Below, piece after piece: positions 1-64,000 of a DNA stretch of 64,000 nt; position 1 is the first letter of the stretch; each line of letters starts with the position of its first letter. The notes beneath the pieces are model-generated. The model searched no databases. It had not been told where the DNA came from and worked only from the letters and a program-made list of their open reading frames with translations. Origin of the DNA: Paraburkholderia sp. (lineage in GTDB: Bacteria; Pseudomonadota; Gammaproteobacteria; Burkholderiales; Burkholderiaceae); NCBI RefSeq assembly GCF_004298475.1, contig NZ_SCRP01000017.1, positions 84,480 through 148,479 of the forward strand, given 5' to 3'. Made by a program: the position numbers and the translations under genes.

Positions 1-1141
1 CCGAGACCGGCGACGCGTCGATATCGAGGCCTTCGCGGTTCAACTGCGACGACACTTCGCCCATCAGCCAGTTCGCGGCAACCTTCGCCTGGGCGGCGCC
101 TGTGGTCGCGACCACGGCCTCGAAGTACACAGCCATCGACTTGGCCGCCGTGAGCACGCCCGCATCGTAAGGCGTCACGCCGTACTGCTCGACAAAGCGT
201 GTCTGCATCGTCGCGGGCAGTTCGGGCATCGCGCCCTTCACGCGCTCGATCCACGCCGCATCGATCACGAGCGGCATCAGATCGGGATCGGGGAAATAGC
301 GGTAATCGTGCGCGTCTTCCTTGCTGCGCATCGAGCGCGTTTCGCGCTTGTCCGGGTCGTAGAGGCGCGTTTCCTGCACGACGGTGCCGCCATCCTCGAT
401 CAGTTCGATCTGGCGGCGCACTTCGTACTGGATCGCTTCTTCGAGGAAGCGGAACGAGTTCAGGTTCTTGATTTCGGCGCGCGTGCCGAATTCCTGCTGG
501 CCGACCGGACGCACGGAGACGTTCGCGTCGCAGCGGAACGAGCCTTCCTGCATGTTGCCGTCGCAGATGCCGAGCCACATGACGAGGCTGTGCAGCGACT
601 TCGCGTAGGCCACCGCTTCGGCGGCGCTGCGCATTTCCGGCTCGGTGACGATTTCGAGCAGCGGCGTGCCCGCGCGGTTCAGGTCGATGCCCGTCATGCC
701 CGCGAAGTCTTCGTGCAGCGACTTGCCGGCGTCCTCTTCGAGGTGGGCGCGCGTGAGATTGACGGTTTTCTCGTAGGCTTCCTTGCCGGTCTTCTCGTTG
801 GCGGGGACCTGGATCGTGATCTGCCCGCCCTGCACGACCGGGATCTCGTACTGGCTGATCTGATAGCCCTTCGGCAGGTCCGGATAGAAGTAGTTCTTGC
901 GCGCGAAGATGCTGCGCGGCGCGACCGTCGCGCCAATCGCGAGACCGAAGCGGATCGCGCGCTCGACGGCGCCGCGGTTCATCACCGGCAGCACGCCCGG
1001 CAGCGCGAGATCGACGGGACAGGCCTGCGTGTTGGCATCGGCGCCGAACTGCGTCGAAGCGCCCGAGAAAATCTTCGACGCCGTCGACAACTGCGCGTGC
1101 GTCTCAAGACCGATGACGACTTCCCATTGTGTTGCTGCCAT
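1..1141 (-). CDS. gatB: Asp/Glu-tRNA(Asn/Gln) amidotransferase subunit B, 3' end outside the window
   Basis: GatB binds mischarged Glu-tRNA(Gln) or Asp-tRNA(Asn), phosphorylates the acyl group and amidates it with ammonia supplied by GatA. The translation opens [18 protein letters not shown], the family's usual start, followed by the conserved [19 protein letters not shown] and [11 protein letters not shown] blocks. About 380 of roughly 490 residues are inside the window, so the tail domain is missing here. The ATG lies two bases after the gatA stop, so the two genes are translationally coupled in a gatC-gatA-gatB operon read leftwards. Identity is secure from the protein and its neighbours. 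Confidence 0.97.
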
Positions 1142-1143
1142 GA

Positions 1144-2634
1144 TCACACCTCTGCCGGAGCTTTGCGATGCCAGTCGGTCGCGCGCTGGAAGGCGTCGGC
1201 GACCTGCAGCATGCGGGCCTCGTTGAAATAGTTGCCGACGATCTGCAGACCGACCGGACGCTGCGCATTCGCTCCCGCGCCGAAGCCGCACGGCACGCTC
1301 ATGCCGGGCAGGCCCGCGAGGCTCGTGGAGAGCGTGTAGATGTCCGCGAGGTACATCTGCAGCGGATCGTCGCCCTTCGCGCCGAGGTCCCACGCCACGC
1401 TCGGCGCGACCGGGCCCATGATGACGTCGCACTGCCTGAACGCTTCCTGGAAGTCCTGCGCGATGATGCGGCGGATCTTCTGCGCCTGCAGGTAGTACGC
1501 GTCGTAGTAGCCGTGCGAGAGCACGTAGGTGCCGACCAGAATGCGGCGCTTCACTTCCGGGCCGAAGCCCTCGGCGCGCGACTTCTTGTACATGTCGAGC
1601 AGATCGCGGTAGTCGGCTGCGCGATGGCCGTAGCGCACGCCATCGAAGCGCGAGAGGTTCGACGAGGCTTCGGCGGGGGCGATGACGTAGTAGACGGGGA
1701 TCGACAGTTCGGTCTTCGGCAGCGACACCTCGACGAGCGTGGCGCCGAGCGATTCGTAGACCTTGAGTGCGGCGTCGATGGCCGCGCGGACGTCTTCGGC
1801 GAGACCCGCGCCGAAGTATTCCTTCGGCAGGCCGATGCGCAGGCCCGCGAGCGGCTTGTCGGCGGAAGCGTCGGCGCTCCAGCGTGTGCCGAGATGGCGC
1901 GTGTAGTCCTCGTCGTCGCGCTGCAGGCTCGTCGAGTCGCGCTCGTCGAAGCCCGCCATGGCGTTGAGCAGCAGGCCGCAGTCAGCGGCGCTGTGCGCGA
2001 ACGGGCCGCCCTGGTCGAGCGACGAGGCAAACGCGATCATGCCGTAGCGCGACACGCGGCCGTAGGTCGGCTTGATGCCCGTGACGCCCGAGAACGACGC
2101 GGGCTGGCGGATCGAGCCGCCCGTGTCCGTGCCGGTCGCGGCGGGCGCGAGGCGCGCAGCCACGGCCGCAGCCGAGCCGCCCGACGAGCCGCCCGGCACC
2201 GCCCGCTCGTCCCACGGGTTCTTCACGGCGCCGAAGTGCGAGTTCTCGTTGGACGAGCCCATCGCGAATTCGTCCATGTTGGTCTTGCCGAGGCACACCA
2301 TGCCCGCGCGCTCGAGCCGCGCGACGACGGTGGCGTCGAACGGGCTCACGTAGTTTTCGAGCATCTTCGAGCCGGCCGTCGAGCGCCAGCCGCGCGTGAC
2401 GAACACGTCCTTGTGCGCGAGCGGCAGGCCGAGCAGCGCGCCGGTGTCGCCGGCGGCGAGGCGCGCGTCGGCGGCCCTGGCCTGGGCGAGCGTCAGCTCC
2501 GGATTGACGTCGACGAACGCGTTCAGCGCCTTATACCGGTCGATTCGCGCCAGATAGTGCTGCGCCAGCTCGACTGCCGAGTATTCCCTGGCAGCCAGCG
2601 AGGCGCGCAGTTCGGTCAAGCTTTTTTCATGCAT
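1144..2634 (-). CDS. gatA: Asp/Glu-tRNA(Asn/Gln) amidotransferase subunit A
   Basis: Amidase subunit that hydrolyses glutamine and channels ammonia to GatB. The 496-residue protein shows the amidase-signature triad: Lys75 in PLAHKDVF, the cis-Ser in [10 protein letters not shown] (about 150) and the nucleophile Ser174 in [12 protein letters not shown]. The start chosen is MHEKSLTEL at 2634, which matches family length. An in-frame extension to 2769 is Ala/Arg-rich and non-conserved, so I reject it. It lies downstream of gatC after a 168-bp gap and directly upstream of gatB. The operon lets cells without GlnRS or AsnRS activity make Gln-tRNA or Asn-tRNA indirectly. Confidence 0.97.
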
Positions 2635-2802
2635 TGCGAGGTTCCTGGAAGAACGTGGCGGCGGCGCCGCTTGCTGCGTACTGCGTGCTGCGTGCGCCGT
2701 CATCGGGGCTTCGTGCCCGGCCGGCAGGCCGCGCCCCGTGAGATCGGGGAGCCGTCGCGGCGCTTTCATGCGCCAGCGACGGGAAAACCGGGTGCCCGAG
2801 GC

Positions 2803-3102
2803 TTATTCGATCACGCGCGGCACGAGGTACAGGCCGTCCTGCACCGCGGGCGCCGGACGCTGAAACGCGTCGCGGTCGACGGTTTCGGTCACGGCATCCT
2901 CGCGCAGGCGCAGCGCGACGTCCTCGATCTGCTCGATCGGGTGCGCGAGCGGCGCGATGCCGGTGGTGTCGACGGCCTGCATCTGCTCGACGAGGCCGAA
3001 GAAGTTGTTCAGGCGTTCGAGCGTATTGCCGGCTTCGGCGTCGGCCAGTTCGAGACGCGCGAGATGCGCGATTCGCTTCACATCGTTGAGGGTCAGGGCC
3101 AT
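2803..3102 (-). CDS. gatC: Asp/Glu-tRNA(Asn/Gln) amidotransferase subunit C
   Basis: Small GatC subunit (99 residues) that wraps around and stabilises the GatA-GatB complex. The translation [19 protein letters not shown] and the C-terminal [28 protein letters not shown] region are typical of the family. The ATG at 3102 gives the normal length; the open frame runs on to 3513 only because of high GC content. It is the first gene of the gatCAB operon and diverges from mreB across about 590 bp, so the promoter must lie in that gap. Confidence 0.96.
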
Positions 3103-3691
3103 GCGGTCACCGGAAAAAATGGGCTGTAGCTCCAGCCGTTGCGCCAGGTTCGAAAAAACAGTGCTGCAACAGCGATTTATCGCGCCGGATCCGGCTCTGG
3201 AGGAAAGCTTCGACGTCGTCAAAAACTCCCTTTCGGATCCTGCAAAACAGGCAAAATTATAAGGTATCATTACGCGTTCGACCCAAACCCGGATAGCCTT
3301 GCATCTGCCTTTCGTCTGTCTTTGATCGCCGATCACGGCACTTCGGCAGCGCTTGTGCAACGCCTGTGCAACACTTCGCGGCCAAAGTACTGGCGAAGCG
3401 CTGACAAACACGCGCAGGCAACCAGCGCACGCAAAGCGGTGCGCAAATGGCACGTGAAAGGTGCGCAACAGGCACGCAAAGGCACATAAAGGCACGAAGG
3501 GGCTACGGGGCATGCAAGGGGCAGGCTCGCGGCAGACTCAGAACGCCACCAGTTTGCCCCCGGTAATCATTCCCGCAGTTTCAGGTTCCTCGCGGCGCGC
3601 TTCGCGCCCGGCCTGGGGCTGTTATTTTTTCCGCTGCCGTCCTTGACCCGCCCGTCTGGAAGGTCGGCCACAAGCGAGACAGGATTTTTGA
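3103..3691. other. Divergent intergenic region, gatC / mreB
   Basis: 589 bp with no supportable gene. It must hold the leftward gat promoter and the rightward mre-operon promoter. A relatively AT-rich patch (ATTATAAGGTATCATTA) at about 3256-3272 is the most promoter-like piece. Around 3460-3500 there is a short imperfect direct repeat of the form GGCAC-N-AAA (AAAGGCAC seen several times). A purine-rich ribosome binding site, ACAGGA, lies just before the mreB ATG. Confidence 0.5.
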
Positions 3692-4735
<1,044 letters not shown>

Positions 4736-4895
4736 GCACACGCATCCCATGCGCGCGGCGCGGCACATCCCGCACATCCAGCTCCTCCTGGAGAGGCAGC
4801 CGGTTCGCTGCCTGGTTGCGGCCTCGTCGCCCGCTAACAGGCGCCGCTCGTAGCGCCACCGTTTCGTCCATCCGCACACGCCCCCGGCGCCGACC

Positions 4896-6098
4896 ATGGA
4901 ATACAGTCCGCCGCCTCTGTTCAAGCAAGGCCCTTCGGCACTTGCGCGGCTCATCCTCTTTGTCGCGCTGTCGCTGGCCCTGCTTGTCTCCGACGCCCGC
5001 TTCAAGACGCTCGAAGTCGTGCGCGGCGTGCTCGGGGCAGGCCTCTACCCGTTGCAACGCGCGGCGCTCGTGCCGCGCGATCTCATCATGGGCGCCGCCG
5101 ACCTCGCGGTGACGGGCGCCACGCTGCGCGCCGAGAACGCGCAACTCCACGCGCGCAATCTCCAGCTTTCGCAGGAAGCCAATACCGCCAGCGCGCTCAG
5201 CGCCGAAAACGCGCACCTGCGCGCGGTGCTGCAGTTGTCGCAGCGTATCGGCGCGCAGTCGACTCCCGCCGAAATCCAGTACGACACGCGCGACCCGTTC
5301 ACGCAGAAGGTCGTGATCGGGCGCGGCTCGCAGCAGGACATCCAGACCGGCTCGCCCGTCGTGGACGAGGACGGCGTGGTCGGTCAGGTCACGCGCGTAT
5401 TCGCGATGCAGTCCGAAGTCACGCTGCTCACGGACAAGGACCAGGCCGTCCCGGTCGAAATCGTGCGCACGGGCCTGCGCAGCGTGATTTACGGCACCGC
5501 GCAGGGTGCGCTGCTCGACCTGCGTTTCGTGCCGATCAGCGCCGACGTGCAGGTCGGCGACGAACTCGTGACGAGCGGCCTCGACGGCGTGTATCCGCAA
5601 GGACTGCCGGTCGCGAAGGTGCTGCGCGTGGACCGCCAGGCCGACACCGCGTTCGCGCGCGTGGTCTGCGTGCCGATTGCAACCGTGCGCGGCGCGCGCC
5701 AGGTGCTCGTGCTGCACTATGTTTCGCAGGAGCCGCCGCGTCCGGCCGAGACCGAGCCCGTCGCCCCCAAGGACGCGAAAAAGAAGGCCGATGCGAAGAA
5801 AGCCGCCGATAAAAAGGCAGCAGAGAAGGCAGCGGACGGCAAGACGCAGCCCGCCGCCGCGGCAACGGCCGCGCCGACCCCGGCAGCAACCCAGGCAACC
5901 CCGGCCGCCACAGCGGCAGCGGCAGCGGCAGCCGCGACCGCCGCCGCAAAGCAGAAGCCGGCCGAGGCCGCACCCCGATCCGCAGCGAAGCCCGAGCACG
6001 CCGCAGTGACCACACCAGCGGCCACTCCGGCAGCCAAACCAGCGGCCCGGTCCGCGCAGCACAGCGCGGCGCCCGCCGCCGCGCCGGAGCATCCGTGA
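4896..6098 (+). CDS. mreC: Rod shape-determining protein MreC
   Basis: Bitopic inner-membrane protein whose periplasmic part activates PBP2-RodA. One membrane segment lies at about residues 18-36, followed by a coiled coil (about 70-115) and the beta-domain ending near residue 275 (VLVLHYV). The last 120 residues or so are a low-complexity Lys/Ala/Pro tail with KKADAKKAADKKAAEK-type runs; that tail is much longer than in E. coli MreC and is probably disordered. The ATG at 4896 gives MEYSPPPLFKQGPSAL. The stop overlaps the mreD start by four bases. Confidence 0.95.
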   Translation: MEYSPPPLFKQGPSALARLILFVALSLALLVSDARFKTLEVVRGVLGAGLYPLQRAALVPRDLIMGAADLAVTGATLRAENAQLHARNLQLSQEANTASALSAENAHLRAVLQLSQRIGAQSTPAEIQYDTRDPFTQKVVIGRGSQQDIQTGSPVVDEDGVVGQVTRVFAMQSEVTLLTDKDQAVPVEIVRTGLRSVIYGTAQGALLDLRFVPISADVQVGDELVTSGLDGVYPQGLPVAKVLRVDRQADTAFARVVCVPIATVRGARQVLVLHYVSQEPPRPAETEPVAPKDAKKKADAKKAADKKAAEKAADGKTQPAAAATAAPTPAATQATPAATAAAAAAAATAAAKQKPAEAAPRSAAKPEHAAVTTPAATPAAKPAARSAQHSAAPAAAPEHP

Positions 6099-6610
6099 TG
6101 CCGCGTCCGCAATACATCCTGCAGCCGGTCAACCCGTATTTCATCGCGTTCAGCCTCGCCGCCGCGTTCCTGTTGAACCTGCTGCCGTGGGGCAAGCTGC
6201 CGGGCGTGCCCGACTTCGTCGCGCTCGTGCTGCTGTTCTGGAACATCCACCAGCCGCGCAAGGTCGGCATGGGCCTCGCGTTCTGCCTCGGCCTCATGAT
6301 GGACGTGCATAACGCCAGCCTGCTCGGCGAACACGCGCTTGCGTACACGCTGCTGTCGTACGGCGCGATCACGATTCATCGCCGCGTCCTGTGGATGTCG
6401 CTCGGCGTGCAGGTTTTCGCCGTAATGCCGATGCTGGTCGGCACGCAGATCGTGCCGTTCGTGATCCGCCTCTTGATGGGCGCATCGTTTCCCGGCTGGG
6501 ATTACCTCTTGAGCGGTTTCGTCGCCGCCGTGCTGTGGCCCGTTGCGAGCATCGTGCTCCTCTTGCCGCAGCGCCGCCCCGTCGATCCCGACGACACGCG
6601 GCCTATCTAA
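6095..6610 (+). CDS. mreD: Rod shape-determining membrane protein MreD
   Basis: Small polytopic inner-membrane protein (171 residues) of the elongasome. The sequence is mostly hydrophobic with about five membrane segments, and opens MPRPQYILQPVNPYFIAFSL as beta-proteobacterial MreD does. The ATG at 6095 overlaps the mreC stop, indicating translational coupling. An immediately adjacent second ATG (6098, MPRPQY) is equally possible as the start. It is followed 27 bp later by mrdA. Confidence 0.95.
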   Translation: MMPRPQYILQPVNPYFIAFSLAAAFLLNLLPWGKLPGVPDFVALVLLFWNIHQPRKVGMGLAFCLGLMMDVHNASLLGEHALAYTLLSYGAITIHRRVLWMSLGVQVFAVMPMLVGTQIVPFVIRLLMGASFPGWDYLLSGFVAAVLWPVASIVLLLPQRRPVDPDDTRPI

Positions 6611-6637
6611 GCCGCGCACGCGGGCCGGACGCATCGC

Positions 6638-9007
6638 ATGACCGAATTCAAGGACACCCAGAGACAGATTCTGAAGTTCCGCCTGCGCGTCGCCGCGGCG
6701 GGGCTGTTCGTGTTCGTCTGCTTCGGGCTGATCGCGTCGCGCTTCCTCTGGCTGCAGGTCTGGAACCACGGCAAGTATTCGCTGCAGGCCGACGAAAACC
6801 GCATCTCCGTCGCGCCGATCGTGCCGAACCGCGGCATCATCACCGACCGCAACGGCGTCGTGCTCGCCAGGAACTACTCGGCGTACACGCTCGAAATCAC
6901 GCCCTCGAAGCTGACCGACACGCTCGACAACACGATCGATCAGCTCTCGACGGTGATCCCGATCGACCAGCGCGACCGCCGCCGCTTCAAGAAGCTGCTC
7001 GAAGACTCGAAGAACTTCGAAAGCCTGCCGATCCGCACCCGCCTCACCGACGACGAAGTCGCGCGCTTCACCGCGCAGCGCTTCCGCTTCCCCGGCGTGG
7101 AAGTGCGCGCGCGGCTGTTCCGCCAGTACCCGCTCGGCCAGACGGCTGCGCACGTGATCGGCTATATCGGCCGCATCTCGCAGCGCGACCAGGAGCGCAT
7201 CGACGACGCCAGCGACCAGAACAACAGCGATCCGGAGCACTACGATCCGCGCCGCGACGCGAACAACTACAACGGCACCGACTACATCGGCAAGATCGGC
7301 GTCGAGCAGAGCTACGAAACCGAACTGCACGGACTGACCGGTTTCGAGGAAGTCGAAGTCACGGCGGGCGGACGGCCCGTGCGCACGCTCTCGCGCACCC
7401 AGTCGACGCCGGGCAACAACCTGCGGCTGTCGATCGACATCGGCCTGCAACAGATCGCCGAGCAGTCGTTCGCGGGCCGGCGCGGCGCGCTCGTGGCGAT
7501 CGAGCCGGCGACCGGCGACATCCTCGCGTTCGTTTCCGCGCCGAGCTTCGATCCGAACGCGTTTGTCGACGGCATCGACCAGCAGACCTGGGACGAGCTC
7601 AACAACTCCCCCGATCACCCGCTGCTCAACCGGCCGCTGCACGGCACCTATCCGCCCGGCTCGACCTACAAGCCGTTCATGGCGCTCGCCGCGCTCACGC
7701 TGCACAAGCGCACGCCGCAATGGGGCTTCCAGGATCCGGGCTACTACATGTTCGGCGGCCACCGCTTCAACAACGACGTGCGATCCGGCCAGGGCTGGAT
7801 CGACATGAACCGCGCGATCATGGTGTCGAACGACACCTACTTCTTCATGCTCGCGCACGATCTCGGCGTCGACAACATCGCCAGCTTCATGAAGCCGCTC
7901 GGCTTTGGCCAGATCACGGGCATCGACATTGCGGGCGAGGCGCGCGGCATCCTGCCGTCGACCGAGTGGAAGCGCAAGGCCTACCGCAAGCCCGAGCAGC
8001 AACGCTGGTACGAGGGCGAGACGGTCAGCCTCGGCATCGGCCAGGGCTACAACTCGTTCACGATCCTGCAGATCGCGCACGCGACCGCGACGCTCGCCGA
8101 CAACGGCATCGTCATGAAGCCGCACCTCGTGAAGGAAATCGAGAATCCGATCACGCGCGAAGTGCACCTCACGGTGCCGCACGAAAGCGGACGCCTGAAC
8201 GTGTCGCAAGCGGACATCGACGTCGTGAAGCGCGGCATGGAAGGCGTGACGATGAACCCGTCGGGCACCGCGTACCAGATCTTCGCGAACGCGCCGTACA
8301 CGTCGGCGGGCAAGACCGGCACGGCGCAGGTGTTCTCGCTGCAGGGCGCGAAATATCAGGCGCATGCGCTCGCCGAGCATCTGCGCGACCACGCGCTCTT
8401 CATCGCGTTCGCGCCGGCCGACAAGCCGAAGATCGCGGTTGCGCTGATCGTCGAGAACGGCGGCTGGGGCGCGCAGGCCGCAGGCCCGATCGCGCGCCGC
8501 GTGCTCGATTACTACCTCCTCGACCGCCAGAAGCCGGGCGTCCTGCAAGCCGCAGTGGCCGCTGCGGCGTCCGCGGCGCAGGATGCGTCCGAGCCCGTGA
8601 TCGGCGCGCCGCAGGACACGTCCGACAACCATACGGTGAAAGTCGCCGCCGGGTTCAAGCCGCTGCCGATTCCCGGCGCGGCTTCGGCAGCTGCTGCGGC
8701 CTCAGCGGCGGCGGCGGCTTCGGCTGCGGCTGCGGCGACACCCGCCAGCGCTGCTTCGGGTGCCGCTTTGGGTGCTGCTTTGGGGTCAACGGCGGCTTCA
8801 GCGCCCGCTGCGCGCGCGACGGGCATCGCGAAAGCCACGGGCGCGGACGCCGCATCCGCGCCGCGCCGGGGCGAGCCGCACCCCCCCTCTCGGCAGCCAT
8901 CGCACCCCTCCGGCCCCGCGAGCGAACCGGACACGGCCGCCCTCGCGCCCTCGCGCAACGACGGCCAGCCGGAGCGGCCATCCCCCGCCGCCGGCATCGA
9001 CGAGTAA
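6638..9007 (+). CDS. mrdA: Peptidoglycan D,D-transpeptidase PBP2
   Basis: Class B penicillin-binding protein that cross-links peptidoglycan during elongation, partnered by RodA. There is an N-terminal membrane anchor at about residues 17-37, then a dimerisation domain with the NRGIITDRNG motif (64-73). The transpeptidase has the SxxK motif at Ser342-Lys345 (GSTYKPF), SND at 397-399 and KTG at 559-561. The enzyme proper ends near residue 630. A further 160 residues are Ala/Pro/Ser-rich low complexity, making 789 residues against about 630 in E. coli. A short 10-bp gap leads to mrdB. Confidence 0.97.
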   Translation: MTEFKDTQRQILKFRLRVAAAGLFVFVCFGLIASRFLWLQVWNHGKYSLQADENRISVAPIVPNRGIITDRNGVVLARNYSAYTLEITPSKLTDTLDNTIDQLSTVIPIDQRDRRRFKKLLEDSKNFESLPIRTRLTDDEVARFTAQRFRFPGVEVRARLFRQYPLGQTAAHVIGYIGRISQRDQERIDDASDQNNSDPEHYDPRRDANNYNGTDYIGKIGVEQSYETELHGLTGFEEVEVTAGGRPVRTLSRTQSTPGNNLRLSIDIGLQQIAEQSFAGRRGALVAIEPATGDILAFVSAPSFDPNAFVDGIDQQTWDELNNSPDHPLLNRPLHGTYPPGSTYKPFMALAALTLHKRTPQWGFQDPGYYMFGGHRFNNDVRSGQGWIDMNRAIMVSNDTYFFMLAHDLGVDNIASFMKPLGFGQITGIDIAGEARGILPSTEWKRKAYRKPEQQRWYEGETVSLGIGQGYNSFTILQIAHATATLADNGIVMKPHLVKEIENPITREVHLTVPHESGRLNVSQADIDVVKRGMEGVTMNPSGTAYQIFANAPYTSAGKTGTAQVFSLQGAKYQAHALAEHLRDHALFIAFAPADKPKIAVALIVENGGWGAQAAGPIARRVLDYYLLDRQKPGVLQAAVAAAASAAQDASEPVIGAPQDTSDNHTVKVAAGFKPLPIPGAASAAAAASAAAAASAAAAATPASAASGAALGAALGSTAASAPAARATGIAKATGADAASAPRRGEPHPPSRQPSHPSGPASEPDTAALAPSRNDGQPERPSPAAGIDE

Positions 9008-9017
9008 GGAGCCCGCC

Positions 9018-10184
9018 ATGCCCATGTTCCAGTTCGACAAGATCGACAAGCGCGCGGTGTTCGACACGATCCGCAAGATGTTCATCGGCTTCGACCGGCC
9101 GCTGGCGCTCACCGTGTTCCTGCTGCTGTGCGTGGGCATCGTGACGCTGTACAGCGCGAGCCTCGACGTGCCGGGCCGCGTCGAGGACCAGTTGCGCAAC
9201 ATCATGCTGACCTTCGTCGTGATGTGGGTGCTCGCGAACGTGCCGCCCACGACGCTGATGCGCTTCGCCGTGCCCATGTACACATTCGGCATCGCGATGC
9301 TGATAGCGGTGGCGATGTTCGGCCTCACGCGCAAGGGCGCGAAACGCTGGATCAACGTGGGCGTCGTGATCCAGCCGTCGGAAATCCTCAAGATCGCCAC
9401 GCCGCTCATGCTCGCGTGGTATTACCAGCGCCGCGAAGGCGTGACGCGCTGGTACGACTTTCTCGTCGGCTTCATCATCCTGCTCGTGCCGGTCGGCCTG
9501 ATCGCCAAGCAGCCCGATCTCGGCACCGCCGTGCTCGTGTTCGCGGCAGGCTTCTTCGTGATCTACTTCGCGGGGCTGTCGTTCAAGCTGATCGTGCCGG
9601 TGCTGATCGCGTGCGTGATCGCGGTCGCGTCGATTGCCGTCTTCCAGGACAAGATCTGCCAGCCGCAGGTGAACTGGCCGCTCCTGCACGACTATCAGAA
9701 GCACCGCGTCTGCACGCTGCTCGACCCGACATCCGATCCGCTCGGCAAGGGCTTCCACACGATTCAGGCCGTGATCGCGATCGGCTCCGGCGGGCCGCTC
9801 GGCAAGGGCTGGCTGAAGGGCACGCAGTCGCACCTCGAGTTCATCCCCGAAAAGCACACCGACTTCATTTTCGCGGTGTTCTCCGAGGAATTCGGCATGG
9901 CGGGCGGACTCGTGCTGCTCACGCTCTATATGTGCCTGATTGCGCGCGGGCTGTATATCGCCGCGAACGGCGCCACGCTGTTCGGGCGATTATTGGCCGG
10001 ATCGCTGACGATGGCCTTCTTCACCTACGCATTCGTGAACATCGGGATGGTGAGCGGCATCCTGCCCGTGGTGGGCGTGCCGCTGCCGTTCATGAGCTAC
10101 GGCGGGACCGCACTCACGACGCTCGGCATCGCGATCGGACTGATCATGAGCGTCGGCCGCCAGAAGCGGCTCATGCAGAGCTAG
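9018..10184 (+). CDS. mrdB: Rod-shape peptidoglycan glycosyltransferase RodA (SEDS family)
   Basis: Polytopic SEDS-family glycosyltransferase that polymerises lipid II for the side wall. The start chosen is MPMFQFDKIDKRAVF at 9018, preceded by AAGGAG; this gives 388 residues, normal for the family. About ten membrane segments are visible. Conserved SEDS blocks include GAKRWINVG and IQPSEILKIATPLM, the KQPDLGTAVLV stretch, and the C-terminal VVGVPLPFMSYGGTAL. It is the last gene of the mre-mrd operon, and the next gene converges on it. Confidence 0.96.
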   Translation: MPMFQFDKIDKRAVFDTIRKMFIGFDRPLALTVFLLLCVGIVTLYSASLDVPGRVEDQLRNIMLTFVVMWVLANVPPTTLMRFAVPMYTFGIAMLIAVAMFGLTRKGAKRWINVGVVIQPSEILKIATPLMLAWYYQRREGVTRWYDFLVGFIILLVPVGLIAKQPDLGTAVLVFAAGFFVIYFAGLSFKLIVPVLIACVIAVASIAVFQDKICQPQVNWPLLHDYQKHRVCTLLDPTSDPLGKGFHTIQAVIAIGSGGPLGKGWLKGTQSHLEFIPEKHTDFIFAVFSEEFGMAGGLVLLTLYMCLIARGLYIAANGATLFGRLLAGSLTMAFFTYAFVNIGMVSGILPVVGVPLPFMSYGGTALTTLGIAIGLIMSVGRQKRLMQS

Positions 10185-10237
10185 CCTGCGCGAAACCCGG
10201 CGCGCCGCGCTGTGCCTGCTTTTTACCTGCTTTTCGA

Positions 10238-11005
10238 CTACTGCGGCGTCGCGCCAGGCGCCGACTTCATCAACTGCGAACTCAACTGCCGGTACTTGAG
10301 CAACGCTACCCGGTCGCCCTGCGCCGCGGCGGCAGCGTAGTACGCGCGCGCGACGTTGAGGTTTTTCGGCACACCGTCGCCGCCGTGCTCGTAGAACGAG
10401 CCGGTCACGTATTGCGCCGTCATGTCGCCGCCTTCAGCCGCCTTCTTGTACCAGTAGAACGCCTGCTTGTTGTTGCGGGTCGTGCCGCGTCCGTCGAGGT
10501 ACTGGTTCGCCAGCGCAAGCTCGGCCTGCACGTGGCCCTGCTTCGCCGCCTTCAGGAACCACGGGTGCGCCTGAGCAGGATCGCGCTCGACGAAGTCGCC
10601 GTCGTCGTACATCTTCCCGTAGACGTACTGGGCATGCGACATGTTCGCGTCGGCGGCCTTGCGCAGCCACCGGCGGCCCTCGCCGACATCCGTCGCGCCG
10701 CCTTCGCCGTTCAGCAGCATCATCGCGTAGTCGAATTCCGCGAGACGGTTGCCGCGCTCAGCCGCCGCGCGAAACTCGGTCAGCGCGGCGCTCAGGTTGC
10801 CTGCGTTGTAGTCGGCGACGGCGTTGGCCGTCTGCGGATCCGATTGAGCGCCCGCGCCCGTGGCATCGGCCGCGCTGATGGTGGGTCCGGCTGCGGGTCG
10901 AACTGCGGGTCCGGCGGCAAGGCACGCCGCCGCAACGGTCGCGGCGAAAAACCCGGCTGCCGCGCGCGCCGCCATCCTCGCCGCCGTCCCTGTATAGCGC
11001 CTCAT
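10238..11005 (-). CDS. Sel1-repeat (TPR-like) secreted protein
   Basis: 255-residue protein with an N-terminal signal-like hydrophobic segment (about residues 12-32), then an Ala-rich linker and at least four Sel1-type helical repeats with the pattern A...G...A...LG. Examples are LAEFDYAMMLLNGEGG, AQYVYGKMYDDGD and AELALANQYLDGRG. Sel1 repeats mediate protein-protein contacts; the partner cannot be told. The ATG at 11005 overlaps the stop of the upstream aldolase gene by four bases, so the two are co-translated, although no shared function is obvious. Confidence 0.85.
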   Translation of the reverse strand: MRRYTGTAARMAARAAAGFFAATVAAACLAAGPAVRPAAGPTISAADATGAGAQSDPQTANAVADYNAGNLSAALTEFRAAAERGNRLAEFDYAMMLLNGEGGATDVGEGRRWLRKAADANMSHAQYVYGKMYDDGDFVERDPAQAHPWFLKAAKQGHVQAELALANQYLDGRGTTRNNKQAFYWYKKAAEGGDMTAQYVTGSFYEHGGDGVPKNLNVARAYYAAAAAQGDRVALLKYRQLSSQLMKSAPGATPQ

Positions 11006-11784
11006 GATCTCGCCTCCTGGAGCGCCTGCCGCGTCGCGCGCACGAGCCAGATCACATCGGCGGCGAGCGCAATGAAGCTGAAGCCCATGTCGCGGTACTG
11101 CTTCGCCTGCGCCGCATCCATCGCGAAGATGCCCGCAGCCACGCCCGCATCCCGCGCCGCAGCGACGATGCGCAGCATCGCTGCGTTGACGTCGGGATGC
11201 CTGGAGTCGCCCAGATGGCCGAGGCTCGCGGCAAGATCGGCGGGGCCGACAAACAGGCAGTCGACGCCCGGCGTCGCCGCGATCTTCTCCACCTCGCCCA
11301 GCGCCTGCGCCGATTCGATCTGCACGATGCAAGCAATCTGCGCGTTTGCAGTGTGCAGGTAATCGCGCCGCATGCCGTACGCAGCCGCGCGCACGACGCC
11401 CGCCACGCCGCGCCGCCCATCGGGCGTGCGCTCGTCTGGATACTGCGTGAGGCGCACGGCATGCGCGGCTTCCTCAGCGCTGCCGATGTTGGGAAACATC
11501 ACCGTGCGCGCGCCCGCGTCGAGCACGCGTTTGACGAGCCACGGCTCGCTGGTCGGCAGGCGCACGACCGGCTCGGTCGGCAGATGGGCGGCGGCAATCG
11601 CACGCAGCTGGGCGACCGTATCCGCGCTGTCGTTGGGCGCGTGCTCCATGTCGATCAGCAGCCAGTCGAATCCGGCGTGGGCGAGCGCCTCGGCGGCGGT
11701 TTCGCTGCCCATCGACAGCCACAGGCCGTAGAGCGGCCCGGCCTCTCTCAAACGTTCTTTCAGGGGATTGGTGAAGGTGCTCAT
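11002..11784 (-). CDS. HpcH/HpaI-family aldolase
   Basis: Class II, metal-dependent pyruvate aldolase family (2,4-dihydroxyhept-2-ene-1,7-dioate aldolase and relatives). The 260-residue protein has GLWLSMGSETAAEALAHAGFDW at the start, the LLIDMEHAPND metal and substrate motif, the Glu of QIESAQAL, and VDCLFVGPADLAASLG. These are the family's metal-binding and phosphate-loop regions. The start MSTFTNPLKERL at 11784 was taken over an Arg-rich upstream extension. The exact substrate (HpaI-, garL- or rhmA-like) cannot be assigned from sequence alone. Its stop overlaps the Sel1 gene. Confidence 0.88.
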   Translation of the reverse strand: MSTFTNPLKERLREAGPLYGLWLSMGSETAAEALAHAGFDWLLIDMEHAPNDSADTVAQLRAIAAAHLPTEPVVRLPTSEPWLVKRVLDAGARTVMFPNIGSAEEAAHAVRLTQYPDERTPDGRRGVAGVVRAAAYGMRRDYLHTANAQIACIVQIESAQALGEVEKIAATPGVDCLFVGPADLAASLGHLGDSRHPDVNAAMLRIVAAARDAGVAAGIFAMDAAQAKQYRDMGFSFIALAADVIWLVRATRQALQEARS

Positions 11785-12109
11785 CGCCGTGCTCCCGGCG
11801 AGGCCGCGCGCCGCGCGCGTCGTGCCCGGGCGTGTGGCCCGGCGACGCCGCAACCGGCATGTCTCGCTATGTTTATGTTGTCCGTCCGCGCGGAAGGTGC
11901 GCGGCCTTGCTGCATTGATGATACAGCGACAATAAACGCCGCCATCGGGCGGAAAACCCGGTGCGGAGAGGCATCGACAGGCCAGGGGAAGGACGGGCGC
12001 GCGCCGGTGACGGCGCGCGCAGGAGCAGGCTGCCTGGAAGCGGGCTGCGCGTGCGCGCGGACTGGTGGTGGGCCTGGTGGTGGGCCTGGTGTCGGGCCTG
12101 ATGGGGAAC
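11785..12109. repeat. Intergenic region with a 12-bp triplicate repeat
   Basis: 325 bp without a supportable gene. At 12062-12097 the 12-mer CTGGTGGTGGGC occurs three times in tandem (the third copy is CTGGTGTCGGGC), ending 12 bp before the queD stop codon. The rest is GC-rich. It should contain the leftward promoter of the aldolase-Sel1 pair near 11850-11930, where the local sequence becomes more AT-rich. Confidence 0.55.
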
Positions 12110-12556
12110 TTAGTCGCGGACCACTTCGGCCCAGCAGTTCGGCGTTTCGTAGAGGCGCACTTTATGGAGCTGGAGATTCACGCCGTAGTGGGCGTCGTAG
12201 ACGTTCGCAAGGATCTCGAACGCAAGCGCGGCGAGATTCTCGACGGTCGGAATGCGGTCGATCACGACGGTCTTGTGGCCCGGCAGCGTGTCGAGGAACG
12301 CGCGCACCTGCGTGTCGCCTTCGTAGACGAGAAACGCGTGATCCCAGCGGTCGACGAGATGCTGGTTCGCGAGCGACTTCACGTCCGCGAAGTCCATCAC
12401 CATGCCGCGGTCGGGCGCGCCTTCGGCCTCGACCGTGTCGCCCTGCAGCGTGACTTCAAGCACATAGCGATGGCCGTGCAGGTTGCGGCACTGGCTGCGG
12501 TGGTCGGGGATGCGGTGGCCCGCATCGAATTCGAGTTTTCGGGTGATCGTCAGCAC
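12110..12556 (-). CDS. queD: 6-carboxy-5,6,7,8-tetrahydropterin synthase
   Basis: QueD converts 7,8-dihydroneopterin triphosphate to 6-carboxytetrahydropterin, the first dedicated step to 7-deazaguanine and queuosine. The 148-residue protein shows zinc-ligand histidines in FDAGHRIPDH and NLHGHRYVLEV, the catalytic Cys in SQCRNLHGH, and a conserved RLYETPNCWAEV tail. It lies six bases downstream of queE, and queC is just upstream, so queC-queE-queD appear to form one leftward cluster. Confidence 0.95.
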   Translation of the reverse strand: MLTITRKLEFDAGHRIPDHRSQCRNLHGHRYVLEVTLQGDTVEAEGAPDRGMVMDFADVKSLANQHLVDRWDHAFLVYEGDTQVRAFLDTLPGHKTVVIDRIPTVENLAALAFEILANVYDAHYGVNLQLHKVRLYETPNCWAEVVRD

Positions 12557-12562
12557 GGCGCG

Positions 12563-13195
12563 TCAGGGAATGTTCAGGTACTTGTGAGTCTGCATCGAGA
12601 GGCGCCACTGCGGATGGCGCTTGCACCAGTCGATGGCCAGTTTCGTATTCAGGTCGCGTGATGGGCCGTCCATCGGCTGGACGAGAAAATACTCGAAGTC
12701 GAGCTTTGCGTAGTCGGCGAGGCGCTGATTGTCCTGCGGCACCACGACCTTCAGCTCGTTGCCCTTCGTGACGACGAGCGGCGCATCGGCCTTCGGGCTC
12801 ACGCACACCCAGTCGATCGTATCGAGCACCGGCAGCGAACCGTTCGTTTCGATGGCGATTTCGAAGCCGGCGGCGTGCAGCGCGTCGACGAACGGCGGGT
12901 CGATCTGCAGCATCGGCTCGCCCCCCGTGCAGACGACGAAGCGGTTGCCTTCGCCCTCGGGCCACAGCGACGCGATTTTCGCGGCCAGTTCTTCGGCGCG
13001 CGGGTACTTGCCGCCGTTCTCGCCGTCGGTGCCGACGAAGTCCGTATCGCAGAACCGGCACACGGCAGTGGCCCGGTCCTCTTCGCGGCCCGACCACAGG
13101 TTGCAGCCGGCGAACCGGCAAAACACGGCCGAGCGCCCGGCGTTCGCGCCTTCGCCCTGCAACGTGTAGAAAATTTCCTTTACCGCGTAAGTCAT
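12563..13195 (-). CDS. queE: 7-carboxy-7-deazaguanine synthase, radical SAM
   Basis: QueE is a radical-SAM enzyme that contracts the pterin ring of the QueD product to 7-carboxy-7-deazaguanine. The iron-sulfur cysteines are spaced C-X14-C-X2-C (CNLW...VCRFCDTDF, about residues 31-49) rather than the canonical CX3CX2C. This is the variant known from the Burkholderia multivorans enzyme. TGGEPML provides the GGE SAM-binding motif. The 210-residue length fits the short proteobacterial QueE class. It sits between queC and queD. Confidence 0.95.
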   Translation of the reverse strand: MTYAVKEIFYTLQGEGANAGRSAVFCRFAGCNLWSGREEDRATAVCRFCDTDFVGTDGENGGKYPRAEELAAKIASLWPEGEGNRFVVCTGGEPMLQIDPPFVDALHAAGFEIAIETNGSLPVLDTIDWVCVSPKADAPLVVTKGNELKVVVPQDNQRLADYAKLDFEYFLVQPMDGPSRDLNTKLAIDWCKRHPQWRLSMQTHKYLNIP

Positions 13196-13292
13196 GCTGC
13201 TGCCTGATCCTGGATCGGGTTGAGTCGGCGGCCCGAGTCTGCTGCCTGCATCGTGCGCCGTGGGGTAACCGGTAACCGTTGCGCCGAGGGCC

Positions 13293-14027
13293 TCAGAGCG
13301 GCGCTTCAGTGACCTTCCCGCCCGCGAGATACGCTTCGTAGCCGCGCTTGCGCAGCTTGCAGGCGGGGCATTCGCCGCAGCCGAAGCCCCATGCGTTCAG
13401 TTCGGCGCGCTCGCCGAGATAGCACGTATGTGTCTCGACGCGCACCAGCTCGACGAGTTCCTTGCCGCCCAGTTGCTCCGCAAGACGCCAGGTGTCGGCC
13501 TTGTCGAGCCACATCAGCGGCGTTTCGAGCACGAAGCGGCTGTCCATGCCGAGGTTCAGCGCGACCTGCAGCGCCTTCATGGTGTCGTCGCGGCAGTCGG
13601 GATAGCCCGAAAAATCGGTTTCGCACATGCCGCCGACCAGCACCTTGAGCCCGCGCCGATAGGCAATTGCCGCGGCGATCGTCATGAACATCAGGTTGCG
13701 GCCCGGTACGAACGTGTTCGGCAGGCCGCTCGCGGCGGTCTCGATCTCGATCTCGCGCGTCATGGCGGTGTCGCTGATCGAACCGAGCACCGAGAGGTCG
13801 ACCATGTGATCTTCGCCAAGCCGCCCGGCCCACGCGGGGAACGCACGCGCAATCGCCGAGCGAAAGCCTTCGCGGCACGCCAGCTCGACGCGATGGCGCT
13901 GGCCGTAATCGAAGCCGAGCGTCTCGACGGTGTCGTAGCGGTCGAGCGCCCAGGCGAGGCACGTGGCCGAGTCCTGGCCGCCGGAAAACAGCACGAGTGC
14001 GCCGGTCTTGGCGTCTGTTCGAGTCAC
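13293..14027 (-). CDS. queC: 7-cyano-7-deazaguanine (preQ0) synthase
   Basis: ATP-dependent enzyme making preQ0 from 7-carboxy-7-deazaguanine. The PP-loop [14 protein letters not shown] is near residue 15, and four zinc-ligand cysteines sit in [14 protein letters not shown] near the C-terminus. I chose the GTG at 14027 (reading [13 protein letters not shown] next) because GGAG lies seven bases before it and it gives 244 residues, the usual length. Another GTG ten codons upstream keeps the frame open but lacks this ribosome site. queE follows after about 100 bp. Confidence 0.94.
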
Positions 14028-14084
14028 CGTGAAACTCCGTGTGTGAGGCTCCCGCACTGCGTCGCGAACGCCGCCGCCATGCCG

Positions 14085-14149
14085 CAGGTGGCCGCTTCAG
14101 GTGGCCACTTTCGGTAGCCATTTCAGGTAGCCGCTTTCGGCTGCCCGGG
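14085..14149. repeat. 13-bp tandem repeat, about five units
   Basis: Five consecutive 13-mers related to CAGGTGGCCRCTT: units begin at 14085, 14098, 14111, 14124 and 14137, the last being degenerate. They lie 58 bp upstream of the queC start, in its presumed leader. No protein-coding explanation fits. Confidence 0.7.
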
Positions 14150-14278
14150 GCCGTGCCGGCTCATGCGGCGCCGGCTCATGCAGCTAATGCAGTATAGGCC
14201 CAGGCCCTTCGCGGGAGGATCGGCGCCCGGCGCATACGGCTGGCTGCCGCTTCGGCGCGACAGAACAACAGAACAACG

Positions 14279-14312
14279 AAAAAGCCCCAGGAATCGTGCG
14301 ATCTCCTGGGGC
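14279..14312 (-). terminator. Intrinsic terminator after tRNA-Phe
   Basis: A 9-bp perfect stem (GCCCCAGGA with TCCTGGGGC, 14284-14292 and 14304-14312) followed on the minus strand by TTTTT. It starts nine bases beyond the tRNA-Phe 3' end and ends that transcript. Confidence 0.9.
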
Positions 14313-14320
14313 TGCAATTC

Positions 14321-14396
14321 TGGTGGCCTGGGACGGAATCGAACCATCGACACGCGGATTTTCAATCCGCTGCTCTACCAACTGAGCTACCGGGCC
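14321..14396 (-). tRNA. tRNA-Phe (anticodon GAA)
   Basis: On the minus strand the 76-nt sequence begins GGCCCGGTAGCTCAGTTGG and ends in an encoded CCA. The anticodon stem-loop is GCGGA-TTGAAAA-TCCGC, giving anticodon GAA for Phe. The T-loop GGTTCGATTCC is canonical. An intrinsic terminator follows directly. Confidence 0.98.
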
Positions 14397-14466
14397 AACG
14401 AAGAACGCAGATTATAGCGAGGCTCGCAGCCCAACGCAAGCCCCTCTCAAAACCAGGCGATGACGT

Positions 14467-15153
14467 TCATTCGCCTTTGCTCTTGCCGAGATCCACGCCG
14501 AGCTGCTTGAGCTTGCGGTACAGGTGCGTGCGCTCGAGCCCGGTTTTTTCCGCCACGCGCGTCATGCTGCCGTTCTCGCGCGCGAGGTGGTACTCGAAGT
14601 AGGCGCGCTCGAAGGCGTCGCGCGCGTCGCGCAGCGGGATGTCGAACGAAATCGACGCCGTCTGCGCGACAGGCGCCATGCCCTGCACGCCGTCGGCCAC
14701 GAACATCGGCAGCGCCGCCGCCGATGCCACCGCAGCCGAGCCGCCCGCCGCGGGCTTGCCGCTCGCCTGCGCAAGCACGGGCGCCGCCGTGCCGCGCGCG
14801 AGTCCCTGCTCGACAGCCTTCAGCAGTTTTTGCAGCGCGATCGGCTTTTCGAGGAAATTCAGCGCGCCGATCTTCGTCGCCTCGACGGCGGTGTCGATCG
14901 TCGCGTGTCCCGACATCATGATGACCGGCATCGTCAGGAGCATCTGCGCCGCCCATTCCTTGAGCAGCGTGACGCCATCGGTGTCCGGCATCCAGATATC
15001 GAGCAGAACCAGGTCAGGCACCTGGCGCAGGCGGAATTCGCGCGCCTCCTGCGCGTTCTCCGCCAGCTCCACGACGTGTCCCTCGTCGCTCAGGATCTCC
15101 GAGAGCAGTTCCCGGATCCCCATTTCATCGTCTACCACCAGGATGGTTGCCAT
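14467..15153 (-). CDS. NtrX-like response regulator lacking an AAA+ domain
   Basis: 228-residue regulator with an N-terminal receiver domain: acidic pocket VVDDE (6-10), phosphoacceptor Asp52 in LLDIWMPD, MSGH at 80-83 and Lys103 in FLEKP. An Ala-rich linker follows (about 120-165), then a Fis-type helix-turn-helix with GLERTHLYRKLKQLGV. True NtrX has a sigma-54-interacting ATPase between these parts; it is absent here, so the protein cannot be a classical sigma-54 activator. It starts immediately after the kinase stop with no gap, so the two are co-translated. Confidence 0.9.
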   Translation of the reverse strand: MATILVVDDEMGIRELLSEILSDEGHVVELAENAQEAREFRLRQVPDLVLLDIWMPDTDGVTLLKEWAAQMLLTMPVIMMSGHATIDTAVEATKIGALNFLEKPIALQKLLKAVEQGLARGTAAPVLAQASGKPAAGGSAAVASAAALPMFVADGVQGMAPVAQTASISFDIPLRDARDAFERAYFEYHLARENGSMTRVAEKTGLERTHLYRKLKQLGVDLGKSKGE

Positions 15154-17571
15154 TTACGCTGCCCTTGTCTGCACTGTTGCTTTTGTTCCCTGCCCGGCTG
15201 CGGCACGCGAACTCCGCGCGCCGGATTCCGGCGTTGCGGCGTCGTCCGCCAGCTGGAGAAAGAGAATCGAGATCTGCGCGCCTTCGATCACGTCGCCCGT
15301 CTTCATGCGGTTGCGGATGTCGATGCGCGCGCCGTGCTCATCGACGATCTTCTTGACCATCGCAAGCCCGAGTCCTGTTCCTTTGGCTTTGGTCGTCACA
15401 TAGGGTTCGAACGCGCGCGTGAGGATGCGCGCCGGGAATCCCGCTCCGTTGTCCGATATCGTGAGGCGCACGGCGATGCGCGAGCGGCCCTCCGCATCCG
15501 GATCCCCGTATTCTACGGCCCGTGTTTCGAGCGTCACATGCGGGTTCGGTGTGTCGGCGACCGCGTCCTGCGCATTCTGCAACAGGTTGTGGATCACCTG
15601 GCGCAATTGCGTCGCGTCGCCGCGGATCACCGGCAGCGCCGACAACTCCACCTTCAGCGCGCTCTTGCCTTCCTCCACGCCGTAGAGCGTCAGCACTTCG
15701 CTCACCAGATCGTTGAGCTGCAGGCTCGACAGCACCGCCGGCGGCGTGCGCGCGTAGTCGCGGAAATCGTCGACCATCTGCTTCATCGCCGCAACCTGGT
15801 TCACGATCGTCGTCGCGCCACGCTTGAGCACGTCGGCGTCGGTCGGCGAAAGCTTGTCGGAGAGCTTCATCTGCAGGCGCTCCGCCGACAGCTGGATCGG
15901 CGTGAGCGGGTTCTTGATCTCGTGCGCGAGACGCCGCGCGACTTCGCCCCACGCGACCGAACGCTGCGCCGAGATCACGTCCGAGATATCGTCGAACACG
16001 ACCACGTAGCCCGCCGTCTGCGGGTTGCCCGCCTCGGCGCCCGTGCCCGTTCCCGCAACGAGGCGCGCGCCGCGCACGAGCAGCGTGAGCGGATCGGTTT
16101 CGCCCGTGATCGGCACGGAGAACTGCTGCTGCCAGTGGCCGCGCGCCCGGTCGCCGTCGCTGCTCGCGGCTTCCTGATCGGCGAACGCCTTGCGCGCCAT
16201 GGCGCCGAATTCGGCCAGCACGCCGATGTGTTCGAGCGGCACGCCCAGCTGCGTCTCGAACGGCTGGCGGAAGATGCGCTCCGCGCCCGGATTCGCCGTG
16301 GTCAGCCGGAACTGGCGGTCGAACACGAACACGCCCGCCGTGAGGTTCGCGAGGATGCTTTCGAGGTACGCCTTCGAATGTTCGAGCGCGACGCGGTTCT
16401 TCTCGACGGCCGCGCGCGCTTCCGATAGCTGGCGCGTCATCGCGTTGAACGATTGCGTGAGGAAGCCCAGTTCGTCGCGCGACTTGATTTCGCGCTTCGG
16501 CGTGTAGTCGCCCTCGGTCACTTCCTTCGTGCCCTGTGCGAGCAGGAAAAGCGGCCGCGCAAGCTGGTTGCCGAGCGCGAGCGCGAGCATCATCGCGACG
16601 AACGTGGCGAGAAAGAGCGCGAGCGTCAGCGTGCCGATGTACATCTTACGCAAGCCCGTGCGCCCGAGCGCCTTCTCCTGGTACTCGCGATACGCGCGCT
16701 GCACGGCGTCGGCGTTGCGCGCGAGCGCGGCGGGCACGGGCTGTTCGAGTTGCAGGAAGCGTTCGGTGGGCTGCAGGTCCATGGTGTTCGCGTCGGGAAT
16801 GCGCGTCACGACGCGCAGCCGCAGCGGGCCCTTCGAACCGCGCTCTTGCGGATCGCCATCCACTTCGCCTTCGATCGCCGCGTAGCCGCTCTCGCGCGCC
16901 TGATCGATCATGAGCTGCGTGGGCAGGCCGGCGGGCACCAGCGACGACAGGTTGCTCGACGCCTGCGCGACGACCCGCAAGTCCGGCGCCGCGCCCGACA
17001 TGCTGCGCACCGGCGTGACGATCGTCGCGTCCTGCACGCCGAACTGGTCGCGCGTGCGCAAAAGCGTGAGCGTCGTGCCTGCGGAGTCGGCGCTCGCTAT
17101 CTGCTCGGCCATGAGACGCGCCTTGGTCTGCAGATCGGAGAGCGACGCATCGAGCATGCCGCGCCCGAGGTTCAGGCCCGCTGTGAGCGCGGTTTCGACG
17201 TTCACGTCGAACCACGATTCAATCGAGCGCGACACGAACTGATACGAAACGATGTAGATGATGCCGCCCGGCACGACGCCGACGAGCGCGAAGAAGAACG
17301 CGAGCTTCGCGAGCAGCCGTGTGCCGAATTTGCCGCGCCTCAGGCGCACGACGATCACGATCACGAGCGCCGTCACCACCGACATGAAAATCAGCGCGAC
17401 GACGAAGTTGGCCGCGTAGAGCCAGCCGTAATAGCGATCGAAGAATTCGGTGTTCGCGCTCGCGGCGGCGAGCAGCACGAGCAGCAGCGTCGCGGTGAAC
17501 GCGACGGTGGAGACGAGCAGCCTGAGGACAATGCTGCTGACGCTGGTGGCGCGGCGCACTTTACCTAGCAC
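15154..17571 (-). CDS. NtrY-like membrane sensor histidine kinase
   Basis: 805-residue kinase. Membrane segments lie near residues 15-38, 53-76 and 88-110, then a periplasmic sensor region to about 310 and a fourth membrane segment. A HAMP domain (about 335-385) and a PAS domain (about 400-530) come next. The kinase core has phospho-acceptor His550 (RRLAHEIKNPLTPIQ), N-box NLLQNAQDA (662-670), G1 DNGAGF (707-712) and G2 GTGLGL (731-736). This layout is that of NtrY. Partner regulator is the adjoining gene; the DUF4390 gene overlaps its start by 11 bp. Confidence 0.93.
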   Translation of the reverse strand: MLGKVRRATSVSSIVLRLLVSTVAFTATLLLVLLAAASANTEFFDRYYGWLYAANFVVALIFMSVVTALVIVIVVRLRRGKFGTRLLAKLAFFFALVGVVPGGIIYIVSYQFVSRSIESWFDVNVETALTAGLNLGRGMLDASLSDLQTKARLMAEQIASADSAGTTLTLLRTRDQFGVQDATIVTPVRSMSGAAPDLRVVAQASSNLSSLVPAGLPTQLMIDQARESGYAAIEGEVDGDPQERGSKGPLRLRVVTRIPDANTMDLQPTERFLQLEQPVPAALARNADAVQRAYREYQEKALGRTGLRKMYIGTLTLALFLATFVAMMLALALGNQLARPLFLLAQGTKEVTEGDYTPKREIKSRDELGFLTQSFNAMTRQLSEARAAVEKNRVALEHSKAYLESILANLTAGVFVFDRQFRLTTANPGAERIFRQPFETQLGVPLEHIGVLAEFGAMARKAFADQEAASSDGDRARGHWQQQFSVPITGETDPLTLLVRGARLVAGTGTGAEAGNPQTAGYVVVFDDISDVISAQRSVAWGEVARRLAHEIKNPLTPIQLSAERLQMKLSDKLSPTDADVLKRGATTIVNQVAAMKQMVDDFRDYARTPPAVLSSLQLNDLVSEVLTLYGVEEGKSALKVELSALPVIRGDATQLRQVIHNLLQNAQDAVADTPNPHVTLETRAVEYGDPDAEGRSRIAVRLTISDNGAGFPARILTRAFEPYVTTKAKGTGLGLAMVKKIVDEHGARIDIRNRMKTGDVIEGAQISILFLQLADDAATPESGARSSRAAAGQGTKATVQTRAA

Positions 17572-18151
17572 GTTCGGTCACCGTGAAGTTAAAGCGCTTC
17601 CAGTCGGAGGCGAGATCCCAGTCGCGGTTGTTGACCGCGTTGATCTGGAACGGCTTGGGCATGAGCGCCACGTCGAGTTGCATGCGCACCGACGCGATGT
17701 AGGTTTCGTCCGCGCTCACGTCGCTGCGGTCGAACACATGCCACGAGGTCACGTGCTTGACGACGGCGAGCGCCTCGGCGAGCGTCGGAAAGCCGAGCTG
17801 CAGGCCGCCGGTCGAGACGCGGTATTCGCGCGTGAGCGGCTGGAACGACAGCCGGATGCTCTGCGACACGCTCACGGGCTTCTCGTCGAACCAGTACCAG
17901 CGCGCGCGAGAGAGTTCGAAATCGGTCGTGAAGTAGAGCGGAGTGCCTTTGTTGACCACGTCTTCCAGACTGCTGTTCAGGTCGAAGTCGAAACGGGCGT
18001 CGAGGTTCCAGCCGTTGCCGTCGGCCTGCAGCGACGCGCGCTGCACCGAGATCGAATCGGCGCGCGCCGGCGTCGCGGCGATAAAGCCGGCGACCAGCAC
18101 GAACCAGATCAGAGCCGCGAGCCGCAGCGGGAAGAAGCGTTTAATGATCAC
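17561..18151 (-). CDS. DUF4390 exported protein, operon partner of the kinase
   Basis: 196-residue protein with a signal peptide (about residues 8-31, ending TPARA-DS). Its conserved middle includes YFTTDFELSRARWYWFDEKP and TREYRVSTGGLQLGF, typical of DUF4390. In beta-proteobacteria this family regularly lies between rsmB and an NtrY-like kinase, as here, which suggests a periplasmic role with the sensor; the function is unknown. The GTG at 18151 overlaps the rsmB stop by four bases (GTGA), and its end overlaps the kinase start. Confidence 0.87.
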   Translation of the reverse strand: MIIKRFFPLRLAALIWFVLVAGFIAATPARADSISVQRASLQADGNGWNLDARFDFDLNSSLEDVVNKGTPLYFTTDFELSRARWYWFDEKPVSVSQSIRLSFQPLTREYRVSTGGLQLGFPTLAEALAVVKHVTSWHVFDRSDVSADETYIASVRMQLDVALMPKPFQINAVNNRDWDLASDWKRFNFTVTERAR

Positions 18152-19704
18152 CGTTTCTGAAAGCGCGCGTAGAAGAATCCGTCGTGATCGGCGGTGCGGC
18201 GGGGAACGGCGGCGTGATCCGCATCGTTTCCGCTCGCGTCGGGCTGCGCCTTGCTGGCTGCGCCGTTGTCAGCCTCGCAGTCAGCGTCACCGCCAGCCTC
18301 CCCGGACGGCGCATGCCCGGCCGTCGGCAACAGCTGCCCCGGCGCGCCCAATCGTACCGCATCCGGGTGGCTGCTTTCAAACCAGCGCGCCGCGGCTTCG
18401 CCTTCCTCGGGGAAGATCGAGCAGGTCACGTAGAGCAGTTCGCCGCCCGGCTTCAGGAGCGGCCACAGCGCCGCGACGATGCGACGCTGCTCTTTGGCGA
18501 GCGCCGCGATGTCGCCCTGGCGACGCAACCAGCGGATATCGGGGTGACGCCGGACGATGCCCGACGCCGAACACGGCACGTCGGCCAGAATGCGGTCGAA
18601 GGGCTGGCCGTCGTACCAGGCGGCGCTATCGCCCGCAGCGCCCGCATCGCCGATCACGACCCGCGCGCGCCGCAGCGGGTGCGCGGGATCGTCCTGGGTG
18701 AAACCGAGCCGCTCGAAATTTTCGCCGATGCGCGCAGCGCGTGCGGCGTCGCTTTCGAGCGCGATCAGATCGATGTCGGCAAGTTCGAGCAGATGGCCGC
18801 TCTTGCCGCCAGGCGCCGCGCAGGCGTCGAGCACGCGCATGCCGTCGCGCACGCCCAGGTGTTGCGCCGCGACTTGCGCGCCCGCGTCCTGCACCGAAAC
18901 GTCGCCCGCCATGAAACCCGGAATGCGATCGACCGGCAGCGGCGCAGCAAGGCGCACGGCATGGTCGCCGATCTGCACGGCGTCGATGTCCGCCGCCCGA
19001 AGGCGCACGAGGTAATCGGCGGCAGTCGTGCGGCGCGCGTTCACGCGCAGCGTGAGCGGGCCGTGCGTGTTGCCCGCGGCAAGAATGGACTGCCATTCGC
19101 CCGGCCACGCAGCGCGCGTCGCATCGATCCACCATTGCGGATAGTTCCAGTGCGCGACCTCGTCGGCGCGCGCCGCGGCCAGCAATGCCTCGCGTTCGCG
19201 CAGAAAACCGCGCAGCACGGCGTTGACGAGCCCCTTCGCGAAAGCCATTTCGCGGCGCGCGCCCACCGCGCGAACCGCCTGGTCGACGACCGTAAACGGC
19301 GCGTAGGCCGCGTTCGCTTCGTCGTCGACGAGCAGCGCCAGCGCGCACGCCATCAGGTTCGCGACCGGCTGCGGCGGCGCCTTGCTCACGCGCTGCCGCA
19401 GCAGCCAGTCGACGAGGCCCAGACGCCGCATCGTCCGGTAGGCGATGTCCTGCACGGCTCCGCGCGCGAGCGTCGCCGAATCGGCGGGCAAGGCGGCGAA
19501 CACGCTCGTAAGTGCAGCGGGCAACGCCGCGCCCGCGCGCACCGCGCCGACGGCCTGTGCGGCCTGATCGAGCGCGAAGCCGAGCGAATCCGGTGCCAGA
19601 TGCACGGCCTGAGGGCCGGTCGCGGCGCGAGGCCTGTGTGCCTGAGCGCCAGGACGTGGATTGCGGGACGGAGCGGCGGACCGCCGGGACGAGCTGGATG
19701 TCAT
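18148..19704 (-). CDS. rsmB: 16S rRNA m5C967 methyltransferase
   Basis: SAM-dependent RNA cytosine-C5 methyltransferase acting on 16S rRNA C967. A NusB-like N-terminal RNA-binding domain (DSATLARGAVQDIAYRTMRR) precedes the Rossmann fold with SAM motif VLDACAAPGGKSGHLLEL. The two motif cysteines are in DVPCSASGIVRRHPDIRW and VTCSIFPEEGE. The start MTSSSSRRS at 19704 gives 518 residues, longer than the usual 430-450 because of an Arg/Pro-rich head and an inserted low-complexity stretch near the C-terminus. It heads the DUF4390-kinase-regulator series by overlapping starts. Confidence 0.94.
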   Translation of the reverse strand: MTSSSSRRSAAPSRNPRPGAQAHRPRAATGPQAVHLAPDSLGFALDQAAQAVGAVRAGAALPAALTSVFAALPADSATLARGAVQDIAYRTMRRLGLVDWLLRQRVSKAPPQPVANLMACALALLVDDEANAAYAPFTVVDQAVRAVGARREMAFAKGLVNAVLRGFLREREALLAAARADEVAHWNYPQWWIDATRAAWPGEWQSILAAGNTHGPLTLRVNARRTTAADYLVRLRAADIDAVQIGDHAVRLAAPLPVDRIPGFMAGDVSVQDAGAQVAAQHLGVRDGMRVLDACAAPGGKSGHLLELADIDLIALESDAARAARIGENFERLGFTQDDPAHPLRRARVVIGDAGAAGDSAAWYDGQPFDRILADVPCSASGIVRRHPDIRWLRRQGDIAALAKEQRRIVAALWPLLKPGGELLYVTCSIFPEEGEAAARWFESSHPDAVRLGAPGQLLPTAGHAPSGEAGGDADCEADNGAASKAQPDASGNDADHAAVPRRTADHDGFFYARFQKR

Positions 19705-19875
19705 GGAAAAACCGGAAGCGGGCCGCGAGAGACGCGCGGCGCAAACGACGCATTGTAGCGTGGCGTGAGCGCTACGCCCGAGGACGCGGCCCGACATGGG
19801 CCCTGCGCGTGCAGGTGGAAGCAGTGCTGGCCCAAATCGACGCCGGTCAACGAAGCCGTGTCCATGATGGTCCCC

Positions 19876-19918
19876 AAAAAGAACAATCCCTACTCGGCGT
19901 AGTTCGCTGAGTAGGGAT
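19876..19918 (-). terminator. Probable intrinsic terminator of htpX
   Basis: A 10-bp perfect stem (ATCCCTACTC at 19886-19895 with GAGTAGGGAT at 19909-19918). Read leftwards it is followed by TGTTC and then TTTTT. The five-base spacer before the U-run is long, so efficiency is uncertain. Confidence 0.65.
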
Positions 19919-19936
19919 CGGGCTGACCATCACATC

Positions 19937-19959
19937 AACGCCTTCAGAAAGGCGTTTTT
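19937..19959 (+). terminator. Rightward terminator-like hairpin with no rightward gene
   Basis: Stem AACGCCTT (19937-19944) with AAGGCGTT (19949-19956) and a run of five T (19955-19959) in the plus direction. No plus-strand gene ends here. It may block antisense transcription into htpX or end an unannotated small RNA. Confidence 0.6.
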
Positions 19960-19977
19960 CGAAGCAGCGGATTTCGG

Positions 19978-20829
19978 TCAGGTCTTGCCCGCCGCCATGT
20001 CCATCAATCTGCGGATGCGCTCCTCGGTGGGCGGGTGCGTTGAGAACAGGCTCGCGACGCCGCCGCCCGAGAGCGGATTCATGATCATCATCTGCGCGGT
20101 TGCGGGATGTTCCTCCGCTACCGGGAACGGAACGCCTTGCGCGTAGCGATGGATCTTGTCGAGGGCGGATGCAAGCGCTTGCGGATCGCCCGAAATTTGC
20201 GCGCCGCCACGGTCGGCCTCGAATTCGCGTGCACGCGAAATCGCCATCTGGATCAGTGCGCCCGCGATAGGCGCGAGCAGCGCGACGGCGATGCTCGCGA
20301 CCGGATTCGCCGGGCGGCCGTTTTCGTCGCGGCCGCCGAAGAACATCGCAAAGTTCGCGAGCGCTGAAATCGCACCGGCCATCGTGGCGGAAATCGTCGA
20401 GATGAGAATGTCGCGATGCTTCACGTGCGCGAGTTCGTGCGCCATCACGCCGCGCATCTCGCGCTCGGAGAGCACACGCAGGATGCCGGTGGTCGCCGCG
20501 ACCGCCGCGTGCTCCGGATTGCGGCCTGTGGCAAATGCGTTCGGCGCGTTTTCGTTGATCAGGTAGACGCGCGGCATCGGCAGCCCGGCGCGCGTGGAAA
20601 GATCGCGAACCATGCGGTAGAACTGCGGCGCCGTGGTCTCGTCCACTTCCTGCGCGTTGTACATGCGCAGGACCATCTTGTCCGAGAACCAGTACGAGAA
20701 GAAGTTCATGCCGAGCGCCACGACGAACGCGAACATCATCCCGCGCTGACCGCCGACCATGCCGCCGATCGCGATAAAGAGGGCCGTAATCGCAGCCATC
20801 AACATCGCGGTTTTGACCCAGTTGAACAT
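19978..20829 (-). CDS. htpX: Membrane zinc metalloprotease HtpX
   Basis: M48-family inner-membrane protease in quality control of membrane proteins. Two N-terminal membrane segments (about 5-25 and 33-50) precede the zinc site HELAH at 131-135 ([13 protein letters not shown]); the third ligand is likely a Glu in [10 protein letters not shown] (about 202-208). Two more hydrophobic segments lie at 145-165 and 178-198. Length is 283 residues, as expected. Two hairpins downstream look like its transcription end. Confidence 0.95.
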
Positions 20830-20943
20830 TGCTGTGCTCCTTCACCCAAGAGGGAAATCAAATCGTTGAACGCGCGCCGCTCACCGGCAGCGAACGCATT
20901 GTATGCGATTTGTAATATATGAGCGGATGCGAAAAATTCAACG

Positions 20944-21588
20944 TTACCGGGAAGCGGTGGCGAGCTTCACGCCAAGCCCGACGAACGCCGAGCCGACCGT
21001 GCGGTCCAGCCACCGCTTCATGCCCGGCTTGCCGGAGAAGCGCCGCGTGACGCTGCCCGCAATCCAGGCGACAAAGCTGTTCCAGACCGTGCTCATCAAC
21101 ACGAACACGACGCCGAGCGCAAGGAATGCAAGCGCCTTGTGCGAGCTGGTGGCGGTCACGAACTGGGGGAAGAACGAAACGAAGAACAGCACCACCTTGG
21201 GGTTGAGGACGTTGGTCCAGAAGCCCTGCAGAAAGAGCTGGCGCAGCGGACGCGGCGCGCTCGCGCGCGGCGCGGCATCGGCTTCCGCAGTCGCGGGGGC
21301 GGCCTTCGTGAAAATCAGCCGCACGCCGAGATAGACGAGATACACGGCGCCGACGAACTTGACCACGGTGAACGCGGTAGCCGACGCGGCAAGCAGCGCG
21401 GTCAGGCCGAACGCGCATGCGAGCGAATGCACGCAGCACCCGACGGAAATGCCGAGCGCCGAGACGAGCCCGGCGCTGCGCCCTTGCGCGACGCTGCGGC
21501 CGACGATGTAAGCGGTATCCGGGCCCGGCGTCACGTTGAGCAAAAAGACGGCGACGACGAAAAAACCAAAGTGGGTAATGCCGAACAT
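20944..21588 (-). CDS. LysE/RhtB-family amino-acid exporter
   Basis: 214-residue inner-membrane protein with about six membrane segments. The N-terminal NVTPGPDTAYIVGRS block is the family signature, and NPKVVLFFVSFFPQF in the middle is also conserved. Family members export basic amino acids, homoserine or threonine; the substrate cannot be assigned. It lies between fmt and htpX in the same direction, with gaps of about 100 bp on both sides. Confidence 0.9.
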   Translation of the reverse strand: MFGITHFGFFVVAVFLLNVTPGPDTAYIVGRSVAQGRSAGLVSALGISVGCCVHSLACAFGLTALLAASATAFTVVKFVGAVYLVYLGVRLIFTKAAPATAEADAAPRASAPRPLRQLFLQGFWTNVLNPKVVLFFVSFFPQFVTATSSHKALAFLALGVVFVLMSTVWNSFVAWIAGSVTRRFSGKPGMKRWLDRTVGSAFVGLGVKLATASR

Positions 21589-21692
21589 GGCGTCCTCAGG
21601 AAATACGAATCAGGCTGGCCCGATTCTAACGCGCATCAGATCATGCGCGGCACCTGGCCGAATGGACGACTGGCGCGCCAGTGCTTCGTCGC

Positions 21693-22721
21693 TCAGACTG
21701 CAGGCGTGTTCGGTGTATCGGAGGACGTATCGGACGTATGCGGCAGTTGAAAACGCTGTCCCGCGACGAGCGGCATGCCCGCCAGAAATTCGCGCGCGGG
21801 AAGGCGCTTGCCGCCCGGTTTCTGCAGTTGCGTCACGCGCAGCGCACCTTCGCCGCACGCCACCACCACGCCAGCGGGCGTGACGTCGAGGATCTGGCCC
21901 GGCGCAGCGTCTGCGGGAACCCCGGCGCCATCGGCCGGTTCGGCGGCCCAGAGCTTCACCTGCGCACCGTCCAGCGTCGCTGCGCCGCCGGGAAACGGGT
22001 CGAATGCGCGGATCTGGCGCACGAGCGTGTCGGCCGGACGCCGCCAGTCGAGCGCGGCTTCCTGCTTGCCGATCTTTTCGGCGTAGTTCGCGCCCTCGGC
22101 CGGCTGCGGCGTGTTCGACAGATTGCCGCTGCGCTCCAGTTCCACGAGCGCCTCGACAATCAGCTTCGCGCCCTGTTGCGCAAGCCGGTCGTGCAGCGTT
22201 GCGGTTGTATCGGCGGAGGTGATCGGCGTACGCGCCTCGGAGATCATCGCGCCGGTGTCGAGGCCCGCGTCCATCTGCATGAGCGTGATGCCGGTTTCGG
22301 CGTCGCCCGCTTCGATCGCGCGGTGGATCGGCGCGGCGCCGCGCCAGCGCGGCAAGAGCGATGCATGGATGTTGATGCAGCCGTGCGGTGCAATATCCAG
22401 CACTTCCTGCGGCAGGATCAGCCCGTACGCGGCGACCACCATGACGTCGTGCGGCGTCGCATGCAGCAGGTCCAGCGCGGCGGCGGCCTCTTCCGGATAC
22501 TTGCCCGCGCGCCGCAGCGAAGTGGGCTGGGCAACCGCGAGGCCGTGATCCTGCGCGTAGCGCTTGACCGGACTCGCTTGCAGCTTCATCCCGCGCCCGG
22601 CCGGGCGGTCGGGCTGTGTCAGCACGAGCGGCACGGCGAAGCCCGCTTCGTGGATCGCTGCGAGCGCCGCGGCGGCGAATTCCGGCGTGCCGGCAAAGAT
22701 GACGCGAAGGGAGTGACTCAT
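21693..22721 (-). CDS. fmt: Methionyl-tRNA formyltransferase
   Basis: Transfers a formyl group from 10-formyl-tetrahydrofolate to initiator Met-tRNA. The N-terminal hydrolase-like domain shows [15 protein letters not shown], the catalytic Asn-His in [17 protein letters not shown] and the Asp in [11 protein letters not shown]. The C-terminal OB-like domain extends to residue 342, somewhat longer than the usual 315-330. It lies 58 bp downstream of def, its usual partner in formyl-group handling. Confidence 0.96.
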
Positions 22722-22779
22722 GTGCGCTCGAAGTCGGGCTGAAGGAGGAACAACGAAAGAACCGCGTGGCGAAAATACC

Positions 22780-23283
22780 TCACATCGCGCGCTCGAGCTT
22801 CTTCATCTTGTTCCTGATGCGCGTCTGCTTGAGCGGCGAGAGGTACTCGACGAACACGCGGCCCATCAGATGATCCATCTCGTGCTGGATGCACACGGCG
22901 AGCAGATCTTCGCAGTCCATTTCGTAGGTTTCGCCCTTCTCGTTTTGCGCACGAACGCGCACGCTTTCGGCGCGCTCGACTTCGTCGTAGATGCCCGGCA
23001 CCGAGAGGCAGCCCTCTTCGTGGACCACGTGCTCCTTGCTCGACCAGATGATTTCCGGATTGATGAACACGCGCAGTTCACTGTGCGTTTCGGAGACGTC
23101 GATCACCACGACACGCTCGTGCACATCCACCTGCGTCGCCGCGAGACCGACGCCGGGTGCGGCGTACATCGTCTCCGCCATATCGGCGACGAGCTTGCGG
23201 ATGCGGTCGTCGAAGACCTCGACCCGCCTGGCAATCTTGTGCAGGCGCTTGTCCGGGTAATGAAGGATGTTCAGTAGAGCCAT
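22780..23283 (-). CDS. def: Peptide deformylase
   Basis: Metal-dependent enzyme that removes the N-formyl group from new proteins. All three family motifs are present in the 167-residue protein: [16 protein letters not shown] (metal-ligand Cys) and QHEMDHLMG (HExxH ligands and catalytic Glu). It is the first gene of def-fmt and diverges from dprA; the roughly 258-bp gap holds both promoters. Confidence 0.97.
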
Positions 23284-23541
23284 GGTTTTACGGAGTTTCT
23301 ATGAGGGGCCGGGTTCTTGCGGCATCGCGCGGACTGGCCGTTCGGCCAGCTTGTCCGCACGTTGCAGGACGCAGAGGATATACGGACAAAACGGCCGGAT
23401 TCAACGGGCCGCTGCCCACGCCACAGTCCGCAGGCCGCCGCACAGGTGCGCGACGTGTCGAGGGACGCGCCGCACTGGATTTCGGATAGTGAAAATTTTA
23501 TCACGCCGGGTTGCAACCCACCTGGCACCGGGGTTTTCTCC

Positions 23542-24741
23542 ATGCTCGCACCCTTGCCGATCGGCGACGAGGAACGGTCCGCCTGGCTGCGCCTTGCCAC
23601 TGCGCGCGGCCTGAAACCCGCCGCGCTGCGCACGCTGCTCGCCGCCTTCGGGCTGCCGCAGAACGTGCTGGCCCAGCCGTTCGCGACGCTTGCCGCCGCA
23701 GCCGGCAGCGAAGCCGCGCGCGCCGCAGTCGCTGCGCCCACGCCCGGCTTTGCGGAGCGGCTCGAAACGCTGAACGCCTGGTGCGCAACGCCGGGAAACG
23801 CGCTGGTTACGCTCGCCGATCCTGCCTATCCGCCACGGCTCCTCGCGATGCCGGACCCGCCGCCGCTGCTCTACGTACAAGGCCGGCTCGCCTTGCTGCA
23901 CGCGCGCAGCATCGCGGTCGTCGGCAGCCGCAGCGCGACGCCGCAGGCATTCGAAGACGCCGCACGGTTTGCCCGCGCATTCGCAGCCGCGGGCGCCACG
24001 GTCGTCTCCGGGCTCGCGCTCGGCGTGGACGGCGCTGCGCATCGGGGCGCCCTCGACGAACGCGGCGGAACGGCCGCTGTTGTCGGCACGGGAGCCGATC
24101 TCGTCTACCCGCGCACGCATCGCGCGCTCGCCGCGCAGATCGCGCAGCGCGGCGCGATCCTCTCCGAGTGGCCGCTTGGCACGCCCGCGCGCTCGGCGAA
24201 TTTTCCGCAGCGCAATCGCCTGATCGCGGCACTCGTAGAGGGCGTCGTCATCGTGGAAGCCGCCATGCGCTCCGGCTCGCTGATCACGGCACGGCTCGCC
24301 AATGAAATGGGACGCGATGTCTTTGCGCTGCCCGGCTCGATTCACGCGCCGCTTGCGCGCGGCTGCCATCGGTTGATCAAGGAAGGCGCGCAACTCGTCG
24401 AGTCGCCGGAGGAAGTGCTCGAAGCGCTCGGTATTCAGCTGTCCGCCGCGCCCGCAGCATCCACGGCGCACAGCGATGGCGAAAGCGTCGCGCAACCAGC
24501 GCGCGCGGCCAGGCACGAACCGCCCCGGCAAAGCGGCCACGCACGATCGCCGGGCAACCCCGATCCCGAGGCGCTACGCGTGCTCGACGCGCTCGGCCAT
24601 GCGCCCGCCACGCTTGAAATCCTCGCAGCGCGTACCGAACTGAGCGAAGCGGCGTTGCAAGCCGCATTGCTGCAGCTCGAACTTTCCGGGCAATTGAATT
24701 CGCTGCCCGGCGGATGGTTCGTCAGGGCGACACTTCGCTAG
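23542..24741 (+). CDS. dprA: DNA-processing protein DprA
   Basis: Cytoplasmic RecA loader that protects incoming single-stranded DNA in natural transformation. After an N-terminal SAM-like region the Rossmann-like core has VVGSRSATPQAFEDA, VSGLALGVDGAAHRGAL and FPQRNRLIAALVEGVV. The C-terminal winged-helix-like DprA domain (ALRVLDALGHAPATLE) follows an Ala/Pro linker. The start MLAPLPIGDEERSAW at 23542 gives 399 residues; the open frame upstream is not conserved. Confidence 0.94.
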   Translation: MLAPLPIGDEERSAWLRLATARGLKPAALRTLLAAFGLPQNVLAQPFATLAAAAGSEAARAAVAAPTPGFAERLETLNAWCATPGNALVTLADPAYPPRLLAMPDPPPLLYVQGRLALLHARSIAVVGSRSATPQAFEDAARFARAFAAAGATVVSGLALGVDGAAHRGALDERGGTAAVVGTGADLVYPRTHRALAAQIAQRGAILSEWPLGTPARSANFPQRNRLIAALVEGVVIVEAAMRSGSLITARLANEMGRDVFALPGSIHAPLARGCHRLIKEGAQLVESPEEVLEALGIQLSAAPAASTAHSDGESVAQPARAARHEPPRQSGHARSPGNPDPEALRVLDALGHAPATLEILAARTELSEAALQAALLQLELSGQLNSLPGGWFVRATLR

Positions 24742-24806
24742 CCCCGGCATGTTACATTCGCGCCAAATGTACCGCCTCTATATAGAAGAGAACGCAAGGA
24801 ACGACC

Positions 24807-25184
24807 ATGCCAGCGCTTGACCTCGACACCGATGCCGACCGGATCGCCGGCCGCGTCGCCGACCGCGATACGCTGTTCGTCGCGTGCCTGTGCGCCGATT
24901 GGTGCGGCACCTGTCGTGATTATCGGGCGACGTTCGATCGCATCGCCGACGCGCACCCGGACATCTGTTTCGCCTGGATCGATATCGAAACGCACGCCGA
25001 CCGCTTTGACGACCTCGATGTGGAGAACTTCCCGACGATCCTGATCGAAGATGCCTCTGCAACGCGCTTTTTCGGCACCGTGCTGCCCCATGGCGCCGTG
25101 GTCGAGCGCATGCTCGCCGATCTCACGGCGCTGCCGGGCGTGACAGACGCGCCGAAGCTGCGCCCCGCGCTTGCCGAGGCATGA
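24807..25184 (+). CDS. Thioredoxin-like protein
   Basis: 125-residue cytoplasmic thioredoxin-fold protein with the redox motif WCGTC (ADWCGTCRDYRATF, near residues 32-36) and the cis-Pro in NFPTILI. No signal peptide is seen. It is shorter than, and distinct from, classical TrxA (WCGPC replaced by WCGTC), so its substrate may be specialised. It follows dprA by 65 bp in the same direction. Confidence 0.88.
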   Translation: MPALDLDTDADRIAGRVADRDTLFVACLCADWCGTCRDYRATFDRIADAHPDICFAWIDIETHADRFDDLDVENFPTILIEDASATRFFGTVLPHGAVVERMLADLTALPGVTDAPKLRPALAEA

Positions 25185-25546
25185 AGCAGGGGCAGGAGCC
25201 GCAGCAGGAGCACGAGCCGCAGGCCGCCCGTGCGCACAATGACCCGATTCCGATCAGTCCCTCGCTTGCCCGCTGGCTCGTCGCGCCATTATGATTGGGC
25301 GCTTTATGTGACAACTGCGGTGCCAACCGCGTCAGCAGCGGCGGCGACAACTGCGTTGTCAACTGCAGCAGCGACTGCAACGGCAGTAGCAACAACAGCG
25401 TCGATGGCGGCCAACGAGAAGATGCGAAAATCGCCGCCGCCGCACCTTGTGCTATAAAGCGGTCGTTACAGGACCGGCCCGAGAACCGACCCGCTCAGGC
25501 GTCGGCCACAGGCGCACTAACCCGGATTCACCCACTTATAAAAGTC
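25185..25546. other. Intergenic region upstream of topB
   Basis: 362 bp without a convincing gene. Positions 25310-25425 are low-complexity DNA built of ACAACTGC/AGCAGCGAC-type triplets. Read in frame these give only Ala/Thr/Ser runs, so I treat them as non-coding. The topB promoter should lie in 25430-25540. Confidence 0.5.
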
Positions 25547-28201
25547 ATGTCCAAAGCTCTGATCATCGCCGAGAAGCCATCCGTCGCGAACGACATCGCA
25601 CGCGCTTTGGGCGGGTTTACGAAGCATGACGAGTATTACGAGAACGACGATTTCGTCTTGTCCTCGGCGGTCGGCCATTTGCTCGAAATCGCCGCACCGG
25701 AAGAATATGAAGTCAAGCGAGGCAAGTGGAGCTTCGCGCATCTCCCCGTCATCCCGCCGCATTTCGACCTCAACCCGATCGCAAAAAGCGAATCGCGCCT
25801 CAAGGTGCTCACGAAGCTGATGAAGCGCAAGGACGTCGACCGCCTCATCAACGCATGCGACGCGGGGCGCGAGGGCGAGCTGATTTTCCGCCTGATCGCG
25901 CAGCACGCGAAGGCGAAGCAGCCGGTCCAGCGCCTCTGGCTCCAGTCGATGACGCCCGCCGCCATTCGTGACGGCTTCACGCATCTGCGCAGCGACTCCG
26001 ATATGCAGCCGCTCGCCGATGCCGCACGCTGCCGCTCGGAAGCCGACTGGCTCGTCGGCATCAACGGCACGCGGGCCATGACCGCCTTCAACAGCAAGGG
26101 CGGCGGCTTCTTCCTGACCACCATCGGTCGCGTTCAGACGCCAACGTTGTCGATCGTCGTCGAACGCGAAGAGAAAATCCGCCGTTTCGTGCCGCGCGAC
26201 TACTGGGAAGTGCGCGCCGAGTTCGTCTGCGCCGCCGGTTTCTACGAAGGCCGCTGGTTCGACCCGAAATTCAAGCGCGATGAATTCGACCCGGAAAAGC
26301 GCGACTCGCGCCTCTGGAGCCTGCCGGCCGCCGAAACGATCGTCGCCGCCTGCCACGGCCGCGAAGGCACCGTCACCGAGGAATCGAAGCCTTCCACGCA
26401 GCTCTCGCCCGCGCTCTTCGACCTGACGAGCCTGCAGCGCGAGGCCAACAGCCGCTTCGGCTTTTCGGCCAAGAACACGCTCGGCCTCGCCCAGGCGCTG
26501 TACGAAAAGCACAAGGTGCTCACCTACCCGCGTACCGATGCGCGCGCGCTGCCCGAGGACTACCTCGATACCGTCAAGCAGACGCTCGACATGCTCAAGG
26601 AGAGCAACAACTACCTGCCGCATGCGAAGCAGGTGCTCGACAAGGGCTGGGTGAAGCCGAACAAGCGCATTTTCGACAATTCGAAGATCAGCGACCACTT
26701 CGCCATCATCCCGACGCTGCAGGCGCCGAAATCGCTGTCCGAGCCGGAGCAGAAGCTCTACGACCTCGTCGTGAAGCGCTTCCTCGCCGTGTTCTTCCCG
26801 GCCGCCGAATATCGCGTCACGACTCGCATCACCGAAGTCGCGGGGCATCACTTCAAGACCGAAGGCAAGGTGCTGGTCGAGGCAGGCTGGCTGCAGGTGT
26901 ATGGCCGAGACACGGGCGGCGACGACGCCAACCTCGTGCCGGTGCAGAAGAACGAGTTGGTCAAGACCGACAAGGTCGCCGCGCATCAACTGGTCACGAA
27001 GCCGCCCGCACGCTACAACGAAGCGACGCTGCTCTCGGCCATGGAAGGCGCGGGCAAGCTCGTCGAGGACGACGAACTGCGCGAGGCGATGGCCGCGAAG
27101 GGCCTGGGTACGCCGGCCACGCGTGCGGCGATCATCGAAGGTCTGCTCGGTGAAAAGTATCTCGTGCGCGAAGGGCGCGACCTGATCCCGACCGCGAAGG
27201 CCTTCCAGCTCATGACGCTGCTGCGCGGCCTTGACGTCAAGGAACTCACGGCGCCGGAACTCACGGGCGAGTGGGAATACAAGCTCTCGCAAATGGAGCG
27301 CGGCAAGCTGCCGCGCGACGCGTTCATGCAGGAAATCGCCCGCATGACGCAGACCATCGTGAAGCGCGCGAAGGAATACGACTCCGACACGATCCCGGGC
27401 GACTACGCGACGCTCGAAACGCCGTGTCCGAATTGCGGCGCTCAGGTGAAGGAAAACTATCGGCGCTTCGCCTGCACGAAGTGCGAGTTCTCGATTTCCA
27501 AGATTCCGGGCGGCCGTCAGTTCGAGATCCCCGAGGTCGAGGAACTGCTGCAGAACAAGACGATCGGCCCGCTTTCCGGCTTCCGCAGCAAGATGGGCCG
27601 TCCGTTCTCGGCGATCCTCAAGCTCTCGTTCGACGACGAAACGAAGAACTACAAGCTCGAATTCGACTTCGGCCAGGATCAGGGCGGCGAAGACGGCGAA
27701 GCGCCCGATTTCTCGGCGCAGGAAGCCGTGGGCGCGTGCCCGAAATGCGGCGGGCGCGTGTTCGAACACGGCATGAGCTACGTCTGCGAGCATTCGGTCG
27801 CGAACCCGAAGACGTGCGACTTCCGCTCGGGCAAGGTGATCCTCCAGCAGGAAATCACGCGCGAGCAGATGGCGAAACTGCTCGCCGAGGGCCGCACGGA
27901 TCTGCTCACGAACTTCAAGTCGTCGCGTACGGGCCGCAACTTCAAGGCGTTCCTCGTGAAGCAGAGCGACGGCAAGATCGGCTTCGAGTTCGAGAAGAAG
28001 GAACCCAGCACAAAGACGGCAGCAAAGGGCGCGGCGAAGAAATCGACCGCGGCCGCTGAGGCGGCGCCCGAGACGCAAGCGGCTAACGACGAAGCGCAGG
28101 ACGTCGCGAAGCCCGCTCGCAAAACTGCGGCAGCAAAGTCGACGACAACGGCGCGCAAGACTGCCGCGCGCAAGACGCCCACCCGCAAGACGGGCTCCTG
28201 A
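25547..28201 (+). CDS. topB: DNA topoisomerase III
   Basis: Type IA topoisomerase that decatenates and relaxes single-strand-containing DNA. The TOPRIM domain has LIIAEKPSVANDIARALGG with the catalytic Glu, and the NACDAGREGELIFR acidic motif. The nucleophilic Tyr is in VLTYPRTDARALPEDY. Two C-terminal zinc ribbons are visible (CPNCGAQ...ACTKC and CPKCGGRV...TCDF), then a Lys/Ala/Thr-rich basic tail. The ATG at 25547 gives MSKALIIAEKPSVAND and 884 residues, as in relatives; the longer open frame upstream is low-complexity. Confidence 0.96.
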   Translation: MSKALIIAEKPSVANDIARALGGFTKHDEYYENDDFVLSSAVGHLLEIAAPEEYEVKRGKWSFAHLPVIPPHFDLNPIAKSESRLKVLTKLMKRKDVDRLINACDAGREGELIFRLIAQHAKAKQPVQRLWLQSMTPAAIRDGFTHLRSDSDMQPLADAARCRSEADWLVGINGTRAMTAFNSKGGGFFLTTIGRVQTPTLSIVVEREEKIRRFVPRDYWEVRAEFVCAAGFYEGRWFDPKFKRDEFDPEKRDSRLWSLPAAETIVAACHGREGTVTEESKPSTQLSPALFDLTSLQREANSRFGFSAKNTLGLAQALYEKHKVLTYPRTDARALPEDYLDTVKQTLDMLKESNNYLPHAKQVLDKGWVKPNKRIFDNSKISDHFAIIPTLQAPKSLSEPEQKLYDLVVKRFLAVFFPAAEYRVTTRITEVAGHHFKTEGKVLVEAGWLQVYGRDTGGDDANLVPVQKNELVKTDKVAAHQLVTKPPARYNEATLLSAMEGAGKLVEDDELREAMAAKGLGTPATRAAIIEGLLGEKYLVREGRDLIPTAKAFQLMTLLRGLDVKELTAPELTGEWEYKLSQMERGKLPRDAFMQEIARMTQTIVKRAKEYDSDTIPGDYATLETPCPNCGAQVKENYRRFACTKCEFSISKIPGGRQFEIPEVEELLQNKTIGPLSGFRSKMGRPFSAILKLSFDDETKNYKLEFDFGQDQGGEDGEAPDFSAQEAVGACPKCGGRVFEHGMSYVCEHSVANPKTCDFRSGKVILQQEITREQMAKLLAEGRTDLLTNFKSSRTGRNFKAFLVKQSDGKIGFEFEKKEPSTKTAAKGAAKKSTAAAEAAPETQAANDEAQDVAKPARKTAAAKSTTTARKTAARKTPTRKTGS

Positions 28202-28260
28202 TCGCGCGGCGTGCGACGTCCGGCGGCAACGCCGAGCGCGCTGCACCGCCAGCCCAAGAC

Positions 28261-28295
28261 AAAAGGCGCAACCTCTCACGAGGTTGCGCCTTTTT
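28261..28295. terminator. Bidirectional terminator between topB and the LysR gene
   Basis: Stem AAGGCGCAACCTC with GAGGTTGCGCCTT around a TCAC loop, flanked by AAAA on the left and TTTTT on the right. It can end topB (plus) and the convergent LysR gene (minus). Confidence 0.92.
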
Positions 28296-28332
28296 ATCGC
28301 CCGATGCGCGGAGATATCGGCTTTATAGCGCT

Positions 28333-29472
28333 TTATAGCGACGAAAGCACCGAGGTCCGCGATCGTACTCCCGGGCGCACGGCCTTCGGCTCGCGCTCGC
28401 CGTCGAGCAGATCTGGCAGCGGCTCCGAACCATCGAACGCGTCCGACGAAGCCGGATACTGCGCGCCATGGCGCGCCGTTGCGGACGTTGCAGATGCAGA
28501 TGCAGATGCAGATGCAGATGCAGATGCAGCCGCAGGCTGTGCCTGCCCGTCCGTCGCCGGCTGCTCACTGAGCTGACCGTTCGGCGTCTGGCTGAAGTGC
28601 TCGACCAGGTGATCGATGAACGTGCGCACCTTGGCGGGCAGATGGCGGCGGCTCGGGTAGGCGATGTTGATCTCGATCTGCGGCAGACGATACTCGCTCA
28701 GGAGCCGCACGAAACGGCCGCGCGCCATGTCGCTGCCGATCAGATAGCTCGGCAGGACCGCGATGCCCATGCCGAGCAGCGCGAACTGGCGCAGCATCTC
28801 GGTGTTGTTGGCGATGATCACGTTGGTCGGGCGCACGCGGATTTCGCCCTCCGGCCCCGTGAAGACGCGTTCGTCGCCCCAGTATTCCGACGGCAACGAC
28901 AGCGACGGGTGGTCCATCAACTGCTCGGGGCGCGTGGGCGTGCCGTGCTTTTCCAGATACGCGGGCGTCGCGCAGACGGTCATGCGGCCGGTCGTGAGAC
29001 GCCGCGTGACGATGCTCGCGCTGCGCATCTGCCGTGCGGCGACGATGCCGAGGTCGAAGCCCTCTTCGACGAGATCGACCTGGCGGTCGACGAGCGACAC
29101 GTCGGGAACGACCTGCGGAAAGCGCTGCGTGTAGGTTTGCAGCACCGGCGCGAGATTGTGCAGTCCGAACACGACCGGCGCGACGATGCGCAGCGTCCCG
29201 ACGGGTTCGTGATTGCGCGCGACCACCATCTGCTCGACGTCTTCGAGTTCGTCGAGAATCTGGCGCGTGCGCTCGAGATAAACCTGACCCGATTCGGTCA
29301 GCGAGAGGCTGCGGGTCGTACGGTTAAGCAGCCGCGTGCCGAGCCGGCTTTCGAGGTCGGCGACGTGGCGCGTGACGACTGCGTTGGAGATATCCATCGC
29401 GGCGGCGGCCCGGGCAAAACTGCCAAGGTCGGCCACTTTGACGAACACTCGCATCGACTGCAGATGATCCAT
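28333..29472 (-). CDS. LysR-family regulator with a low-complexity C-terminal tail
   Basis: 379-residue regulator. The N-terminal winged helix-turn-helix is at residues 1-60 (LGSFARAAAAMDISNAVVTRHVADLESRLGTRLLNRTTRSL), followed by a CrgA-like substrate-binding domain to about residue 297. A further 75-80 residues form an unusual tail rich in Ser/Ala/Pro with an (Ala-Ser)n run coded by hexanucleotide repeats. The start MDHLQSMRVF at 29472 is the family norm; six more upstream codons are open. Target genes are unknown. Confidence 0.9.
   Translation of the reverse strand: MDHLQSMRVFVKVADLGSFARAAAAMDISNAVVTRHVADLESRLGTRLLNRTTRSLSLTESGQVYLERTRQILDELEDVEQMVVARNHEPVGTLRIVAPVVFGLHNLAPVLQTYTQRFPQVVPDVSLVDRQVDLVEEGFDLGIVAARQMRSASIVTRRLTTGRMTVCATPAYLEKHGTPTRPEQLMDHPSLSLPSEYWGDERVFTGPEGEIRVRPTNVIIANNTEMLRQFALLGMGIAVLPSYLIGSDMARGRFVRLLSEYRLPQIEINIAYPSRRHLPAKVRTFIDHLVEHFSQTPNGQLSEQPATDGQAQPAAASASASASASASATSATARHGAQYPASSDAFDGSEPLPDLLDGEREPKAVRPGVRSRTSVLSSL
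28490..28529. repeat. Hexanucleotide tandem repeat (GCAGAT), about 6.5 units
   Basis: Six and a half perfect copies of CAGATG inside the LysR coding region encode an alternating Ser-Ala run. Change in copy number would alter tail length without shifting the frame. Confidence 0.9.
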
Positions 29473-29564
29473 GAGACGACTCCTGCCCAATGACTGCTCG
29501 CGCCATCCAGCCAGGCGAGCTGCGAATTCTCCTACGACTCGTGAATTCGTGCAGAAGTTGCTCG

Positions 29565-29578
29565 AAAGTACGTACTTT
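29565..29578. promoter_or_regulatory. Perfect 14-bp palindrome upstream of the LysR gene
   Basis: AAAGTACGTACTTT is a perfect inverted repeat 93 bp upstream of the LysR start, in the AT-richer part of a 314-bp gap (29473-29786) that otherwise holds no gene. It could be an operator; the bound protein is unknown. Confidence 0.45.
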
Positions 29579-29743
29579 TCTTATGGGTTTCTTCGACTAT
29601 GACAAAAAATGTGTAACCAAATAGTTCATTGTTTCTTCACGCACAACAATTCCCGCACCGCAGCGAATTAGCTCCGCAAGCGGCGAACAGCTCCTGCATG
29701 GCCTGAAACACGGCATCCCGGCATCCCGGCGCCCAAAATGAAA

Positions 29744-29763
29744 GGGCCGCCCGAAGGCGGCCC
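29744..29763 (-). terminator. Intrinsic terminator of the former pckG gene
   Basis: Stem GGGCCGCC / GGCGGCCC with a CGAA loop; read leftwards it is followed by TTTCATTTT. It lies 24 bp beyond the stop codon of the PEP carboxykinase remnant, where a native terminator would be expected. Confidence 0.85.
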
Positions 29764-29786
29764 GGCAGTGAGTGAACGCTCACATA

Positions 29787-30135
29787 TCAAGCATCGAAGC
29801 ACGCCTCCAGCTTTTCACGCATGCTTTGCAGCGCTTCGGGCAAGCCGTGGGAAAGCTTCTTGAACAGATCCGAGTGAAGATCGAGTTCGGCTCGCCAGGC
29901 ATCGGCTTCGACCGAAATCACCTGGTCGAACTGGGCGGGCGTAAAGTCGAGGCCGCTCCAGTCGATATCCTCATAGCGCGGCGAAATGCCGAACGCGTGC
30001 GTGCCGCCGCCCGCCTCGCCCTCGATACGGCACACCATCCACTCCAGCACCCGCATGTTCTCGCCGAAGCCCGGTAACGTGAATTTGCCGTCCGGTCCCT
30101 TGCGGAACCAGTTCACGCAGAAGACGCGCGGCAAG
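29787..30135 (-). pseudogene. pckG: 3' remnant of GTP-dependent PEP carboxykinase
   Basis: About 113 C-terminal codons of a pckG-type gene survive: FCVNWFRKGPDGKFTLPGFG, ENMRVLEWMVCRIEGEAGGG, SPRYEDIDWSGLDF and SMREKLEACF at the end. Full enzymes have about 600 residues, so most of the gene including the catalytic and GTP-binding parts is missing. Similarity stops near 30135; the frame stays open a little farther but is unrelated. The native terminator is still present. The remnant is probably left from a deletion or from duplication followed by loss; a functional copy may exist elsewhere. Confidence 0.85.
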
Positions 30136-30524
30136 GTCGCGAACAAAATGGCGGCAATCGATGCACCGCCGATTCGCGCAGTCGGGCAGATCGTCAAGGG
30201 TTTTTTAACGTGGGGATCGAAACCGTCTGTAAAGCGGCTTGCATCAAAACCCGACAAGCTGTTAAAAATTGAAAAATTCGCGGCAACGCAAATACCGGAC
30301 GGCATCCCACCACCACAACAGCAACTGCGCAGCAACTGTGGTGCCTGCAACGATCGGGGGTAAAAACCTCTGGAGTTCAAAACCGGTTATTCGCAAGCCG
30401 TCCCTGCCGCGATGGCTTTCTATTTTTATATTCAAACCAGCCTGCCGCGCGCTGCATAGTGGGACAACCACCAGATGAACACCCTGTCGCCCTCAAACGG
30501 TGCGACACACAACAACCCCGTGCC
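30136..30524. other. Intergenic region at the pckG break
   Basis: 389 bp with no supportable gene. It spans the broken 5' side of the pckG remnant and the leader of the dehydrogenase gene. The segment 30195-30300 is notably AT-rich (for example GTTAAAAATTGAAAAATTC). No transposon end is visible at the break. Confidence 0.5.
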
Positions 30525-31538
30525 ATGAAAATTGCCATCCTTGACGACTACCAGGACGCTGTCCGCAAGCTCGACTGCTTTCAACTGCTCGCCGATCATG
30601 AGGTCAAGGTTTTCAACAATACCGTGCGCGGACTCGGCCAACTGGCCAGCCGCCTTTCCGAAGTCGACGCCCTCGTGCTGATTCGCGAGCGCACGCGCAT
30701 CAGCTCGCAATTGCTCGACAAGCTTCCGCACCTGCGCATGATCAGCCAGACGGGTCGCGCCGGCACGCACATCGATCTCGCGGCGTGCAGCGAACGCGGC
30801 ATCGCCGTGCTCGAAGGCACCGGATCTCCCGTTGCGCCCGCAGAACTCACCTGGGCGCTCATCATGGCGGCGCAGCGCCGGATTCCGCAGTACGTCGCGA
30901 ACCTCAAGCAAGGTGCGTGGCAGCAGTCGGGCCTGAAAACGTCGGCGATGCCGCAGAACTTCGGGCTTGGCCAGGTGCTGCGCGGACAGACGCTCGGCAT
31001 CTGGAGCTACGGCAAGATCGGCCGGATCGTGGCGGGCTACGGCAAGGCATTCGGCATGCGCGTGGTCGTCTGGGGCCGCGAGCATTCGATCGAAGCCGCG
31101 CTCGCCGATGGCTTCGAAATCGCCGCGAGCCGCGAAGCGCTGTTCGAAGAGAGCGACATCCTTTCGCTGCATCTGCGCCTGCACGACGACACGCGCGGCA
31201 TCGTGAAACAGGAAGATCTGCTGCGCATGAAGCCGACGGCGCTGCTCGTCAACACGAGCCGCGCGGAACTGCTCGAAGAGAATGCCCTCCTCGGCGCGCT
31301 CTCGCACAATCGGCCGGGCATGGTGGCAATTGACGTGTTCGAGAGCGAGCCGATCCTGCAGGGCTACAGCCTGCTGCGCATGGAGAACGTGATCTGCACG
31401 CCGCATATCGGCTACGTGGAGCGCGAGAGCTACGAGCTTTACTTCAGCGCGGCGTTCCGCAATATCCTCGCGTTCGATGCCGGCGATATGTCGAGCGTTA
31501 CCAATCCGCAAGCGCTGCAAGGCGGACGTCGCAAGTAA
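30525..31538 (+). CDS. D-2-hydroxyacid dehydrogenase family protein
   Basis: NAD(P)-dependent oxidoreductase of the formate/glycerate dehydrogenase fold, acting on 2-hydroxy or 2-keto acids. The 337-residue protein has the dinucleotide loop LGIWSYGKIGRIVAGYG and the catalytic Arg in VNTSRAELL, the Glu in DVFESEP and the His in TPHIGY. The loop is GxWxxGxxG-like rather than strict GxGxxG. The start MKIAILDDYQDAV at 30525 is the family norm. The substrate cannot be told. Confidence 0.9.
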   Translation: MKIAILDDYQDAVRKLDCFQLLADHEVKVFNNTVRGLGQLASRLSEVDALVLIRERTRISSQLLDKLPHLRMISQTGRAGTHIDLAACSERGIAVLEGTGSPVAPAELTWALIMAAQRRIPQYVANLKQGAWQQSGLKTSAMPQNFGLGQVLRGQTLGIWSYGKIGRIVAGYGKAFGMRVVVWGREHSIEAALADGFEIAASREALFEESDILSLHLRLHDDTRGIVKQEDLLRMKPTALLVNTSRAELLEENALLGALSHNRPGMVAIDVFESEPILQGYSLLRMENVICTPHIGYVERESYELYFSAAFRNILAFDAGDMSSVTNPQALQGGRRK

Positions 31539-31627
31539 GCGGCGGGTGGACGGCGCACATGCCGTCCACGTTTTAATCCATGGGTGGGCCGATTCGGTGT
31601 GAAAGCGCTAATGCGTGAATGCGCCGC

Positions 31628-32494
31628 TTACGCGCGTGCCGCGGTTCCTAGCACTTCGGGCAGGCGCGCGAGGAAACGCTCGCCGTCGAAGCGGCCGAGG
31701 TCGTAGGCTTGCTGCATCTGACGCGGGCTCGTATAGTCCCAGCTCGAAATCGGCACCTTGGCCGATGGCTGCACGTACACGCGCTGCTGCACGCCGTGCG
31801 ACACGACGAACATCTGCGGACGCGGATAGAGACGCGTCACCATCACAAGCACGGTGCCGGGCGCGGCATCGAGCGCATCGACCGGCACGTTGTCGACCAT
31901 CCCGCCATCGAGCACGGGCCGCCCATTGCGCCGCAGAACCGGCGTGAACGGCGGCGTGCATGACGATTGCAGAATCAGATCGGCGAGATCCTCGACGCTT
32001 TCGCATGCCTGAGCCGTGACGAACTCAGGGTGAAAGCCGAGCTTGCGGCCGAGCGTGGGGTGCAGCGTCTTGCGGACGTACTTCTCGATGTTGTAAGCGA
32101 TGAGCCCTGCGGCGACCGCACTGCGCGCGCCGAGCCAGCGCGGCATGTGCGATACGCCGATGCGAATCTCCGGCGCGTTCTTGAGGTTGCTGAAATGCTC
32201 GCCGTAGATGTCGAGCAGCGCCTTGCGGTAGATGCGGTAATGCGGAAACACCGATTCGCCGCGCAGCAGGTTGCCCCAATAGGCATTGCGCGTGTTGTGG
32301 CGCAGCGCGTGCTCGTAGTAGCGCATGACCCAGTCGGCTTCGCGCGTGTAGAGCATGCACGCGGTGGCGGCACCCGCAGAAATGCCCGCGATCACGCGCG
32401 GACGGATATTCAGCTCGGGCTGCACGACATCCCAGAAACCGGCCTGCCACCAGCAGCGGTTGCCGCCCCCGGCGAAAACTACCTGATCGAACAT
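31628..32494 (-). CDS. Patatin-like phospholipase family protein
   Basis: 288-residue serine hydrolase of the patatin type with a Ser-Asp dyad. The oxyanion loop is AGGGNRC at 8-14, the nucleophile Ser39 lies in GISAG, and the dyad Asp196 is in LDGGMVDN. No signal peptide is evident, so it is probably cytoplasmic or secreted by a specialised route. It converges on the dehydrogenase gene. Lipid acyl-hydrolase activity is inferred from the fold only. Confidence 0.9.
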   Translation of the reverse strand: MFDQVVFAGGGNRCWWQAGFWDVVQPELNIRPRVIAGISAGAATACMLYTREADWVMRYYEHALRHNTRNAYWGNLLRGESVFPHYRIYRKALLDIYGEHFSNLKNAPEIRIGVSHMPRWLGARSAVAAGLIAYNIEKYVRKTLHPTLGRKLGFHPEFVTAQACESVEDLADLILQSSCTPPFTPVLRRNGRPVLDGGMVDNVPVDALDAAPGTVLVMVTRLYPRPQMFVVSHGVQQRVYVQPSAKVPISSWDYTSPRQMQQAYDLGRFDGERFLARLPEVLGTAARA

Positions 32495-32848
32495 GCGGAC
32501 TGCCTCCTTCTGCCTTCTGCCTTCTGTCGGCTGGATGCACGATCTTAGTCGAGCAGCGCGTGGGTGGAGATGGTGTGGGCGGCCATCTGGTTGTTTTCGT
32601 TGTAGAGTTCCACTTCGTTAGGCGGCGGATTGCAGCCCGTGGGCAGTTCCCGTGCGGTGACGGGTGGATATGGCCGCGGTTCCGCCACATCTTGCGGGGT
32701 AGGCTCACCGTGGCGCGGTATCGCGCCGACAGTGCCCGACTGGAGCTGTGCCCGACGCCTTTCACCAGCCCCGCTGCGAAATTTTTGAGGGATTTTGCGA
32801 AAAGAGCTTGGCAAGACGGGAAACCTACTGCATAATTCCGCTTCTGTT
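32495..32848. other. Intergenic region, patatin gene / tRNA-Lys
   Basis: 354 bp. An open minus-strand frame at 32545-32814 (89 codons) ends in a plausible-looking ENNQMAAHTISTHALLD but has an atypical Arg/Pro-rich start and no good ribosome site, so I do not call it. The tRNA-Lys promoter should be in the last 60 bp, where GCATAATTC resembles a -10 box. Confidence 0.45.
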
Positions 32849-32924
32849 GGGGCGTTAGCTCAGTTGGTAGAGCAGCGGACTCTTAATCCGTAGGTCGAGT
32901 GTTCGAGCCACTCACGCCCCACCA
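32849..32924 (+). tRNA. tRNA-Lys (anticodon CTT)
   Basis: 76-nt cloverleaf beginning GGGGCGTTAGCTCAGTTGG with encoded CCA at the end. The anticodon arm CGGA-CTCTTAA-TCCG gives anticodon CTT, reading AAG. The acceptor stem GGGGCGT pairs with ACGCCCC. A strong terminator follows at 32935. Confidence 0.98.
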
Positions 32925-32934
32925 AGTATTCAAC

Positions 32935-32965
32935 AAAAAGCCCAGTCGCCACGACTGGGCTTTTT
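32935..32965 (+). terminator. Intrinsic terminator after tRNA-Lys
   Basis: Stem AAAAGCCCAGTCG with CGACTGGGCTTTT and a CCA loop, with T-runs on the plus strand. It is symmetrical enough to serve the convergent gene at 32996 as well. Confidence 0.93.
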
Positions 32966-32995
32966 GCTTTCTGGGTTCTGTGCAGGCATTTCGGG

Positions 32996-33349
32996 TCAAT
33001 GCGACGGCTGCACCTCTTGCACTTCGCCCGCGTCGTTGGACTTGCCCGCAATAGGCGACACAACAGCAATATTGCTCGTCGACACGTAGTCGCCGCCATA
33101 GTCGAGCCTCGCAGTTATCCAAACCCTCGCCCCAATCGGGAGCACGACGGCCGTAGCATCATAAAAATCCGAGCCCGGCGCAAAGACGTAACCGTCGTTG
33201 GGAAGTAAATCGACAGTTTTCGTGAAGCTCTGCGCGTCCGCAGCATCGTCGGGACCAATGAAACTTCCTTTTTGCTTACCCTTCGGAAGCTCCTTTATCG
33301 TTAGCTCGAATGCCCCCATCCGGCTGACAGTACGCCCAACCTGCCACAT
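32996..33349 (-). CDS. Hypothetical protein
   Basis: 117-residue protein of unknown function, with no recognisable domain. It contains GAFELTIKELPKGKQKGSFI, PNDGYVFAPGSDFYDATAVV and WITARLDYGGDYVSTSNIAVV, a beta-rich soluble composition without membrane segments. The ATG at 33349 was preferred because GGAGG lies eight bases upstream; a TTG five codons earlier is also open. It converges on tRNA-Lys and diverges from glpR. Codon use looks like that of a real gene but is less GC-rich than its neighbours. Confidence 0.6.
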   Translation of the reverse strand: MWQVGRTVSRMGAFELTIKELPKGKQKGSFIGPDDAADAQSFTKTVDLLPNDGYVFAPGSDFYDATAVVLPIGARVWITARLDYGGDYVSTSNIAVVSPIAGKSNDAGEVQEVQPSH

Positions 33350-33379
33350 TCTCCCCGCCTCCAAAGCCCCGACAAAATG

Positions 33380-33390
33380 TTCGTTCGAAC
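33380..33390. promoter_or_regulatory. Possible GlpR operator upstream of glpR
   Basis: TTCGTTCGAAC contains the palindrome GTTCGAAC, resembling GlpR half-sites (TTCG/CGAA), 48 bp before glpR. Spacing between half-sites is shorter than in the glpD operator, so autoregulation is only suggested. Confidence 0.35.
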
Positions 33391-33437
33391 TTCAGTAGAA
33401 TAGTGTCCGCTTCTCCACGAGCCTCCCAACCAGAACC

Positions 33438-34229
33438 ATGACCCGAGACCCTCGCCTGACCCTCAATGCGCGCCAGCAGGAACTGCTTGAATGGGTGCAG
33501 CGCGACGGCTTCGTCACCGTCGAGGATCTCGCGTCGCACTTCAACGTCACGCCGCAGACGACCCGCCGCGACGTGAACATGCTGGCCGACCTGAATCTCC
33601 TGCGCCGCTATCACGGCGGCGCGAGCCTGCCGACGAGTTCGGAAAACGTCTCGTACACCGCGCGCCAGTCGATGTTCCATGATGAAAAGCGGCGCATCGC
33701 GGCGCTCGCGGCCATGCACATCCCCGACCAGGCGTCGCTCTTCATCAACCTCGGCACGACCACCGAGGAAGTTGCGCGCGCGCTTCACCGCCATCGCGGT
33801 CTGCACGTGATCACCAATAATCTGAACGTCGCGAGCATGATGAGCGGCTACCAGGAGTGCGAGGTGATGATCACGGGCGGCGTCGTGCGGCCATGGGACA
33901 AGGGGATCGTCGGCGAACTCACGATCGATTTCATTCGCCAGTTCAAAGTCGATTACGCGATCATCGGCACGTCGTCGATCGAAACGGACGGCACGCTGCG
34001 CGACTTCGATACGCGCGAAGTCCGCGTCGCACAGGCGATCATTCAGCACGCGCGCACGGTCTATCTGGTCGCGGATCATTCGAAGTTCGGCCGTCCGGCG
34101 CTCGCCCGCCAGGGGCATCTGAACCAGGTCCACGCACTCTTCACCGACAAGGCGCCGCCCGCCGAAATGAGCGAAACCATCACGGCGGCCGCCACCCAGG
34201 TCTACGTCGCCGACCAGCCAGCGCGGTAA
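33438..34229 (+). CDS. glpR: DeoR-family glycerol-3-phosphate regulon repressor
   Basis: 263-residue repressor of the glycerol genes, expected to be released by glycerol-3-phosphate. The N-terminal DeoR helix-turn-helix is at about 8-60 (QELLEWVQRDGFVTVEDLAS, VTPQTTRRDVNML). The sugar-phosphate-binding domain follows with FINLGTTTEEVARAL, ITNNLNVASMM and the terminal VYLVADHSKFGRPA. Placement directly upstream of glpD, with a matching operator, supports the name. It runs rightwards ahead of glpD-glpK-glpF. Confidence 0.94.
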   Translation: MTRDPRLTLNARQQELLEWVQRDGFVTVEDLASHFNVTPQTTRRDVNMLADLNLLRRYHGGASLPTSSENVSYTARQSMFHDEKRRIAALAAMHIPDQASLFINLGTTTEEVARALHRHRGLHVITNNLNVASMMSGYQECEVMITGGVVRPWDKGIVGELTIDFIRQFKVDYAIIGTSSIETDGTLRDFDTREVRVAQAIIQHARTVYLVADHSKFGRPALARQGHLNQVHALFTDKAPPAEMSETITAAATQVYVADQPAR

Positions 34230-34408
34230 TCCACCCGGCGGGCACCTTCCCGGCCCGTCTGCCATTACCGCGGCTGCAACGGCGGCGGCTGCAACGACAG
34301 CAGCAGCAGCGGCGGCAATATCCCCCACCCGTCTTCCCCGGCCCGCGCGCCGGGCACGCCTGTTCCGTCAAGAAACGAGCTTTACTTTTTCGATTTCGCT
34401 CGCTAAAG

Positions 34409-34420
34409 TTCGAATTCGAA
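34409..34420. promoter_or_regulatory. GlpR operator in front of glpD
   Basis: TTCGAATTCGAA is a perfect palindrome of the form TTCG-N4-CGAA, the core of known GlpR operators. It lies 37 bp before the glpD GTG start in an AT-rich stretch; further TTCG half-sites occur at about 34389 and 34394. Confidence 0.75.
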
Positions 34421-34457
34421 AATTTGAGGTTCGTTTAACCCTTTTCAGGAACTGCGG

Positions 34458-35996
34458 GTGACTCGACAGAACCGGTACGATCTGCTCGTCGTCGGAGGCG
34501 GCATCAACGGCGCGGGCATTGCGCGCGACGCGGCTGGGCGCGGGCTGTCCGTGCTCCTTTGCGAGCAGGACGACCTCGCGTCGCACACGTCGTCGGCCAG
34601 CACCAAGCTGATTCACGGCGGGCTGCGCTATCTCGAGTACCGCGAGTTCGGGCTCGTGCGCAAGGCGCTGCTGGAGCGCGAAACGCTGCTGCGCGCGGCG
34701 CCGCACATCATGCGGCCGCTGCGTTTCGTCATGCCGCACATGCCGAATCTGCGCCCGGCGTGGCTGATCCGCATCGGCCTGTTCCTCTACGACCATCTCG
34801 CGAAACGCGAACTGCTGCCGGGCTCGCGCGCTATCGACATGCGCCGCCACCCGGCGGGCGCGCCGCTCGCCGATTCGATCCGGCACGGTTTTGTCTACTC
34901 GGACGGCTGGGTCGACGACGCGCGTCTCGTCGTCCTGAACGCGCTCGATGCGAAGGAACGCGGCGCGACGATCCTCACGCACACAAAGCTCGTGTCCGCG
35001 CAGCGCGCCAACGGTGAATGGCATGCGCAACTGCAGCGCGCGGACGGTTCGACCGTCACCGTGTGCGCCCGCGCGATTGCGAACGCTGCGGGCCCGTGGG
35101 TCGGCAGCGTGCTGCATGGGGCGCTCGGCGCGGACGCCAATCACAGCGTGCGTCTCGTGAAGGGCAGCCACATCGTCACGAAGCGCCTGTTCGAACACGA
35201 TCACGCATACATTTTCCAGAATCCGGACAAGCGGATCATCTTCGCGATTCCATACGAGCACGATTTCACGCTGATCGGCACGACCGACGTCGCGTACCGC
35301 GCCGATCCCGCTCACGTCGCAATCGACGCCGACGAAACGCGCTACCTGTGCGATTCGATCAACCGCTATTTCAAGCGCAAGATAACGCCCGCCGACGTGT
35401 GCTGGACCTACTCCGGCGTGCGCCCGCTGCTCGAAGAGGAAGGCGCCGACAATCCGTCCGCCGTCACGCGCGACTATCGTCTGGAGATGGATGACACCGA
35501 CGCCGCGCCGCTCCTGTCTGTATTCGGCGGCAAGATCACGACGTTTCGCAAGCTCGCGGAGGAAGCATCCGATCTGCTGTGCCGCGCGCTGGGCTCGTCC
35601 GCCGGGGCGTGGACGGCCGGCAAGCCGCTGCCGGGCGGGGACATCGCAAACGCGAATTTCGAGTCGTTCGCCAAGGCATTCGCATCACGCCATCCGTGGT
35701 TGCCCGCCGCGCTCGCGCGACGCTACGCGCACGCATACGGCACGCGTGCGGAACACATGATCGGCGATGCCCGATCGCTTGACGGACTGGGTGCGGAAAT
35801 CGTCCCCGGAATCTACGAAAGAGAGCTGCGCTACCTGCGCGACACCGAATGGGCGACGTGCGCGGAAGATGTCCTGTGGCGCCGCTCGAAGCTCGGTCTG
35901 CACGTCACGCCGGGCTCGCTCGACGCAGTCGCAGCCGGTCTCGACCGATGGTTCGCCACAGCACCAGCAGCACCCGCGGCCTCGGCCGCACATTGA
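34458..35996 (+). CDS. glpD: Aerobic glycerol-3-phosphate dehydrogenase
   Basis: FAD-dependent, membrane-associated enzyme oxidising glycerol-3-phosphate to dihydroxyacetone phosphate and passing electrons to quinone. The 512-residue protein has the FAD loop LLVVGGGINGAGIARDAAGR at residues 8-27, STKLIHGGLRYLEY near 49-62, a central GTTDVAYR block and a C-terminal DAO_C region with the DVLWRRSKLGL motif. Translation starts at GTG 34458. A 12-bp tandem repeat follows its stop codon. Confidence 0.96.
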   Translation: MTRQNRYDLLVVGGGINGAGIARDAAGRGLSVLLCEQDDLASHTSSASTKLIHGGLRYLEYREFGLVRKALLERETLLRAAPHIMRPLRFVMPHMPNLRPAWLIRIGLFLYDHLAKRELLPGSRAIDMRRHPAGAPLADSIRHGFVYSDGWVDDARLVVLNALDAKERGATILTHTKLVSAQRANGEWHAQLQRADGSTVTVCARAIANAAGPWVGSVLHGALGADANHSVRLVKGSHIVTKRLFEHDHAYIFQNPDKRIIFAIPYEHDFTLIGTTDVAYRADPAHVAIDADETRYLCDSINRYFKRKITPADVCWTYSGVRPLLEEEGADNPSAVTRDYRLEMDDTDAAPLLSVFGGKITTFRKLAEEASDLLCRALGSSAGAWTAGKPLPGGDIANANFESFAKAFASRHPWLPAALARRYAHAYGTRAEHMIGDARSLDGLGAEIVPGIYERELRYLRDTEWATCAEDVLWRRSKLGLHVTPGSLDAVAAGLDRWFATAPAAPAASAAH

Positions 35997-35997
35997 G

Positions 35998-36057
35998 CGA
36001 TTTACAGCTCGATTTGCAGCCCGATTTGCAGCCTTAATTGCAGTCCGATTTGCAGCA
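35998..36057. repeat. 12-bp tandem repeat, five units, between glpD and glpK
   Basis: Five head-to-tail copies of CGATTTGCAGCC-like 12-mers starting at 35998, 36010, 36022, 36034 and 36046. Copies two and three are identical; the others have one to four changes. It begins right after the glpD stop and ends 65 bp before glpK. Confidence 0.9.
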
Positions 36058-36121
36058 AAAGGCGCGTCTTTCGCCGCGCCAATCACAACGACCAATAAAC
36101 CAATAGATGGAGATAAGCGAC

Positions 36122-37624
36122 ATGCCGGACCAGTACATCCTCGCGCTTGACCAGGGAACCACCAGCTCCCGGGCGATGCTGTTCGACCGCCAGGGCAATA
36201 TCGTGTCGAGCGCCCAGAAGGAGTTCGAGCAGATCTATCCGCGTCCGGGCTGGGTCGAGCACGATCCGCAGGAAATCTGGTCGTCGCAGGCCGGCGTCGC
36301 GGCGGAAGCGGTCACGCGCGCGGGCCTGAACGGCGCGTCGATTGCGGCGATCGGCATTACGAACCAGCGCGAAACGACCATCGTCTGGGATCGCGAAACC
36401 GGCCATCCGATCTACAACGCCATCGTGTGGCAGGACCACCGCACCGCCGACTTCTGCGACCAGTTGAAAGCGCAAGGGCTGGAAGCCATGGTGCGCGCAA
36501 AGACCGGCCTGCCGATCGATTCTTACTTCTCCGCCACGAAGATCCGCTGGATCCTCGACAACGTCGAAGGCGCACGCGAGAAAGCACGTCAGGGCAAGCT
36601 CGCGTTCGGCACGGTCGATAGCTGGCTCGTCTGGAATTTCACGCGGCACGAACTGCACGTGACGGATGTGACGAACGCGTCGCGCACGATGCTCTTCAAC
36701 ATCCACACGCTCCAGTGGGACGACGCGCTGCTCGAAGCGCTCGACATTCCGCGCAGCATGCTGCCCGAAGTGAAAGCGTCGTCGGAAATCTACGGCCACA
36801 CGAAAACCACGGTGTTTGCGTCGAAAATTCCGCTCGCGGGCATCGCGGGCGATCAGCAGGCGGCGCTGTTCGGCCAGATGTGCACGACGTCCGGCATGGT
36901 GAAGAACACTTACGGCACCGGCTGCTTCCTGATGATGAACACCGGCGCCAAGCCGATCGAATCGAAGAACAATCTCGTGACGACGGTGGCCTGGCAGATC
37001 GGCAACGAGATCAACTACGCGCTCGAAGGCAGCATCTTCATCGCGGGCGCGGTCGTGCAGTGGCTGCGCGACGGTCTTGGCGTGATCCGCAGCGCGCCGG
37101 AAGTCGAGGCGCTCGCGGCCAGCGTGCCGCACAGCGACGGCGTGTATCTCGTACCCGCCTTCGCCGGCCTCGGCGCGCCGCACTGGAAGGCCCACGCACG
37201 CGGCTCGCTGTTCGGCGTCACGCGCGGCACGACCTCCGCGCATCTTTCGCGGGCTGCGCTCGACTCGATCGCGTATCAATCGTCCGATGTGCTGCGCGCG
37301 ATGGAGGCCGACTCGGGCATTCGTATCGGCGAGCTGCGTGTCGACGGCGGCGCGAGCGCGAACAACCTCCTGATGCAGTTCCAGGCCGACCTGCTCGGCG
37401 TCGATGTCGTGCGCCCGCAGATCACCGAGACAACGGCGCTCGGCGCGGCGTATCTCGCGGGTCTTGCCATCGGCTACTGGAGCAGCATCGGCGATCTGCA
37501 AAGCCAGTGGCAGCTCGACCGGCGCTTCTCGCGCACGAAGCCAGCGGCAGAAGTCGACAAGTGCCAGGCCGGCTGGCAGCGCGCCGTGCGCGCCGCGATT
37601 GCGTGGGCCGACGACTCGCACTGA
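36122..37624 (+). CDS. glpK: Glycerol kinase
   Basis: Phosphorylates glycerol to sn-glycerol-3-phosphate with ATP. The FGGY-family protein has [16 protein letters not shown] at residues 6-21, [11 protein letters not shown] with the glycerol-contacting Arg-Glu, and [19 protein letters not shown] near the C-terminus. I chose ATG 36122 ([12 protein letters not shown], 500 residues) because GGAG lies nine bases upstream; an ATG five codons earlier overlaps that site. It sits between glpD and glpF. Confidence 0.97.
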
Positions 37625-37665
37625 GCCGCCTGCCTGCCGTAGCACCCCCACAATAAAACCACATG

Positions 37666-37711
37666 CCCCGCACGGCGCTTCGCGTGCATTGCACGCGGCT
37701 GCCGTGCGGGG
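37666..37711. repeat. Large hairpin between glpK and glpF
   Basis: An 11-bp outer stem (CCCCGCACGGC with GCCGTGCGGGG) encloses a second hairpin, CGCGTGC-ATT-GCACGCG. It ends 13 bp before the glpF ATG, just in front of the GGAG ribosome site. There is no U-run, so it is not a standard terminator; it may modulate glpF translation or mRNA stability. Confidence 0.75.
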
Positions 37712-37724
37712 CGGAGAGACAACC

Positions 37725-38441
37725 ATGTCACCCTACATAGCGGAATTCATCGGCACGGCAATCGTCGTGCTGCTCGGCAACGGCGCAGTGGCCAACGTGC
37801 TTCTGGCCAAAACCAAAGGCCGGGGCGCGGACCTCATCGTCATCGTGATGGGCTGGGCGATGGCCGTGTTCGTTGCGGTCTACGTGACGGCGTCGTTCAG
37901 CGGCGCGCACCTGAACCCGATCGTCACGATCAGTCTCGCGCTCGCGGGCAAATTCGCATGGTCCAAGGTCGGCGGCTATATCGTTGCGCAGATGCTCGGC
38001 GGGATGGCCGGTGCATGCCTCGTCTGGCTCGCGTACCGCCAGCACTTCGCGAGCGAAGCCGACCCCGATCTCAAGCTCGCGGTGTTCTGCACGGCGCCGG
38101 CCATCCGCAACACCACGCACAACGTGATTACCGAAGCGATCTGTACCTTCGTGCTGATTCTCGGCGTGCTGTATCTGGCCGCGCCGCAAGTCGGCCTCGG
38201 CGCACTCGACGCGCTGCCGGTCGGCCTGCTCGTGCTCGGCATCGGCATTTCGCTCGGCGGCCCGACGGGCTACGCGATGAGCCCTGCACGCGACCTGTCG
38301 CCGCGCATCATGCATGCGCTGCTGCCGATCCCCGGCAAACGCGACAGCGACTGGCGCTACGCATGGGTTCCGGTGATCGGCCCGCTGCTGGGCGGCACGG
38401 CTGCGGCGCGCCTCTATCTGTACCTGCACACGATGAGTTGA
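37725..38441 (+). CDS. glpF: MIP-family glycerol facilitator
   Basis: Inner-membrane channel (238 residues, about six membrane segments) for glycerol uptake, by position after glpK. The two pore half-helix motifs are atypical: HLNPIVT near residue 64 instead of NPA, and AMSPARDLSPR near 186 instead of NPAR. The Arg of the selectivity filter is kept. The start MSPYIAEFIGTAIVV at 37725 has GGAG eight bases upstream. A bidirectional terminator follows, closing the glp cluster. Confidence 0.9.
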   Translation: MSPYIAEFIGTAIVVLLGNGAVANVLLAKTKGRGADLIVIVMGWAMAVFVAVYVTASFSGAHLNPIVTISLALAGKFAWSKVGGYIVAQMLGGMAGACLVWLAYRQHFASEADPDLKLAVFCTAPAIRNTTHNVITEAICTFVLILGVLYLAAPQVGLGALDALPVGLLVLGIGISLGGPTGYAMSPARDLSPRIMHALLPIPGKRDSDWRYAWVPVIGPLLGGTAAARLYLYLHTMS

Positions 38442-38473
38442 TCGCGCAACGTTCCCGCGAAGTTGCGGGGGCA

Positions 38474-38516
38474 ATGAAAAAGCCTGCGAACGGTCGACGT
38501 TCGCAGGCTTTTTCAT
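38474..38516. terminator. Strong bidirectional terminator after glpF
   Basis: ATGAAAAAGCCTGCGAAC pairs perfectly with GTTCGCAGGCTTTTTCAT (18 bp) around a 7-base loop. A and T runs on both sides let it serve glpF and the convergent zinc-ribbon gene. Confidence 0.94.
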
Positions 38517-38575
38517 GCCGACATTTCTTTCGCTATCCAGAACAACTCAATGCTGAGCGCCTGCGGAGCGCGCCT

Positions 38576-38770
38576 TCACAGAAACGGCTTGCCGTCCACC
38601 TGCTCATAGACGACGTTGCCTTCGTCGTCCTCGAACCGTTCGAGGTAGTTGCGCGCGCCGCAAAGCGGGCAGCGGAAGAGCGGCCCCTGGCCTTCGTTCT
38701 TGATGACCACTTCGCTCTGTTCCCACGGGGTGCCGCACGACTGGTTGCGGCAGACAAAAGTTTCGGACAT
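38576..38770 (-). CDS. Small zinc-ribbon-like protein
   Basis: 64-residue protein with two cysteine pairs: CRNQSC at residues 7-12 and CPLC at about 34-37 (FRCPLCGARNYLERF). This is a compact treble-clef or zinc-ribbon arrangement. The rest is acidic (FEDDEGNVVYEQVDG). The ATG at 38770 has CAGGAG upstream. No function is known to me; such proteins often bind nucleic acid or act as chaperone-like adaptors. It converges on glpF. Confidence 0.75.
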   Translation of the reverse strand: MSETFVCRNQSCGTPWEQSEVVIKNEGQGPLFRCPLCGARNYLERFEDDEGNVVYEQVDGKPFL

Positions 38771-39133
38771 GCAGATTCTCCTGACGGTTACGGCCGCAAG
38801 ACTACAGCATGCGCGACCTTAGCGACGAAATTCTTCGCTCCACTGTTCGTTTTTTGAGCACTTTTGCGCCGGACACTGTTCCACCACGGCGCAATCCCGC
38901 CTGAACCGCATATCCCCTGCGCGCCCGCCGCTGGTCCTCCCCCCCGCAAACGCGGCCCTTGCGCTGCCTCAAGCACTGCCCCAAGCGCTAACTCAAGCGC
39001 TGCCCACGCACGGCCCCAGGTGCGCTCGCCGATGCCAATCGCGGGCTGGCACGGTTCTGGCGTAATCGGCTCCCGACAGATTGGCGAACCACGCCTGTTC
39101 ATATCAATACAGAGAACATAGAGGAGCACAACC
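38771..39133. other. Intergenic regulatory region upstream of exaC
   Basis: 363 bp without a gene. It contains the sigma-54 promoter described separately and, at 38964-39005, loose repeats of CAAGCGCTGCC type (CAAGCACTGCC, CAAGCGCTAAC, CAAGCGCTGCC). The roughly 150 bp upstream of the promoter is where a sigma-54 activator would bind. Confidence 0.5.
39046..39063 (+). promoter_or_regulatory. Sigma-54 promoter for exaC
   Basis: CTGGCACGGTTCTGGCGT has the invariant GG (39048-39049) and GC (39060-39061) with exactly ten bases between, and differs from the consensus TGGCAC-N5-TTGC in one core position. It lies 71 bp before the exaC ATG. Confidence 0.75.
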
Positions 39134-40654
39134 ATGAATCGTGCAGAAATGCAGTTTCTGAACACGGAATTCCCGTACAAGAAACAATACGGCAATTTCA
39201 TCGGCGGCAAATGGGTCGCGCCGCTCGGCGGCGAGTACTTCGACGACATTTCGCCGATCACCGGTCATCCGTTCACGTCGATCCCGCGCTCGCGCGAAGC
39301 CGACGTCGAACTCGCACTCGACGCCGCGCACGGCGCGAAAGAAGCGTGGGCCAGAACCTCGGCCACCGACCGCGCGAACGTCCTGATCCGCATCGCCGAG
39401 CGCATCGAACAGAACCTGCACAAGCTGGCCGTCGCCGAAACGATCGACAACGGCAAGCCGCTGCGCGAGACGCTCGCTGCCGATATCCCGCTCGCCGCCG
39501 ATCACTTCCGCTATTTCGCCGGCTGCGTGCGCGCGCAGGAAGGCGGCATCTCCGAGATCGATCACGATACGGTCGGCTATCACTTTCACGAGCCGCTCGG
39601 CGTGATCGGCCAGATCATTCCGTGGAATTTCCCGATCCTGATGGCCGCGTGGAAGCTCGCACCCGCGCTCGCGGCCGGCAACTGCGTCGTGCTCAAGCCC
39701 GCCGAGCAAACCCCGGCGTCGATGCTCGTGCTGCTCGAACTGATCCAGGATCTGCTGCCGCCGGGCGTGCTGAACGTCGTGAACGGCTTCGGCCTCGAAG
39801 CAGGCAAGCCGCTCGCGTCGAGCCGCCGAATCGCGAAGATCGCCTTTACCGGCGAAACCACGACGGGCCGCCTGATCATGCAGTATGCGAGCCAGAACAT
39901 CATTCCGGTCACGCTGGAGCTGGGCGGCAAGAGCCCGAACATCTTCTTCGCCGATGTCGTCGAACACGACGACAGCTACTTCGACAAGGCGCTCGAAGGC
40001 TTTGCGATGTTCGCGCTCAATCAGGGCGAAGTGTGCACCTGCCCGTCGCGCGTGCTGATCGACGAAAAAATCTACGACCGCTTCATGGCGCGCGCGCTCA
40101 AGCGCGTCGCCGCGATCCAGCAGGGCCATCCGCTCGACACGCGGACGATGATCGGCGCACAGGCCTCGCAGGAGCAGCTCGAAAAGATCCTCTCGTACAT
40201 CGATCTCGGCAAGCAGGAAGGCGCGCAATGCCTGATCGGCGGCGAGCGCAGCAAGCTGTCCGGCGAACTCAGCGACGGCTACTACGTGAAGCCCACGGTG
40301 TTCCGCGGCCACAACAAGATGCGCATCTTCCAGGAAGAGATTTTCGGGCCGGTCGTGTCGGTGACGACCTTCAAGACCGAAGAGGAAGCGCTCGAAATCG
40401 CGAACGACACGCTTTACGGCCTCGGCGCAGGCGTCTGGACGCGCGACGGCGCGCGCGCGTACCGCTTCGGCCGTGCCATCCAGGCCGGGCGCGTGTGGAC
40501 CAACTGCTATCACGCGTATCCCGCGCACTCGGCATTCGGCGGATACAAGCAGTCAGGCATCGGACGCGAGAATCACAAGATGATGCTCGATCACTATCAG
40601 CAGACGAAGAACCTGCTTGTCAGCTATAGCGATCAGCCGCTCGGGTTTTTCTGA
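39134..40654 (+). CDS. exaC: Acetaldehyde dehydrogenase, ExaC/AcoD type
   Basis: NAD-dependent aldehyde dehydrogenase oxidising acetaldehyde to acetate. The 506-residue protein has IIPWNFPIL with oxyanion Asn165, Lys188 (VLKPAEQTP), Glu262 (LELGGKSP) and nucleophile Cys301 in [11 protein letters not shown]. Length and sequence match the AcoD/ExaC group. A sigma-54 promoter lies upstream. It is followed by a DUF779 gene, its usual companion, and then faces eutBC, whose product acetaldehyde it would remove. Confidence 0.93.
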
Positions 40655-40748
40655 GTGGGTTGGCGGTTTGGCGTGCGGCAGTGCATCCCCGATTCTTTCG
40701 CCGCACGCCCTTTTTTATCGATCAATCCACGCAGGGAGCAACCGGGAA

Positions 40749-41129
40749 ATGGTGCTACGTGTCACGGCCACACCCGAGGCACTCGCGCTTATCGAGCGCC
40801 TCGCGAACGAACACGGGCCGCTCCTTTTTCATCAGTCCGGCGGCTGCTGCGACGGCAGCGCGCCGATGTGCTTTCCGGCCGGTGAATTCCTGGTCGGCAC
40901 GTCGGACGTGCAACTCGGTGAAATCGGCGGCATGCCGTTTTACATGACTGAGGCGCAATTCGCGTACTGGCAGCATACGCAACTCGTCATCGATGCCGTG
41001 CCCGGCAACGGCGGCATGTTCTCTCTCGAACGGCCCACGGGGCTGCGCTTCATCACGCGCTCGCGGCTCTTCGACGATGCGGAAAACGCCTGGCTCGACG
41101 CCCATCCCGTGGCGCGCGTGCAAGCATGA
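40749..41129 (+). CDS. DUF779 family protein
   Basis: 126-residue protein. FHQSGGCCDGSAPMCFP near residue 30 carries three cysteines in the conserved DUF779 pattern, and VLRVTATPEALALIERL opens the chain. The family is found mainly next to ExaC/AcoD aldehyde dehydrogenases; its role is not established and it could be an accessory redox or metal protein. The ATG at 40749 is the start that yields family length. The gap after exaC is 94 bp. Confidence 0.88.
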   Translation: MVLRVTATPEALALIERLANEHGPLLFHQSGGCCDGSAPMCFPAGEFLVGTSDVQLGEIGGMPFYMTEAQFAYWQHTQLVIDAVPGNGGMFSLERPTGLRFITRSRLFDDAENAWLDAHPVARVQA

Positions 41130-41135
41130 GCCACG

Positions 41136-41969
41136 TCAGCGGCTTCGCTCGCGCGGCGCGGACAAAGGCGCCGAAGCCGCGGTTGCAGTGGCGTCGGCGT
41201 GGCCGCGCGCGTCATCGCTATCGTCTTTGAGACCGATGCCGGTCATGCCGAGCGCGCGCGAGCGCGTCAGCAAATAGCACAGCTTCGCGGCTGCCGCCTC
41301 GTAGCCCAGACCTTCGGGGCGAACGTTCGAGATGCAGTTGCGCTCGGCATCGGTGCGGCCAACGCGCGGCGCAGCGGTCAGATAGAGGCCGAGGCTGTCC
41401 GGCGAACTGAGGCCGGGCCGCTCGCCAATCAGCATCACCACGTACCGCGCCCGCAGGCGTTCGCCGATCTCGTCGCCGAGTGCGACGCGCGCCTGCCGTG
41501 CGACGACGACCGGCCCCACTTGCCAGCCATCCAGCCTCGGCAGCGCAGCATCGAGCACCGGCAGTGCATGCGCGGCGGCGGCGCGCGCAGAGAGCCCGTC
41601 CGCAATCACGAAAACGACATCGGCAGGCGCAGCAGCTTCGTTGCACACAGCGTCGCTCACTGCGTCGCACAAAACGCGCACGCTCGCTTCGTTCAGCCGT
41701 CGGCCAAGATCGGGCCGGCGCAGGTAATGATCGCGATCGGGCGCCGCGCTGTGGACGTCGATCGACGCCAGGGCGCGTGTTTTCAGCGCCGCGTGCAGCG
41801 CGTCCGCGTCGAGCGGCTGATGCACGGCATCGCGCGCCTGCGCATGCGCGCGTTCGAATGCGAGTAATGGCGCGGTCGGCAGGCCGCTGCCCGCACGGCC
41901 CAGCGCGATGCGCGCGCTGGTAAAGCGGCGCAGCGCGGCCCACGGGTTCGCTTCGACCGGTCCGCTCAT
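41136..41969 (-). CDS. eutC: Ethanolamine ammonia-lyase small subunit
   Basis: Light chain (277 residues) of the adenosylcobalamin-dependent lyase that splits ethanolamine to acetaldehyde and ammonia. Recognisable blocks are LRRFTSARIALGRAGSGLPT, LARSIDV-type ASIDVHSAAPDRDHYLRRPDLGR, VVFVIADGLSARA, ERPGLSSPDSLGLYLT and RNCISNVRPEGL. The ATG at 41969 overlaps the eutB stop by four bases. The 3' end meets the DUF779 gene with only six bases between. Confidence 0.94.
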   Translation of the reverse strand: MSGPVEANPWAALRRFTSARIALGRAGSGLPTAPLLAFERAHAQARDAVHQPLDADALHAALKTRALASIDVHSAAPDRDHYLRRPDLGRRLNEASVRVLCDAVSDAVCNEAAAPADVVFVIADGLSARAAAAHALPVLDAALPRLDGWQVGPVVVARQARVALGDEIGERLRARYVVMLIGERPGLSSPDSLGLYLTAAPRVGRTDAERNCISNVRPEGLGYEAAAAKLCYLLTRSRALGMTGIGLKDDSDDARGHADATATAASAPLSAPRERSR

Positions 41970-43372
41970 GCATCCTCCACCCAGTTTTTCGCCGAGGCGA
42001 GCAACGGCTGCCCCGGCGACACCCTCAACAACGTGCCGCGCGCGTCGGCGATCTGCATCTGCGCGAGCCACGCCTCGAATTCCGGCGCGCGGCGCAGGCC
42101 AAGCACGTCGCGCAGATACAGCGCATCGTGAAACGACGTGCTCTGGTAGTTGAGCATCACATCGTCGGCGCCGGGCACGCCCATGATGAAGTTCACGCCC
42201 GCGACGCCAAGCAGCGTCAGCAGCGTGTCCATGTCGTTCTGATCGGCCTGCGCATGGTTCGTGTAGCAGATATCGCAGCCCATCGGCACGCCGAGCAGCT
42301 TGCCGCAGAAATGATCTTCGAGCCCCGCGCGAACGATCTGCTTGCCGTCGTACAGATACTCCGGTCCGATAAAACCCACGACGGTATTGACGAGCAATGG
42401 CCGATACCGGCGCGCCACGGCGTAGGCGCGCGCTTCGCACGTCTGCTGGTCGACGCCGTGATGCGCATTCGCGGAGAGCGCGCTGCCCTGCCCGGTCTCG
42501 AAGTACATGACGTTGTCGCCGACCGTGCCGCGCCCGAGCGACAGCGCAGCCTCATGCGCCTCGTCGAGCAGTGCGAGCGTGACGCCGAAGCTCGCGTTCG
42601 CCGCCTGCGTACCCGCAATCGACTGAAACACGAGATCGACGCTCGCGCCGCGTTCGATGGCGGCCAGTGTGTTCGTCACATGCGTGAGCACGCACGATTG
42701 CGTCGGCACCGCATAGCGCTCGCGAAAGCTATCGATCATGGCGAGCAGCCGGATGATCGCGGCGAGATTGTCGGAAGCGGGATTCACGCCGATCACGGCG
42801 TCGCCGCAGCCGTACATCAGGCCATCGAGCATCGAGGCGGCGATGCCTTTGACGTCGTCGGTTGGATGATTAGGTTGCAGGCGCACCGAAAGATGGCCGG
42901 GCAAGCCGATCGTATTGCGAAAGCGCGTCACGACCGGCCGCTTCTTCGCCACCGCGATGAGATCCTGGTTGCGCATCAGCTTCGATACGGCGGCGGCCAT
43001 CTCCGGCGTCAGGCCGTCTGCGACGGCAGCAAGCGCAGCGGCATCGGTCGTGTCCGCCAGCAGCCACTCGCGAAACTCGCCCACGGTCAACGACGCGATG
43101 GGCGCGAAGGCCTGCGGCGAATGGCTGTCGACGATGAGCCGCGTCACCTCGTCGGTTTCGTACGGAATCAAGGCTTCGTCGAGGAACGCGCGCAGCGGCA
43201 GGTCGGCCAGCGCAAGCTTTGCCGCGACGCGTTCTTCCTCGGTTTCGGCGGCGAGCCCCGCAAGCTCATCGCCGGAGCGCTGGGGACTCGCCTTCGCCAG
43301 CAGCGTGCGCAGGCCGTCGAAGCGGTAGACGCGGCTCCCCAAGGTCTGGACATGCGTGGAGGCAGGGCTCAT
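41966..43372 (-). CDS. eutB: Ethanolamine ammonia-lyase large subunit
   Basis: Catalytic heavy chain (468 residues) forming the ethanolamine-binding TIM barrel. Conserved blocks include GLPGHLSVRLQPNHPTDD, GVNPASDN, QSCVLTHVTNTLAAIERG and FETGQGSALSANAHHGVDQQT. No microcompartment (eut shell) genes are nearby, so this is the short eutBC type that works in the cytoplasm with a soluble aldehyde dehydrogenase. Its promoter should be in the 180-bp gap shared with the GyrI-like gene. Confidence 0.95.
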   Translation of the reverse strand: MSPASTHVQTLGSRVYRFDGLRTLLAKASPQRSGDELAGLAAETEEERVAAKLALADLPLRAFLDEALIPYETDEVTRLIVDSHSPQAFAPIASLTVGEFREWLLADTTDAAALAAVADGLTPEMAAAVSKLMRNQDLIAVAKKRPVVTRFRNTIGLPGHLSVRLQPNHPTDDVKGIAASMLDGLMYGCGDAVIGVNPASDNLAAIIRLLAMIDSFRERYAVPTQSCVLTHVTNTLAAIERGASVDLVFQSIAGTQAANASFGVTLALLDEAHEAALSLGRGTVGDNVMYFETGQGSALSANAHHGVDQQTCEARAYAVARRYRPLLVNTVVGFIGPEYLYDGKQIVRAGLEDHFCGKLLGVPMGCDICYTNHAQADQNDMDTLLTLLGVAGVNFIMGVPGADDVMLNYQSTSFHDALYLRDVLGLRRAPEFEAWLAQMQIADARGTLLRVSPGQPLLASAKNWVEDA

Positions 43373-43553
43373 CGGGGGCGCTCCCGTGCAGGCGGACGCG
43401 CCGCCATGTAGCGAAACGATAGTGCCACGATAGCGCCAACCGGAAGCAGCGTCACGCCCACCGGCCTGGGCACCGGCACCGCAGGCGCGACGGTGCTATC
43501 GTGAATCGATGGAGCCGGGCGTCTTTTGCCGCTCACCATCACGGAGACGCATC

Positions 43554-44033
43554 ATGCAACGCAGCGACGTCAAGATAGTCACCCTGCAGCCGATGAACCT
43601 GCTTGCAGTCGGGCATGTCGGCCCGTACACGAAGATCGGCGACGCGTTCTTCACGCTGGCGCAGTGGCTCGGCGCACGCCGCGTGCCGACGTCGCGGGCG
43701 AAACTCGTCGGCATTTTCTACGACGATCCAAATCAGGTCGAAGCGTCGAAACTGCGCTCCAAGGCGGCGATTCATCTACCGGATACGTCGAACCTCACGC
43801 CCGGATCGCCGGTCGAGAAGATGCAACTGCGCGGCGGCGCGCACGCGATGCTCGTGCATAAGGGGCCGTATGAAGGCCTCAGCGCGGTCTGGACCTGGTT
43901 TTACGCCGACTGGCTGCCAAAGTCGGGCCGCAAAGCCGATGCCGACGCACCTTCTTTCGAGCTGTATCTGAATACGCCCGAAGAAGTGGCTCCAGATGAG
44001 CTGCTCACTGAGCTTTATCTGCCGCTGGTTTGA
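43554..44033 (+). CDS. GyrI-like / AraC effector-binding-domain protein
   Basis: 159-residue stand-alone SRPBCC-like small-molecule-binding domain of the GyrI-like type, as found at the C-terminus of Rob- and BmrR-like regulators. Typical blocks are VTLQPMNLLAVGHVGPYTKIG, LVGIFYDDPN and LRGGAHAMLVHKGPYEGL with an acidic C-terminal strand (FELYLNTPEEVAPDEL). There is no DNA-binding domain. The ATG at 43554 has GGAG eight bases upstream. Possible roles are ligand sequestration or gyrase-inhibitor-like protection. Confidence 0.87.
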   Translation: MQRSDVKIVTLQPMNLLAVGHVGPYTKIGDAFFTLAQWLGARRVPTSRAKLVGIFYDDPNQVEASKLRSKAAIHLPDTSNLTPGSPVEKMQLRGGAHAMLVHKGPYEGLSAVWTWFYADWLPKSGRKADADAPSFELYLNTPEEVAPDELLTELYLPLV

Positions 44034-44583
44034 GAAATCCGGGACTGTTCCGGGGAAGCGCTGCGGCTGCGATGGCCGGGTCTTTAGGTTTTCTTGTTTA
44101 CCTGTATGTAAACGTAGTAATAGTTAACAAGCCCTGGCACTTCCTGTGGATAAGCGGGGAAAACCCCAGATAAATCAAAACTATGCCCGCTTTATAACTG
44201 CGCTTTGCGGGCGTGAATAACGTCGCACAGCGTCTGATAACTTTTTGGTCTGCGCGACGCCTCCGCACTTATCCCCAATTCGCACACAGACATTCCATGG
44301 GGTTTTCCGCGAGTTATCCGCATGAGGTTGTGGATAGCGCAACTTGAGGGCCGAGCTTTGCCTGAACCGGAATCGCGACGTGTGCTGCCGATGAACTTTT
44401 GAAGGCGCCGTTCTTGAAGGCCGGGCTTAAAAAGGACGGTTTAAAAATTGGTCATCCTGAGGATTCGTCGCCGCACATCCGCTGCGGCCTACACTGCCGA
44501 CCCGTTACCAGTCAAACGAAGCGTCGCAAAGTGTGGCAAAGCGCCCCAATATGAAGTACGGCGTTGTAGCCTTTGTGGGGCAA
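44034..44583. other. Gene-free, AT-richer region with DnaA-box-like sites
   Basis: 550 bp without a gene, visibly less GC-rich than its surroundings. It contains a perfect DnaA box on the minus strand (TGTGGATAA, 44145-44153), near matches TTATCCCCA (44269-44277) and TTATCCGCA (44314-44322), and TGTGGATAG (44329-44337). The sites span about 190 bp with AT-rich patches between. No replication gene is nearby. Confidence 0.55.
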
Positions 44584-45051
44584 ATGTTAGACTCAAGTCG
44601 CATTTTCCTGGCCCATCTCGTGACTAATCGATCCCGTACACATCTGACCGCATGGCTTGGCTTGATCGCCATGTGGCTCGTCGTGTTCGCGCCGATCGCG
44701 AGTCAGTTGATCGAACAGACCCGTTTGCACCAGGACGCTGTCGTTGCGTGCACGGAAATGAACATGGACGACATGCACATGTCCAACATGCAGATGGGCG
44801 ACATGCACATGTGCTCCGCAGCGAGCCATGCCGCCGATACCGGCCATCACGCTTCGAGCGCGACGACCATGGCGGCATGCGGCTACTGCGACCTGCTCGG
44901 CTCCCACGCGGCCATGCCCGCGCTGGCGCCCGCCGCCGAGGCGGCGTACGTGCTCCTCACCTTCGCCGCAGCACCGGTCCTTTCCACACGATTCACGCCG
45001 ATCGGCGCGTTTCCGAGCGGACGCCCGCGCGCACCTCCCGTCGTTTCCTGA
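44584..45051 (+). CDS. DUF2946-like Met/His-rich protein
   Basis: About 155 residues. One membrane segment (AWLGLIAMWLVVFAPIAS) precedes a Met/His-rich stretch with MNMDDMHMSNMQMGDMHM and HAADTGHH, then CGYCDLLGSHAAMP and a second hydrophobic segment. This is the layout of DUF2946 proteins, which tend to lie beside TonB receptors and copper genes. Met/His clusters suggest periplasmic copper binding; that is inference. The start is uncertain: GTG 44533, ATG 44551 and ATG 44584 are all in frame. It precedes the TonB-dependent receptor by 94 bp. Confidence 0.78.
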   Translation: MLDSSRIFLAHLVTNRSRTHLTAWLGLIAMWLVVFAPIASQLIEQTRLHQDAVVACTEMNMDDMHMSNMQMGDMHMCSAASHAADTGHHASSATTMAACGYCDLLGSHAAMPALAPAAEAAYVLLTFAAAPVLSTRFTPIGAFPSGRPRAPPVVS

Positions 45052-45145
45052 TTTCATCTGTTTGAGACAACCGCGATAAACGTGCGTCGTTGATGCAAAC
45101 GACGACGCATGCGATTTCGCTCGTCCATCGATTTCAGGAATTAAT

Positions 45146-47494
45146 ATGTCTTACTTCGCACTGCGAAGCGCATGCGCTCGCCCACGCAAAACCGTGTGGT
45201 GCGCCACGCTCGGTATCCTTCCCTTTTCGCTGCTCGCGCCGTACGCGCACGCAGACAATCCGGCGAGCGAAATGACCCTGCCGGCCGTCACCGTGAACGC
45301 GACGAGCGATTCGTCCAGCGCCTCGAGCGTTACCCAGCCCGCCGTCGATCCCAACCTGCCCGCGTCCGTCGAGACCGTCACGCGCGAGCAGTTCAACAAC
45401 TGGAGCGTCGTCAACAGCGAAGACACGCTGAAGTACCTGCCCAATCTCGCGGTACGCAAGCGCTTCACCGGCGACCAGAACTCCATCATCGCGGTGCGCG
45501 GCACGAGCAATACGCAAAGCGCGCGCGGCCTCGTGTATGCCGACGGCCTCTTGCTCAGCAACCTGCTCGGCAACAGCTATTCGTTTCCGCCGCGCTGGTC
45601 GATGGTGTATCCCGAGGAGATCCAGCAGGTCGACGTGATCTATGGGCCGTTCTCGGCGCTCTATCCCGGCAATTCGCTCGGCGCGACGGTCCTCATTTCG
45701 ACGCGCATGCCGACGAAGTTCGAAGCCACCGCGGACGTGAAAGCGTTCACGCAGCACTTCAGCCTTTATGGCGTGAATCAGAACTTCAACGGCAGTCAGG
45801 CCACCGCGACGATCGGCGACAAGATCGGCAAGTTCTCGTACCGGCTCGGCGTCAATCACCTCGATAACACCAGCCAGCCGCTGAACTTCGCGACGACGGC
45901 GAAATCGTCGACGCCCGCGCGACCGGGCGACAAGGTGGTCAACGGCGCGTACTTCTACAACAACCAGAACAATGCGCCGACCGCGGTGCTCGGCGTGAGC
46001 GGCGAAGGCATCGAGCACACGGTTCAGGACCAGTTCACCCTGAAAACGCAATACGATTTCACGCCGACCGTGCAGGGCGCGTTCACGCTCGGCTACTGGC
46101 ACCAGACCTACAACAGCCAGACCGCGTCGTTTCTCACCGACGAGAACGGCAATCCCGTGTACAGCGGCACGGTCAATATCGGCGGCAACCGCTACACGAT
46201 CAAGGACCCGACCTTTGCGCCGAGTCTCGGCTACAGCGAGAACTGGCTGTACGGCCTGTCGTTGCGCACGCATCAAGCGACCGGCTGGAACGCGGAAGCG
46301 ATAGCGTCTTACTACGACGTGTCCAACAGCGTCGCACGCACGGCCAACGTGGGCGGCCCGAACAATGGCGCGGGCGTCGTGACTTTCGGCGACGGCACCG
46401 GCTGGAAGACGCTCGACCTGAAGGCGACGTGGACGCCGCCATCGCCCGCAGCCGGGTTGCTCAATCACGCGCTGACTTTCGGCTATCACTACGACAACTA
46501 TTTCGTTGACAACCGCACCTACAGCACGGCGAACTGGCGCGACGGCGCAGCGGGTTCATTCGCCAACTCGTTCAGCGGCAAAACGCAGACCCAGGCGCTG
46601 TACGCGCAGGATGCCTGGCGCTTCCTGCCGCGCTGGAAGGTCGTTGCCGGCCTGCGCTACGAGGACTGGAACGCGTATCGCGGCCAGCAGTCGATCGGTG
46701 CGACTGGACTGGCTTATCCCGAATCGAACCAGCAGCACGTGTCGCCGAAGGCCTCGATCTCCTTCGACGTGACCCAGGACCTCACGCTGCGCGCGTCGGT
46801 CGGGCGCGCGTACCGTTTCCCGACCGTCAGTGAGCTTTTCCAGGGGACGATCAACGGCTTCACGATCGTCAACAACAATCCGAACCTTCAGCCGGAAAAC
46901 GATCTGTCGAAGGAGTTGAGCGCTGAATGGGCGCACTGGAACGGTCTGTGGCGCCTGTCGTTGTTCCAGGACGACGTGAAGAACGCGATCTTCAGCCAGA
47001 CCGATACGACGGTGATCCCGAACGTCACCAATTTCCAGAACATCGGCAAGGTGCGCTCGCGCGGCGTGGAGGTGAGCTATCAAGGCCAGGACGTCGGCAT
47101 TCACGGGCTCGACCTGATCGCGAGCGTCGCCTACACGCAATCGAAGATTCTGGCCAATGCGCAGAACCCCGCCAGCGTCGGCAAATACTTCTACCGGATT
47201 CCGCTGTTCCGCGCCGATCTCGCGGCGAGTTACCACATCGATGAGCGCTCAACGATGATGCTCGGCGTGCGTTATTCGGGCCGCCAGTACAACACGCTGA
47301 CCAATACCGATTCGAATCCGAACGTGTTCGGCGGCACGAGCACCTATACGGTGGCCGACGCGAAGTACACGTTCAAGCCGACCCGATCGACTCAGCTTGC
47401 CGTTGGTATCGACAACCTCTTCGATGCGCGGTACTTCGTCTATCACCCGTATCCGGGACGCACGTACTACGTCCAGGCCAGGATCGGGATCTGA
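45146..47494 (+). CDS. TonB-dependent outer-membrane receptor
   Basis: 782-residue receptor. A long signal peptide ends near residue 37 (PYAHA-DN). The plug domain spans about 55-165 (ASVETVTREQFNNWSVVNSE, GPFSALYPGNSLGATVLIST) and the beta-barrel runs to the terminal YYVQARIGI, with aromatic/hydrophobic alternation at the end. It is followed two bases later by tonB-exbB-exbD, giving it a dedicated energy supply. The ligand cannot be read from sequence; neighbours with Met/His-rich and thioredoxin-like features favour a copper or metallophore substrate. Confidence 0.92.
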   Translation: MSYFALRSACARPRKTVWCATLGILPFSLLAPYAHADNPASEMTLPAVTVNATSDSSSASSVTQPAVDPNLPASVETVTREQFNNWSVVNSEDTLKYLPNLAVRKRFTGDQNSIIAVRGTSNTQSARGLVYADGLLLSNLLGNSYSFPPRWSMVYPEEIQQVDVIYGPFSALYPGNSLGATVLISTRMPTKFEATADVKAFTQHFSLYGVNQNFNGSQATATIGDKIGKFSYRLGVNHLDNTSQPLNFATTAKSSTPARPGDKVVNGAYFYNNQNNAPTAVLGVSGEGIEHTVQDQFTLKTQYDFTPTVQGAFTLGYWHQTYNSQTASFLTDENGNPVYSGTVNIGGNRYTIKDPTFAPSLGYSENWLYGLSLRTHQATGWNAEAIASYYDVSNSVARTANVGGPNNGAGVVTFGDGTGWKTLDLKATWTPPSPAAGLLNHALTFGYHYDNYFVDNRTYSTANWRDGAAGSFANSFSGKTQTQALYAQDAWRFLPRWKVVAGLRYEDWNAYRGQQSIGATGLAYPESNQQHVSPKASISFDVTQDLTLRASVGRAYRFPTVSELFQGTINGFTIVNNNPNLQPENDLSKELSAEWAHWNGLWRLSLFQDDVKNAIFSQTDTTVIPNVTNFQNIGKVRSRGVEVSYQGQDVGIHGLDLIASVAYTQSKILANAQNPASVGKYFYRIPLFRADLAASYHIDERSTMMLGVRYSGRQYNTLTNTDSNPNVFGGTSTYTVADAKYTFKPTRSTQLAVGIDNLFDARYFVYHPYPGRTYYVQARIGI

Positions 47495-47496
47495 TC

Positions 47497-48306
47497 GTGA
47501 GCAAGCCACTCTCCCTCACATCGCCCGGCTTGCCGGTGCAGGTGCGGCATGACGGGCAGAAGCAATACGCGCAGCTAAATCAACGCCCGCGGCAAAAGCG
47601 GCATATCGTGGGCGCTGCCGTGTTCGTCGGCGCGCTGCACGTTGCCCTGCTCGGCCTCGTCATGTCGGCGCGCGAACCGCAACGAGAAGCGATGCCGGTG
47701 CGCGTCGTCGCGGCGGAGCTCATCACGTCCGCGCCCGCCGCATCCGCGATGCCTGCGCCGGCCGTTCCGTTGCGCCCGCAACCACCCGCGCCTGCGCGGC
47801 AGACGAGCGCGCCGCGTCCGGTTGTGCAGCCGGTTGCGCATGCTGCCGCGCCCGTCGTGCACCAGCGCGTTACCGAACCGCAGCAGCAGCCGTTGCCTGC
47901 TGCAGCACCGGCTGCACCTGCCGTCGCGCCCGCACCGCCAACTTCGTCGGCTTCATCGGCTTCATCCGCTCAGCAAGCCGATGCTTCGCCAGCGGCGGCG
48001 CAAGCCGCTGCGGACGGCGACCCGACGCCGCGCGCCGTTGCGCAACTCGATTGCACGATTGCGAAACCCGCCTATCCGATGCTGTCGCGCCGCAGTCGAG
48101 AGTCGGGCACGGCGCTCGTCCAGTTGCGCGTCGACGTGAAGGGGCATGTCGATGCGGCGCATGTCGTCGCTTCAAGCGGCTACCCGAGACTCGATGCCGC
48201 CGCGCTCGACGCCGTACTGGCCAGCGCGTGCGCACCTTATAGAGAGCACGGCAAGGCCGTGCCAGCGACCGCCAAAGTGCCGGTCGTCTTCAATCTTTCC
48301 GAATAA
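47497..48306 (+). CDS. tonB: TonB energy-transducing protein
   Basis: 269-residue TonB family protein with a GTG start two bases after the receptor stop. An N-terminal cytoplasmic tail precedes one membrane helix (VGAAVFVGALHVALLGLVM, about 38-56). A long Pro/Ala/Gln/Ser periplasmic spacer follows, then a C-terminal TonB domain (KPAYPMLSRRSRESGTALVQ, SGYPRLDAAALDAV). It couples the proton motive force from ExbB-ExbD to the receptor. Operon with receptor, exbB and exbD. Confidence 0.93.
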   Translation: MSKPLSLTSPGLPVQVRHDGQKQYAQLNQRPRQKRHIVGAAVFVGALHVALLGLVMSAREPQREAMPVRVVAAELITSAPAASAMPAPAVPLRPQPPAPARQTSAPRPVVQPVAHAAAPVVHQRVTEPQQQPLPAAAPAAPAVAPAPPTSSASSASSAQQADASPAAAQAAADGDPTPRAVAQLDCTIAKPAYPMLSRRSRESGTALVQLRVDVKGHVDAAHVVASSGYPRLDAAALDAVLASACAPYREHGKAVPATAKVPVVFNLSE

Positions 48307-48318
48307 AGGAGTTCCAGC

Positions 48319-49029
48319 ATGCAGACTTATGGCTTGCATCATGTGTGGCAACAAGGCGATCCCGTCACGCGCGCGACTGCGCTGCTGCTTGCGTTCATGT
48401 CGATCGCGACCTGGACGGTGATTCTGCTCAAATCGATCGAGTTGCGTCAGATGGCGCGGCGTGCAGCACGCGCCGAGCAGCAGATCTGGGACGCCGACCT
48501 GAGCGGTTCCGGCGTGCCGGTCCTCGGCGAACCGGGTTCGCCGTTTCACGACGTTGCGGAAGCCGGGCGGCTCGCGCTGGCCCGTCACGAGGCGAGCCGG
48601 CATCGCCGGGGCGATCGTGCCGACGTGAGCGACTGGCTGACCCGCTGCCTGAAGGCCGCAACCGACGATGCGTCGGCATCGCTGCAGCGCGGGCTCGCAC
48701 TGCTTGCGTCGATTGGTGCGATTGCGCCGTTCGTCGGCCTGTTCGGCACGGTGTGGGGCATTTATCACGCACTCGTCGCGATTGGCGCGAGCGGCGATGC
48801 GAGCCTCGACCAGGTGGCCGGTCCGATCGGCGAAACGCTCGTCATGACCGCGTTCGGCCTGTTCGTCGCGATTCCCGCCGTGGTCGGTTACAACGCGCTC
48901 ACGCGCATGATGCGCGGCATCGTCGCCAGGCTGAACCGTTTCGGACACAACGTTCACACCGTGCTGCTGACCGGCCCTTCGGCGTCGGTCACGCGTCTCG
49001 ATACTTCATCGGCGGAGAAGCAGGCATGA
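48319..49029 (+). CDS. exbB: ExbB proton-channel family protein
   Basis: 236-residue inner-membrane protein of the MotA/TolQ/ExbB family with three membrane segments: about 17-37, 130-150 and 173-195. The conserved block LLASIGAIAPFVGLFGTVWGIYHAL and the following GPIGETLVMTAFGLFVAIPAVVGYN are diagnostic. It works with ExbD and TonB. Its stop overlaps the exbD start (ATGA). Confidence 0.95.
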   Translation: MQTYGLHHVWQQGDPVTRATALLLAFMSIATWTVILLKSIELRQMARRAARAEQQIWDADLSGSGVPVLGEPGSPFHDVAEAGRLALARHEASRHRRGDRADVSDWLTRCLKAATDDASASLQRGLALLASIGAIAPFVGLFGTVWGIYHALVAIGASGDASLDQVAGPIGETLVMTAFGLFVAIPAVVGYNALTRMMRGIVARLNRFGHNVHTVLLTGPSASVTRLDTSSAEKQA

Positions 49030-49448
49030 TCGGCGATCACTCGAATGGCGACATGGATGGCGGGCTCGCTGCGGAAATCAACATGACGCCGCTCATCGAC
49101 GTCATGCTCGTTTTGCTCGTCGTGTTCATGGTGACGCTGCCGGCCGTTCATCACGCGGCGAAGATCGCGCTGCCGCAAGCGAGCAGCCAGCGCGAAAACC
49201 TGCGCGTGCCGCACGTGGACATCATGGTCGATGCAGGCGGGCACGTTCGCTGGGATGGCCGGGCCACGACCGGGCCGTCGCTCGAAGCGGCGCTCGAAGC
49301 AGCGGCGAAACAGAGGCCGCAGCCCGAACTTCGCATCATCGCGGACCATATGGCGCGCTACGGCGAGGTCGCCAGGCTGCTCTCGCAGGCGAGCGCGGCG
49401 GGCGTTGCCAAAGTCGGCTTCGTCACCGATCCCGTTCCCTCGCATTGA
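49026..49448 (+). CDS. exbD: ExbD/TolR biopolymer transport protein
   Basis: 140-residue protein with a short cytoplasmic head, one membrane helix (INMTPLIDVMLVLLVVFMVT, about 18-37) carrying the essential proton-conducting Asp in PLIDVML, and a periplasmic domain ending GFVTDP. The ATG at 49026 overlaps the exbB stop. This completes the tonB-exbB-exbD set next to its receptor. Confidence 0.94.
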   Translation: MIGDHSNGDMDGGLAAEINMTPLIDVMLVLLVVFMVTLPAVHHAAKIALPQASSQRENLRVPHVDIMVDAGGHVRWDGRATTGPSLEAALEAAAKQRPQPELRIIADHMARYGEVARLLSQASAAGVAKVGFVTDPVPSH

Positions 49449-49459
49449 GACGACCGACC

Positions 49460-50698
49460 ATGCCGAATTTTTCACTGCGCACCCTGTTTGCAGGGCTTGT
49501 GTTGACGCTCGGATGCGTTGCGGCATCGGCGCATGACGCGAGCACGATGCCGACGATGCAGCATCAGGACGCTTCGTCAGCGCCGCAATGTGCGAACCAC
49601 GCGCTGGAGTGCGCGAGCGTCGCGACGCCGTTCGTCGACGCGCACGGCAAGCTCTGGGTTGTCTGGTCGGCGGACGGCGCGGTCTCCATCGCCGCCTCCG
49701 ACGACGCGGGCAAGCACTTCGGCGCGCCCGTCGTGATCGGCCAGCATGGCGCGCGGCTCGATGCGGGCGTCGAGTCGCATCCGCGGATCGCCATCGACCG
49801 CAACGGACGCATCGTCGTGGCCTACGGCGTGTTCAAGGACGACAACTGGAACGCCGAGGTGATGGTGTCGCACTCGGACGACGGCAAGACGTTCTCGCCG
49901 CCGCGCCCGATCTCGTCGAACCCGGCGAGCCAGCGATTCCCGGTCATCGGATTCGACGCGAACGATACGCTCTTCGCGGCGTGGCTCGACAAGCGCACGG
50001 TAGCTGCTGCGCGCGAGCACGGCACGCAGCAGCCCGGCGCGGCGCTCGCGTATGCGTGGTCCGACGACGCGGGCGCGACCTTCACGGGAGAAGCGATTGC
50101 CGAGGATCATATGTGCGAATGCTGCCGGATCGATTTCGGGCTCGACCGGGAGCAGCATCCGGTCGTCCTCTTTCGCAAGATCTACGGAACGAACGAGCGC
50201 GATCACGCGGTGATGTCGTTCGACGCCGCGCGCAAACCCACGGTCGCGCACCGCGTTGCGTTCGATCACTGGGCGATAGACGGTTGTCCGCATCACGGCC
50301 CCGCGTTGGCCGTATCGGCTGACGGAACGTGGCATGCCGCATGGCTCACGGCGGGCGAAGCGCGCCAGGGCCTTTTCTACGCGCGTTCGACCGACGAAGG
50401 GCAGAACTTTTCGGCGCCGCAGAGCGTGGGCGACGCGGCGCACCAGCCCGGGCGGCCGTCGCTGCTCGCGCAGGACAAGTCGGTATGGCTTGCGTGGAAG
50501 GAGTTCGATGGCCAGCACATTCTGGCGAAGGTGCGTCATTCGAGCGACGGCGGCGCGACGTGGTCCGCCGACCGCACGGTCGAAACGGCGGATGGCCAGA
50601 GCGACCGGCCGGTTCTCGTCGCCGATGCGAAGCACGTCTACCTGTCATGGCTCACCCGCGAGCATGGCTATCAATTGATCGCACTGGATCCATCATGA
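49460..50698 (+). CDS. Secreted BNR-repeat (sialidase-like fold) protein
   Basis: 412-residue protein with a signal peptide (MPNFSLRTLFAGLVLTLG, cleavage near ASAHD). A short Met/His stretch (HDASTMPTMQHQD) is followed by repeats of the BNR type, such as VSHSDDGKTFSPP, AWSDDAGATFTGE, ARSTDEGQNFSAP and RHSSDGGATWSADR, which build a beta-propeller. It lacks clear sialidase catalytic signatures. A HMCECCRID cluster (around residues 216-224) could bind metal. It is in the receptor-TonB operon and its stop overlaps the next gene. Confidence 0.82.
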   Translation: MPNFSLRTLFAGLVLTLGCVAASAHDASTMPTMQHQDASSAPQCANHALECASVATPFVDAHGKLWVVWSADGAVSIAASDDAGKHFGAPVVIGQHGARLDAGVESHPRIAIDRNGRIVVAYGVFKDDNWNAEVMVSHSDDGKTFSPPRPISSNPASQRFPVIGFDANDTLFAAWLDKRTVAAAREHGTQQPGAALAYAWSDDAGATFTGEAIAEDHMCECCRIDFGLDREQHPVVLFRKIYGTNERDHAVMSFDAARKPTVAHRVAFDHWAIDGCPHHGPALAVSADGTWHAAWLTAGEARQGLFYARSTDEGQNFSAPQSVGDAAHQPGRPSLLAQDKSVWLAWKEFDGQHILAKVRHSSDGGATWSADRTVETADGQSDRPVLVADAKHVYLSWLTREHGYQLIALDPS

Positions 50699-51216
50699 AG
50701 TTGAAGCACTCTCTGCGCACATTGTTCGGCACGACGGCTGCCGCGTTCATGCTGGCATGTTCGTCGCCTGGCGCGTTCGCAGCGCCGCCGCGCCCGTTCA
50801 CGGCGCAAAGCTTCGCCGACATTCGCACGCATCATGCGGGCAAGCCGCTCATCGTTCATATCTGGGGGATGACGTGCAGCCCCTGCGTAGGCGAGTTGCC
50901 GAAGTGGGGCGAGTTCGTGCACGCGCATCGCGGCGCCAATGTCGTACTCGTACGCTTCGATCAGGCGCCGTCCGATGCGACCGAAGCGCGGCTCGCCCAG
51001 GCGGGCCTGAGCGGTGTCGAAAGCTGGGGCGTCCTGTCCGAGCCGGACGAGTATCTGCGCGCCAGCGTGCAGTCGAACTGGTTCGGCGACATGCCGAGAA
51101 CGCTGCTCATCGCGCCGGACGGCACGGTGACGACGATTCGCGGCGTGGCGGATTCGCAAAAGGTCGCGGCATGGCTTGACTCGGTCCAGCCGGCTTCGCG
51201 GCATGCCGGGCGTTGA
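50695..51216 (+). CDS. TlpA-like periplasmic thioredoxin
   Basis: 173-residue exported thioredoxin-fold protein. A signal peptide runs to about residue 29 (SPGAFA-AP). The redox site CSPC lies in HIWGMTCSPCVGELPKWGEF, followed by the cis-Pro region GDMPRTLLIAPDGTV. The ATG at 50695 overlaps the BNR gene stop by four bases. In this context a role in metal-site reduction or in maturing the neighbouring cysteine-rich protein is plausible but inferred. Confidence 0.87.
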   Translation: MKLKHSLRTLFGTTAAAFMLACSSPGAFAAPPRPFTAQSFADIRTHHAGKPLIVHIWGMTCSPCVGELPKWGEFVHAHRGANVVLVRFDQAPSDATEARLAQAGLSGVESWGVLSEPDEYLRASVQSNWFGDMPRTLLIAPDGTVTTIRGVADSQKVAAWLDSVQPASRHAGR

Positions 51217-52027
51217 AGCGAGCTGAAGTGAACTGACGTGAGCTGAAGTGGGCTGACGACTGTTCAGCGCTACGTGGCCGGGTGCGCGGGAGGGCCTTTA
51301 TTGGTATATCGATCGGTGATTAAATCACTCGCACTTGCAACGCTTTGGAATGTTCAGTGCGCGCGTTTAAATCAGGATTCCTGTGCAACAGCAATTGCAC
51401 GCGCGTCATTTCTATCGAACGTGTAGAGGAGATGGATCGTGCAAACGGAAACTCCAGATTCTGCGATGGGCAATCACGCGCACATTGACGAGCGCGATCA
51501 TGACTCCCCGGCCTTACGCGCCGCTTCGGCGAGACGAACACGATCGCAAGCGGGCGCGCTGCCACACGGCGACGCGTCACCGAGCGGACTGATCGCCTTC
51601 GATGAACACGGCGGCTCGCAGATCGAGCGTCCATTCGACGGTATTTCAGCCTTTACCGGCTAGCGGGCGCGATCAAAAGCCGACGCTGTACACCACAGGA
51701 CATTTCCTCAAACAAGGCAACCAGCGGGCTCGATGCGCGCCCTGCGATTCTGCGTGATTCCCCGAATAAATTCGCATTCCTCAGGTATGGAGAAAATGAT
51801 GGAGACAATGGCAGTTGCGACAACACAAATCATAAAGCTGCAAACCGGTTCCGGTGCGCCAGTTCAATCAATTCCCCTCCGAGGCAGATCGAATCCGTAG
51901 CGATACCCATCGATATGGATCGACCGGTTGTTGGCCGGAACGTTAATTGTTGGCTCGATGCTGTCGGGGCTGTCGAACATACTGGACGACCCAACGGCCA
52001 CTGGAGCAACTGTCATCGGAGAGCACG
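51217..52027. other. Long gap before the porin gene
   Basis: 811 bp holding one possible small gene (51439-51663, listed separately). The stretch 51295-51345 is AT-rich (TTTATTGGTATATCGATCGG, then TGATTAAATCA, a palindrome at about 51317-51327) and may hold a promoter. Region 51700-52020 should carry the porin promoter; no terminator of the TonB operon is obvious. Confidence 0.5.
51439..51663 (+). CDS. Possible small protein, function unknown
   Basis: 74-codon frame starting at GTG with a strong AGGAG ribosome site seven bases upstream. The product is hydrophilic, rich in His, Asp, Arg and Ser, and ends GGSQIERPFDGISAFTG. No membrane segment or known domain is seen. The ribosome site is the main support. 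An overlapping ATG seven bases upstream in another frame encodes only 18 codons. Confidence 0.4.
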   Translation: MQTETPDSAMGNHAHIDERDHDSPALRAASARRTRSQAGALPHGDASPSGLIAFDEHGGSQIERPFDGISAFTG

Positions 52028-53134
52028 ATGAGAAAGGTCATTCCTGTTGCTGTGTTGCTGGGGGCGATGGCCCCTTTCGCGTCGGCGCAAACGAGCGTGG
52101 CGCTTTACGGCCGCATCGACGCCGGTTTCGAGTACCTGAACAACACGACGCCGTCGCCGGGCGAGTCCCGCACGCGCTGGAGAGCACAGGGCGGCAACTG
52201 GGGCACGAGCATGCTCGGCCTGCGTGGCACGGAGGATCTGGGTGGCGGACTCGCGACGCTGTTCACGCTGGAAACCGCTTTTCAGGTGATGAACGGTACG
52301 ACCGGCGGCGGGCGGCTCTTTTCACGCCGCGCCTACGTTGGCCTGAAGGACGACCGGTGGGGTCAGTTGCAGGCTGGCCGCAACCTGTTCATCGACAGCG
52401 ATGGCGTGTGGGAATTCGATCCGTTCGTGCAGCAGGCGGTGTCGTCGGCGTCGCTCGTGCGCGGGCGCAACTGGCAGCAGACCAGCAATAACGTCGAATA
52501 TCACAGCCCGGTATGGCGCGGCTTCGACGTGCAGGCGCAATACGCATTCGGCAACCAGGCGAGCGGATTCAACTACGGGGCAGCGGGTGATTTCGGCCGC
52601 TCGAACGGCGTCATGCTGACGTACCACTCCCCGTATTTCGATCTGCGCGGCTTCTACGACGAATTGCGCGATTCGAATGGCCAATTCAGCAACATCTTCA
52701 CGAGTTCGCGCGAATACTTCGTCGGCGGCAATCTGCGTCTTTCGCCGTTCACGATCCAGACAGCGTGGACGCACTATTCAGCGCCCGATACCCCGGCAGG
52801 CCTTGCCGACATCGCGGATCACTTCTGGCTCGGCGCAACCTGGCAGGCCACGCCGCGCTGGGCGGTGACGGGCGCGGGCTACTACGTTCGGGTGCGCGGC
52901 GGAGAGGGCAGCACAACGCACGATCCTGCCGGTCACGCCACGCTGTATGCGCTCGGCACGACCTACAACCTGAGCGCGCGCACCTTCCTGTACGGCACCG
53001 TGGGCTACGTGCGCAACGCGAGCCGCTCGGACTTCTCGGTGTTCGCCACGCCGCGTAGTGCGACGCCGACCACCAATCCGCTCATCGGCCAGTCACAGGT
53101 CACGACCTATGTCGGCGTGATGCACAAATTCTGA
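52028..53134 (+). CDS. Gram-negative general porin
   Basis: 368-residue outer-membrane trimeric porin of the Burkholderia/Neisseria type. The signal peptide MRKVIPVAVLLGAMAPFASA is followed by QTSVALYGRIDAGFEY, the standard first strand. GLRGTEDLGGGLATLFTLE, RRAYVGLKDDRWGQLQAGRN and the terminal VGVMHKF (C-terminal Phe for BAM recognition) are family hallmarks. It allows diffusion of small polar molecules. It has its own upstream region and is not clearly in an operon. Confidence 0.95.
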   Translation: MRKVIPVAVLLGAMAPFASAQTSVALYGRIDAGFEYLNNTTPSPGESRTRWRAQGGNWGTSMLGLRGTEDLGGGLATLFTLETAFQVMNGTTGGGRLFSRRAYVGLKDDRWGQLQAGRNLFIDSDGVWEFDPFVQQAVSSASLVRGRNWQQTSNNVEYHSPVWRGFDVQAQYAFGNQASGFNYGAAGDFGRSNGVMLTYHSPYFDLRGFYDELRDSNGQFSNIFTSSREYFVGGNLRLSPFTIQTAWTHYSAPDTPAGLADIADHFWLGATWQATPRWAVTGAGYYVRVRGGEGSTTHDPAGHATLYALGTTYNLSARTFLYGTVGYVRNASRSDFSVFATPRSATPTTNPLIGQSQVTTYVGVMHKF

Positions 53135-53204
53135 TGCGCAAGCGCCGCGCGCGGTTCATCCGCGCGTTATCGCATGCGTGGGTTGCGCAGTCGCAGAGCG
53201 GGCG

Positions 53205-53882
53205 CTAGATAAGCCGCACGACAAGCGGCGCCGCAAGCACGGTGAAGGCGCCGCCAAGCACCATCGTTAAACTCGCCATCACGCCGTTTGGAACACCACG
53301 GTCGTGTGCGCGCACGGCGCCAGCCACCTGCGCGATGGCGCCCAACGTAGCGCCGTGCGCCTGCGCCGATTTCACTCTGAAAAGCACGAGCAACGCGTCT
53401 CCCAGCACGATCCCCGCCGTGCCGCTCGCGACCACAAACAAGGTGGTCAGATCGCGTGTTCCGGAAAGCTCATCTGAAACGGCGAAAGCAAACGGCATCG
53501 AGATCGAACGTGCCACGAGGCTGTGCTCGACGATTGCAGGCAAGTCGAACATTCGCGCGAGTACCACGGCGGAAACCATCGCAGTCGTTCCGGACACGAT
53601 GGTGCCTACGAGCAGCACGGGCCACCAATGCCGAATGTAGTGACGGTGCTGGTAGACGGGAACTGCGAGCGCCAAAGTCAGCGGGCCGATCATCCAGACG
53701 AGCACATGCGTCGACTGCAGGTAGGCGTCGAACGGCACGTGTAGCAGCGAAAGACCGGCGATGAGAACGGCAGGCGCGAGAATCAGCGGCGAAGTCAAAA
53801 CATTGCGCCAGGCCCGATGAATGCGGAGATTCAGCGCATAGACGGCCAACGTGACGGCGATGCCCGCAATGAGCGCCATCAT
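53205..53882 (-). CDS. LrgB/CidB-family membrane protein
   Basis: 225-residue polytopic inner-membrane protein. Blocks such as SPLILAPAVLIAGLSLL, GPLTLALAVPVYQHR, VARSISMPFAFAVSDELSGT and HDRGVPNGVMASLTMVLGG are characteristic of LrgB. In Bacillus relatives these are linked to murein hydrolase control or to pyruvate transport. Start ATG 53882 is embedded in the LrgA stop (an ATGATG string), so the pair is co-translated. Confidence 0.88.
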   Translation of the reverse strand: MMALIAGIAVTLAVYALNLRIHRAWRNVLTSPLILAPAVLIAGLSLLHVPFDAYLQSTHVLVWMIGPLTLALAVPVYQHRHYIRHWWPVLLVGTIVSGTTAMVSAVVLARMFDLPAIVEHSLVARSISMPFAFAVSDELSGTRDLTTLFVVASGTAGIVLGDALLVLFRVKSAQAHGATLGAIAQVAGAVRAHDRGVPNGVMASLTMVLGGAFTVLAAPLVVRLI

Positions 53883-54283
53883 GTCCGGCGCCTCTGAAGT
53901 GCGCGCGTGGCAAGCTCCACCGTAAACGACGTCGCGGCGGTGCAAATCACCGTGCCGCCGACGACGATCACAACGAGTGGCCACCAGTTCGCTTCGAGCA
54001 AGTCGCGCTGGCGCGCGACGGCAACCACGGGCGGAATGAGGAACAGCGCGCTTTGGGAGATGAGAAGACGTGCGCCGCTCTCGACGGCAGACACGGGAAC
54101 AAGCCTCACGAACAGCGCCGCGAGAACGACGACAAAGCCGGTCAGCGCGGGGTTCACGGGCACGCCAAGCCACTTGCCCGCGAACGTCAAGCCGACGAAT
54201 GCGGCAATCAGCCCGCCTGCCTGAAGCACACTCCTGATCCCGAACGCCGGGATGGTCGCTCGCGTCTGTGTCTGGGCTGTCAT
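53879..54283 (-). CDS. LrgA/CidA-family membrane protein
   Basis: 134-residue holin-like protein with four membrane segments: SVLQAGGLIAAFVGLTFAG, PALTGFVVVLAALFVRLVPV, ISQSALFLIPPVVAVA and LVVIVVGGTVICTAATSF. Partner of the LrgB-like protein downstream. It diverges from an Lrp-family regulator across 132 bp, which is likely its controller, as pyruvate- or amino-acid-responsive regulation of such pairs is known elsewhere. Confidence 0.87.
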   Translation of the reverse strand: MTAQTQTRATIPAFGIRSVLQAGGLIAAFVGLTFAGKWLGVPVNPALTGFVVVLAALFVRLVPVSAVESGARLLISQSALFLIPPVVAVARQRDLLEANWWPLVVIVVGGTVICTAATSFTVELATRALQRRRT

Positions 54284-54415
54284 GGGATGGCTCGGCTTCA
54301 GGTCTTGGAGCGTCTATGCTATCTCCAATAATTCGCGCAATTCATGCATCTTTCGCGCTGAATCGGCGCTTCTACGTTATTCTGTTTCGCACGACATTAA
54401 TCTGACGCGAAAAAT

Positions 54416-54886
54416 ATGTCTCTTGATCAATTCGACCGAAAAATCCTTGCAACGCTTCAGGTTGATGCGGCGCTTTCCATGGGCGAGTTGGGCGAGCGCG
54501 TCGGCCTCTCGCAGTCGCAGGCATGGCGGCGCGTCGAGAAACTCGAAAGAGACGGGGTGATCGTACGCAGAGTTGCGGTCCTGGACCGGGCAAAGCTTGG
54601 ACTCAGTGTGCAGACGTTCACCGAGGTAAAGCTGAACAAACATAGCGAGCGCGCCGGGGAGAAATTCAGGGCGGCCGTCGAGCAATATCCCGAAGTCCTA
54701 GAGATCCACACCGTGCTGGGCGAATATGACTTTCTCCTGCGGATCGTCACGATTGACCTCAATGCGTACAGCCGGCTTCTGGCGGACCGGCTGTCGCCCC
54801 TTCCGATGGTGCAGGAAGTGCGTACCCTGATCAGTCTTTCGGGCGACGCCGGCAGCCGTCCTTTGCCGGTATTCCTTGCGCCGTAG
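54416..54886 (+). CDS. Lrp/AsnC-family transcriptional regulator
   Basis: 156-residue regulator. The N-terminal helix-turn-helix is LDQFDRKILATLQVDAALSM and LGERVGLSQSQAWRRVEKLE; the C-terminal RAM domain has VLEIHTVLGEYDFLLRIVTI. It would form octamers or similar assemblies and sense an amino or keto acid. Divergence from the lrgA-lrgB-like pair suggests it regulates that operon. Confidence 0.93.
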   Translation: MSLDQFDRKILATLQVDAALSMGELGERVGLSQSQAWRRVEKLERDGVIVRRVAVLDRAKLGLSVQTFTEVKLNKHSERAGEKFRAAVEQYPEVLEIHTVLGEYDFLLRIVTIDLNAYSRLLADRLSPLPMVQEVRTLISLSGDAGSRPLPVFLAP

Positions 54887-54956
54887 GCTGGCCGGCACCA
54901 CCGCCGGCCACGCGCCTCGGCTTGCCTCGCTTCTTGCTTTGCTCGTTGCTTCGATT

Positions 54957-55304
54957 TCAGACAGAAAACTCTTCGAATGCATTCAGCGCATGGGTGGCGT
55001 ACATCATCGACGGGCCACCGCCCATATAGACCGCCGTCGCCAGCACGTCTTCGAGTTCCGCTCTCGTCATGCCGAGCTTGACCAGCGCCTGAACATGGAA
55101 ACCGATGCAATCGTCGCACCGGCCGGCAATCGCAATGCCGAGCGCCACGTATTCGCGCGTTTTCTTGTCCAGCGCACTATCCTTCGTACCGGCAACCGCC
55201 AACTGGCTAAATGCGTTCATCAGGTCCGGCTGCGTTTGACGCATCGCTCGCATCTGGCTGGAGACTGCATGCGTGATGTCTTTAAAACTGGAAGTGCCGC
55301 TCAT
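54957..55304 (-). CDS. AhpD-like carboxymuconolactone decarboxylase-family protein
   Basis: 115-residue all-helical protein with the redox motif CDDC in AGRCDDCIGFHVQALVKLG, the CxxC...H pattern of AhpD-like enzymes. The start MSGTSSFKDITHAV at 55304 has GGGGA seven bases upstream. It converges on the Lrp gene. Likely a peroxidase-type reductase; the electron donor is unknown. A second member of the family lies at 58038. Confidence 0.9.
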   Translation of the reverse strand: MSGTSSFKDITHAVSSQMRAMRQTQPDLMNAFSQLAVAGTKDSALDKKTREYVALGIAIAGRCDDCIGFHVQALVKLGMTRAELEDVLATAVYMGGGPSMMYATHALNAFEEFSV

Positions 55305-55478
55305 CTTTGTTTCCCCAATTATCAAAGGTTTTAAAGCCCGCGCCGAAAACGAAAACAGAGTGAACCGTCGGGTGCGGCACGATCAATTCATGCACGCATA
55401 TTATATTAAAATACATATCGTTGCACGATAGAGTGAGTGCTCCAATCGCGGCGTCAAGTAACCGGCCTTGCCGTGCCG

Positions 55479-57062
55479 TTATTCCGGCAGTCCCGCTTTG
55501 CGTAGACCGTCGGCCATGGTGGCGAGATTCTCCGGCCGATGGATCGGAAACCAATCCGTGATGTTCGAGAGACGCAACTCCGGGGACAACTGGCGCAAAT
55601 GATCCATCGCGTGCTGCGCTTCGGTCATCCGTCCGGCAAGCGCATGGCTCGACGCGAGGACGGCGGCGACCAGCAGGAAACTCGGCAACTCCCGAAACGC
55701 CTTCTCCGCCAATGACGACGCCGTATCGAACTGCCCCATGAAAAGATGCGCGGTCGCCATTCCGGCCTGCATTCTGTATAGCTCCGGGTCGAGGGGGCTC
55801 AGGCGCATCGCGTGCGTAAAGCGCTCGATTGCGACATCGGTTTCGCCGTGCCAGAGCATGAGGAATGCGCCGAGAAACCACGCTGCCGCCAGGTTCGGGT
55901 TGAGCGCGAGTGCCTTGTCCAGCAAGGTGATGCCGCCCTGGAGGTCGCCGGCAAGATGGGCGAGCGTATGGCCGCTTCTCGTGAGCGCGACTGCATCGCC
56001 CTTGCCCAATTCCGCCGCCCTGCGCGCCAGCCGTGCACCCTCTGCCGCCTCGTGCGGGCGATCCGCCATCCAGTCATTGACCTTGCGCCAGCAATAACAC
56101 CACGCCGCCATCGCATAGGCCGACGCAAAATCCTCGTCGAACTCGATGGCTTTCTGAAAAAGCGCTAGCGCCTGGTCGATAGTCTCGTGGGTGCCGTGAT
56201 GCAACCTGGCCATGCCGCGCAGATAGTAGTCATAGGCGTCGAGGCTTTCGGTCGGTTTGTTCCGCGCGCGTTGAATTTCCGCTTGCTCCAGTTGCGGAAC
56301 GATTGCACCGACCACGCTCTCCGCAATGTGGTCCTGCAGTTCGAAGATGTCTCCCAGCACACCTTCGAAGCGGCCTGCCCAGTGAAGCGTCCCGGTTGTC
56401 GCATCGATCAGCTGTCCGGTAATGCGCACACGCTTGTTCACGTTGCGCCAACTACCTTCCAGCACGTAACGAACGCCCAACTCGCGGCCAACCTGCTTCG
56501 CGTCCACCGCGCGTGACTTGTAGGTAAAGCTCGAGTTGCGCGAGACGACGAACAGCCAGCGGTACTGCGACAACGCCGTGATGATGTCCTCGACCACGCC
56601 GTCGACCAGATAGTCCTGCTCCCGGTCCCCGCTCAAGTTTACGAACGGCAAGACGGCAACCGATGGTTTCGCGGGGAGGACCGGCGCGAGTGCGCAGGCT
56701 TGCGGCGGCGCGTCAGACCCGTCACTGGAAAGGCAGTCGCCATCCACGGATCCCGTTTCCCGCAAGTCGGCGACAAACCGGAAGCCCTTGCGCGGGACCG
56801 TTCGAATCAGACGTTGCTCCTCACCGCTATCGCCGACGGCCTTGCGCACGACGTTGATATGGCTGGCCAGTGTCGATTCCGAAACGATCCGGCCGCCCCA
56901 CACCGCGTCGATCAGATCGTCCCGACTGACGACACGCTCGCGGTTCTGCGCGAGGTAGACCAGCAGATCGAAGACCCGCGGCGCGGTTGCCACCAGCTGT
57001 GAAGCTCGCGTGAGTTCGCGTCGATCCAGGTCGAGCTCGCAGTCCTCGAACACCAATCGCAT
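55479..57062 (-). CDS. Winged-helix regulator with TPR-like C-terminal region
   Basis: 527-residue protein. The N-terminal OmpR/CadC-type winged helix spans about 1-95 (LVFEDCELDLDRRELTRASQ, DLLVYLAQNRERVVSRDDLI, TLASHINVVRKAVGD). A middle domain (about 125-250) with PSVAVLPFVNLSGD and LVDGVVEDIITALSQ resembles the adenylate-cyclase-associated family, followed by TPR-like helices to the end. There is no membrane segment. The ATG at 57062 has GGAG six bases upstream. It diverges from the NmrA-like operon, its probable target. Confidence 0.9.
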   Translation of the reverse strand: MRLVFEDCELDLDRRELTRASQLVATAPRVFDLLVYLAQNRERVVSRDDLIDAVWGGRIVSESTLASHINVVRKAVGDSGEEQRLIRTVPRKGFRFVADLRETGSVDGDCLSSDGSDAPPQACALAPVLPAKPSVAVLPFVNLSGDREQDYLVDGVVEDIITALSQYRWLFVVSRNSSFTYKSRAVDAKQVGRELGVRYVLEGSWRNVNKRVRITGQLIDATTGTLHWAGRFEGVLGDIFELQDHIAESVVGAIVPQLEQAEIQRARNKPTESLDAYDYYLRGMARLHHGTHETIDQALALFQKAIEFDEDFASAYAMAAWCYCWRKVNDWMADRPHEAAEGARLARRAAELGKGDAVALTRSGHTLAHLAGDLQGGITLLDKALALNPNLAAAWFLGAFLMLWHGETDVAIERFTHAMRLSPLDPELYRMQAGMATAHLFMGQFDTASSLAEKAFRELPSFLLVAAVLASSHALAGRMTEAQHAMDHLRQLSPELRLSNITDWFPIHRPENLATMADGLRKAGLPE

Positions 57063-57221
57063 GCATTGCTCCTCGCTTCGTGCCCGCGTATTTCTGGACG
57101 AATAACCAGGCCAAATCCAAGGAAAACCCAAAGGCTCGGCAATGTCTCCGCACCGCCTGACCGGCACACTGCACACATCGATTGCAGCAGTGACCCTCAA
57201 CCCGGCTTCAAGGAGCGGAAC

Positions 57222-57977
57222 ATGAAAATCGTTGTTATCGGCGGTAGCGGTCTGATCGGATCGAACATTGTAAAGCGGCTACGCGTGAACGGTCATGAGG
57301 TTGTGGCGGCATCGCCGAGCACGGGCGTGAACACCCTCACCGGGCAGGGGCTGGCCGAAGCACTGGCTGGTGCGCACGCCGTTGTCGACGTGGCGAATTC
57401 GCCGTCGTTCGAAGACCGCGCGGTGCTGGAATTCTTCGAGACGTCCGGCCGGAATCTGCTTGCCGCCGAAGCGGCCGCGGGCGTGGAGCATCACCTCGCG
57501 CTTTCTATCGCTGGCAGCGATCGTCTCCCCGAAAGCGGCTATCTCCGGGCCAAAGTCGCTCAGGAGAAGTTGATCACGGCATCGAAGATTCCATACACGA
57601 TCTTGCGCGCGACGCAGTTCTTCGAATTCGTCGGCGGCATTATCGACGCGGGTGACGACAACGGCACGATCCACCTGTCGCCCGCGCTGATTCAGCCCGT
57701 CGCATCGGACGACGTCTCTGCCTTGCTGGCCGATCTCGCGGTCGGGGCGCCGACCAATGGTTATGTCGAGATAGGCGGACCCGATCGCTTTCCGCTCGAC
57801 GAACTGGCGCGCAAGTTTCTTGCCGCGCATGGCGACAAGCGGCCTGTGGTCGCCGATGTGCACGCGCGCTACTTCGGCACCGAGCTGGACGATTCGTCGC
57901 TCGTTGCGCACGACAACGCCCGCATCGGGCCCACGCGTTTCCTGAACTGGCTGAACGGGTCGCTGGGACGCGGGTGA
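57222..57977 (+). CDS. NmrA-like NAD(P)-binding protein (atypical SDR)
   Basis: 251-residue Rossmann protein with the glycine motif VVIGGSGLIGSNIVKRLRVNG at residues 4-24. Further atypical-SDR blocks are AHAVVDVANSPSFEDR, GVEHHLALSIAGSD, YLRAKVAQEKLI and YTILRATQFFEFVG; the usual YxxxK is replaced by YLRAK. The start MKIVVIGGSG at 57222 is preceded by AAGGAG. It may be a redox sensor or a reductase. First gene of the operon with the AhpD-like and cupin genes. Confidence 0.92.
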   Translation: MKIVVIGGSGLIGSNIVKRLRVNGHEVVAASPSTGVNTLTGQGLAEALAGAHAVVDVANSPSFEDRAVLEFFETSGRNLLAAEAAAGVEHHLALSIAGSDRLPESGYLRAKVAQEKLITASKIPYTILRATQFFEFVGGIIDAGDDNGTIHLSPALIQPVASDDVSALLADLAVGAPTNGYVEIGGPDRFPLDELARKFLAAHGDKRPVVADVHARYFGTELDDSSLVAHDNARIGPTRFLNWLNGSLGRG

Positions 57978-58037
57978 TCCCGTCGGCCCGTGAACTGCGC
58001 CTATTCACTTCTCTTTTTTTCACACTGAGGATCTGTG

Positions 58038-58517
58038 ATGACCCAACGCATCGATTACCAGAAGCAATCCCCCGAGCTGTTCAAGAAGTTCGTCGAATTC
58101 AGCCTTGCGCTCAAGCATTCCGCCGTCGAGGAGTCGATTCGTCATCTTGTCGATATTCGCGCATCGCAGATCAACGGCTGCGCTTTCTGTGTGGATATGC
58201 ACGTCAAGGAAGCCACGATTCATGGCGAACGGCCGTTGCGCTTGCATCATGTCGCGATCTGGCGCGAGTCGACGCTGTTCAGCCCGCGCGAGCGCGCGGC
58301 GCTGGCGTGGACCGAGGCGCTGACAAGGATTCCGGAGCACGGCGTGCCGGACGAAATCTATGATCGGGTGCGCACGCAACTGTCCGGGAAGGAATTGTCC
58401 GATCTGACTTTCCAGGTGATGTCGATTAACGCCTGGAATCGCGTCAACGTGGGTTTCCGGGTTGCGCCCGGCACCTATGACAAGGCATTCGGCATCGACA
58501 AATCCGGCCTGGCCTGA
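58038..58517 (+). CDS. Carboxymuconolactone decarboxylase-family (AhpD-like) protein
   Basis: 159-residue helical protein of the alkylhydroperoxidase-like type with CAFCVDMHVKEATIHGE: the redox CxxC and the conserved His. The terminal block FQVMSINAWNRVNVGFRV is also typical. The start at 58038 is preferred over the GTG directly before it because GAGGA is six bases upstream. Located between an NmrA-like and a cupin gene, an arrangement common to oxidative or aromatic-compound stress clusters. Confidence 0.92.
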   Translation: MTQRIDYQKQSPELFKKFVEFSLALKHSAVEESIRHLVDIRASQINGCAFCVDMHVKEATIHGERPLRLHHVAIWRESTLFSPRERAALAWTEALTRIPEHGVPDEIYDRVRTQLSGKELSDLTFQVMSINAWNRVNVGFRVAPGTYDKAFGIDKSGLA

Positions 58518-58604
58518 TCAGGCGGCGACGCAGCCGCGCAACGCGCTGCGTCGCCGAAATTCATTCACGGCCGCCCTGCGCGGATCGACAACGAGGAACA
58601 TGTC

Positions 58605-59015
58605 ATGACCTTTTCCAGAGCCTTTGCCATGCTGCTGCTGTTGGGCGCCGGGACTGTTGGCGCACAGCAGGCGCCGCCCTCGACACCCGTGACACAGGTA
58701 ACACCGCTGATGACCAGGGCGCTCGCGGACTATCCCGGCAAGGAAGCGGTGGTTCTCACGGTGGAGTACCCGCCGGGCGGATCGGATCCCGTGCATCGGC
58801 ACAATGCGCACGCATTCGTCTATGTGCTGCAGGGATCGATTGTGATGGGCGTGCGCGGCGGCAAACCCGTTACGCTGACGCCAGGCCAGACCTTTTACGA
58901 AGGCCCTGACGATGTACACACGGTTGGACGCAACGCCAGTCTTACCGAACCCGCAAAGTTTTTGGTGTTCCTGTTGAAGAGTCGCGGCGAGCCTGTTTTG
59001 ACGCCAGTGCATTGA
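58605..59015 (+). CDS. Exported cupin-domain protein
   Basis: 136-residue protein with a signal peptide (MTFSRAFAMLLLLGAGTVGA, cleaved near QQAP) and a single cupin. Motif 1 is PVHRHNAHAFVYVLQGSI, with metal-ligand histidines, and motif 2 is PGQTFYEGPDDVHTVGRNAS. A metal-binding periplasmic cupin; the substrate is unknown. Last gene of the NmrA-like/AhpD-like operon, followed by a strong terminator. Confidence 0.9.
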   Translation: MTFSRAFAMLLLLGAGTVGAQQAPPSTPVTQVTPLMTRALADYPGKEAVVLTVEYPPGGSDPVHRHNAHAFVYVLQGSIVMGVRGGKPVTLTPGQTFYEGPDDVHTVGRNASLTEPAKFLVFLLKSRGEPVLTPVH

Positions 59016-59070
59016 GGTCAGTTATCCGGGTCGCACGGTTGCTCTTATTCTGGTGATCTGTGCCAATAGA

Positions 59071-59108
59071 AAAGACCCATAAGTTTCTCAACTTATGGGT
59101 CCGTTTTT
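59071..59108 (+). terminator. Intrinsic terminator after the cupin gene
   Basis: A 12-bp perfect stem GACCCATAAGTT / AACTTATGGGTC (59074-59085 and 59090-59101) with loop TCTC, followed by CG and TTTTT. Confidence 0.93.
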
Positions 59109-59525
59109 CTCGGGTCATGCGTTTATCTACACCACCCCTCATGTACGTTTTCAAAGAAAGTGAAAATCTAGTCCGTTGAAAATCAAGGCATTTTGCACGT
59201 TTGTGCAAACGCAAGCGCGCTCACGTTTGCACAAAACGTGAAAATTTCCCACAATATTCTCATATTTCGCGAAAATTTCCGCGAGCAGGCTCCGCACTGT
59301 AGCAGTTCATAGCCGTGCCGGATTGGCACATCCATCAGCTCCAGCCTGTCTGACAGAATTACGTCCCAAGCTGTCATTTCGATTGCTGCAACGCAACTGC
59401 CGCGATATGGCTATCTGGCCGGGCTCAGTCGGACGTACGCCGTGGAGCCCGCTCGGCTCGCTTGTTTTTTAAGCACATCAAATGCGCGCTTGGCTTCGCA
59501 GACTTTCGATGGCTGACTTGATTGC
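59109..59525. other. Gene-poor region left of the IS21 element
   Basis: About 417 bp with no firm gene. Two palindromic sequences are notable: CGTTTGTGCAAACG (59198-59211) and ACGTTTGCACAAAACGT (59223-59239), which share GTTTG/TGCA elements. A 64-codon minus-strand frame (59183-59377) beginning MTAWDVILSDRLELMDVPIR is possible but unsupported. Base composition falls here, marking the left edge of the island. Confidence 0.45.
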
Positions 59526-59553
59526 TGTTAATTTGCACTGAATCCTGACCCAC
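59526..59553. repeat. Left terminal inverted repeat of the IS21 element
   Basis: 28-bp end whose last 23 bases (59531-59553) match the right end perfectly; the outer five differ by one base (A for G at 59530). Confidence 0.92.
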
Positions 59554-59598
59554 GATTTGCGTCGAATTCTGACCCACTCGTTGGACCAGCTTTGCGGG

Positions 59599-60225
59599 TT
59601 ATTCGGTGGGTATCTGGGTCTTCTTTCTCTCCTTTTTTGACTGCGTTGTGCTGTTTCTGAAACGGTAGCTGTCGTTGCCTGTTTCTACAATGTGGCAGTG
59701 ATGCGTGAGCCGGTCGAGCAGCGCGGTCGTCATCTTTGCATCGCCAAACACACTGGCCCACTCGGCGAAGCTCAGATTGGTGGTGATGATGATGCTGGTT
59801 CGTTCATAGAGCTTGCTGAGCAGGTGGAACAGCAGCACACCGCCGGTCTGGCTGAAGGGCAGATAGCCGAGTTCGTCGAGCACAACGAGATCGGCATACA
59901 CGAGCCGTGTTGCGAGTTGTCCTGGCTTGCCCACCAGCTTCTCCTGTTCAAGTGCATTGACCAGCTCGATGGTGGAGAAGAAGCGCACGCGACGACGATG
60001 GTGTTCGAGGGCCTGCACACCGATCGCGGTTGCCAGATGAGTCTTTCCTGTGCCGGGCCCGCCCACCAGAACGATGTTGTGCGCTGAGTCGATAAACTCG
60101 CACTGATACAGCTGCCGCACCAGCGCTTCGTTGGCGTCGCTGCAACTGAAGTCGAAGCCGCCGATGTCGCGATACGCCGGGAAGCGTCCTGCAGCGCAAA
60201 CCGGGGGCGCTTCGCAATGGCGCAC
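59599..60225 (-). pseudogene. istB: IstB helper ATPase, 5'-truncated
   Basis: 208 codons of an IS21 IstB AAA+ ATPase, which normally has about 250 residues. Walker [13 protein letters not shown] is at 54-65 and Walker [11 protein letters not shown] near 112-121. The conserved block [17 protein letters not shown] starts only at residue 14, so the usual helical N-terminal 50 or so residues are missing. The new GTG start lies at the deletion junction. Probably non-functional, but the ATPase core is whole. Confidence 0.88.
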
Positions 60226-60229
60226 CCTT

Positions 60230-61318
60230 CACCTGGCCTTCGGCGACGAAGACGAGCTTTGCAGCGTAGACGCGCAGGCTGATGGGCCGGTTGGCGAACG
60301 ACGCCGGCACGCTGTAGCGGTTGCGCTCGAAGTTCACGAGACAGGTTGGCGAGACGCGTTTGGTGTGTTCAACGAAGCCATCGAACGGCTGGCCCACCGG
60401 CATCAGGTGCGGTCGCTCGGCAGACCACGCATCCCATATCGTTGTGTCCTGCTCCGGGTGACGTGTCTGCTGCCACAGCAGCACGCACTGGTCGGCCAGC
60501 CAGTCGTTGAGCGCGGCGAGCGAACCGAACGTCGGTGCCTTCTGCCAGAGCCGGCGACGACTGTCCTGGACGTTCTTCTCGATCTGCCCCTTCTCCCAGC
60601 CGGAAGCGACATTGCAGAACTCGGCGTCAAACAGGTAGTGGCTCACCATCGCGCTGAACCGTGCGTTGACCTCGCGCACCTTGCCCGGGCGCACCCTGTC
60701 CACGGCGGTCTTCATGTTGTCATAGATGCCGCGGCGTGGAATGCCGCCCCAGGTCACGAACGCGTGATGATGCGCGTCGAACAGCATCTCGTGGGTCTGC
60801 AGCAGGTAGGCACGCAGGAAGAAGGCGCGGCTGTGGCTGAGCTTGAGCTGCGCGACCTGCAGCTTGGTGCGCTCGCCGTTGATGACGGCCCAGTCTTCGC
60901 TCCAGTCGAACTGGAACGCCTCGCCAGCGGCAAACCGGAGTGGAACAAACGTCCCGCGCCCGGTCGTCTTCGCCTGTTCGTGCTGTTCCTGTCGCCAGCG
61001 CCGGGCAAACGCCGCCACACGGTCATAGGAGCCGGTGAAGCCCAGTGCGCACAGGTCCGCGTGGATCTGCCTGAGGGTTCTGCGCTGTTTGCGGGGCCGG
61101 TTTGCTTCGGTCTTGAGCCAGCCTGCGAGCTTTGCAGCAAACCCATCGAGCTTGCTGGGGCTGTGGCGCACGGGATAGGCGGGTAGCACGGTGCCGGCCC
61201 GTATGTAACGCCTGACCGTGTTTCTGGACACGCCCAGTCGTTTGGCAATCTCGCGTAACGAGACACGATCGCGAAAGTGCCAGCGTCGGATGATGCTCAA
61301 TATAGCCACGTCGATCAC
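60230..61318 (-). pseudogene. istA: IstA transposase, 3'-truncated
   Basis: Residues 1-362 of an IS21 IstA are intact: helix-turn-helix (VSLREIAKRLGVSRNTVRRY, about 19-38) and the DDE catalytic residues Asp138 (FDWSED), Asp200 (IYDNMKTAV) and a Glu at 242 or 247 (GWEKGQIEKN). After FVAEGQV near 60230 the reading continues in the IstB reading region out of frame, so the normal C-terminal 120 or more residues are gone. The frame remains open to 59948 as junk. Confidence 0.88.
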
Positions 61319-61392
61319 TCCGTTCCCCCGCCCGTTGCCGAGCAGGTCAGTGTTCTACGTGGGTCAATATTCGATGCAAATTACTGCGCAGG

Positions 61393-61420
61393 GTGGGTCA
61401 GGATTCAGTGCAAATCAACA
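61393..61420. repeat. Right terminal inverted repeat of the IS21 element
   Basis: GTGGGTCAGGATTCAGTGCA followed by AATCAACA, the reverse complement of the left end except for one base. Confidence 0.92.
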
Positions 61421-62058
61421 TTCAAGACGTCCACAGCCTTCGTATAGCGGTCAATTAGGTCCGCGTCATCGAGAACGGCCTGTTTTCCCTTCGCAATCTC
61501 GGCATCGAGATTGAAATATTCGGCTGAGCGATACCCGACGTGAAACGATAGAACCGTACCCTTCCAGTTCTCGTATTTGTAAATCTCGAAACTGTTCAGC
61601 GGCTCGACCCATCCGCGCATCTGGTCAACGTAGAAAGCCACAAAGTAGTGCTCCGGCGAGGGCACTTCGTGAATCCACGGTTCCTTCCTCCGCGGCAGCT
61701 TCGCGCCAAACCCGACCAACGAGGCGAACTTCTTCTCGAACTCGTCGCTGCCCACCTCGTAGGACGTCCACAAACCATCGTCCGCTCGTATCCGCCACTC
61801 GTCGCGGTGCCGAGTTACGTAGTGTTCACGCCCGCCGAGCTCGAACTTCAGCAGCGCACGAACATCGAAATTCTTCCAGTCCGTGTCGAACGCCATATCG
61901 CACCCTAGTGTCCATAGCGGTAGGCGTGCGAGCGTAGATTTGCCGATAGAGTTATCCGCGCCCGTTATCAGGTTTAAGCCGGCTTCGAACCCGAATCGTC
62001 CGGCGAGCTTTCGGGTAGTCGACTGCACGTAGAGGGTCCTGAATATCAATGCGCTCAT
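61421..62058 (-). pseudogene. SMC-like AAA ATPase, C-terminal part lost to the IS
   Basis: About 213 codons of the N-terminal part of an ABC/SMC-type ATPase remain. FEAGLNLITGADNSIGKSTL (24-43) carries the P-loop, with an Ala before DNSIGKST where most families have Gly. The IS right end at 61420 ends the gene; the open frame takes four IS-coded residues and stops, so Walker B and signature motifs are missing. Upstream lies a DUF4297 gene in the same direction. Partner ATPases of this type drive nuclease effectors in several anti-phage systems; the exact family is not certain. Confidence 0.75.
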
Positions 62059-62110
62059 GGGCTTTCGTACGCAAATTTCTTACGAGCAGTTTGTAGTTGG
62101 GTAATCCCAT
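61952..62110 (-). CDS. Tiny frame coupled to the nuclease gene
   Basis: 52 codons (MGLPNYKLLVRNLRT...) starting four bases after the DUF4297 stop, in a different frame from the ATPase and overlapping its first 36 codons. The product is basic. It could be a remnant of the small middle protein of three-component systems or just a leader that carries ribosomes to the ATPase start at 62058. It has no recognised domain and only a weak ribosome site. Confidence 0.3.
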   Translation of the reverse strand: MGLPNYKLLVRNLRTKAHERIDIQDPLRAVDYPKARRTIRVRSRLKPDNGRG

Positions 62111-62114
62111 ATCA

Positions 62115-63221
62115 CTATGACCTGAGATACTCGATTATGTAGGCGGCGGCGCGGCTCTCTCGGTCTCTGAGATGCTCGGTGACGACAGGCGCGCAGGTGT
62201 TGACCAAGCTATCCAGCGTCTGTCGGCACAGTACCGCTTCGAGCGTCGACAGGTGCTCGCGTATTGAGTCTCGGACTTGCACCTGAACCAGCGCTCCTCC
62301 GGCCAGCGTGTTGAGCAAGTAGGTACGAGCGCGCTCCCGAAGCCTTTTTACGTCACGCGTCAGAAACCCCAGCTCGCGGACCTGTGAATCAAAGTCGTTG
62401 ATGAGTTCGTCGGTGGACGCCGTCGACGAGTATTGCGCGAACAGTGCTTCAACGCGGTCGGCCGTTAGGCCCTTCCGCATGACAAGCTGGTCCCAGTCGG
62501 AATAGTCCCAAGCAATCTCGCCCTTGCGCCGTAACTCGTCGGTGAGCACGACATATATCTGAGTGCTGTTGCTGTGCTGGTTTGGATTGCGCTCAGTGAG
62601 CAGGTCGGAGATTAGACCTATGACAGCGTGGCGCGTGGAACGCGTGTCGAGCGAAGGTTCGCGGAAATGCAGCTTCTCGAGAGGAACGCTAGCGTTCAGC
62701 TCTGTCTGCAAAGACTCGCGGATAACGGTGGCGGTCTTTTCTTCCAGTTCGCTGAAAGGTATCTCTTCTAGGCGAAATCCGGAGGTCTTCAACTTAAGCG
62801 AAAAACCACGAGTCGCCACTAAGCCCAATTTTTGGACGCGCTCGGCAATATCCTTCGCCGCGATACTGGACAGCATTTTGCCGAGAATGGAGTTCTTGGC
62901 TCCCGACCGCTTAATTAAAGCCTGTGAACTGTATCCGCTCTTCCCACCGGCCTTGACCTGACAGAAGATAAAACTCGTTTCCTCTGCATCTAATGACGTC
63001 CCGAAAACCACGTCCTCATGTAGCTCGACGAAGACAATGCTCGCCTCACCTCGATGATGGAGTTCAAGGAACTCATGCAGCGCCCAGTCATACTGATAGC
63101 TGAATCGGTCCGCAGTCACCGCCCCCGCCGTCTCACGCTGTGGTGAAAAAAGCGGGTTCGGAGATTTAGCTCCCGAAGGAGCCAGCGGGGATTGCGACCC
63201 GGTCGATTTTAGGTCTCTCAC
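62115..63221 (-). CDS. DUF4297/Cap4-type nuclease-like protein
   Basis: 368-residue protein. Residues about 30-110 match the pattern of DUF4297 (Cap4-type dsDNA endonuclease, PD-(D/E)xK fold): RFSYQYDWALHEFLEL, then VELHEDVVF with candidate acidic residues Glu66 and Asp70, and CQVK with Gln88 and Lys90. The remaining 250 residues have no domain I recognise and may be a sensor or dimerisation part. The GTG start at 63221 lacks a strong ribosome site. Less GC-rich than the chromosome, next to an SMC-like ATPase gene; probably an anti-phage effector. Confidence 0.7.
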   Translation of the reverse strand: MRDLKSTGSQSPLAPSGAKSPNPLFSPQRETAGAVTADRFSYQYDWALHEFLELHHRGEASIVFVELHEDVVFGTSLDAEETSFIFCQVKAGGKSGYSSQALIKRSGAKNSILGKMLSSIAAKDIAERVQKLGLVATRGFSLKLKTSGFRLEEIPFSELEEKTATVIRESLQTELNASVPLEKLHFREPSLDTRSTRHAVIGLISDLLTERNPNQHSNSTQIYVVLTDELRRKGEIAWDYSDWDQLVMRKGLTADRVEALFAQYSSTASTDELINDFDSQVRELGFLTRDVKRLRERARTYLLNTLAGGALVQVQVRDSIREHLSTLEAVLCRQTLDSLVNTCAPVVTEHLRDRESRAAAYIIEYLRS

Positions 63222-63631
63222 GTCTAAGGGCGGCGCTTTTTAGTTGCCCCATTATAACCAGCGTATGCAGCATCATCGATACGCATCTCTGATTAGAAGG
63301 GCCGCGCCGTGATATTGAACCGCTCGTCGCGAGCTGTGCAGAACGTATTCCGTGCGGCTGGGAGGTGTCGAAATATGCGATTTGAATCCTGAAGCTTCCG
63401 GCTGGAGTCCGAAAATACGTCCCTCGCCGTCCCGCCCAAACGCGTTTTGAAGAGCTGAACAATCTCGCACTTTCGTGACTGTGACAGAAGTTCCAGCCAA
63501 GTACGAAATTTTCCAATGCTGTAAGCGTCTGTTTTTAAATGGTTTCTTTGCAGCCCAAAGTAAAATTTGCGCGACACAGTCACATGGTCCTACTATTATA
63601 AATAGCGCTGTGTGACAGGGACACTCCGAGC
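63222..63631. other. Divergent promoter region of the defence-like island
   Basis: 410 bp without a gene, clearly AT-richer than the chromosome. CTACTATTATAAAT (about 63591-63604) is a good -10-like region for the rightward gene at 63632. GACACAGTCACA (about 63573) and CTGTGTGACAG (about 63608) flank it as partly related inverted motifs, a possible operator. Minus-strand frames here look random. Confidence 0.5.
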
Positions 63632-63882
63632 ATGACCGACGACTTGCACGACTTCTTGGTGAAAGAAGGCCCCCAGCTCAGTGGGAGCGTTGCACTTGGC
63701 CTCGCGAGCTGGCTTGGCATCACACCGGCGGCAGCACGGAAGAAAATCGAGCGCCGAAGCGCGGAGGTACGCGCGCTGACTATCCCCTTCGCGCGTCGCG
63801 CAAGATTTCTGTATGCGGCCAGCCAATATGGCAGCGATAGATTTTGGGCCCGGCTAGCTCAAGCGTTTGAAGAAGGCAATGG
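63632..63882 (+). pseudogene. N-terminal fragment of an unknown protein, cut by a second IS21 copy
   Basis: 83 codons (MTDDLHDFLVKEGPQLSG, then LASWLGITPAAARKKIERRS) with a possible helix-turn-helix-like pattern, followed by IPFARRARFLYAASQYGSDRFW. The gene is interrupted at 63883 by an IS21 left end; the open frame adds 13 IS-coded residues. The layout suggests an N-terminal winged-helix part of a larger defence-related protein, but I do not recognise the family with confidence. Confidence 0.6.
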
Positions 63883-64000
63883 TGTTGATTTGCACGGAAT
63901 CCTGACCCACGAATTGCATTGAATTCTGACCCACCCGTTGGACCAGCTTTACGGGTTATTCGGTGGGTATCTGGGTCTTCTTTCTCTCCTTCTTTGGCTG
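63883..64000 (-). mobile_element. Second IS21-family copy, left end only in window
   Basis: From 63883 the sequence TGTTGATTTGCACGGAATCC and the next 90 bases repeat the left end of the element at 59526, with a few differences, including the internal GAATTCTGACCCAC repeat and the end of istB (from about 63958). Orientation is the same as that of the first copy. The rest lies beyond the window, so its integrity is unknown. Confidence 0.9.

Follow-up and report, generated by a model that had tools for sequence, protein, structure and literature searches.

A predicted two-gene Lamassu pair and a separate divergent gene broken by IS21 elements in Paraburkholderia

Introduction

In a stretch of 64,000 nucleotides from Paraburkholderia sp. 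(hereafter the window), a short segment near the right end is enclosed by two IS21-family elements. The segment raises the question of what the enclosed genes were, whether they belonged to one system, and what the insertion elements did to them. An earlier note on this DNA had proposed an antiphage system with the logic of ABC-three-component and Lamassu (DdmABC) systems, made up of a Cap4-type nuclease gene, an SMC-like ATPase gene and a divergent gene. Here, we propose with considerable confidence that a two-gene Lamassu system and a separate nuclease gene (Dvg, the divergent gene) were part of an acquired island next to gyrB, that IS21 broke both, and that the 3' part of LmuB was lost and the system should be dead.

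Results

The segment at 61421-63882 is the exact interval between two IS21 ends, as the earlier note had placed it: the left copy (59526..61420, minus strand, 1,895 bp, with ends TGTTAATT...ATCAACA) stops at 61420, and the visible end of the right copy (63883..64000, minus strand) starts at 63883 and stops at the contig end. The GC content of the segment is 55.1%, compared with 64.6% in positions 1-59000 of the window, so that the AT-richness claimed for it is real. The LmuB fragment (61421..62058, minus strand) represents, by alignment, the N-terminal 212 of 566 residues. LmuA (62115..63221, minus strand), a predicted Cap4 double-stranded DNA endonuclease effector, is full length at 368 residues when aligned with six relatives. 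On the plus strand, the first 83 codons of Dvg occupy 63632..63882, and the rest of the gene is on contig C10 of the same genome. A search of positions 59000-64000 against Rfam gave a single match, with a score under the gathering score of its family.

LmuA matched the Pfam family Cap4_nuclease (PF14130) at 1e-39 and the PADLOC LmuA model at 3.9e-98, and the LmuB fragment matched positions 1-213 of 571 of the PADLOC LmuB model at 3.8e-76. Both the nuclease gene and the SMC-like ATPase gene read in the same direction, as described in the earlier note, are thus confirmed. NCBIfam gave zero matches for LmuA or the LmuB fragment, and no solved chain was matched by LmuA by sequence alone at E up to 0.1. 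The intact LmuB of Paraburkholderia susongensis (locus L009) matched the PADLOC LmuB model at 2.7e-173 and the PDB entry 9ux7, "Lamassu protein LmuB," at 2.7e-6. Since the Pfam match of LmuA and the PADLOC matches of both genes are joined by uninterrupted copies in two genomes, the presence of LmuA and LmuB at this place is not due to chance. The gap between the two genes is 56 bp in the window (62059-62114) and in L009 (11108-11163), and no gene was found within it in either. Since the gap is without a gene, the middle component (LmuC) of the DdmABC or three-component form is not there between LmuA and LmuB; the family assignment of the earlier note stands for the Lamassu pair but not for that form. 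Some Lamassu systems are without LmuC, according to the available part of one review (PMC10586767). Judging from the family models, the segment is a Lamassu pair of the two-gene form, with a Cap4 nuclease, LmuA, and an SMC-like protein, LmuB.

A pattern was matched by 57 stretches of the genome-contig collection, and two of them encode a LmuA relative: L009 and a locus in Burkholderia sp. SRS-W-2-2016 (L010), with LmuA 98% identical. Both loci are uninterrupted. At the DNA level, the segment shares 96.8% identity with the L009 copy and 97.3% with the L010 copy, and in L009, LmuB (566 residues) comes 56 bp behind LmuA (368 residues). The expectation of the earlier note that the system, decayed here, would be whole elsewhere in Burkholderiaceae is therefore borne out by copies about 97% identical. 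LmuA was present in 5 of the 398 sampled family genomes, this one included, with LmuB adjacent in the other four; it also occurred in seven plasmid records, and in both of the two that were inspected a LmuB homologue lay directly downstream. In all eight contexts examined (L009, L010, L020-L023, L060, and L061) LmuB is directly beside LmuA on the same strand. The earlier reading hinged on a nuclease fold in the 368-residue protein and on homologues next to the ATPase; nuclease family matches and adjacency in eight of eight contexts were what we found. No LmuA relative was found in the viral contigs. The L009 stretch with Lamassu and Dvg matched none of three genomes (G403, G085, and G150), and the same query did match the genome of this strain.

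In the left IS21 copy, residues 1-362 of the 504 in a relative's IstA and residues 69-263 of the 273 in its IstB could be aligned, while IstA residues 363-504 and IstB residues 1-68 were without counterpart, the sole counterpart of the missing parts being a 16-residue, chance-like piece. By these alignments, the left copy (59526-61420) is internally deleted, and since the end of istA and the start of istB are missing, its own mobility has probably been lost. No target duplication was seen at its two edges. The right copy shows just 118 bases because contig C28 stops at the window end; its interior is absent from the assembly contig, and pieces of istA and istB are known for the left copy alone. 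At 109 of these 118 positions, the right copy is identical, without gaps, to the end of the left copy. Both copies have TG...CA ends, and a repeat is found around the right copy alone.

This repeat is a 10-bp direct repeat, AAGGCAATGG, which stands before the right copy in the window (63873..63882) and recurs directly behind the IS21 end on contig C10; 8 bp of it are also the overlap between two BLAST matches to L009. Intact Dvg in L009 is a protein of 548 residues, of which codons 1-83 are in the window and residues 86-548 at G000:C10:113-1501, behind the IS21 end. Since AAGGCAATGG is on both sides of IS21, we read the Dvg break as a simple (clean) insertion and the repeat as a target duplication. 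IS21 target duplications are 4-8 bp long, and the 10 bp here exceed that. We infer the adjacency of contigs C28 and C10, which are unjoined in the assembly, from the IS ends, their orientation and the repeat. The Dvg remainder at C10:92-1504 runs uninterrupted for 470 codons from a GTG start inside the IS21 end, so a Dvg protein without its N-terminal region could be made.

On the LmuB side, an alignment with six relatives showed that the fragment retains GADNSIGKST and stops before CPLC and LVLDTPNQQ. We take GADNSIGKST to be the Walker A motif and LVLDTPNQQ to be the Walker B region of LmuB. CPLC is the zinc hook of LmuB, for which a motif CPxCG or similar is given in the available part of PMC10586767. 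When the genome of this strain was searched with L009:6200-13600, two places only were matched, the window segment and C10:122-1718, which indicated that the remainder of LmuB is not in the assembly; a gap in the assembly could, however, hide the lost part. The two outer genes were broken in different ways, Dvg by a simple insertion and LmuB by a loss of sequence. The earlier note was right that both genes are cut exactly at IS ends, but the like appearance of the two cuts covers unlike events.

Behind the Dvg half, C10 carries a C-terminal PD-T7-1-like remnant that aligns at 52% identity with residues 284-398 of the homologue in L009, and the L009 homologue itself (L009:6729-7925) matched the PADLOC PD-T7-1 model at 2.1e-114. 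The remnant is followed on C10 by a gene pair, one member of which gave a partial-length match to "cll" (4.2e-15), and by a type II CBASS (HNH-SAVED effector, cyclase, E1-E2, and JAB) with an exonuclease effector at positions 4948-10709 of C10 (L019). The genes after CBASS, read from their translations, appear to be gyrB, dnaN, and dnaA. The defence-island setting that the earlier note had in mind is supported by the PD-T7-1 homologue in L009 and the type II CBASS on C10. No integrase was seen among the C10 open reading frames listed, by reading the list.

In a close relative (G403), the counterpart of the window sequence as far as 59141 (92.6% identical) is contiguous with that of C10 from 10936 (96.8%), with a 15-base overlap at the gyrB stop codon. 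This contiguity indicates that the island was inserted at the gyrB stop codon with an imperfect repeat on both flanks. The island edge in the window, at 59127..59141, is an imperfect 15-bp repeat that resembles the gyrB stop-codon sequence (C10 10936-10950) and looks like an attachment site. The island beside gyrB thus provides a case of a site in its empty and its filled state. In L010, the same downstream sequence follows gyrB unbroken and the island starts further on, so the islands of L010 and of this strain are not at the same base. L010 also has a separate 268-residue protease-like open reading frame (L010:5900-6706) before its PD-T7-1 counterpart, with weak matches to protease-bearing PADLOC models (best 7.1e-9). 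A fused protease-LmuA, as described in the available part of PMC12799240, was considered and dropped, since this open reading frame is separate and not fused to LmuA.

The residues E355, D388, E402, and K404 are invariant in all 15 aligned Dvg homologues (499-556 residues). When a profile of these 15 members was compared with the nuclease domain of Card1, D388, E402, and K404 were aligned, with a weak E of 0.0088 over 57 profile positions, and the aspartate column of the alignment reads N in chain 6xl1. Two further chains were matched at E 0.072 and 0.13, and a nine-member profile matched Card1 at no better than E 0.14. For the L009 Dvg protein, nothing in Pfam or NCBIfam scored above the curated cut-offs, and PHROGs gave no match at E 0.1; there was likewise no NERD match in Pfam at E up to 1, and no match to a CARF family at the curated cut-off. 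Its PADLOC matches were two sub-significant ones, at 0.0069 and 0.031, and the former, to a CARF-nuclease model, covers residues 353-405, in the nuclease part only. Our reading of the alignment suggests that the front is helix-turn-helix-like and that the centre resembles a degenerate nuclease. From its conserved residues and its context, Dvg is most likely a stand-alone DNA-targeting nuclease with a helix-turn-helix-like recognition front and a C-terminal PD-(D/E)XK cutter.

Dvg matched 9 of the 398 sampled family genomes and 2 of the 398 phylum genomes, this strain being included in both counts. Three of the other eight family matches are partial (59, 118, and 232 residues), and two of these have stops. 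Among 72,556 plasmid records, 357 matched, of which 187 are from Klebsiella, many being probably related plasmids. A profile scan of the viral contigs found one Dvg relative, followed by open reading frames read as terminase and capsid genes; a scan of the viral contigs with three single Dvg homologues found none, and no match was found in 50,697 phage records at E 1e-5. A literature search by six Dvg-homologue accessions found no mention.

The neighbours of Dvg were searched with PADLOC at 10 loci outside this island, with one to three proteins each and several picked as defence-looking, so that the counts are not those of a fair sample. Named systems were found at four of the ten: Gabija (L055), SIR2-HerA (L063), AbiL with type IIG restriction (L067), and the AbiEii half of AbiE (L037). 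Candidate or partial matches were found at two: at L036, an ATPase had its best match to the candidate PDC-S06 (8.9e-292) and also matched a single LmuB model at 2.8e-11, and at L056 there was a single "cll" match. The neighbours at the remaining four loci (L035, L052, L053, and L054) gave no PADLOC match. Three plasmids of Escherichia and Klebsiella (L064-L066), with lengths of 3,240, 4,686, and 5,658 bp, have the Dvg homologue as one of 2, 5, and 6 listed features, respectively, in PLSDB gene tables that are incomplete. A block of a HEPN nuclease, a gene of unknown function, a Dvg homologue and a DUF4238 protein is repeated on plasmids L035, L062, and L063; on the F-type plasmids L062 and L063, it is followed by another such gene and ccdAB.

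Discussion

An ABC/SMC ATPase head requires both of its halves. Since the LmuB fragment is without the zinc hook and the Walker B half, LmuA would be left without a working sensor, and the Lamassu system in this strain should be nonfunctional. That the truncated LmuB and LmuA still act, as a shortened sensor or a dominant-negative form, in a locus that is kept and not decaying, seems to us highly improbable: LmuA is open and full length and the fragment retains Walker A, but one half of the head is gone, and every Lamassu component, including the putative ATP binding of LmuB, was essential where tested, as stated in the available part of PMC10586767.

A dead Lamassu system is thus the reading we keep for the pair, and Dvg has to be weighed apart from it. 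Its back-to-back position with LmuA here and in both whole copies would fit a third, regulatory or effector component of Lamassu, divergently transcribed; yet the three copies all represent a single island, with about 97-98% identity. In none of the four other family genomes did Dvg occur in the 18-kb stretch around LmuAB, and tblastn (E 0.001) found neither LmuA nor LmuB in any of the 16 other Dvg stretches, although this set includes several short stretches and three complete plasmids of 3-6 kb, and a similar block is shared by L035, L062, and L063. The same tblastn set held L009, where both LmuA and LmuB were present, and C10 of this strain, where neither was. With each occurring without the other in the stretches tested outside this island, we dropped Dvg as a Lamassu component, which we regard as very unlikely, and with it the place that the earlier note had given the divergent gene in the system. 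Dvg behaves as a unit independent of LmuAB.

What this unit does is a more even question. Dvg may belong to a larger, unrecognised family of defence nucleases that act as single proteins, with a helix-turn-helix-like front, a degenerate nuclease-like centre and a PD-(D/E)XK rear. Such a gene would travel by itself among chromosomal defence islands, prophages and plasmids, some of them as small as 3.2 kb with two annotated genes; we hold this tentatively, at somewhat short of an even chance. Its presence among the few annotated genes on plasmids of 3.2-5.7 kb and upstream of ccdAB on two F-type plasmids would also suit a plasmid or island maintenance gene, for example a nuclease that removes competing plasmids, with no part in phage defence. 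Chromosomal copies of Dvg, however, adjoin Gabija and CBASS, and one copy, on a viral contig, has neighbours that we read as phage packaging genes, and we consider a maintenance role rather unlikely.

The history of the locus may then be put as follows. An acquired defence island beside gyrB would have carried the Cap4 nuclease LmuA and the SMC-like sensor LmuB, with the separate single-gene nuclease Dvg standing back to back with them. One IS21 copy would have jumped into Dvg, leaving the 10-bp repeat, and at the second copy the last ~354 codons of LmuB and whatever came after them would have been lost. In the whole copies, if they work as the published family does, LmuB would detect abnormal DNA and set off the nuclease LmuA, and the infected cell would be harmed or killed; in the available part of PMC10586767, LmuB is likewise given as the likely sensor of abnormal DNA and LmuA as the effector. 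This strain would be left with LmuA and a dead system.

The Lamassu pair is nothing unusual: it is of a known and well-studied kind, and is broken here between IS21 copies. The Dvg family, for which the libraries searched contain no dedicated curated model, is the more interesting part. If our reading of it is true, it would add an easily tested single-gene system and tell what some minimal plasmids carry.

Among known systems, Dvg may be compared with Card1/Can2 (CARF plus PD-(D/E)XK, DUF1887). Its nuclease motif aligns with that of Card1, including the aspartate that is N in 6xl1, but the likeness is weak, over 57 profile positions, and the PADLOC CARF-nuclease match is limited to the nuclease part. 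The annotation "NERD domain-containing" is attached to several distant relatives of Dvg from small plasmids, and some of the family thus goes under that loose name already, whereas L009 Dvg is without a NERD match and the listed relatives are mostly annotated "hypothetical protein." The pair shares a Cap4-domain effector and an SMC-like protein with DdmABC of Vibrio cholerae, as described in the available part of PMC10586767, but the intact copy in L009 is without a third gene between LmuA and LmuB. With two-gene Lamassu, the pair shares effector and SMC-like genes adjacent on the same strand, and the family models and a PDB LmuB chain are matched; the copy in this strain differs in being broken, with LmuB short by about 354 residues, and no gene lies between LmuA and LmuB.
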